DNA from: Planctomycetota bacterium
GTDB lineage: Bacteria > Planctomycetota > Planctomycetia > Planctomycetales > Planctomycetaceae
NCBI GenBank assembly: GCA_003670925.1
Contig: QWQG01000224.1
Coordinates: 1-34,606, forward strand
DNA: 34,606 nt
Direction of reading: 5' to 3'
Positions 1-34,606 of this stretch are shown one piece after another. The notes under the pieces are model-generated. The model saw only the letters and a list, made by a program, of their open reading frames with translations. It was not told the DNA's origin and ran no database searches. The number at the start of each line of letters is the position of its first letter. The first letter of the stretch is position 1. The translations under genes and the position numbers were made by a program.

Positions 1-123
<123 letters not shown>

Positions 124-181
124 TGCCGACAGTGCTGCTGGATCAATAAATCCAACAAAACGGCTACGCGCCTACCTTCAA

Positions 182-814
182 CTATCGAACGGTTATCCGT
201 ACCTCAGCAACCGGTACGAACCCATAGTCTGTGGGTTGGAATTCGTTATATGTTTCTTCTGCTACGCTGCCAAAATAAAGGACCAGCCAGTAAATTCCCG
301 GAGTGTCAGGGATTTTCAGATTTGCCAGCAGATGGCAATGTTGGCCGTCTCTCTCAACCAGAGCGGACATGAAAGTCGAATCTTCAAGATTCAAACTGTT
401 CGGTTTTTGTTCATTGACCAAGTATAGAGTCGTCCTGCCAACCCGCGACGGTGTCGTGTCGCTCGTTGGTTGGTGAGGTGAATCCTGAACTGCCTTTTGC
501 AGTTCAACTGGAAATTCGGGTGTCGCCCCTAACCCCTTCATAAACCCTACGGTTCCCAGGGTTGAAAACCTCCAACTCTCGGGAGGTTCCAGAACGCAGG
601 AGACTTCGACGGTTTGTCCAGGTTGCAGACTGAATTCCAACCCAGACCCAATCTCCTGTTCTTTCAATTTCCAAACGATGCGTCCCAATGTGTCAGGCTT
701 TACGGCAGCACGCGGCGTAACTTGCGCTCCGCAGCCAGCGACGAACAAAACTGCAATAATCGCGGCGCTATTCCAGATTCGCGGTTTCGCCTCCGTTGCG
801 TGTTCCTGAAGCAC
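182..814 (-). CDS. Small secreted lipoprotein, downstream partner of DUF1559 gene
   Basis: No family is recognised. The protein has a basic N-terminus, a short hydrophobic stretch (AAIIAVLFVAG) and a lipobox ending in GC, so it is probably a lipoprotein with the mature N-terminal Cys about 28 residues in. The mature part is roughly 180 residues, mixed beta-like sequence with no catalytic motif seen. I chose the GTG at 814-812 because TGGAGG sits 6 bases upstream; an ATG at 847 in frame has no such site. The gene overlaps the 3' end of the DUF1559 gene (stop at 768) by about 47 bases, so translation is probably coupled. Small lipoproteins commonly follow DUF1559 genes in planctomycetes. Function unknown. 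Confidence 0.7.
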   Translation of the reverse strand: MLQEHATEAKPRIWNSAAIIAVLFVAGCGAQVTPRAAVKPDTLGRIVWKLKEQEIGSGLEFSLQPGQTVEVSCVLEPPESWRFSTLGTVGFMKGLGATPEFPVELQKAVQDSPHQPTSDTTPSRVGRTTLYLVNEQKPNSLNLEDSTFMSALVERDGQHCHLLANLKIPDTPGIYWLVLYFGSVAEETYNEFQPTDYGFVPVAEVRITVR

Positions 815-1733
815 TCCACACCTCCATATCGATTGAATTTGAAACAAACCTTACGTGTCCGTCTACAAATACCACGTTGGCACCAGCCGTATGGAGACTT
901 GTCGCCGGTATCGAGCCTTCATAGAATGGAAATAAAAACGTAGTTGGAGGACGACCGACATAGCACCCGACGGAATTCGGCGGAAGGATATGGTTATATC
1001 CGAACTCACGGTTAAGGTATGAATTAGTCAGTGCCAAATATGGCAGCATTGTGTCACGAATTCCATTCCGGCACGCAGATCGAAATGCGTCATACTCCTC
1101 TGGCATGGAGTAGTCGCGATCTACGTACCAACTAAAAGCGGTTGGGTCCCCTGAAGCAGATCGAAGCGATGGAACATCAACTGTTGGAACTCTTCGTTCG
1201 CTATACATCGCAGTATTGGACAGACCATCCGGAAAATCTTTGGACGTCGAATTTACCACCCGGAAATTACTCGACAATCGCATTCCATTAAATAGTTTTG
1301 AATAGAATCCGTTCACCGTGGTCTCAACAAACCGACCATCACCTTCGTTCAACCCGTAACTCACATTATTTCTTGCCGGAAAAGCCAGCGGATCAGAAGA
1401 ACAAATAAATACTGTTGGAGAGCTTTCTGGGCTTCCACCGCTGGCGATTACGGTGGACAATGCGGTTTGTTCGAGGAAAGGCAGTACGGAAATGTATGGG
1501 CGCGCAACTGCGTATGATCCAAATGTCTCATGGTACGCCTGTGCTGCAAGCCCGAACTGCCGCAAATTGTTTACGCAACTTGTCTTCTGTGCCGCAGTTC
1601 GTGCGTTTTGTACCGCCGGACCAATGACTGCAAGAAGCACCACGATTACACTAATCACGACGACGACTTCGAGCAGCGAAAAACCGTCTCTACGGAGCAA
1701 AAAAGCGTGGCGGATAGTCTGTGCCGTCTTCAT
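768..1733 (-). CDS. DUF1559 family prepilin-like protein
   Basis: This is a planctomycete DUF1559 (SBP_bac_10) protein. The N-terminus carries a type IV prepilin cleavage/methylation signal (RRDGFSLLEVVVVISVIVVL): cleavage after G, then F, with the conserved E at position +5 of the mature protein. It continues into the family's NNLRQFGLAAQAYHETFG segment. The C-terminus has the H-X9-DG signature (LH, nine residues, then DGHVRFVSNSID). At about 321 residues it is of normal size. I chose ATG 1733 because GGAGGT lies 4 bases upstream; the longer reading from 1754 adds seven residues. Such proteins are probably cell-surface pseudopilins, but their role is unproven. It lies between the interrupted secreted ORF upstream and the lipoprotein downstream. 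Confidence 0.9.
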   Translation of the reverse strand: MKTAQTIRHAFLLRRDGFSLLEVVVVISVIVVLLAVIGPAVQNARTAAQKTSCVNNLRQFGLAAQAYHETFGSYAVARPYISVLPFLEQTALSTVIASGGSPESSPTVFICSSDPLAFPARNNVSYGLNEGDGRFVETTVNGFYSKLFNGMRLSSNFRVVNSTSKDFPDGLSNTAMYSERRVPTVDVPSLRSASGDPTAFSWYVDRDYSMPEEYDAFRSACRNGIRDTMLPYLALTNSYLNREFGYNHILPPNSVGCYVGRPPTTFLFPFYEGSIPATSLHTAGANVVFVDGHVRFVSNSIDMEVWSASGTRNGGETANLE

Positions 1734-1756
1734 CCTGACCTCCATGCCATGCATGA

Positions 1757-2164
1757 CTAAGGTGGGAGTGGTACAACAAGCTGAATACTGAGCGTGCTTT
1801 GTTGAAGGACGCCCAACGCATTTGGGTAGACTGCTAGACCTGTATACATCGTATTCTGATTGAATGCTGGACCAAACTCTGGTTGATTAATTAAAGCCGT
1901 GTGTCCATCGTACATTGGTTACAGACCATACGGTGGCATAGTAACCCAAGTAATCTTCGGAGTCATCGGACCACTCCAACATGGTTCCACTACCATTTGC
2001 ATGTTTTTGATAACAATCCTTGTAACTACGCCTGTTACCTCCGCTTCAGTCCAACAATACGCTGAAATGTACATTTTCAGGTCAGCTGCAAATGAAGCAC
2101 GATCAAAGGCAAAGATTGTACATAAAACGGCGAGAAATGTTACTATACGATTCGGTGTTTGCAT
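1757..2164 (-). pseudogene. Small secreted protein gene interrupted by an in-frame TAA
   Basis: The ATG at 2164-2162 has GGAGG 8 bases upstream. The first 81 codons begin with a good signal peptide (basic MQTPNR, hydrophobic VTFLAVLCTIFAF, then ASFAAD) and end at TAA 1921-1919. The same frame then stays open for 53 more codons and reads like normal protein (PMYDGHTALINQPEFGP..., ending IQLVVPLPP) until TAG at 1759-1757. That is 23 bases before the DUF1559 start, a typical operon spacing. I infer a gene of about 135 codons with a nonsense codon in the middle: a recent pseudogene, a sequencing error, or readthrough. If translation stops at TAA, the product is an 81-residue secreted protein. No family recognised. 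Confidence 0.55.
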
Positions 2165-2317
2165 CACTCCGCCCTCCCCACGAAAAATAAAGTGCGAACC
2201 GAACGAGACAGCAAAATTCAAGTTACCCCCCCCCCCCGCCAGAAAAACAAGTGACCCTCGCGAAAAATCTGATCGAAATCGCTTCAAATTTGCGCAGTTG
2301 TTCCGTTGTCTAACCCT
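2165..2317. promoter_or_regulatory. Divergent intergenic region with a C12 homopolymer
   Basis: This gap separates the minus-strand secreted ORF from plus-strand tsaD and must hold both promoters. It contains a run of twelve C residues at 2226-2237. I could not assign -35/-10 elements with confidence, and no clear hairpin was seen. Confidence 0.4.
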
Positions 2318-3367
2318 GTGACCAAACACATTCTTCTTGCCATTGAATCCTCCTGCGACGAAACCGCCGCTGCAGTTGTGCGCGAAGACGGAAAAGTTCT
2401 GTCCAGCATCGTAGCATCGCAGCATGAACTGCATATCGAATGGGGCGGTGTCGTTCCGGAAATCGCGTCTCGCGCGCATGTGCGTCGCATTCTACCTGTG
2501 ATCAAGGCAGCACTGCGAGATGCGGATTGCACGCCGCAGGACTTGCACGCTGTGGCCGTGACGACGGAACCGGGACTGGTCGGATCGTTGCTGGTGGGAC
2601 TCACAGCTGCAAAGACAATGGCCATGAGTCTGCAAATTCCGCTGATCACCGTGAACCACGTTGAAGCTCATATTTACGCCTGCGGGATGGGGCTTTCTCA
2701 ATCCATTTATCCCTGCGCAGGCTTTGTCGTGAGTGGCGGTCATACGAATCTCTATGACTGTCGATCTGCCATCGAATGCAAACTTATCGGCAGTACGACG
2801 GACGATGCCGCCGGTGAAGCATTCGACAAGGTTGCCAGAATTCTAAATCTGCCTTATCCCGGCGGGCCATCAATTCAAAAAACGGCACTGACTGGAAATC
2901 CACGGCGATTTAAAATGCCACGTCCGCTGCTTCACAGTGGTAAGCTAGATTTCAGTTTCAGTGGACTGAAAACAGCTGTACTCTACGCGGCGCGAGGAGT
3001 TCCAGGGCCGGATCAGTTGGCTGACACGCCCGCTGATCGTGTCGCTGATCTTGCCGCGGGATTTCAGGAAGCGGCCGTGGAAGTGCTGGTTGAAAAATGT
3101 CGTCTGGCCGTTCGCCAGCTAGGATATTCGCGACTGTGCGTCGGCGGCGGCGTGGCAGCGAATCAGATGTTTCGCGAGGAACTGACGCGCATGGCAAAAC
3201 GCGAGCGGATCGAAGTGCTGATTGCTCCGCTGGAACTTTGCACCGACAATGCGGCCATGGCGGCAATCGCTTGGGACTTACTGGCTTCAGGCCGCGTGGC
3301 TGGTCTGGATGCGGACGTTTTACCAGGGTTGGTGCGGCATGATTTTCGAAACCGGCGACCAAATTAA
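2318..3367 (+). CDS. tsaD: tRNA N6-adenosine threonylcarbamoyltransferase TsaD
   Basis: TsaD transfers the threonylcarbamoyl group to A37 of ANN-decoding tRNAs, working with TsaB and TsaE in the cytoplasm. The sequence shows the ASKHA-fold start ([16 protein letters not shown]), the metal-binding HVEAH motif about 115 residues in, the glycine-rich [11 protein letters not shown] loop, the [15 protein letters not shown] segment, [10 protein letters not shown], and the C-terminal CTDNAAMAA with the metal-ligand aspartate. Length (about 350 residues) is normal. There is no ATG. GTG 2318 gives [16 protein letters not shown], closest to the usual family start; TTG 2306 is an in-frame alternative four codons longer. 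Neither has a clear Shine-Dalgarno. It appears to be a single gene with its own promoter. Confidence 0.95.
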
Positions 3368-3526
3368 AATTCGACCGCCATCTATCTTTGGGCTGCAGCC
3401 TGCGGTGCTGGCTTCTCAGTAAAAAGTCGGTTCTCGTTTTCAACGGCAAATTGGGAGTTGAAAGTTAACAATTGACTCCTATTACTCAAGTGATGATTTC
3501 AAACGTTTTTGATTGGAGCGGAATAC

Positions 3527-3820
3527 GTGAACAGGGGGATTTTCCTGCGAATGAACAGCTTTGTGGCTCGGCACATTCGTACCGTCGAGATGATAGGCGT
3601 GGTCATGAGGATTTTTAGTTTTTCCATCGTCAGCTGGATGGGCTCTGATAGCCCATTTCTGTTTGTCTGGGCATTCAATACGGTTGATGCCATGATTTTG
3701 ACGTGGTGCGCGATTATTAAAAAAGATTTCGCTTATTCGCTCCTCAATGTGTTCTGGATCGGCGTGGGCGTAGTCGGGATGGCACGAGCTCTTGGTCCTG
3801 TGGCGAGCCTGAGCCACTGA
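3527..3820 (+). CDS. Small integral membrane protein, function unknown
   Basis: The product is about 97 residues with three hydrophobic stretches: around MIGVVMRIFSFSIVSWMG, FLFVWAFNTVDAMILTWCAI, and YSLLNVFWIGVGVVGMARAL. The short polar joints and the regular spacing of N, D and W within the helices (FNTVDA, LLNVFW) look like a real small membrane protein rather than a chance ORF. I chose GTG 3527 because GGAG lies 8 bases upstream; ATG 3551 and TTG 3509 are alternatives. It follows tsaD on the same strand after about 160 bases and converges on the large heme protein gene. A long open frame on the other strand here has composition typical of a shadow. No family assigned. Confidence 0.55.
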   Translation: MNRGIFLRMNSFVARHIRTVEMIGVVMRIFSFSIVSWMGSDSPFLFVWAFNTVDAMILTWCAIIKKDFAYSLLNVFWIGVGVVGMARALGPVASLSH

Positions 3821-3857
3821 TCGGCAACCCCGATACCCGTTTTGCAGTCCGACATAA

Positions 3858-6800
3858 TCAACGATTGACAAGTTCGGCATTTCCGCCGCCTTGGAGATCA
3901 ATCACTTCCAGTTGCAGCGGGTCGGTGCGTTTCGCGGGTTCGATCATAACCGTAATGGTGTGCATGCCGGTGGCGAGGGTCGCCGAAAATTCGACAGCTG
4001 ATTCCATCGGGATGCTGTCGATACGAACTTCCAAGCCTGCGATGGAGTTCACGCGTAAGGCGATTTTACCGGGAGTCGTGACGTTGACCTCGCAACGAGC
4101 AAAGCCCACCGTCACGCCCCGAGCCGTCATCAAGGGAATAGTCTCCAAAGGCAACTGTCCAGCCACCATGCTATAACGCGGACTCCACGTAAAACCCGGG
4201 TTGTCCGCTGCCACCTGACTGAAGCTGGTGCGGTTCAACAGGAAATTTGCTTGCTCCGTCGGCATCACAACCTGCCAGCTGCGAACTAGGCGACTTTTTG
4301 AAAGCGTGTATTCAGGAGTTCGACCGAGTTCGGACAGGAAACGCACGACCGACGCGATTTCGTCGTCGGTAAGATTATCGACCAATCCCTCCGGCATCAG
4401 CGACAATCCCTGAGCCTGCTCTTCGATCTCAGCGATCGGTACTTCCATGACTTTGTTTTCCGCTGTTCGCAGAGTCAGCGTCTTTTCCGACTTCTGCATC
4501 AGCACGCCCGCGACGACACGTCCATCGACAGTTGCAATGACCGTTGTGTGATAGTTTTCTTTGACTTTTGCATTTGGATTCAGCAGTGACTCCAGCAGAT
4601 AGTCGGGCTGGGCACTCGCGCCAAGGCTAATCATATCGGGGCCAACCAATCCACCGGCACCGCCGATGGCATGGCACTTGAGGCAGCCGAGTTGTTCGTT
4701 GCGATAAATTCGTTCTCCCTCAGCCGCAGTGGCTGTGGTCGCAGCCTTCGTCAACATCGCGGCTCGTTCTTCGACGGTCAACGACTTGCGACTGATGATC
4801 TTGCCAGCTGTTCGCAAAGCGTGCTCTAGGTCGGCATCGGTCCGGCCGGATTCACGCAGGACGCGCAGAATGTCGCGCGCGACATCCGTTCGCAGTTCAC
4901 GCCCGGCGAGCGCAGCGGTCAGGAGTTGTGCCCCCTGTTTCCCGCTAAGCAACGCTCGAGCCACGTTTACGGCGGATGTCCCTTCCGGAAGAGCGGCGAC
5001 AAGATCGACAATCAGCGGGGCTGCTTTTTCCGGACGGGCAGTCGCCAGTCTTTCCAGTGCGAGACTGCGGGATTCGAGGGATGATTTGTTGTTGCCTCCG
5101 ACCGTTTCCAGCAGCGCAAGCAGCGTGTCGTCGTGACTCACCGCGATCCCGGCAAACGCGGCGGCGAGATCCGCGTTGTCAGCAGATGAATCGCCAGCGA
5201 GTGCTTCTAGATGCGGCTTCAATCCCGCTAAGTTCCACTGTCCAATTGCCTGTAAGGCCGCATGCCGCAACGTAGCCTCGTCGGATTTTATCCACGGAGC
5301 AAGCGTGTCCGCATTGATTGCCGGTACGATTTTTCGCATGAGAGAAATTGCGAGAAGAGTTTGCAGCGTGGCCCCATCTTTGCGCTGAACCGCGTCGGAT
5401 GCCAGTCGCTCCATTTGGTTCGCATTAGCGCTGTAGCACATGAGTGGAATCAAGCCGGCCCGCTTTTCAGGCGTCACGTGATCGGCGTACAAGTCCTTAA
5501 TCAGGACGTCCACAGGAGCCCCGCTGCCTAAAGCGGAAAAGCCATAGGCAATCTGTCCGGCATCGTTGTTAAAATTCATTTCACCAAGATCAAAGGCCGG
5601 TCGCCAGTAAGGAGCGAGCTCTTTTGTGGTCAGCCACATGGCATAATCGAGGTGCAAATCTACGGGCTGCTTAAGAGGCAGCAATGCCGTTTCCACAAGC
5701 TTTGGATCCCGGTATGCAGCTACCGTCTGTGCAGACTCCATGTTCACTTCACCGAATGCAGAACCGTCGGCAATCTGCCGTTCTGAATCTTCCAGCGGAG
5801 AAAACGAAAAGGCGCGAACTGCTTCCAAACGCACTCGTGAATGAACATCCTGAACGGCCGTCGTCAACAACTCGCGCGAGTTTGGCAATTCGTATTTCCA
5901 GTGACTTAGAACGCGCACCGCTGCCGCCCGAATGCGACCATCAGGGCTTTGCAACAGTGATTCGAGCAACTGCGGCTGCAATGAGCGAGCCGTCTGGAAA
6001 CACCACAGTGCTTCCAAATGCACGTGGTCACGCTCTTCGTCGGACAGTTCCACAGTCTTCAGCCAAGCCTCAAGTTCCGCAGCGATCTCAGGCCCACGTT
6101 GACGCAGAATCTGCTTTGCCGACTGACGCTCCACGCCATCATTCGAACGCAAGGCATCGAACAGCTCAGGATTGGTTCGAGTCGACACAGGTTTGAACTC
6201 CCGCTGCGGCGCACCTTTCCATGTGACCCGCCAGATGCGGCCATGAGTGTGGTCGCGGCGTTCATCGCGAAAGTCCACTTCGCCATGCTGAATGATCGGA
6301 TTGTACCAGTCAGCAATGTAAATCGCGCCATCGGGGCCGATCTTCACGTCGATCGGACGGAACGCGACGTGATCGGACCAGATCACTTCCTGCTGCTCGC
6401 GCGACACGTATCCCGAGCCTTCTTCGGTCAACGCGAAACGCACGACACGATGACCTCGAAAGTCATTGGTGATCGCACAGCCCTGCCATTCGGGTGGCAG
6501 CATTGGAGTATCCACCAGTTCCAATCCGCAGTGTTTTGGGCTACCCGGGTTCAAGCCTTTGACGAGTCGCTCAGCATCGGCCGCCGTTAAATAGGAACCA
6601 CCTGGAATCATATAGTTGATCCCCTCACCACCCGCCCCGTCGGTGGCGAATGACTGCCCGAAACGGTCGTAATGGTGTCCCCAAGTATTGACGAGACCTT
6701 TAATAAAGACGCCGAGCTCGAGAGTTTCCGGACGGAACTGCCAAATGCCGCCCGCATTCAAACGCCGAACTCCCCAAGGAGTTTCAACATGACTGTGGAT

Positions 6801-7358
6801 GTAGATTGATTGATTAAAATACAGAAAACCGTCATAGCCCCAGCGCAGTGTATGCAGGATATGATGCGTGTCCTCCGTACCAAATCCTGATAGCACAACG
6901 CGTTTCGAATCAGCCTTCAGGTCGCCGTCGTGATCCGCAAAGTGCAGCAGTTCTGTGCTGTTAGCGACCCACACACCTCCATCGCCCGGAGCGACACCCG
7001 TCGGGATCAACAATCCTTCGGCAAACACATGGGTCTTGTCGGCGACACCATTGTGATCGGAATCTTCGACGACGACCACTCGATCCGTCGCCGGAGCACC
7101 AGGCACGATCTGCGGATAGACTTCCGAGCTGGCGATCCACAATCGTCCATCTTCGTCGAAGTTCATCTGAATCGGCTTGGCAATTAGCGGATCAGAGGCA
7201 AAAAGATGCACTTCGAAGCCCTCTGGAACTTTGAACGTGGCCTTTTCCAGTTCCGGATCAGGAACCGGAATGTTTTTAAGATCCCGCTGCGCCAAAGCCA
7301 GCTGCCACGAAAGAGCAAACACGATGAAAGGTACAAGAAATCGAATCAACATCGTCAT
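3858..7358 (-). CDS. PVC-type membrane-bound dehydrogenase / HEAT / cytochrome c protein
   Basis: A 1166-residue exported protein of a family greatly expanded in Planctomycetes and Verrucomicrobia. A signal peptide (about residues 1-23, ending LALAQ) is followed by an NHL/sorbosone-dehydrogenase-like beta-propeller (about 35-380; 'putative membrane-bound dehydrogenase' type) that includes Ca-binding-like DHNGVAD and DHDGDLKAD loops. An alpha-helical HEAT-like stretch follows (about 390-850), then the PVC-type heme domain with CLKCH near residue 890 and a candidate axial Met in LSLMPEGL near 990. The last ~130 residues are a beta-rich tail. It probably oxidises a sugar or alcohol substrate in the periplasm and passes electrons to the heme; the substrate is unknown. 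It stands alone, downstream of the GxxExxY gene. Confidence 0.9.
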   Translation of the reverse strand: MTMLIRFLVPFIVFALSWQLALAQRDLKNIPVPDPELEKATFKVPEGFEVHLFASDPLIAKPIQMNFDEDGRLWIASSEVYPQIVPGAPATDRVVVVEDSDHNGVADKTHVFAEGLLIPTGVAPGDGGVWVANSTELLHFADHDGDLKADSKRVVLSGFGTEDTHHILHTLRWGYDGFLYFNQSIYIHSHVETPWGVRRLNAGGIWQFRPETLELGVFIKGLVNTWGHHYDRFGQSFATDGAGGEGINYMIPGGSYLTAADAERLVKGLNPGSPKHCGLELVDTPMLPPEWQGCAITNDFRGHRVVRFALTEEGSGYVSREQQEVIWSDHVAFRPIDVKIGPDGAIYIADWYNPIIQHGEVDFRDERRDHTHGRIWRVTWKGAPQREFKPVSTRTNPELFDALRSNDGVERQSAKQILRQRGPEIAAELEAWLKTVELSDEERDHVHLEALWCFQTARSLQPQLLESLLQSPDGRIRAAAVRVLSHWKYELPNSRELLTTAVQDVHSRVRLEAVRAFSFSPLEDSERQIADGSAFGEVNMESAQTVAAYRDPKLVETALLPLKQPVDLHLDYAMWLTTKELAPYWRPAFDLGEMNFNNDAGQIAYGFSALGSGAPVDVLIKDLYADHVTPEKRAGLIPLMCYSANANQMERLASDAVQRKDGATLQTLLAISLMRKIVPAINADTLAPWIKSDEATLRHAALQAIGQWNLAGLKPHLEALAGDSSADNADLAAAFAGIAVSHDDTLLALLETVGGNNKSSLESRSLALERLATARPEKAAPLIVDLVAALPEGTSAVNVARALLSGKQGAQLLTAALAGRELRTDVARDILRVLRESGRTDADLEHALRTAGKIISRKSLTVEERAAMLTKAATTATAAEGERIYRNEQLGCLKCHAIGGAGGLVGPDMISLGASAQPDYLLESLLNPNAKVKENYHTTVIATVDGRVVAGVLMQKSEKTLTLRTAENKVMEVPIAEIEEQAQGLSLMPEGLVDNLTDDEIASVVRFLSELGRTPEYTLSKSRLVRSWQVVMPTEQANFLLNRTSFSQVAADNPGFTWSPRYSMVAGQLPLETIPLMTARGVTVGFARCEVNVTTPGKIALRVNSIAGLEVRIDSIPMESAVEFSATLATGMHTITVMIEPAKRTDPLQLEVIDLQGGGNAELVNR

Positions 7359-7419
7359 GAAAAGTCACCGGGGAAATTTGTGCTGAAAACGGATCATTCA
7401 ACGTAAAGACAAGGCCGCA

Positions 7420-7453
7420 ATTCTTTTTCGCATTTTTTCGTTTCTCTCGGCTA
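7420..7453 (+). repeat. Imperfect direct repeat, copy 1 (3' side of GxxExxY gene)
   Basis: This 34-base segment ends TTTCGTTTCTCTCGGCTA. It matches 7976-8007 in the same orientation with three substitutions and a two-base gap. It lies 2 bases beyond the GxxExxY stop codon, so the two copies frame that gene. Confidence 0.6.
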
Positions 7454-7455
7454 TC

Positions 7456-7878
7456 TTATTCCAATTCGTCGCGTCGCACATTCGACTCTGCCTGGTGTCT
7501 GCTTTCAGACATCGCGAGTTTTCTGATTTTGAACTGCGCGGCACCAAAGTTCAGAAGTGCGCCGTGTTCGATTCTGGCAGAGCGCAGATACCCAAGGATT
7601 TGTGCGTAATGTTCATCGGTCAGCGATTTAGCTGCTTTGAGTTCCAGAATGAGAATACCCTCGATGACGAGATCCGCAAAGTATTCACCAATGATCGTGC
7701 CGTCTTCGTCAAAGACTGTCAGCGGCTTTTGCTGCTGCACTGCCAGCCCGTGCTTTCGCAATCGATGATACAGAGCGTTTTCATAGACTTTTTCCAAATG
7801 GCCTGGGCCGTGGTAACAATGAATTGCAAACGCTGTTTCGCGCACGATGTCCGTGAGTTGAAAAACGCGATCTTTCAT
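7456..7878 (-). CDS. GxxExxY family protein (PD-(D/E)xK-like)
   Basis: The 140-residue protein carries the family signature G26-H-L-E29-K-V-Y32. It also has a PD-(D/E)xK-like core: D69 in EYFADLVIEG, then E79 and K81 in LILELKAAK, followed by the helix DEHYAQILGYLR. This is the full length of the GxxExxY family, which is often multi-copy in planctomycete and cyanobacterial genomes. The fold is that of nucleases, but no activity has been established for the family to my knowledge. No clear Shine-Dalgarno precedes the ATG. The gene sits between copies of a T/C-rich repeat (7420-7453, 7976-8007) with an inverted copy at 7906-7924 just upstream of its start, which suggests it arrived or spreads as a cassette. 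Confidence 0.85.
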   Translation of the reverse strand: MKDRVFQLTDIVRETAFAIHCYHGPGHLEKVYENALYHRLRKHGLAVQQQKPLTVFDEDGTIIGEYFADLVIEGILILELKAAKSLTDEHYAQILGYLRSARIEHGALLNFGAAQFKIRKLAMSESRHQAESNVRRDELE

Positions 7879-7905
7879 GATTGTTCTGCTGACGTTTGAG
7901 AGGTG

Positions 7906-7924
7906 GCCGAAAGAAACGAAAGAA
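7906..7924 (-). repeat. Inverted repeat arm upstream of GxxExxY gene
   Basis: The sequence gccgaaagaaacgaaagaa is the exact reverse complement of 7987-8005 (19 of 19), with a 62-base spacer. On the minus strand this places a potential stem-loop in the 5' leader of the GxxExxY gene. Confidence 0.75.
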
Positions 7925-7975
7925 GTAAAAAAAAATCGTAAACTGCCTCGGCGCAGGATTGCTTCGTTGCACCTT

Positions 7976-8007
7976 ATTCTTTCGCGTTCTTTCGTTTCTT
8001 TCGGCTA
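7976..8007 (+). repeat. Imperfect direct repeat, copy 2 (5' side of GxxExxY gene)
   Basis: This 32-base copy ends TTTCGTTTCTTTCGGCTA and is paired with 7420-7453. Its inner 19 bases also form the second arm of the perfect inverted repeat with 7906-7924. Confidence 0.65.
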
Positions 8008-8106
8008 ATCCTTCTTGCGTAAGGCCGGTCCGTCGCGGTCGTCCGAAATCGGAAGCTCCTTCAGAGGACACATTTCGTGCCCGCATGGAGCCTGAGTTCG
8101 GGGTTG

Positions 8107-9936
8107 TCACCGCAATCTCAGAGTCACTTCACGCCACTGGGGTTGCTGCAGTTCATGGATTTGTTTTTCGAGTTCCAGAATAAACGGATCAAACTTGGCA
8201 ATGTCAGCGGCATTGTTACCCTGTTCGTGTTTTCGGAAGCCGAACAGGTAAGTGATGTTCTGAGGTCGCCAGCGATGAAAGTACAGTTCGTTTTTCCTGA
8301 GCAACAACTGCCGCAACGCTTCATATTGAGGGTTCGCTTGAGTGGCGAACGAACGCCCCTGTCCGGCGTCGTTGACTTTCGACTCAAGAAACGTTCGCTG
8401 CATAAGTGGCTCGACCTTGTCACCCGACTGAATCGTGACACCATCAACAGAAACGCTCTTGGCATCTTCACCAGCAATACTGATCACCGTTGGAAGTGCC
8501 GTCAGGAATTCCTCCTGAAGCTCGAACGTGACGAGTTTCATCTGGTCCGGATTCCATTTGACATTACGAATGTTGGCCGCGTCGCTTTCCACGGACATCG
8601 CTTTCGGATCAACGACGACGACAGGCAACGCTGCCGGGATATCGAGTAGTCGTTCACGCACAATTGCGGATGCACATACGTAACCATGATCCGTGAGGTG
8701 CATGCCGTTTTCAGTGAAAGATCGGTAAATGACCAGAGCCATTGTGTTGGGATTATCGGTCTGCCGTTCCAGTTCGGGAGGCAGCTTGTAACACGAGTTG
8801 ATCTCGTAATCGATTTCTCTCATCCGGTTCGCGAAATCGCTGAACAGATCCACAAACAGCAGACCACGTGATCGCGCCACGTTTGCGGTTGCTTCAGAAT
8901 AGACTCTGATCTTCGGGTTGAACCGCGCCGGAGAAGGAATCGGCGGAGGCGTTGGCAGCAGTTCATGCGGCGACACAAGCACGCAGGCGATTCCGGAGGC
9001 AGCAAGTTCAGCGAGCAAATGGCTCAACTGTTGAGAGTATAGTTCCGGCGTCATCCCTGCCGTCAGTGCTTCGTTTTGACCGTAGCAGATGAATGCCACT
9101 GTTGGTTCTTCGGCCCGGATGTGTTCCACCATGCGAAGATAACCGACATCCGGTTTGTCAAAGATGCCGCGTGAATCGGCAAACACGGTGTCTGCACTCC
9201 AACCCAGATTGCGAAACGTCACGTGCTTCTCGCCACAAGTGCTGGCTAGTGTGGCTTCTAGGTGTTCCGACAGCTGAGCCCGTTCAAAGAATGTTGCGCC
9301 GACAAAGACCACATGATCGCCGTCTTCAAACTCAAAGGGAGCCGTGCGAATTTTCGCCGGCAGGACCGGTGCAGCAAATTTCTCTGGTGCTGCGACGGTG
9401 AATCGCGCTCCTGGTTCGGCGGCGACGGGTTTAGCTTCGAGCCAATCACGGTCATTAAAGTCTGTTTGTTGCCAGCCGACGGGCGGCACGCTTGATCCCA
9501 TTCGCCACACGCCGCCGATGGCAGATTTTTGGTCTCCTTGGACTGCGGAAATCGCGATTCCGAAGAGGGCCACTTTGTCGACAGAATGCACTTCGACAGC
9601 GACTGTGTTTCGCCCTTGGCGCAGCAGCGACTTAACGTCGAACCCGAGTGCCGCGACGTTGCCGCCGGACTTCTGTAAGGCGACATGCTGCAAAATCCGT
9701 TGACCATTCACATACAACGAACAATGTCCATCCGTGACGAAGGTCAGTTCCGCCGCCGCTGAATTTGCAACCGCCGGATCGACAGCCCAACGACACCATA
9801 CACTGGCAGCGCCATCCTGTGCTTCGGATCGAAACCAGTTCAGTGCTGCCGCATCCTGAGCCATGCTGACAGTTTGTAAACAGACGACAGCCGCCGCGAC
9901 GCCACGCATCAAAAGCGAAAAGAGGTTTTTGACCAT
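8107..9936 (-). CDS. Secreted SGNH/GDSL-like hydrolase with N-terminal beta-sandwich domain
   Basis: A 609-residue exported protein with a signal peptide (about 1-26, ending VSMAQ). Residues ~30-185 look like a galactose-binding-type beta-sandwich (SLYVNGQRIL, TVAVEVHS). Residues ~205-430 follow the SGNH layout: block I VVFVGATFFERAQ, block III FICYGQNEA near 284, block V NGMHLTDHGY near 414. The block I serine of GDS is replaced (GAT) and the block V aspartate of DxxH is asparagine (NGMH), so two triad positions are not canonical. The C-terminus (~510-609) is charged, with LYFHRWRPQN and FGFRKHEQGNN. This layout is familiar from planctomycete proteins often linked to sugar or glycan degradation. 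Substrate unknown; a binding role is possible. Confidence 0.75.
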   Translation of the reverse strand: MVKNLFSLLMRGVAAAVVCLQTVSMAQDAAALNWFRSEAQDGAASVWCRWAVDPAVANSAAAELTFVTDGHCSLYVNGQRILQHVALQKSGGNVAALGFDVKSLLRQGRNTVAVEVHSVDKVALFGIAISAVQGDQKSAIGGVWRMGSSVPPVGWQQTDFNDRDWLEAKPVAAEPGARFTVAAPEKFAAPVLPAKIRTAPFEFEDGDHVVFVGATFFERAQLSEHLEATLASTCGEKHVTFRNLGWSADTVFADSRGIFDKPDVGYLRMVEHIRAEEPTVAFICYGQNEALTAGMTPELYSQQLSHLLAELAASGIACVLVSPHELLPTPPPIPSPARFNPKIRVYSEATANVARSRGLLFVDLFSDFANRMREIDYEINSCYKLPPELERQTDNPNTMALVIYRSFTENGMHLTDHGYVCASAIVRERLLDIPAALPVVVVDPKAMSVESDAANIRNVKWNPDQMKLVTFELQEEFLTALPTVISIAGEDAKSVSVDGVTIQSGDKVEPLMQRTFLESKVNDAGQGRSFATQANPQYEALRQLLLRKNELYFHRWRPQNITYLFGFRKHEQGNNAADIAKFDPFILELEKQIHELQQPQWREVTLRLR

Positions 9937-10305
9937 ACGAACGAGCTCGGAGTTAAAAAGGCAGGATACTTAAAAGTTGAAGGCGATGTTGCTCCGCCGA
10001 CTTTGATTTTGGTGGAAACGCGATGCGAAATTGATGCATGCGATAGGGTTACCACGAGCCGTTTGCAAGTGGAGAGCACATGTTCACCGGAGAATCTCAG
10101 TCGGCGGAGCGACTGCGCTGCACTGGTGAACTGGAAACATACCCAAACCTGAGCGAGATTCCAGCGAGCGGCAATAAAGTTGGCTCGTTCCCTTGCGGGA
10201 TTGTTGGGGGATTGGACGATACGTCCGATAAGACTCCACAGGGCAAAACTCGTACCTCGGGTAAGGTTCGCGAACATACATTTTACGAATGGTTGTTGAG
10301 GAGTT
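9937..10305. promoter_or_regulatory. Divergent intergenic region with nested hairpins
   Basis: No gene is seen in these 369 bases between two divergent genes. Structure is visible. GTTCACC (10082-10088) pairs with GGTGAAC (10125-10131), enclosing AGTCG-gcggag-CGACT (10099-10114). The segment gctccgccgact (9991-10002) is the reverse complement of 10099-10110. GGACG-ata-CGTCC lies at 10214-10226. The arms could be operators or leader RNA structure; nothing matches a known riboswitch class that I recognise. GAGGAG lies immediately before the phosphatase ATG. Confidence 0.4.
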
Positions 10306-12015
10306 ATGAAACTCGCCGTTTTTCTGGCTCTTCTATTTTGCTGCTGTAGCATGGGAAACGCTTCCGTGGCTGCAGAGAAGGCCGTCACACCTATCGCAAG
10401 CACCAGTTCCGAAGTCCCGCCAACGGAAGCTACGGATTTGCCTAAACAACTTCAGGCAAAGGCCATTGAAGACGACAAGGCTGCGTTCGGGTATTGGGGC
10501 ACAGATCCGGACAAGTACACCGGCTGGAAATCGCATTCCAACCGCCTCATTCCGGTCTATACGTTTGGTTCCAAAGGCGGCGGCGGCGGCGTTGATCTCG
10601 ATTCTTATACAGGTTCAAACAGCGTGTACCGTTCCGAAGCCAAAGTGCAGACGCTCTACGGTTACGTCCCCGAAAAAACCGTCAACCCGCAAGCCGTCTG
10701 GATGGATCAGACAAATGTGGCCGATCTGCAGCGGGCGGGCGCAGCGGCGGGCAAAAAGTACATCTTTTTGGTAGTGTTTGATGGCATGGATTGGCAGACG
10801 ACTCGTGCCGCAGCCATCTGGAATCAGCAGAAAGTAACGTACACAGAGGGCCGCGGGCATGGAACACATTTTCAGGACTATGACGCCAACGGCACGACGC
10901 AGTTCGGCTTCTTCGTCAGCAGCGCTCATAACGAAGGCACTGACGTCGATGTCAACGCACAGACCGTCCAGAATCCGGGCGGCACGATTCGTGGCGGCTA
11001 CGACGCGGCATCTGCAGGCAGCTCACCATGGGACATACCGCCCGATCCTGGTTATCTCATCGCCAAGCCTGCGGGGGGAAATCCAAAGCATGATTATACG
11101 GATTCGTCGTCTTCAGCCACCAGCATGACAGCGGCGATCAAGACATTCAATGGCGGCGTAAATGTGGATTCAAACGGAACGCCCGTTAAGACTGTGGCTC
11201 ACGAACTGCAAAGCCAAGGCTGGCGTGTAGGAGCAATCTCATCTGTGCCGATCAGTCATGCAACGCCCGCCGCAGCGTATGCTCACAATGTGTCGCGAGA
11301 CGACTATCAGGATTTGACGCGGGACATGTTGGGACTGCCTTCGATTCAGCATCCGCAGACACCGTTACTCGGTCTGGACGTAGTGATCGGTGGTGGATAC
11401 GGGCATCCGGGTGATGCGAAAAAAGGCCATGCCAGCCAAGGCACAAACTTTGTCGAAGGAAATCTCTATCTGACGGACGCGGATCTGCAAAGCATTAGCG
11501 TCGACCATGGCGGGCGATACGTCACCGCTGTCCGAACCGCCGGACACAAGGGTTCGCAGGTTCTCCGCGACGCAACGGCTGCGGCTGTGAAAGGCAATCA
11601 CCGCCTGCTGGGATTTTTCGGCAACGGTCAGTACAACGGCCATTTGCCTTTCGCCACGGCTGATCGACGTTACGATCCCGCGCCCGGTGTCGGCAAGAAG
11701 GGCGAAACGTACTCAGCTGCTGATGTCGCAGAAAATCCAACGCTCGCCGAGATGACGACGGCCGCCCTCACGGTGCTTGGCCGCGATCAAAAACCGTTCT
11801 GGATCATGGTTGAATCCGGCGACGTCGACTGGGCCAACCACGACAACAATATTGACACCTCTATCGGCGCGGTCAACACCGGCGACGATGCCGTCAAAGT
11901 CATCACGCAGTGGGTGGAGTCCCACAGCAACTGGCACGAATCGCTGCTGATCCTGACGGCGGATCATGGCCACATGCTGAATCTGGTGAAGCCGGAATTG
12001 TTGATTTCACAATAG
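10306..12015 (+). CDS. Alkaline phosphatase (PhoA-type superfamily), exported
   Basis: This 569-residue exported phosphomonoesterase has a signal peptide (about 1-24, FLALLFCCCSMGNASVAA). Alkaline phosphatase superfamily motifs are in order: metal-ligand Asp in LVVFDGMD (~160), nucleophile Ser in YTDSSSSATSMTAA (~265), MVESGDVDWANHDNN (~503) with the Glu, Asp and His ligands, and LTADHGH (~553) with the Asp-His pair. It stops about 15 residues after that motif, so the C-terminal His ligand region of E. coli PhoA has no visible counterpart. It probably releases phosphate in the periplasm. The next gene starts about 40 bases downstream on the same strand and in the same frame, so co-transcription is likely, though the pairing is functionally odd. 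Confidence 0.85.
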   Translation: MKLAVFLALLFCCCSMGNASVAAEKAVTPIASTSSEVPPTEATDLPKQLQAKAIEDDKAAFGYWGTDPDKYTGWKSHSNRLIPVYTFGSKGGGGGVDLDSYTGSNSVYRSEAKVQTLYGYVPEKTVNPQAVWMDQTNVADLQRAGAAAGKKYIFLVVFDGMDWQTTRAAAIWNQQKVTYTEGRGHGTHFQDYDANGTTQFGFFVSSAHNEGTDVDVNAQTVQNPGGTIRGGYDAASAGSSPWDIPPDPGYLIAKPAGGNPKHDYTDSSSSATSMTAAIKTFNGGVNVDSNGTPVKTVAHELQSQGWRVGAISSVPISHATPAAAYAHNVSRDDYQDLTRDMLGLPSIQHPQTPLLGLDVVIGGGYGHPGDAKKGHASQGTNFVEGNLYLTDADLQSISVDHGGRYVTAVRTAGHKGSQVLRDATAAAVKGNHRLLGFFGNGQYNGHLPFATADRRYDPAPGVGKKGETYSAADVAENPTLAEMTTAALTVLGRDQKPFWIMVESGDVDWANHDNNIDTSIGAVNTGDDAVKVITQWVESHSNWHESLLILTADHGHMLNLVKPELLISQ

Positions 12016-12057
12016 AGGAACCGCAAGGTAGAAGCCGTCGGCGTGCTGGAGTTATGC

Positions 12058-13365
12058 TTGAATAAGACTGAAATTCACGTCACATGTCCGGGTTGCGGAT
12101 GTTTGTGCGATGATGTCGAACTGACATTTGCAGAGGGCCGGATCTCGAAGTTTGCGCCGCAGTGTGCGCTGGGAGAACGCTGGTTCCGCAATCATTCCGA
12201 AGTGACTCAGCCAGTCGCGGAGCTGGAGGGGATCGCCACGGACTATGACACCGCTGTGCGGCAGTCGCTGGAGTTACTTGAACAAGCCGATTATCCGCTG
12301 ATCTATGGCCTGTCCCGGAGTTCTAGTCCTGGTCAGCGCGCGGCCGTTGCTTTGGCAGATCGCATTGGGGCCGTGATCGATACAACCGCATCAATGTGCC
12401 ATGGTCCGTCAATCATGGCCCTGCAGGAAGTCGGCGAAGTGACATGCACGCTCGGCGAAGTTCGCAATCGTGCCGACCTCGTGATTTTCTGGGGATGTCA
12501 TCCGGCCGCATCGCATCCTCGGCATGCTGACCGCTATTCGGTGTTTGCGAAAGGTAGATTTACTCCTGATGGCCGCGACAGCCGTATAGTCGTGATGATT
12601 GGGGAAGCAAACAAAGTGGCCGCTTGGAAATTATCTCCGAGCGGCGGCGAAGCAGATCTGGTCATTCCCGTACCGCTCGACGGTGATTTTGAAATGATCG
12701 CCCAGCTTCGCGCATTGCTCCGTGGCACGCATGTGGATGGCGTAACAGAGCCTGTACTGCAACTGATCGAATTGATGAAGAATTGCCATTACGGTATCGT
12801 ATTCTTCGGCCTTGGTCTCGCAGGGTCGCGGATGTGGGAGGGTAGCCAGCCCACGAATTCCGGACACATTCATGTCGCGGCACTTTTGCAACTGGTCGCG
12901 GAACTCAACGCCGTGACACGTTTTACTGCCCGCCGCATGCGAATGCAGGGCGATGTCTCTGGGGCGGACAATGTTTTGCTGTGGCAGACCGGATATCCGT
13001 TTGCGGTCGATATCGCCCGCGGCTATCCGCGTTACAACCCCGGTGAGTTTTCTGCAAATGAGTTGCTTGAACGGTGCGAATCGGATCTGTGCGTCATTGT
13101 TGGGGCCGAAACAATCCCGCACTTTTCCCGTGCGGCCCGCGACCATCTCAAGTCCATCCCGACGATTGTTCTAGATTACCCAAACGTCCCGCTTGAGTTC
13201 ACTCCCACAGTAAGTTTTACGACTGCGGTTTATGGATTGCACGCTGCGGGCACGGCATATCGGATGGACAATGTGCCGCTGCCGCTTCGCGCACTTCAAC
13301 CATCGCCGTATCCCACTGACGAAGTTGTGTTGACCGATCTGCTGGCAGGGTTCAGGGGGGATTGA
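12058..13365 (+). CDS. Formylmethanofuran dehydrogenase subunit B homologue (FwdB/FhcB)
   Basis: This is the molybdopterin-oxidoreductase-type B subunit of formylmethanofuran dehydrogenase, or of the bacterial formyltransferase/hydrolase (Fhc) complex of H4MPT-linked C1 metabolism. The N-terminus has the cysteine cluster [14 protein letters not shown], a likely [4Fe-4S] site. TASMCHGPS (~110) carries the cysteine that ligates W/Mo in archaeal FwdB, and [13 protein letters not shown] follows. Length (~435 residues) is normal. I chose TTG 12058, six bases after GGAG; GTG 12043 is the in-frame alternative. Planctomycetes are known to hold H4MPT pathway genes, but fhcA, fhcC and fhcD are not in this window. 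The gene lies between a phosphatase and a MoxR ATPase. Confidence 0.85.
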
Positions 13366-13387
13366 TTATGCTTCTTGGACTACGGCC

Positions 13388-13402
13388 CGGCATTCAATGC
13401 CG
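13388..13402. repeat. Short perfect hairpin between fwdB-like and moxR genes
   Basis: CGGCAT-tca-ATGCCG forms a 6-bp stem with a 3-base loop, 23 bases after the fwdB-like stop. There is no T tract, so it is more likely an RNA processing or attenuation element than a factor-independent terminator, if it functions at all. Confidence 0.3.
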
Positions 13403-13450
13403 TGCGGACTCATGGCCCACCTCATTGTGACCAACAACAGGAATCTACCC

Positions 13451-14467
13451 TTGGCTGAGAAACGCGACTTTGATGAGTTCTTGGAAAAGTTTCAAAAACA
13501 CCATCAGGTCATGGTTGAAGAACTCCATAAAGTGATCGTGGGCCAAGATGACGTCATTGATCAGATTCTGGCGGCAATCTTTACAGGCGGTCATTGCCTG
13601 TTGGTCGGTGTACCAGGTCTGGCAAAGACGTTGGTGGTCAGCACCATTGCGAAACTGCTAGACGTCAATTTTCGCCGCATTCAATTTACGCCCGACCTCA
13701 TGCCATCTGACATCACTGGCACAAACGTGCTGGAAGAAAGTGACACCGGGCGCCGCGAGTTTCGTTTTGTGGAAGGTCCGGTCTTCACCAATATTTTGCT
13801 GGCAGACGAAATCAATCGTACGCCGCCGAAGACACAATCGGCACTGTTGCAGGCGATGCAGGAACGCGAAGTCACCGTGGGACAGACGACGTATAAGTTG
13901 CCGGAACCATTCTTTGTGATTGCAACTCAAAACCCCATTGAACAGGAAGGCACGTACCCGCTGCCAGAAGCGCAGCAGGACAGGTTCATGTTCAATGTGA
14001 AGGTAGATTATCCGTCGTTGGAAGAAGAAGAAAAGATCCTTGAAGTGACGACTTCCGGCGAACGTGCCGAAGTTCGCAAAGTGCTTTCGGCGAAATCGAT
14101 CCTGTACCTGCAACGCCAGATCAGCCAGATCGTAGCCAGTCCCTTGATTATCAGCTATGTGGCCAGACTCGTTCGGGCGACACGCCCCAAGGATGCTGGC
14201 GCACCGGATTTCATCAAACGGCTTGTCGATTGGGGAGCTGGCCCGCGGGCTGGCCAAAATCTGATTGCTGGAGCCAAAGCTGCAGCCGCGATGGCTGGCC
14301 GACCGCATGTGACGATCGGTGATGTCCGCAAGGTGGCCATTCCAGTCCTGCGACATCGCGTATCGACGAATTTTCAGGCGCAGGCCGAAGGTTTTGATAT
14401 CGACGAGATCATCCGAAAGCTCGTCGCCACAGTTCCTGAACCCAACATTCCAAAATACGAAAAATAA
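13451..14467 (+). CDS. MoxR family AAA+ ATPase
   Basis: A cytoplasmic AAA+ chaperone-like ATPase of the MoxR family. It has [13 protein letters not shown] ahead of Walker A (GVPGLAKT), Walker B ([16 protein letters not shown]), sensor 1 ([26 protein letters not shown]) and a C-terminal lid with [18 protein letters not shown]. Length is about 338 residues from TTG 13451, which has AGGA 8 bases upstream. ATG 13397 and ATG 13412 lie in frame further up, but the first falls inside a hairpin and the extra residues are unlike the family. MoxR proteins usually help mature or insert cofactors into partner proteins and sit beside DUF58 and VWA genes; none are here. The upstream metalloenzyme subunit is a possible client, which is only inference. 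Confidence 0.9.
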
Positions 14468-14510
14468 GAGAGTGGGCGCGGTGAGTCCAACCGTACTCGC
14501 GGATCCATAG

Positions 14511-15740
14511 ATGCCAAATCCAAAACCTGTTCCGCTACCCAGCGGCAATCTCGCCACCCAGCATATTGACAAGAGCGGCCCCGGTACGATCCTCGCAGAC
14601 TTCGAGGTGCTGTTAGATTTCGTTGCGGCTGGCGTACGCTCGACCGGCAAGCATCACCTGTTAGCGATGGATCAGCTGCGCGAGTTGGATGCGCGGATGA
14701 CCATGTCGCTGCGCCCCCGGCTCGCACAACCGCAACAACGGTCCTTTCCGCACATCAACGGTTTGTACTTATTGTTGCGGGCCACTCAGATCGGGATTCC
14801 GGAAGGTCAGGGCAAATCCAATGGGCGCCTGACGCTTGATCCGATCATGTGCCAGCAGTGGCGGCAACTCAACCCGACGGAGCAATATTTCAATCTGCTA
14901 GAAGCGTGGTTGCGAAAGAGTTCATGGGAAGCAATCGGACTTCACAGCTCAGGCCGCTTCGATTATCTCGCGATGGAGGTCCGAATGCTGTGGGAGTCCA
15001 TCCCGCAGGCTGGCCGCAGCTTCTCGAAAAACGAGCAAGTGCGAGGAGAATTTTTGCACAGCGTCCAGCAGTCAACCACACTGGCATTGCTCGAACTTTT
15101 CGGTTTAATGACCGTAGAACGGGAGCGACCGGCTAAAGGGCAGAATTGGTGTGTGACCAACATTTGCCACACGCCGTTTGGAGATGAACTGCTGAGCACT
15201 GTGTTCCACGAGATTCAACGCTCGCACTTGGCTGCCGAACAGTGTGCATCCGACTTTGGTGCTTGGCAACCAGCATTTCAGTCCAGCTTCCCGCAATGGA
15301 GTAACAATCTCAAGTTCGCGGAGCCTGAATTTCGGGCTGGGACCTACTACTTCAAAGTATCTCTCGGCAGTCCATGGAGACGCATCGCAATCTCGGCCGA
15401 GTCATCTTTGGATGAACTGGCTGCGTGCATCATTGGTGCGTTTGATTTCGAGGGTGATCAACTTTACGCCTTTCAGTTTGTCGAACGCGATGGCCAAAAG
15501 CTGACTGTGGAGCATCCCCGCGTCGGCGATGCAGAATTGCACACCGACGAAATTGTCGTCGGCTATTTGCCGTTGCAGGAGGGGGCGTCGATGCCGTTTC
15601 AGTACAACATTGGTGCCGACTGGCGATTTAATGTGCAGTTAGAAAAGATCGCGCCTGCCGATCCAAAGCTATCACTTCCGGTTGTTGTCGAAGCGCATGG
15701 TGAGGCGCCACTAGAGTATGCTTCAGACGACGAATGGTAA
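14511..15740 (+). CDS. pRiA4b ORF-3-like domain protein with unknown N-terminal region
   Basis: The 409-residue cytoplasmic protein has a C-terminal part (about 275-400) that matches the plasmid pRiA4b ORF-3-like family: TYYFKVSLGSPWRRIAISAESSLDELAACIIGAFDFEGDQLYAFQF, followed by a VGYLPLQEGASMPFQYNIGADWRFNVQLEKI-type ending. The first ~265 residues are mostly helical with no motif I recognise (RLTLDPIMCQQWRQLNPTEQYFNLLEAWLR resembles the N-terminal half of some other planctomycete proteins with this domain). No signal or membrane segment is seen. It starts 43 bases after moxR and may share its transcript. The family has no established function. It ends 28 bases from the convergent glnE stop. 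Confidence 0.75.
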   Translation: MPNPKPVPLPSGNLATQHIDKSGPGTILADFEVLLDFVAAGVRSTGKHHLLAMDQLRELDARMTMSLRPRLAQPQQRSFPHINGLYLLLRATQIGIPEGQGKSNGRLTLDPIMCQQWRQLNPTEQYFNLLEAWLRKSSWEAIGLHSSGRFDYLAMEVRMLWESIPQAGRSFSKNEQVRGEFLHSVQQSTTLALLELFGLMTVERERPAKGQNWCVTNICHTPFGDELLSTVFHEIQRSHLAAEQCASDFGAWQPAFQSSFPQWSNNLKFAEPEFRAGTYYFKVSLGSPWRRIAISAESSLDELAACIIGAFDFEGDQLYAFQFVERDGQKLTVEHPRVGDAELHTDEIVVGYLPLQEGASMPFQYNIGADWRFNVQLEKIAPADPKLSLPVVVEAHGEAPLEYASDDEW

Positions 15741-15768
15741 GCCGGAATTGTCCGTGAAACTCTAAAAT

Positions 15769-18700
15769 TCAGTCACTCAGTTTCTCTCGTATCTTACGGC
15801 AGTGCTGTTCGACCCAAGCGGAAAACTCGCGGACGTTCGCCATTTGTGTCTCGAGTTCCTCCAGCGGCACATCGGAATCGTGAATAGATTTCATGCGGCG
15901 GGCGAGCATTTGCCAGTCGCGTGTGCCGGGTGTCGGCAGAGTCAAGTCTTTGGCATTGCCGCGTACCATGCGCAGGCAATCAATCAGCTCGCGCAGGAAA
16001 ATGTAGGCGCGTTCGATCGACGCGCGATGGCTTGGAACAACTAGATTTAAGCATGCCGCTTCGCTCAACACGCGCACCGTATTCGGATGACGCAGCGTCA
16101 GAAATTCGTCACCGAAAGTCATCTGCAGAGCCTGCACTGCATATTCGCAATCCACGATCCCACCGTCGCTCAGCTTGACATTGATTGCGCCTCCATGCAC
16201 AAGCTGTCGTATCTGACGTTCGCGCATGGCATGCATCGCAGAAAAATCAAACTGTCCCGTTCCATAAATTGCGCGATGACAGGCCATCGTCACGACAGTT
16301 CGAAATTCTGGTTTTCCCGCGACGCAACGAAACTTGACCAGCGTCTGTCGCTCGTATGGCCATGCTGGGCCCTCGACAGCGTAGTATTTTTCGAAATCCT
16401 GCAGCGATACCGCCGCGGAACCTGCTTGCCCGAATGGCCTCATCCGCAAGTCGATATGAAAGATTCCATCCTGCGGCGCGGTAATTCCGGAGGCCACAGC
16501 ATTGACAAGCTGTTCGAAGAATACCGCATTAGAAACTGAATTGACTCCGTTTGTGCGACCCGCCTCGGCAAAAATTAGCATCAATTCGATGTCGGACGCA
16601 AAGCCCATTTCGATGCCGCCAAATTTCCCAAGACCTGCGACAACCCAGTCACATTCCGTGATATCGTCCTCGCACAATGGCTGACCGCATTGCGCCACCA
16701 GTTGGTGCCACGCAACTTCCAACGCTTTGCAGACAACCAACTCAGCCAGTTCAGTCAATTCTTCGGAAAAAGCACCAAACGGACGACAGTGTCCCAGCAC
16801 ATGCCGCATGTCGATGCGAAACAGATGCCTGTCCTTAAAGACGTTCAGCGCTGTCCACGCAGCCACGGAATCCAAGGCATCGTCGCACACCTGATCCAAT
16901 TCAAGTCTCAGCGACTCTGGGCATTCACGAATGGCCAGTTCTTCGGGATTGGTGAGCAACGGAAACAGCTGCTGATGTCGCGACTGCAGAAATGCTTCCC
17001 AGAGATACTGGCTGATCCCAAGCACTCGTGCCACAGCATGCAGCACGCTGGGCCGCCGCAATGACTTCATGTTGTCGAACCACGCGACAGTAGGCTGCAG
17101 ACGGGAAACAAGATCGCGGAATCGAGCTAGGGCGTGATGCGGATCATTCGTGGTCGGCAACCAGTGCGTGAACTGTTTAATCAGGGTCGCGGCTAGTTGC
17201 AGTTCTTGTAACCGCTCGGCACTGTCGATTGGGCGACCGTTGCGTTCGCGAACATACAACACGTCACGCACCTGACTGCCCTCGGCACCAATGATCGCCC
17301 GCAGTACACGAAACCGGCTGAGCGAAAGGGCGCTGGCCAATTCGTACATGAATCCCCACGAATCTGCACCTCTGATATTCATCTGAGTCAGCACGGAATT
17401 CGGCAATCGAAGCAGTTCAATGTCGACATCAGCCGACGTTGATTCAGGCACAGACTGCTGCGGCACGGCGTCGCAAAATCGAGACAGTAACTCCGCGCGG
17501 ACGTCCTCGATGCCGCTGCCACGCGACTGTTGACTAAGCCGCCCGATTTCTTCCTGCAGCGACGCTGCCAGTTTTTGGCCTAACGTTGAAGACTCCGATG
17601 ATTCGGCAACAGGGACTTCCAGTCGCACTTCGAAACACGCCAGAAATCGACCGGCGACGCAACGATCTCCGAGACCATTCAAGCCTTCCCCCGTCAACGC
17701 ATCACCGCGACGAATATCTAGGCGATAAATGGAAAGCAGACCGCAAATCACCGACAACCATCCGGAGAAATCTTTGCCACAGACGACCATGTCCCAGTGG
17801 TCGATCGTCACCGAATTTCGCCGCAGTGACACAATCACGGGTGAACCGGCATCGACCGCCGCAAAAATCTCCATCAGCCGCTGCCGCCGGGCCTGCAAAG
17901 CGGGCTGGGACAAAACAGCATCCAACATAGCCGTTGAGGCTTGCGTGATCGTCCATTCCGGAGCGGCGACTGTGTTCAGGGGTGATGAACTGAACTGCAG
18001 GCATTCCGCAAAAATGGCACGGACTGCGTGGCGATGTTCGTCGAAGCGGCGCAGCAAAGTCGCGGCATCTGGATAGTCCATCCGATGAGCCAGCCACTCC
18101 AATTGACGCTCATCGACCGGAAGTTCATGCGTCTGTTGATTGTGGAGCAATTGGAGCGCATGCTCGACCGTCCGCAGAAAGACATAACCCGCCCGTAAGT
18201 GTCGATACCAGACGGCACTGATCAAACCAAACTCGGCCAGCCGCACTAGCGAATCCAGCGTATTGAAACTCAGAATACGCGGCTCGCGTTCGCCGTGAAT
18301 CAGTTGCAGGCTCTGGACAAGGAATTCTACGTCGCGAATCGAGCCGACTCCCAACTTGACTTCGGAATTTAGTTTTCCCCGTTGACGTAGGCGAAATTCG
18401 ATCCGTTCTTTCATCTGCTGAATACTGCGGCGAATATCCACTGCCGAATCGGTGAACAACAAGGGCCGAATCCGATTCAAAAACCGCTTGCCGACTCCCA
18501 TGTCGCCAGCCACAACGCGGGCTTTAAGCATGGCCTGTTTTTCCCAAGCTGCGGCGTCCTCAACTAAATAAGCGGCATAGGCATCGATCGTATGCACCAG
18601 CGGTCCCGCCTCACCCCACGGACGCAGTCGCAAATCAACGCGGTACAGGAAACCCGGCGGAACGTCTTCAGCGAGCCCGTCGATCATGAGTCGCGCGACC

Positions 18701-19476
18701 CGTTGCACATGCCCTGAATCGTGCTCGCAGATCAGCACAAGGTCAATGTCGGAACTGTAATTGAGTTCCTCGCCACCATGCTTCCCGAGACTGATCACTG
18801 CCAGCGGCAGATTATCAATTTTTGCCTCATGCAGGGCAAGGTTCAGACAGCACTGAACCATGCTATCCGCGAGCAGCGAAAGTTGGAGTGTGACAAATCT
18901 CAAGTCTAGCAGCCCGAAAGCATCACACATCCCGATGCGGAGGAGCTCGCGTCGCTGAAATCGTCGCAGATCCGACAGGATTTGCGGCCGTCTGCCACTG
19001 GTCGCGAAAGCCGTCGTGGCATCCAAAACAAATTGTTCGCGGGACTTCATTTCGGAAGTCCGTCCGTGCAACGCAAGTACTGTCAGATAAGGCGGATCGG
19101 CCAGCAGTGTTTGCGTCAAAAATGGGCTTGCACACGCCAGCCTTGCGAGGATTCCCAAGGCACGTGGCGTGGCATTCAATAACGCAAACACGTCGAACTG
19201 TTCGTGCGCGTTGCGCACATATTGATCGACAACGTTGAGTACGAAATCTTTGAACGGAGCTTCCTGGCAGACGCGCTGCAGACTCCAATACCATGCCGGT
19301 TCTGCAGATGCATCCGTCTTCGCAGCGGCATTCATCTTAAGCGAATCACGCCACACCGACGTGATTCTCATCATGGCGCGCACCGCGGCTTCCGGATCGG
19401 AAAACCCCGTAGTCCGAAACAGACTCACATTGGCTATGAGCTGCAATTCGGTCAGATTGTCAAAGGATGGCAGCAT
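15769..19476 (-). CDS. glnE: Glutamine synthetase adenylyltransferase/adenylyl-removase with ACT-like insert
   Basis: GlnE attaches AMP to, and removes it from, a tyrosine of glutamine synthetase, tuning nitrogen assimilation. Two nucleotidyltransferase halves are visible: LGKHGGEELNYSSDIDLVLI near residue 230 with the helical KLGVGSIRDVEFLVQSLQ segment after it, and LGKFGGIEMGFASDIELMLI near 947 with SDGGIVDCEYAVQALQ later. In the second half the DxD pair is DxE. Between them, about 590-750, lie two stretches resembling ACT domains (DHWDMVVCGKDFSGWLSVICGLL; MNIRGADSWGFMYELASALS...VRDVLYVRERNG). At about 1235 residues the protein is far longer than E. coli GlnE (946). ATG 19476 is the first ATG; TTG 19566 would add 30 residues. 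No Shine-Dalgarno is clear at either. Confidence 0.92.
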   Translation of the reverse strand: MLPSFDNLTELQLIANVSLFRTTGFSDPEAAVRAMMRITSVWRDSLKMNAAAKTDASAEPAWYWSLQRVCQEAPFKDFVLNVVDQYVRNAHEQFDVFALLNATPRALGILARLACASPFLTQTLLADPPYLTVLALHGRTSEMKSREQFVLDATTAFATSGRRPQILSDLRRFQRRELLRIGMCDAFGLLDLRFVTLQLSLLADSMVQCCLNLALHEAKIDNLPLAVISLGKHGGEELNYSSDIDLVLICEHDSGHVQRVARLMIDGLAEDVPPGFLYRVDLRLRPWGEAGPLVHTIDAYAAYLVEDAAAWEKQAMLKARVVAGDMGVGKRFLNRIRPLLFTDSAVDIRRSIQQMKERIEFRLRQRGKLNSEVKLGVGSIRDVEFLVQSLQLIHGEREPRILSFNTLDSLVRLAEFGLISAVWYRHLRAGYVFLRTVEHALQLLHNQQTHELPVDERQLEWLAHRMDYPDAATLLRRFDEHRHAVRAIFAECLQFSSSPLNTVAAPEWTITQASTAMLDAVLSQPALQARRQRLMEIFAAVDAGSPVIVSLRRNSVTIDHWDMVVCGKDFSGWLSVICGLLSIYRLDIRRGDALTGEGLNGLGDRCVAGRFLACFEVRLEVPVAESSESSTLGQKLAASLQEEIGRLSQQSRGSGIEDVRAELLSRFCDAVPQQSVPESTSADVDIELLRLPNSVLTQMNIRGADSWGFMYELASALSLSRFRVLRAIIGAEGSQVRDVLYVRERNGRPIDSAERLQELQLAATLIKQFTHWLPTTNDPHHALARFRDLVSRLQPTVAWFDNMKSLRRPSVLHAVARVLGISQYLWEAFLQSRHQQLFPLLTNPEELAIRECPESLRLELDQVCDDALDSVAAWTALNVFKDRHLFRIDMRHVLGHCRPFGAFSEELTELAELVVCKALEVAWHQLVAQCGQPLCEDDITECDWVVAGLGKFGGIEMGFASDIELMLIFAEAGRTNGVNSVSNAVFFEQLVNAVASGITAPQDGIFHIDLRMRPFGQAGSAAVSLQDFEKYYAVEGPAWPYERQTLVKFRCVAGKPEFRTVVTMACHRAIYGTGQFDFSAMHAMRERQIRQLVHGGAINVKLSDGGIVDCEYAVQALQMTFGDEFLTLRHPNTVRVLSEAACLNLVVPSHRASIERAYIFLRELIDCLRMVRGNAKDLTLPTPGTRDWQMLARRMKSIHDSDVPLEELETQMANVREFSAWVEQHCRKIREKLSD

Positions 19477-19490
19477 GAATGTCGATACGG

Positions 19491-19778
19491 TCAAATGCGC
19501 AGTAATGCTTCGGCCTCGTGGGAATCGTCCGAATTCGGTCCTAACCCGTTGTAGAGACAGCCGCAACTAAAGATGTCATCTTTGATTTCTTGGGAAAGGC
19601 GAGATGGATAGTATCCACTTCGCACGATGATCGTGCGGTACAAACGACGCTTGTAGCAAATCAGAATACCGAATCGAAACTCTCGAGGCAAAACTTTGAG
19701 AAACGCGCGTGAATCGAGCGAAAAATCATGCACGATTTTGAGTGAAATCTCGTTCAACTGGTCTCCAGTCGCCGACAC
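19491..19778 (-). CDS. Possible small ORF upstream of glnE
   Basis: A 95-codon frame upstream of glnE on the same strand, ending 15 bases before its ATG. It starts at GTG 19778; an internal TTG at 19757 has GGAG 5 bases upstream and is the better start. The sequence (REFRFGILICYKRRLYRTIIVRSGYYPSRLSQEIKDDIF) resembles no family I know. It overlaps the alternative TTG-started extension of glnE. It could be a short leader gene or chance. Confidence 0.22.
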   Translation of the reverse strand: MSATGDQLNEISLKIVHDFSLDSRAFLKVLPREFRFGILICYKRRLYRTIIVRSGYYPSRLSQEIKDDIFSCGCLYNGLGPNSDDSHEAEALLRI

Positions 19779-19823
19779 AGCCTAGATGTCTGGAAATATC
19801 TTGGGTGAGGGAATGAGAACAGG

Positions 19824-21947
19824 ATGAGCGTCTCTGATTTGAATGCAAGGGCCGCGGAATCGGACCTTTTGGCTGCGACATTGGTTTTTGAACAGATTGC
19901 GCTGCGGGATGGTCTGCATGTGGATCGGTCGAAAGTACGACGCGCCGTGGACGAGGCCGCCGAAACCTACTTTGGTATGCATGAAGGCGGCTGGTGGCGT
20001 TGGATTGTGGAAACAGGACATAGCCTTGGTCGCAACTGTCGGGTGATTGATGGTGAGGTGCAGCAATTGGTGCGGCTTGCCCGCGATGGCGTCGTCGTGA
20101 TCCTGCGTTCCGACGACGGGCAGACGTGGCATGCGCTGAGGGCGAATGGACGACGACTTAGCTTTTTCACACCGGCTGATGATCGCCCGGTACGCATCGT
20201 ATCACCACGAAAGATCGAACGACTGCTGCGCAAGGATGGCTTTGAGGGCACTCTGCGATGCGTCGTGGTGGAATCGTCAGCGACGTTTTCCGAGTCATTC
20301 GTGGCGCAAGAAGGAGAAAAGAAGCCGCTGCAGCGCTTGCTGTCACTCCTGCGAGCGGAAAGCAGCGACGTCTGGGTCATTGTGATCTTCGCCTTGGTCT
20401 CCGGTCTGCTGACGATGACCACGCCACTGGCCGTGGAGGCGCTGGTCAATACCGTAGCATTCGGTCGCTTTCTCCAGCCGGTGATTGGCTTATCACTCAT
20501 GCTGCTCACGTTTCTCATTTTTCAGGCGGCGCTGAAAGCCATTCAGACGGTCGTCGTGGAAATCATCCAGCGGCGATTGTTCGCGCGAGTCGCAGCAGAA
20601 TTGTCCTTTCGGCTTCCTCGAACGCGCGTGGAGGCGCTTGATGGCAAGTACGCACCGGAACTGGTGAATCGATTCTTTGACATTGTGATCGTACAAAAGA
20701 TCAGTGCGCAATTGTTGCTGGATGGAATTACGCTCGTCCTGACCGTCGCGGTCGGCATGACAGTGCTCGCATTTTATCATCCGTATCTCCTGGCGTTCGA
20801 CATTGTTCTGATCCTTGCGATTTTGTTAACCATGTTTGTGCTGGGTCACGGAGCAGTGAAGACCAGTATTAAGGAATCAAAAACCAAATACGCAATGGCA
20901 GCCTGGCTGGAAGATCTGGCTCGCTGCCGCACGACGTTTCGTTACGATGGAGCGGCTGAGTTTGCGATGGAACGATCGGATCAGCTGATTTACAACTACC
21001 TGATGGCGCGCAAGAAGCACTTCAAAGTGCTGATACGGCAAATCATTTTCATGCTGTTGCTGCAGGCGCTGGCGAGTACGGCGTTGCTGGCGATCGGGGG
21101 ATGGCTGGTGATTTCCGGACAGTTGTCGCTGGGACAGCTTGTGGCGGCAGAACTGATTGTGGCAGTGGTCGTCGGATCGTTCGCCAAACTCGGTAAGCAC
21201 ATTGAGAGTTTTTACGATCTGATGGCTTCGATCGACAAAATCGGATCCCTGTTTGATCTGCCGATCGAACGGACCGATGGATTGCTCACGACGGGTTCAG
21301 GAACGGGAATCGTCATCAAAGATGTCCGCTATTCCCTCCCGGACGGACGTGAAATTCTGAACAACGTTTCCCTGACGATTCATGCCGGCCAGAAAGTCGC
21401 CATCAGCGGCACCAGTGGTTGCGGAAAGAGCCTTCTGCTGGACATGCTCTTTGGGATGCGGGAACCCGCTTCAGGGCTGATCACGGTGAATGGTATTGAC
21501 CCGCGCGACGTGCGTCCGGATATATTGCGGCGACACGTGGCTCTGGCGCGTGATGTGGAAGTGTTTGAGGGGACAATTGCCGAGAACGTGCATCTGGAGC
21601 GGCCGGATATCAGCATCCGCGATGTCCGCGCGGCCTTGGAACTTGTCGAACTTCTGCAGCTGGTCCAGCATCATCCGCAGGGACTCGACACGCCTTTGAA
21701 TTCCGCAGGAGCACCACTCACAACCAGCCAACTGCGCCGGCTGATGGTGGCACGCGCAATCGTCGGAGCCCCGGAAATCGTGCTCCTCGATGAGATTCTG
21801 GACAGTCTGTCCGACACAGACGCTTCACGGATTCTGCAACGGATCGCTGCGGCTGAAAGACCGTGGACGATTGTGCTGGTGACAAATCGAGAAAAACTGA
21901 AGTCATTGATGGACAGCGTGATTGATCTCACGCCAGCCGCTCGGTAA
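19824..21947 (+). CDS. Type I secretion-like ABC exporter (permease-ATPase) with degenerate signature
   Basis: A 707-residue fused permease-ATPase of the HlyB/LapB exporter class. Residues 1-155 form a soluble domain that may be a degenerate C39-like domain; no catalytic Cys/His pair is seen. The transmembrane domain spans about 160-450 (DVWVIVIFALVSGLLTM..., GLSLMLLTFLIFQAAL, YLLAFDIVLILAILLTMF, IFMLLLQALASTALLAIGG). The ATPase part (~485-707) has Walker A GTSGCGKS (~528) and Walker B EIVLLDEIL. The signature is LTTSQ instead of LSGGQ, and the H-loop position reads VTNRE (N for H). It should lie in the inner membrane and act with the HlyD adaptor and TolC-like protein downstream. Substrate unknown. 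The cluster holds no obvious secreted toxin or RTX protein. Confidence 0.85.
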   Translation: MSVSDLNARAAESDLLAATLVFEQIALRDGLHVDRSKVRRAVDEAAETYFGMHEGGWWRWIVETGHSLGRNCRVIDGEVQQLVRLARDGVVVILRSDDGQTWHALRANGRRLSFFTPADDRPVRIVSPRKIERLLRKDGFEGTLRCVVVESSATFSESFVAQEGEKKPLQRLLSLLRAESSDVWVIVIFALVSGLLTMTTPLAVEALVNTVAFGRFLQPVIGLSLMLLTFLIFQAALKAIQTVVVEIIQRRLFARVAAELSFRLPRTRVEALDGKYAPELVNRFFDIVIVQKISAQLLLDGITLVLTVAVGMTVLAFYHPYLLAFDIVLILAILLTMFVLGHGAVKTSIKESKTKYAMAAWLEDLARCRTTFRYDGAAEFAMERSDQLIYNYLMARKKHFKVLIRQIIFMLLLQALASTALLAIGGWLVISGQLSLGQLVAAELIVAVVVGSFAKLGKHIESFYDLMASIDKIGSLFDLPIERTDGLLTTGSGTGIVIKDVRYSLPDGREILNNVSLTIHAGQKVAISGTSGCGKSLLLDMLFGMREPASGLITVNGIDPRDVRPDILRRHVALARDVEVFEGTIAENVHLERPDISIRDVRAALELVELLQLVQHHPQGLDTPLNSAGAPLTTSQLRRLMVARAIVGAPEIVLLDEILDSLSDTDASRILQRIAAAERPWTIVLVTNREKLKSLMDSVIDLTPAAR

Positions 21948-21963
21948 GGACTTGATCGAAAAC

Positions 21964-22030
21964 AAGTGTCGTCTTTCGCTCCGCGAAAGTTGCGAAACAC
22001 GCTGCTTTCGCGGAGCGAAAGGCGACACTT
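21964..22030. repeat. REPIN-like inverted repeat (two hairpins within a long stem)
   Basis: The left arm 21964-21989 and right arm 22005-22030 are reverse complements over 26 bases with one mismatch, around a 15-base loop. Each arm contains its own hairpin: CTTTCGC-TCC-GCGAAAG on the left and the mirror CTTTCGC-GGA-GCGAAAG on the right, flanked by AAGTGTCG and CGACACTT. This two-hairpin layout is that of REP doublets or REPINs. It lies between the exporter and adaptor genes and could attenuate transcription or protect mRNA. Confidence 0.8.
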
Positions 22031-22097
22031 AAAAATAAATCTGTCCTAACTCGTGCGACTGTTGTCGTTAAGTTCCGCACACACCAGATCGGTCACT

Positions 22098-23498
22098 ATG
22101 AATACCAGCATGACAACTCTGCCCGCATCCATCGAATCCACACCGCGACGACGATCCATTCTGACACCGGTCGCCTACAGCGAAGCGCTGATGCCTTCTC
22201 TGCAGCTTGCCAGATCATCGCGGATCGCCCGACGAATTGCCGTCATCATGCTGATGCTGCTGACAGCCACAATTTTTCTGATGGCTTTTGCACCATGGCA
22301 ACAGACGATTACCGGTGCCGGTTACGTCGTCGCCTATGCGCCGCGCGAACGGCAGCAGGTGCTGGAAGCAACCACCGAAGGTCGCATCTTTCGCTGGAAC
22401 GACGAATTGTTTGAGAATGCACGTGTCTCGAAAGGGGATTTCATTGCCGAAATCCGCGACATTGATGACTCCTATACGTTTCGCTTGCAGGGACAGATGG
22501 ACAACACGATTGCCATTCTGGACGCCTCGCAGAAAATGGTCACCGCCAGCGAAGGCCAGCTTGCGGCGTATAAGAGAGTCGCCACGGAAATCGAAGCGGC
22601 TCAGAACGCCTACGTGCAGTCTGCCACAGAAAAAGTCACCGCCGCCGAACAGAAACTCGCTATCGCAGAAGCGGCAATCTTTCAATTGCAGGCCGCTTAT
22701 AATCGGGCGAAGGATCTGCATGCCGCAGGAAACATCGCGCTTGAGAAACTGCAGGAGATCGAACGTAAGCTTCAGGAATCTCAGGCCAAAGTCAAAGAGG
22801 AAACGGCAAACGCTTCTGCCGCACGCGCCGAACTCATGGGAAAGCGGAGCGACCGTGAAGCTTACATCCATAAAGCTGAAGCTGACGTGCAGTATTACGG
22901 AGGCGCGCTCGACAAGGCAAAGTCAGAAGTTTCCAAGGCAGAAAAAGAGCAGTTCGAGATGGAATCCAAGGTTTCGCGGCAAAGTACTCAGGAGATCATC
23001 GCGCCTTTCGACGGATACCTAGTCCATCTCAGCGCGAATGTTGGATCGCAGATGGTCAAGAAGGGTGATCCGATCTGCACGATAGTGCCTGAGACCAGTG
23101 AGCGCGCCGTTCAGATCTGGCTGGACGGCAACGATGCCCCACTGGTGGCGGCGGGGCGACACGTGCGTTTACAGTTTGAAGGCTGGCCAGCCATTCAGTT
23201 CGCCGGTTGGCCATCTGTTGCGGTCGGTACGTTCGGCGGCACGGTCGTCTCAGTCGATATGGTGGATAACGGCAAGGGGAAATTTCGGTGCCAGATTCTG
23301 CCGGACAAGACTGAAACGATTCAGTGGCCTCAGGATCGGTTCCTGCGTCAGGGTGTGCGCGCGAACGGTTGGGTGCTGCTGGAACAGGTGCCCCTGTGGT
23401 TCGAGGTCTGGCGGCAACTTAACGGCTTCCCGCCCATAGTGGATGTGGAATCATCCCTGTATTCGACCGAGAAAAAAGCCGATTCTGACGGCAAGTGA
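22098..23498 (+). CDS. HlyD-family membrane fusion (adaptor) protein
   Basis: This ~466-residue periplasmic adaptor would join the ABC exporter to the outer-membrane channel. A short cytoplasmic N-terminus is followed by one transmembrane helix (IAVIMLMLLTATIFLMAFAPW, about 55-75). A lipoyl-type half-motif comes next (ATTEGRIFRWNDELFENARVSKGDFIAEIRD), then a long coiled-coil hairpin rich in A, E, K and Q (about 140-300), then the second lipoyl half (IIAPFDGYLVHLSANVGSQMVKKGDPICTIVPE) and a beta-barrel part. I chose ATG 22098; a TTG at 22053 would add 15 residues. It follows the exporter gene after the REPIN-like hairpin. Confidence 0.9.
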   Translation: MNTSMTTLPASIESTPRRRSILTPVAYSEALMPSLQLARSSRIARRIAVIMLMLLTATIFLMAFAPWQQTITGAGYVVAYAPRERQQVLEATTEGRIFRWNDELFENARVSKGDFIAEIRDIDDSYTFRLQGQMDNTIAILDASQKMVTASEGQLAAYKRVATEIEAAQNAYVQSATEKVTAAEQKLAIAEAAIFQLQAAYNRAKDLHAAGNIALEKLQEIERKLQESQAKVKEETANASAARAELMGKRSDREAYIHKAEADVQYYGGALDKAKSEVSKAEKEQFEMESKVSRQSTQEIIAPFDGYLVHLSANVGSQMVKKGDPICTIVPETSERAVQIWLDGNDAPLVAAGRHVRLQFEGWPAIQFAGWPSVAVGTFGGTVVSVDMVDNGKGKFRCQILPDKTETIQWPQDRFLRQGVRANGWVLLEQVPLWFEVWRQLNGFPPIVDVESSLYSTEKKADSDGK

Positions 23499-23605
23499 AT
23501 AGCGGTACAGTAGAAATCAGGGACGTCGCCCGTGGAGTCTATGAACTTCGCTTTCGCATTGACATCCTAAGGAATTACCCGCACACTTCACGGATTAAGG
23601 CTCCG

Positions 23606-23621
23606 AACTTCAGCCGAAGTT
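23606..23621. repeat. Short perfect hairpin after the HlyD gene
   Basis: AACTTC-agcc-GAAGTT forms a 6-bp stem with a tetraloop about 108 bases after the adaptor stop, followed by TTACATT. It could be a weak terminator but lacks a proper T run. Confidence 0.3.
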
Positions 23622-23681
23622 TACATTGCTGAACCCCGAAAGCGACCACGACGCTCACTCGCAGGAACAAAAGAACCGGGA

Positions 23682-24008
23682 ATGATGAACGACGGGATTA
23701 CCAGACTGCTGGCGTGTTGCATTTCGGCGGTCCTGTTGATCGTGCCGGGGACGTTCGGTGTATGGATTACCGTTCCGACCGAAGTCGAATTGGAAGATCC
23801 GACTGAACTCAGCGGGTTGATGGAAGGGTGTCAACTTCGCTGCGAATCGCGAAGATCTGTTGCCATCAGGGTTGCTGGCGCTGCGCTACGACGTCGTCCT
23901 GACTCTGCCGGTGCCGGGGCTTGTTGCCGCAATTTGCGGCAGACCGGTGAGCATTGCGTCTCCGGCCGCCTCCCTGGCGGCAAAGCCTTGGCTCCATTGC
24001 TGGTATAG
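23682..24008 (+). CDS. Small ORF, probably a gene remnant
   Basis: The frame starts ATGATGAACG after ACCGGG and opens with a credible membrane or signal segment (ITRLLACCISAVLLIVPGTFGVWITVPTEVELEDPTELSG). After residue ~48 the composition turns arginine- and cysteine-rich and unlike protein. A different frame (+1, running on to about 24060) reads more smoothly across 23830-24000 (NFAANREDLLPSGLLALRYDVV). I see either a truncated gene of about 48 codons or a frameshifted remnant. No family assigned. Confidence 0.25.
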   Translation: MMNDGITRLLACCISAVLLIVPGTFGVWITVPTEVELEDPTELSGLMEGCQLRCESRRSVAIRVAGAALRRRPDSAGAGACCRNLRQTGEHCVSGRLPGGKALAPLLV

Positions 24009-24205
24009 CACATCCTTGGCTGTATCGACTCCTAATATCGCCGCCGCGTTCGCGGTCTGAGGCGATGCTGTGTGTGGGCCACCGCAACATTGCCAATCAT
24101 TGCTGGCTCGCCCGAATGTTTGGGCAGCGTCGCCGATGCATTTCGTTGTCCACGCAGTCTGACTGACGCAAGGTCGAGTGGGATTTGAATTCCAGAGTAT
24201 AAGTT
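23830..24205. other. Palindrome-rich stretch without a convincing gene
   Basis: Short inverted repeats cluster here: ACGACGTCGT (23888-23897), TGCCGCAA-t-TTGCGGCA (23925-23941), CCGCC-tccct-GGCGG shortly after, and CCGCG-tt-CGCGG further on. Open frames exist on both strands but none has a ribosome site or protein-like composition. It may be a structured RNA, a decayed repeat element, or a gene remnant. Confidence 0.35.
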
Positions 24206-26545
24206 ATGGCAGAGAATTTTGTTTTGAAGAATGCACCCGTGGAAGTTCTGCCTGCCGGGCGGATAGCTGTCGTGCAGCGGAGCGTTCTGGCAGGTGCCAC
24301 TGTGGCCATGGTTGCGGTGCCTTTGTGCGTGGGAATTGCCGCCATCAGTCCCGGAATTCCGGCGTGGGCCGGGATTCTCAGTGGCATCATTGGTGGGGTT
24401 CTGGTTGGAACTATCAGTCGTTCCCGGATGGCGATCACCGGACCTACGGCCGGTTTGACGGCCGTGGTTGCCACACAGTTGGCGGTGCTCGGTTCTTTCG
24501 AAGCGCTGCTGCTGGCAGTGATGTTCGCCGGACTCCTGCAGATCATTCTTGGGTGTGTGAGAACCGGCAGTGTCGCGGCATTCTTCCCCTCATCCGTGAT
24601 TCGGGGTCTCCTGTTCGCGATTGGTATCATTTTGATTCTGAAGCAGGTCCCTCACGTCCTTGGCCACGATACAGACCCCGAGGGCGAAATGGCGTTTCTG
24701 CAGCCGGACCGCGAGAATACGTTCTCTGAGCTCGCTGAACTCACTCGCGATATTCATCCTGGAGCGGCGACTGTTGGTTTGCTGTCGATTGCTCTGATGC
24801 TGGCGTGGATCCGCGTGCCTAGGCTCCGGCGGTTTCCTGTCCCTGTGCAACTGGTCGTCATCGTGCTTGGCATTGCACTGAACCTGCTGTTCCAGAGAAT
24901 CGGCGGTCGATGGAGCATACAGCCCATCCATCTGATTCAGTTGCCTGCGCTGGACCCCGAGCGGGGAGCTCTCGGGATCCTGACGTCGCCCGCGTTCAGC
25001 CAGTGGAATAATCCATTGGTCTATCAGGCCGCGATTTTCATCGCACTGGTGGCATCACTGGAGTCGCTGCTGGGTCTCGAATCACTGGCCAAACTCGATC
25101 CTGACCAACGGAAGAATGCCCTGAACCGTGAACTGGTGGCGCAGGGTAGCGGAAATCTGTGTTGCGGCCTCCTGGGTGGACTCCCGATTACGGTTGAGAT
25201 CGTCCGCAGTTCCACCGGGCTGCATTCCGGTGGTCGGTCGCGTGTGACGATGATTACGCAGGGAATGTTGCTACTGCTCGTGATCTTTGTTCCGTCAATC
25301 GTCAACAGCATTCCACTGGCCAGCGTCGCTGCAATCCTGCTGTTCACCGGGATGCGACTCTGTGACCTCCGTGTTTTTCGGCAGATGTGGAAATCCGGTC
25401 GCTATCAGTTTTTGCCATTCATGGCCACGATCATTCCCATTATCCTCTCAGACCTGCTGGTTGGCACTCTGATCGGGCTCGCGATCAGCGTCACCTTTAT
25501 TTTGAACAGCAATCTGCGCCGGCCTCTCAGACGTGTTCTGGAACGGCATCTTGGTGGTGAAGTGCTGCACATTGAGCTTGCGAACCAGGTGAGTTTCCTC
25601 AACAGGGCCGTGCTGGAAAATGCACTCCGTGAAGCACCCCGGGGAACACATGTGCTGCTGGATGCTCGAGGGACTGATTATATTGATGCCGACGTGCTGA
25701 GTCTGATCGAGGAGTTTCGTACCGTGACAGCTCCCGTGCAGGGAGTTCAGGTCAGTCTGAGAGGTTTTCGTGAGAAGTATCTGCTGGCAGATGAGATTCG
25801 TTACGTGGATTATTCGACTCAGGAGCTTCAGCAGCAGATGACTCCGCTGCAGGTGCTGCGAGTGCTCAAAGAAGGCAACGAACGATTTCTGTCCGGCCGT
25901 CACCTGACTCGTGATCTGCGACGTCAGCTGAATGCAACAGCGGTCGGACAACATCCACTCGCCGTGGTGCTCAGTTGCATCGATTCCCGCACGCCCGTCG
26001 AACTGGTTCTTGACCTGGGACTCGGCGATGTGTTCAGCGTTCGGGTTGCCGGAAATGTAATCAGTCCCAAGGTTCTGGGAAGTATGGAATATGGTTGTGC
26101 CGTGGCCGGGGCAAAAGTTGTGCTCGTGATGGGACATACTCGCTGTGGTGCCGTCGGCGCGGCGGTTACGCTTTCGGGGTCAGCGACATCCATAGAAGAA
26201 GTGACCGGCTGTCAGCATCTGGATGCCATTCTGCATGACATTCAGGCGAATTTTGACCCCGCCACGCTGGGGAATGTGACGTCGCTCAGTGATTCCGATC
26301 GTCAGGCTCTCGTTGATGGTGTCGCGCTTGCCAATGTGAAGCACATCGTTGCCGACATCCTGGTCCAGAGCCGTACGCTGGCGAAACTAGTCGAAGAACG
26401 GAAAATCGCAATCGTAGGATCGATGTACGATGTCACAAGTGGCGAAATTCACTTCATCAAAGAGTCGGCCGTTGGTCTGTCGGAGGAGGAACTCGACAGC
26501 GTACTGTCGTCATGCACAGAAGCGACGCGAACAGCCCGATCGTAG
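24206..26545 (+). CDS. SulP anion transporter - STAS - beta-carbonic anhydrase fusion
   Basis: A 779-residue inner-membrane protein. Residues ~25-430 are a SulP/SLC26 permease (VPLCVGIAAISPGIPAWAGI, GTISRSRMAITGPTAGLTAVV, NRELVAQGSGNLCCGLLGGLP...). About 450-540 is a STAS domain (LHIELANQVSFLNRAVLENALR, LLDARGTDYIDADVLSLIEEF). About 555-779 is a beta-carbonic anhydrase with zinc-site motifs SCIDSRTPVEL (~590; Cys and the Asp-Arg dyad) and MGHTRCGAVGAAV (~640; His and Cys). All four key positions are present, so it should be active. Such SulP-CA fusions are known and thought to import bicarbonate, or to interconvert CO2 and bicarbonate at the membrane. It sits between the HlyD adaptor and the TolC-like gene on the same strand. 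Confidence 0.93.
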   Translation: MAENFVLKNAPVEVLPAGRIAVVQRSVLAGATVAMVAVPLCVGIAAISPGIPAWAGILSGIIGGVLVGTISRSRMAITGPTAGLTAVVATQLAVLGSFEALLLAVMFAGLLQIILGCVRTGSVAAFFPSSVIRGLLFAIGIILILKQVPHVLGHDTDPEGEMAFLQPDRENTFSELAELTRDIHPGAATVGLLSIALMLAWIRVPRLRRFPVPVQLVVIVLGIALNLLFQRIGGRWSIQPIHLIQLPALDPERGALGILTSPAFSQWNNPLVYQAAIFIALVASLESLLGLESLAKLDPDQRKNALNRELVAQGSGNLCCGLLGGLPITVEIVRSSTGLHSGGRSRVTMITQGMLLLLVIFVPSIVNSIPLASVAAILLFTGMRLCDLRVFRQMWKSGRYQFLPFMATIIPIILSDLLVGTLIGLAISVTFILNSNLRRPLRRVLERHLGGEVLHIELANQVSFLNRAVLENALREAPRGTHVLLDARGTDYIDADVLSLIEEFRTVTAPVQGVQVSLRGFREKYLLADEIRYVDYSTQELQQQMTPLQVLRVLKEGNERFLSGRHLTRDLRRQLNATAVGQHPLAVVLSCIDSRTPVELVLDLGLGDVFSVRVAGNVISPKVLGSMEYGCAVAGAKVVLVMGHTRCGAVGAAVTLSGSATSIEEVTGCQHLDAILHDIQANFDPATLGNVTSLSDSDRQALVDGVALANVKHIVADILVQSRTLAKLVEERKIAIVGSMYDVTSGEIHFIKESAVGLSEEELDSVLSSCTEATRTARS

Positions 26546-26694
26546 CGGTTGTTCCGGTAATAACGATTCGTGCCTGAACGTCTCTGAAATCCGATTATTC
26601 CGGTCGATCCGTTGCCGCCGTAACTCACTCCGGTGGCCGATGACGCGCATGATCGATACCCCTAGAACTGATTCGTCACGGAAGACTCATAAGA

Positions 26695-28341
26695 ATGCGC
26701 AGAATCTGCCGCATCCTGATGACTGCAATGCTGCTGACCGGCTGCGCGAGCGTGCGCAAGCCTGAGGCGGTTGTGGTTGCAGAGCGGCCGGAACAGGAAG
26801 TCGTCAATGCCCGATCAGCAGCACAGGTTTCTGATGGCGATGCACAACGCGAAGGCGACGACACGAAATCTTCAGCACACGACGGATCCATTCAGCTCAC
26901 GGGATTCCAAGTTTCCGAACAACTTGATGTGAAAATCGATGAGCCGTCTTTGGACGCAGGCGATTTACAAAGTGCGGCTCCGGGGAAAGCGATTGATGCT
27001 GAACCGCACGCCGTGCAGTTTGATGAAGTGGTCAGTTCTGTCTACCGCAGCTATCCGATGCTGGAGTCGGCACTTCTGAACCGCAATCTCGCTCTGGGGC
27101 AACAGGTCGGAGCAAGAGGCGCGTTTGACCTGAAGCTCAAGGGGGCGAGTGAAAACGGGCCGCAGGGATTCTATCAGACGTATCGCCAGAGCATTGGCGT
27201 CGTGCAGCCAACCTATGGGGGCGGCGAAGTGTTCGCGGGATATCGCATCGGACGCGGTGATTTCCAGCCATGGTATCTGGAACGTCAGACAAACGGCGGC
27301 GGTGAATTCAAAGCGGGCGTGCTGGTTCCGCTGGCTCGGAATCGCGACATCGATACGCGGCGTGCCGAACTCTGGAAAGCCGGGTATGGTCGCAATCTTG
27401 CGGAACCCGACATTCAGGCGCAACTGATCAGCTTTGTCCTGGACGCCTCGTACGCCTATTGGGACTGGGTTGCTGCCGGAGAGAACCATCACATTGCCAA
27501 ACGGATTTACGCTCTGGCGGATGAACGCACAGATCGGATCGAAGAGCAGGTGAAGGCTGGTTTTCTCGATCCGCCGGAACTCACCGACAACCTGCGACTG
27601 GTCGCCATTCGCGAAGCAAAGGTCGCCGACACACGTCGGAAGATGGAACAGACGGCCGCCAAACTTTCTGTGTACTGGCGAGATTCTCAGGACAATCCCA
27701 TCGTCGCCACCGAAGAACAATTGCCCGGCTTTCCAGAGACGGCACCTGTCGCAGACGATCTGGGGGCCAACATTCAACAGGCGCTCTCGCAGCGGCCCGA
27801 ACTCCGGATGCTGGATCTGCTGCGACAGCAGGTGCAGGTCGATTATTCTGAAGCCACCAATCAGCTTCAACCAGAACTCAACGCTGTTCTGTGGGGCTCT
27901 CAGGATGTCGGCGCTCCCACAAGTTTTAAGGGCAACAAGTCACCATTTGAAAGTGAAGCGTCTGTTTTTCTGGACGTTCCGATGCAACGCCGCAAGGCGC
28001 GTGGCAAGATGACGGAGACGCAGAGCAAGATTGCGCAGTTGTCGGCCAAACGCCGCATCACCGCTGACAAGATCAGCATCGATGTTCAGATGGCCCACGC
28101 CGCGCTGCGATCCGCCTGGGAACAGGTCGAACACACGAGTGAAGCCGTGGAGTATGCTGAAGACCTTGCCGCACGTGAACGCACAAATGAGGAAGCCGGG
28201 GTGTCCGACATGCTGAAGGTTTCGCTGCGTGAACAATACGCTTATGAATCTGCAGAAAAGAACGTCGAAGCCCTGAAACTCTACTTCGAATCCCGGGCCG
28301 ACTACCGCGCTGCGATGGCCGAGGATCAGATCGATCGGTGA
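26695..28341 (+). CDS. TolC-family outer membrane efflux lipoprotein
   Basis: A 548-residue outer-membrane factor. The N-terminus is a lipoprotein signal (MRRICRILMTAMLLTGC, lipidated Cys17), followed by a low-complexity polar linker to about residue 105. The rest is TolC-like: two long helical repeats, with a proximal half (FDEVVSSVYRSYPMLESALLNRNLALGQ...) and a distal half (NIQQALSQRPELRMLDLLRQQVQVDYSEATNQLQPELNAVL...). It ends in an E/A/R-rich coiled coil (SAWEQVEHTSEAVEYAEDLAARE, then YFESRADYRAAMAED). It should form the outer channel for the ABC/HlyD exporter. It lies 149 bases after the SulP-CA gene. No Shine-Dalgarno is obvious before ATG 26695, though the lipobox position fixes the start closely. 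Confidence 0.9.
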   Translation: MRRICRILMTAMLLTGCASVRKPEAVVVAERPEQEVVNARSAAQVSDGDAQREGDDTKSSAHDGSIQLTGFQVSEQLDVKIDEPSLDAGDLQSAAPGKAIDAEPHAVQFDEVVSSVYRSYPMLESALLNRNLALGQQVGARGAFDLKLKGASENGPQGFYQTYRQSIGVVQPTYGGGEVFAGYRIGRGDFQPWYLERQTNGGGEFKAGVLVPLARNRDIDTRRAELWKAGYGRNLAEPDIQAQLISFVLDASYAYWDWVAAGENHHIAKRIYALADERTDRIEEQVKAGFLDPPELTDNLRLVAIREAKVADTRRKMEQTAAKLSVYWRDSQDNPIVATEEQLPGFPETAPVADDLGANIQQALSQRPELRMLDLLRQQVQVDYSEATNQLQPELNAVLWGSQDVGAPTSFKGNKSPFESEASVFLDVPMQRRKARGKMTETQSKIAQLSAKRRITADKISIDVQMAHAALRSAWEQVEHTSEAVEYAEDLAARERTNEEAGVSDMLKVSLREQYAYESAEKNVEALKLYFESRADYRAAMAEDQIDR

Positions 28342-28509
28342 TGTCATGAGGCGCGTGGATTGCGCTGATGGTTCGGCAATTGCTGCGCATGCCAATCGAA
28401 ACTGCGATGCCTTCATTCAAGTGATGCCAGCCGAACTAAAATTGCCGCGTGCTGATGATAGTCTTTAGCTGGACTGCCAGATTGGCGCAGACAAGCAAGT
28501 GGCTGCTGG

Positions 28510-28920
28510 CTATGTGTTTCGCCAGTCTTCCAACTTCAGCCCCGGAATCCAATCATAGTGCGCACTGTTACCAGTGACGAGTGTGCGACCCGCGTCCAGG
28601 GCTGTGGCGGCGATGATGAGATCTGCATCTCCATGCGGCATTCCGCCGCGACGGGCGGTGGCCCAGAGATCTGCAGCACGATCGAAGATTTCGTCGGTTA
28701 CCGGGATGATAAGGGAATGCTCACAGAATTCTCGAAATCGCGTCAGCAGAGTGGCTGCGCCTTTCGCTTTGTATCCACGTGCAATTTCAAATCGCGTGAA
28801 GGCAGATAACGCAAACGGTCCATGAAATCGCAGATACTCAGCGGCCTTTGCAATCACCTGCGGGTTTCGTTGCTTTAGTAGTTCTGACAGCGTGTCGGTG
28901 TCGAGTAATGCGAGAGTCAT
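28510..28920 (-). CDS. vapC: PIN-domain toxin, VapC type
   Basis: A 136-residue PIN-domain protein, most likely the ribonuclease toxin of a type II toxin-antitoxin pair. The acidic Mg-binding residues are present: D7 in ALLDTDTLSELL, E45 in FTRFEIARGY, D98 and D100 in MPHGDADLIIAATAL, with N118 in VTGNSAHYDW. Length is usual. Its ATG is 4 bases after the stop of the upstream small gene, the normal antitoxin-toxin arrangement, so translation is likely coupled. VapC toxins typically cut tRNA or rRNA; the target here cannot be inferred. The TA gene order with toxin second is the common one. Confidence 0.88.
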   Translation of the reverse strand: MTLALLDTDTLSELLKQRNPQVIAKAAEYLRFHGPFALSAFTRFEIARGYKAKGAATLLTRFREFCEHSLIIPVTDEIFDRAADLWATARRGGMPHGDADLIIAATALDAGRTLVTGNSAHYDWIPGLKLEDWRNT

Positions 28921-28924
28921 TTGG

Positions 28925-29191
28925 TTACTCGAAAGAACGAGTCAGGTTGCATCGAGTAATTGACTTCTCGATTTCGTCGATTTCTGCGTCTGACAAACCT
29001 TCGTAAACATTGCACCAATCTGGAAGCGTCTGGGAGGACCATAAACCGTTGACTTGCGAAGTTGGCGCATCCCGTGGCATGACATGCAGGATGAGTTGCT
29101 CATTCCCGCGCAGACGATGCCCCAATAGCAATTCCGCAGCGGATCGCTCGTTGGGATGTAGTTCGCCGACTTGACGCGTAATTGTCTCCAT
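28925..29191 (-). CDS. Putative antitoxin of the VapC pair
   Basis: An 88-residue protein encoded directly upstream of vapC (4-base gap), so the antitoxin role is inferred mainly from position. The sequence does not show an AbrB, RHH or Phd motif that I can recognise. It ends in a short acidic segment (LPDWCNVYEGLSDAEIDEIEKSI) of the kind seen at the C-terminus of some VapC-linked proteins, where it could lie across the PIN active site. I chose ATG 29191 because the longer open frame (to 29410) overlaps the ligA 3' end and its extra residues are low in protein character. No clear Shine-Dalgarno. Confidence 0.65.
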   Translation of the reverse strand: METITRQVGELHPNERSAAELLLGHRLRGNEQLILHVMPRDAPTSQVNGLWSSQTLPDWCNVYEGLSDAEIDEIEKSITRCNLTRSFE

Positions 29192-29384
29192 GCTGCATAG
29201 AATAACACGAGGAACGTCGTCTGGCGATAGTCTTCTTGAACCATGAACGAGTCTTTTGCGGAACCAATCCTCCGGCAGATCGCAGGAATCACCAATTCGA
29301 TGATGTCTGCCCCCAGCTATCGATGTCGGCTGAAAAACGCCGACAAATTGCAAGTCCTTGACAATCAAACTCTCATACAACTGA

Positions 29385-31466
<2,082 letters not shown>

Positions 31467-31503
31467 CTATCCGGTCGTGGCCCCATCTTAACGGGAAATC
31501 ACC

Positions 31504-32886
31504 ATGCAAGCAGTTCATCGTGGGTTATCGATCCTCGGCATGTGCTTGGCGTTTTGTGCCCAAACGTATTGCCAGGCGCAAACGCGACCCAACGTCGTGC
31601 TTATCCTGTCAGACGACCAGGCATGGACGGACTACAGTGGCATCGGACACCCCGTAATTCAGACGCCGCATCTGGATCGACTGGCAACTCGCAGTGCTTT
31701 TTTCCGACGTGGATACACTCCGACGCCCCTGTGTCGCCCTTCCTTAATGACAATGATTACCGGACTGTATCCGCATCAGCATGGCGTCACCGGCAATGAT
31801 CCAAGGCCAGACAAATCATTGACAGACTCACAATACGCCGGGCTGCGGGAACAATTGATCTCCTGCATTGATCAACATCCGACAATTCCAAAACTGCTCG
31901 GTGAACACGGTTACCTCTCGATGCAGTCTGGAAAATGGTGGGAAGGCAATTACGCTCGCGGAGGCTTCACGCACGGCATGACGCGTGGGTTTCCGAATCC
32001 CGGTGGTCGCCACGGAGATGATGGACTTGAAATCGGACGCAAGGGAATGCAGCCAGTGTTTGACTTCATCGCGGAATCAAAACATGCGAACAGGCCGTTC
32101 TTCCTGTGGTACGCTCCATTTTTGCCTCATACACCCCACGATCCACCCGAACGATTGCTGTCAAAGTACCGCAGTGCTGATCGTCCCATTGAGTTGGCTA
32201 AGTATTACGCCATGTGCGAATTCTTCGATGAAACGTGTGGCCAGTTGCTGGATCATCTGGATCAGCAAAAACTCAGCGACAACACGCTGGTCATTTATGT
32301 GACAGACAACGGCTGGATTCAGGCGACACCCGACATGAATCTCGGCAAGGAATGGAATCATGGTTTTGCCCCACGTTCCAAACAGACGCCGTACGAAGGT
32401 GGCATTCGGACGCCCATCATGGTGTCATGGCCAGGCAAAATTGTTCCGGCAGAATACCCGGACCTGTGCAGTACACTCGATGTCCTACCGACCATCCTGG
32501 CCGCGACCGGCCTTGATGCAATGCCTGACCTGCCCGGGCGAAACCTGCTGCCGTTGATTCAGGATGGCAAGTCGCTCGACCGCACGTTTCTGGGTGGCGA
32601 AAGCTATTCGCACGATGTTGCCGATCTGAAGAACCACGAAACGTCATTGCAGTATCGCTGGTGTATCGCAGGTAAGTGGAAACTGATTCTTAGCTACGAT
32701 TGCCCGCCCGATCGATACGCCTTTGTGCATGCCGTGAATGACCGAAATCCGCAACTGTTCGACATTGAATCCGATCCATACGAAAAGCAGAATCTCGCTG
32801 CCGAGCATCCAGAGGAAGTCCGCAAACTCACCGCTCACATGCAGGAAGCATGGCACGTCGAAAAGCCCGTGATCGGGTTACCGTAG
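31504..32886 (+). CDS. Sulfatase-like enzyme with variant CRPSL active-site motif
   Basis: A 460-residue exported protein of the sulfatase (alkaline phosphatase superfamily) fold. A signal peptide (about 1-26, ending QAQ) precedes RPNVVLILSDDQAW, whose D37/D38 bind calcium. The formylglycine region reads PLCRPSLMTMITGLYPHQHG, so Cys77 and Pro79 are present but the normally conserved Arg of CxPxR is Leu81. Later motifs fit the family: LLGEHGYLSMQSGKWWEG (with the Lys), PFFLWYAPFLPHTPHDPP, VIYVTDNGW and PYEGGIRTPIMVSWPGKI. It probably acts on sulfated polysaccharide in the periplasm if matured. Length is normal. The ATG follows GGGA by about 8 bases. Confidence 0.88.
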   Translation: MQAVHRGLSILGMCLAFCAQTYCQAQTRPNVVLILSDDQAWTDYSGIGHPVIQTPHLDRLATRSAFFRRGYTPTPLCRPSLMTMITGLYPHQHGVTGNDPRPDKSLTDSQYAGLREQLISCIDQHPTIPKLLGEHGYLSMQSGKWWEGNYARGGFTHGMTRGFPNPGGRHGDDGLEIGRKGMQPVFDFIAESKHANRPFFLWYAPFLPHTPHDPPERLLSKYRSADRPIELAKYYAMCEFFDETCGQLLDHLDQQKLSDNTLVIYVTDNGWIQATPDMNLGKEWNHGFAPRSKQTPYEGGIRTPIMVSWPGKIVPAEYPDLCSTLDVLPTILAATGLDAMPDLPGRNLLPLIQDGKSLDRTFLGGESYSHDVADLKNHETSLQYRWCIAGKWKLILSYDCPPDRYAFVHAVNDRNPQLFDIESDPYEKQNLAAEHPEEVRKLTAHMQEAWHVEKPVIGLP

Positions 32887-32971
32887 CTTGACTCTCTCAG
32901 TCGAGTCTGATGCTCAGACCTGTGACAGTGGGCGTCCGCGAAATGGATGACACATACCTTACCAAGCGACT

Positions 32972-33071
32972 TTACTTCAGTTCCCAGATCTGCAGATCAT
33001 CTATGGCCAGCGAATCGCCTTTCATGACAAAGCGATAGTTTGGCTTGTCAATGTCGAGCGATGCCTGAAGG
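32972..33071 (-). other. Protein-like frame directly downstream of sulfatase, offset by one base
   Basis: Immediately past the sulfatase TGA, a shifted frame reads LQASLDIDKPNYRFV then MKGDSLAIDDLQIWELK and stops at TAA 32974-32972. It enters this frame from the sulfatase gene through the A9 tract (33081-33089), where loss of one A would join the two. The ending resembles the last beta-strands of LamG or DUF1080-like domains in planctomycete proteins. It is either a slippage-dependent tail or a decayed one. Confidence 0.4.
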
Positions 33072-34457
33072 TCATTCGGCTTTTTTTTTCTTCCTGGCGG
33101 GCTTGAGTTGATCTGTAGATTTCCTGACCTGCTCGTCCAGTTCAAAAGGTCGAGCGTCGGCAAACTGATCGAGCGCAGATTGCAGTTTCCTTGCGGCGGC
33201 GGCAGGCGTGTCTGCGAGCGAACTGATCTGAAGTGGGCTATTCTCATCCGGATCTTCGGCAAGATTAAAGAACTCGCCGGTTCGGTAGAGCTTGAAATTG
33301 TGATCGAAGGCGCACTCGCGCACCGTCATGTCAGCGTTTTGTCGCGGCGAGTACCATGAGTAAAGCCATTCACGCGGTGTACCGGATTCTCCGCGCAGTT
33401 GAGACAGAAAGCTGACACCATCGATGTTGGCTGGCACGGCGACACCAGCGGCTTCGCAGATTGTCGGCAGGAAATCTGTGCTGCTGATCAGATCAGTGTG
33501 TACGCGGCCCTGCTGCATGGCGGCGGGCCAGTTCGCAATGCACGGGACATGTGTGCCGCGATGAGTGGTCCTGCCTTTGCCTCCTTTGAAGTCCGTGCCC
33601 TTGAAGCGACTGGTGACGCTCCCGAGCGTGCCGTTATCGCCAATGAAAATCAGGAGCGTGTTTTCACGCAGCTTGAGTTCATCGAGCTTCGCGACGACGC
33701 GACCAACCATCTGATCCGCATAAGCCGTCATATCAGCGAAGTGCTGCACGTCCTGTCGTTCATTCTCCGTCTTCGTCGTTGGATCCCAGTCGGCACTGTC
33801 CGGAGTCGGCTGAAAGGGGCTGTGCGTGAGCATCATCGGATAGTACAGAAAAAACGGCTGCTCACGATGCCGCGTGATGAAGTCGAGCGCAAAGTCGTTG
33901 ACGAGCGTTGGCCCGTATTCACCGTCGGTAAAATCCTTCTCGATTCCGTTGTACTCCAGACCTGGATTTGCATATCGCGGCGGGCGGCGAGTGTGCTGCC
34001 ACAAGCAGGATTCGTCGAAGCCAAAATGCCGGGGCGCGTCGACTTCACGGCCAAGCTGCCATTTGCCGCAGATGCCGGTGATGTAGCCGGCGTTTTTGAA
34101 CAGGGTGCCAAACGTCGTCTCCGTGCGCACCAGCGTCCCGAAATTCAGATAGTTGCGGATGTTGTAGCGACCCGTCATCAGCTGCACGCGCGTCGGCGTA
34201 CACAACGGCTGCACATGACAGTTCTCGAAGCGGACACCCGTAGCGGCAAGTTTGTCAAGGTTTGGCGTTTGGTACGACTGACCTCCATTCGCCGTGACGC
34301 ATTCGTACCCGAAGTCATCCGCCATGATCAGGATGATATTTGGCCGGGAGTTTTCCGCGGCGCGCGACGATGCAAACGGTGTGACCATCAGTGCGATCAG
34401 AAGTACGATTGTGTGTTTCACTGACTGTCTGAAATCCTGCCGATGCCCTGCGACCAT
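33072..34457 (-). CDS. Arylsulfatase (formylglycine-dependent)
   Basis: A 461-residue exported arylsulfatase. N-terminal signal: basic MVAGHRQDFRQSVK, hydrophobic HTIVLLIALMVTPFA, cleavage near SRAA. Then RPNIILIMADDFGYE (calcium ligands D47, D48), the canonical formylglycine motif PLCTPTRVQLMTG (Cys86, Arg90), TGICGKWQLG (Lys), FFLYYPMMLTHSPFQP (His) and LLIFIGDNGTLG (Asp, Asn), all in the expected order. I chose ATG 34457 because AAGG lies 7-8 bases upstream; GTG 34421 would also leave a signal peptide. The frame stays open to 34604, but the extra residues look non-coding. The C-terminus is lysine-rich (PARKKKKAE), encoded by an A9 tract, with a protein-like continuation in another frame. 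It needs a separate formylglycine-generating enzyme. Confidence 0.92.
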   Translation of the reverse strand: MVAGHRQDFRQSVKHTIVLLIALMVTPFASSRAAENSRPNIILIMADDFGYECVTANGGQSYQTPNLDKLAATGVRFENCHVQPLCTPTRVQLMTGRYNIRNYLNFGTLVRTETTFGTLFKNAGYITGICGKWQLGREVDAPRHFGFDESCLWQHTRRPPRYANPGLEYNGIEKDFTDGEYGPTLVNDFALDFITRHREQPFFLYYPMMLTHSPFQPTPDSADWDPTTKTENERQDVQHFADMTAYADQMVGRVVAKLDELKLRENTLLIFIGDNGTLGSVTSRFKGTDFKGGKGRTTHRGTHVPCIANWPAAMQQGRVHTDLISSTDFLPTICEAAGVAVPANIDGVSFLSQLRGESGTPREWLYSWYSPRQNADMTVRECAFDHNFKLYRTGEFFNLAEDPDENSPLQISSLADTPAAAARKLQSALDQFADARPFELDEQVRKSTDQLKPARKKKKAE

Positions 34458-34606
34458 TTGACAACCTTGCTTTTCATGGACTAGAACTTGTCCACACAAA
34501 CCGGAATCGATTGAAGCTGAAGTCGATTTCGCCCGAACCAGACGCCGCGTAACGTTTGATCGTCCGGCTGCACCAAAGTCTGACCATTGCCGCTCAAAGT
34601 TCAACC

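Follow-up and report, generated by a model that had tools for sequence, protein, structure and literature searches.

A GlnD-type tandem ACT module between the catalytic halves of a planctomycete GlnE and of its relatives in Anaerolineae

The GlnD–PII–GlnE relay is a textbook bicyclic signalling cascade. The window, i.e. the whole stretch of planctomycete DNA analysed here (34,606 nt), carries a gene for GlnE whose two catalytic halves are separated by a long additional region. The first-pass annotation of this DNA had seen in that region two stretches resembling the paired ACT domains of GlnD, domains which are considered glutamine sensors (stated in an excerpt of PMC3173338). Is the region indeed a GlnD-type module, and what would such a module do in the protein that modifies glutamine synthetase (GS)? 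In E. coli GlnE, the C-terminal domain adenylylates and the N-terminal domain deadenylylates (excerpt of PMC12409994); we refer to halves of the two types as AT and AR, respectively.

The gene, its catalytic halves and the region between them

The gene is a single open frame on the minus strand (Table 1). A TTG at 19566, upstream of the ATG, is an alternative start giving 1265 aa; alignments with the longest relatives begin at about residues 1–24 of the ATG form and none of them reaches into the TTG extension. Pfam finds PF03710 twice and PF08335 twice, and the NCBIfam GlnE model NF008292 scores 492 bits (cut-off 487). The protein shares with GlnE of the E. coli type, which also has PF03710 and PF08335 twice, the two catalytic halves in the same order, the conserved active-site motifs in both halves and a GS carrying the target tyrosine. 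It differs from this type by the tandem ACT between the halves, by an AT half belonging to a separate deep clade and by DxE in place of DxD.

Table 1. Features of the ACT-type GlnE; positions refer to the window, residues to the ATG form
Feature	Position	Strand	Residues	Remarks
ACT-type GlnE	15769..19476	(-)	1235 aa	ATG at 19476
N-terminal half, AR (deadenylylase) type	17917..19296	(-)	61-520	limits as cut for tree
N-half active-site motif GKHGGEELNYSSDIDL			231-246	D243, D245 (SSDIDL)
Pre-ACT helical segment	17851..17952	(-)	509-542	homologous to GlnD segment ahead of ACT1
ACT1	17518..17838	(-)	547-653	DxxG loop D569-G572
ACT2	17152..17427	(-)	684-775	DxxG loop D705-G708; D738 in later strand
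C-terminal half, AT (adenylyltransferase) type	15772..17109	(-)	790-1235	typed by tree
C-half motif GKFGGIEMGFASDIEL			950-965	D962, E964 (ASDIEL)

The types of the halves were read from a 55-row tree of halves built from 29 chosen proteins. N halves and C halves were split in this tree with support of 95/89 (ultrafast bootstrap/SH-aLRT), and both halves of the window protein were on the expected sides of the split, AR for the N half, which clusters with the ordinary N halves and the N half of E. coli GlnE, and AT for the C half. A fold comparison of the C half gave Z-scores of 39.1 with 1v4a and 38.4 with 3k7d; the fold does not tell an AT from an AR half, so the AT assignment is made from the tree and from the position in the protein.

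We confirmed that the region between the halves is a tandem ACT homologous to the regulatory module at the C-terminus of GlnD. The NCBIfam GlnD model NF002895 matches the window protein with an E-value of 3.6e-16 (best stretch 575–788 in the numbering of the 1265-aa frame) and the ACT+AT part alone with 1.8e-10, and GlnD models match all 33 members of an alignment of ACT-type GlnE proteins (A3). When a profile of the ACT region was compared by hhalign with the C-termini of 16 GlnD proteins, the match was 99.8% over 230 columns, the segment preceding ACT1 included; another region of the same 16 proteins, taken as a control, gave 0.4%. With the profile of the module, planctomycete GlnD proteins score up to 98 bits and E. 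coli GlnD, weakly, 21 bits. The homology to GlnD (a nucleotidyltransferase domain, HD and two ACT domains) extends over the pre-ACT segment, ACT1, the linker and ACT2. The window protein itself is not a GlnD: Pfam lists no HD domain in it up to E 10, GlnD models score 58 bits against a cut-off of 631, the halves are those of the GlnE family, and the module stands N-terminal to a nucleotidyltransferase half rather than at the C-terminus.

AlphaFold2, run on residues 500–810, predicts two ferredoxin-like bbabba units (pLDDT 82); for the ACT+AT part, the predicted structure reaches pLDDT 86 with a pTM of 0.83. The top structural matches of the predicted ACT region are aspartokinase (Z 11.5) and threonine deaminase (Z 9.4 and 8.9), with CASTOR1 (Z 7.2) lower in the list, among unrelated rows. 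These regulators, as well as plant ACR11, have two ACT domains in tandem; what sets the predicted pair apart from them is its fusion to a protein-modifying enzyme. In the first Foldseek run, three of 1016 hits had E ≤ 0.001. Two of the three were the large glutamate dehydrogenase 7jsr, which we take to contain ACT, and the third, a meganuclease (probability 0.25), was considered a chance hit. Sequence homology to GlnD is stronger evidence for the ACT identity than these fold matches. Even at E 10, Pfam assigns no ACT domain to the window protein; among the 33 relatives, at E ≤ 0.01, PF01842 is found in 20 and PF24931 in 23.

An alternative is that an ordinary GlnE linker has been misread as ACT, given that in ordinary GlnE, too, a regulatory domain lies centrally between the halves (excerpt of PMC12409994). 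The length of the gap between the halves speaks against this: 189–304 aa (median 268) in 39 ACT-type proteins versus −5 to 92 aa (median 49) in 20 ordinary planctomycete GlnE proteins and 4 aa in E. coli GlnE. On length, predicted fold and GlnD homology, to which the Pfam matches in relatives may be added, we rejected the linker explanation, to which we attach next to no credence. The HMM and structure comparisons with GlnD ACT domains that the first-pass annotation had proposed have returned what it anticipated, a ferredoxin-like fold and a match to GlnD, with a DxxG loop in both of its ACT-like stretches. The location that it had given, about residues 590–750, falls in a real region; the ACT units are wider (Table 1).

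Distribution and origin of the ACT–AT unit

A single peptide pattern, run against ∼85,000 species genomes of bacteria and archaea, returned 250 relatives of the ACT2 region. The best 80 of the 250 come from Planctomycetota and, in many cases, Chloroflexota, and also include single records titled Spirochaetales, Fraserbacteria, Calditrichota and Nitrospinota; ACT-type GlnE frames uncut by contig ends are mostly 1176–1323 aa long. Within a sample of 294 planctomycete genomes from across the phylum, all 17 genomes of the window's family have a full-length GlnE homologue bearing the ACT module, and the region is absent from the 20 other planctomycete GlnE proteins that we read. The survey of planctomycete GlnE suggested earlier has separated proteins with the region from ordinary ones without it.

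A set of 91 proteins, into which those of the best 80 loci with frames longer than 1150 aa were taken, has 87 distinct ACT modules. Both D and G of the ACT1 DxxG loop are kept in 80 of these 87 modules, and both D705 and G708 of the ACT2 loop in 82, while D705 and D738 are invariant (87/87); the window protein has both loops intact. The DxE at the second active site, which had been pointed out from the sequence as replacing DxD, is real and is a rule of the clade: DxE is present in 89 of the 91 ACT-type C halves and DxD in two (in ordinary GlnE the active-site count covers the 15 of 21 proteins in which the pattern is readable). The second site of the ACT-type AT halves follows the conserved pattern GKxGGxExGxxSDxE, and the residues around DxE are mostly invariant. 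That the second site is dead through DxE was rejected on these grounds. Kanamycin nucleotidyltransferase uses D and E at the equivalent site.

In the 55-row tree, the ACT-type C halves, together with four proteins of other arrangements, form a single clade (100/100) on a branch of 1.03, and the ordinary planctomycete C halves form a separate one (100/97). A quicker tree of 113 rows, from which L005, L006, L007, L019, L057 and L138 were left out, recovers the same two clades. These separate, strongly supported C-half clades led us to reject a recent insertion of the ACT pair into an ordinary planctomycete GlnE. The ACT-type N halves fall with the ordinary N halves. The N half of one protein, G004, is nested inside the ordinary ones, hinting that its AR half was perhaps joined separately, which is unsure given its long branch.

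Other arrangements bear on the same point. In three planctomycete genomes (G077, G111 and G037, with completeness of 99%, 98% and 95%, respectively) the sole PF03710 domain of the genome sits in an ACT–AT protein without an AR half, and in G290 ACT–AT is followed by an AR-like half. Since ACT–AT occurs without an AR half or ahead of an AR-like half, the unit is ACT–AT, and an ACT 'insertion' into an otherwise ordinary GlnE, as the region had initially been described, is the wrong picture. As judged from the trees and arrangements, the ACT pair and the AT half are one old, co-inherited module with its own deep clade.

The ACT modules alone were placed in a 39-row tree, where the 23 modules from GlnE make one clade apart from the 16 from GlnD (99/98), with a long branch between the two clades. 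The module of the window has the longest branch (2.12) among the 23 GlnE rows.

Cascade components in the window's family and in Anaerolineae

Elsewhere in the window's genome there is a GlnD over the cut-off (575.6 bits), and the genome has one PII with a tyrosine at what is presumably the expected T-loop position. Its GS (L196) has a tyrosine aligned with E. coli Tyr398 (counting Met), and the adenylylation tyrosine is present in 25 of 27 GS-like frames, found with BLAST, of this and the other genomes examined. GlnD over the cut-off (among the matches listed) and PII are present in each of the 17 family genomes. With GlnD–PII kept in the host, direct sensing by GlnE is not needed there, and the proposal that sensor and modifying enzyme are simply merged does not hold for this genome.

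The retention of GlnD and PII, along with the long branch of the window's module, would also fit a vestigial ACT pair, drifting in this genome while GlnD–PII does the work. We consider this improbable, as the pair retains D738, the DxxG loop of each ACT and ACT folds that are predicted with confidence, and as the module occurs throughout the sampled family, every genome of which has GlnD and PII.

The merging idea would draw most of its support from Anaerolineae (the class of Leptolinea), carriers without recognisable GlnD and mostly without PII. Of 150 genomes of the class, 38 have a GlnE domain, which is of the ACT type in 37; the remaining one is a fragmentary frame of 446 aa close to the end of a contig. 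One further genome, G466, has a weak match to the module and no GlnE domain. With at most five candidates per genome scored, none of the 150 genomes has GlnD over the cut-off among the matches listed, the best reaching 81.9 bits. The matches listed below the cut-off are nearly all to the ACT region of GlnE, to the start of GlnE or to the HD part in frames of other lengths. Divergent planctomycete GlnD proteins below the cut-off still score hundreds of bits, so that a GlnD in Anaerolineae would be expected to stand out.

PII gave no match in 22 of the 37 Anaerolineae carriers, matches of 21–30 bits in eight, of 39.7 bits in one and clear matches of at least 85 bits in six, counts that include draft genomes, those of Anaerolineae having no completeness values. 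The weak PII matches in Leptolinea sp. HRD-7 (G296) and Anaerolinea thermolimosa (G294) were read and are not PII; they resemble, as we take it, a DUF190-CBS protein, small PstA-like proteins and a further small protein. The complete genome of Leptolinea sp. HRD-7 encodes an E. coli-like GS with the adenylylation tyrosine and a more distant GS that has Phe there. Leptolinea tardivitalis is an isolate in which neither GlnD nor a canonical PII is recognisable. Among 32 hand-picked genomes with ACT-type GlnE, PII is without a match in 14 and GlnD is not recognisable in 28; GlnD was scored as present in the three with a match over the cut-off and in G302, whose 381-bit match covers most of the model.

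The gene for GS, glnA, is found in the flanking sequence retrieved (up to 5 kb) for ACT-type glnE at 25 of the 80 loci, a lower bound because loci are cut by contig ends. Records titled as Chloroflexota groups account for 24 of the 25 and Spirochaetales for one, and in 20 of the 25 glnA is divergent from glnE. No glnA was seen near ACT-type glnE at the planctomycete loci of the 80, and it is not the adjoining gene in the window.

What the ACT pair may sense and what it would control

We regard it as probable that the protein is a GS adenylyltransferase/deadenylylase with a GlnD-type tandem ACT sensor N-terminal to the adenylylating half, an amino acid, probably glutamine, adding its control to the cascade in the window's planctomycete and largely replacing the cascade in Anaerolineae. 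The ligand and the direction of control are inferred here, and glutamine binding by the ACT pair is suggested by analogy with GlnD only. Glutamine, or another amino acid signalling nitrogen sufficiency, would bind the ACT pair, and the ligand-bound pair would favour adenylylation of the GS tyrosine at the expense of deadenylylation. The ACT input would come on top of the GlnD–PII cascade in the window's planctomycete, and would be the principal or sole nitrogen input in Anaerolineae that lack GlnD and, for the most part, PII.

The uridylyl-removing activity of GlnD is stimulated by high glutamine (excerpt of PMC6490700), and the sign of control in ACT-type GlnE must differ from that in GlnD. 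According to the same excerpt, high glutamine reportedly stimulates adenylylation in E. coli and in most Proteobacteria, in addition to the stimulation by PII. The contrast that the first-pass annotation had drawn with E. coli GlnE, as taking its glutamine signal through PII, was too sharp in this respect.

The ACT pair could instead sense another amino acid or metabolite, or serve mainly in oligomerisation or in docking of a partner (PII where present), an explanation we hold to be unlikely. ACT pairs bind a wide range of ligands; among solved tandem folds, the nearest (those of aspartokinase, threonine deaminase and CASTOR1) belong to proteins that answer to other amino acids; and the ligand could have changed, as the separate clades of GlnE and GlnD modules and the long branch between them allow. 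Against a different ligand, the homology is specifically to the module of GlnD, down to the pre-ACT segment, and the target enzyme, GS, is the producer of glutamine. A general role in PII docking is disfavoured by the many carriers in which no PII was found.

A wider proposal goes beyond the control by a GlnD-type ACT sensor that we favour, and we give it an even chance. ACT-type GlnE would be a one-protein sensor–effector replacing the GlnD–PII relay and the sole covalent control of GS in PII-less Anaerolineae, with an autonomous ACT–AT core, coupled to AR halves in different arrangements and, in a few planctomycetes, working without one.

Among the open-licence papers searched we found no description of a GlnE or GS adenylyltransferase with an ACT domain, which does not imply absence from print. 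The architecture is probably visible in domain databases, since Pfam ACT models match many members.

A GlnE with a sensor of the GlnD kind would short-circuit the cascade, beside the full cascade in the window's family and apparently without it in many Anaerolineae. It makes a testable case of cascade layers being gained or lost, and it predicts that Chloroflexota have their GS under nitrogen control, contrary to what the missing PII and GlnD would suggest.

Neighbours of the gene for GlnE with a tandem ACT pair (ACT-GlnE)

The fused permease gene sits among the transport and efflux genes of the same strand (see table), and these transport and efflux genes look like a set for type I secretion. 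The 440-aa frame had no Pfam match at an E-value of 0.001.

Features neighbouring the ACT-GlnE gene in the window
Feature	Position	Strand	Evidence or location
440-aa frame	12043-13365	+	between alkaline phosphatase and AAA_3/MoxR-type ATPase genes
ABC transporter, HlyD-like protein, outer membrane efflux protein	19824-28341	+	permease gene lies in between
Sulfate permease family protein fused to carbonic anhydrase domain	24206-26545	+	PF00916 + PF00484

Nitrogen-signalling partners in compared genomes

In the Spirochaetales genome G302, genes for GlnD (a match of 381 bits), PII, glutamine synthetase (glnA) and ACT-GlnE lie together within ∼12 kb of contig C43 (L145, L169 and L185). A single frame in genome G290 (L033, contig C7) has the order ACT pair, adenylylating half (AT), half resembling the deadenylylating one (AR), with a glnA match ∼0.5 kb from its GlnE match on the same contig; searches of this 84% complete genome yielded no match to PII and no full GlnD.

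Elsewhere, PII domains were seen in open frames of 577–684 aa (G250:C109, G269:C229, G200:C175 and G280:C254), putative fusions that might involve, for example, an ammonium transporter.

Stand-alone ACT-AT proteins

Three planctomycete genomes, 95–99% complete, encode stand-alone ACT-AT proteins (L036 in G077, L041 in G111 and L034 in G037). PF03710, one of the Pfam domains matching each GlnE half, was found across these genomes only in the ACT-AT protein itself, with no recognisable deadenylylating half. Judged from sequence, these planctomycetes would carry out adenylylation without a recognisable deadenylylating counterpart.
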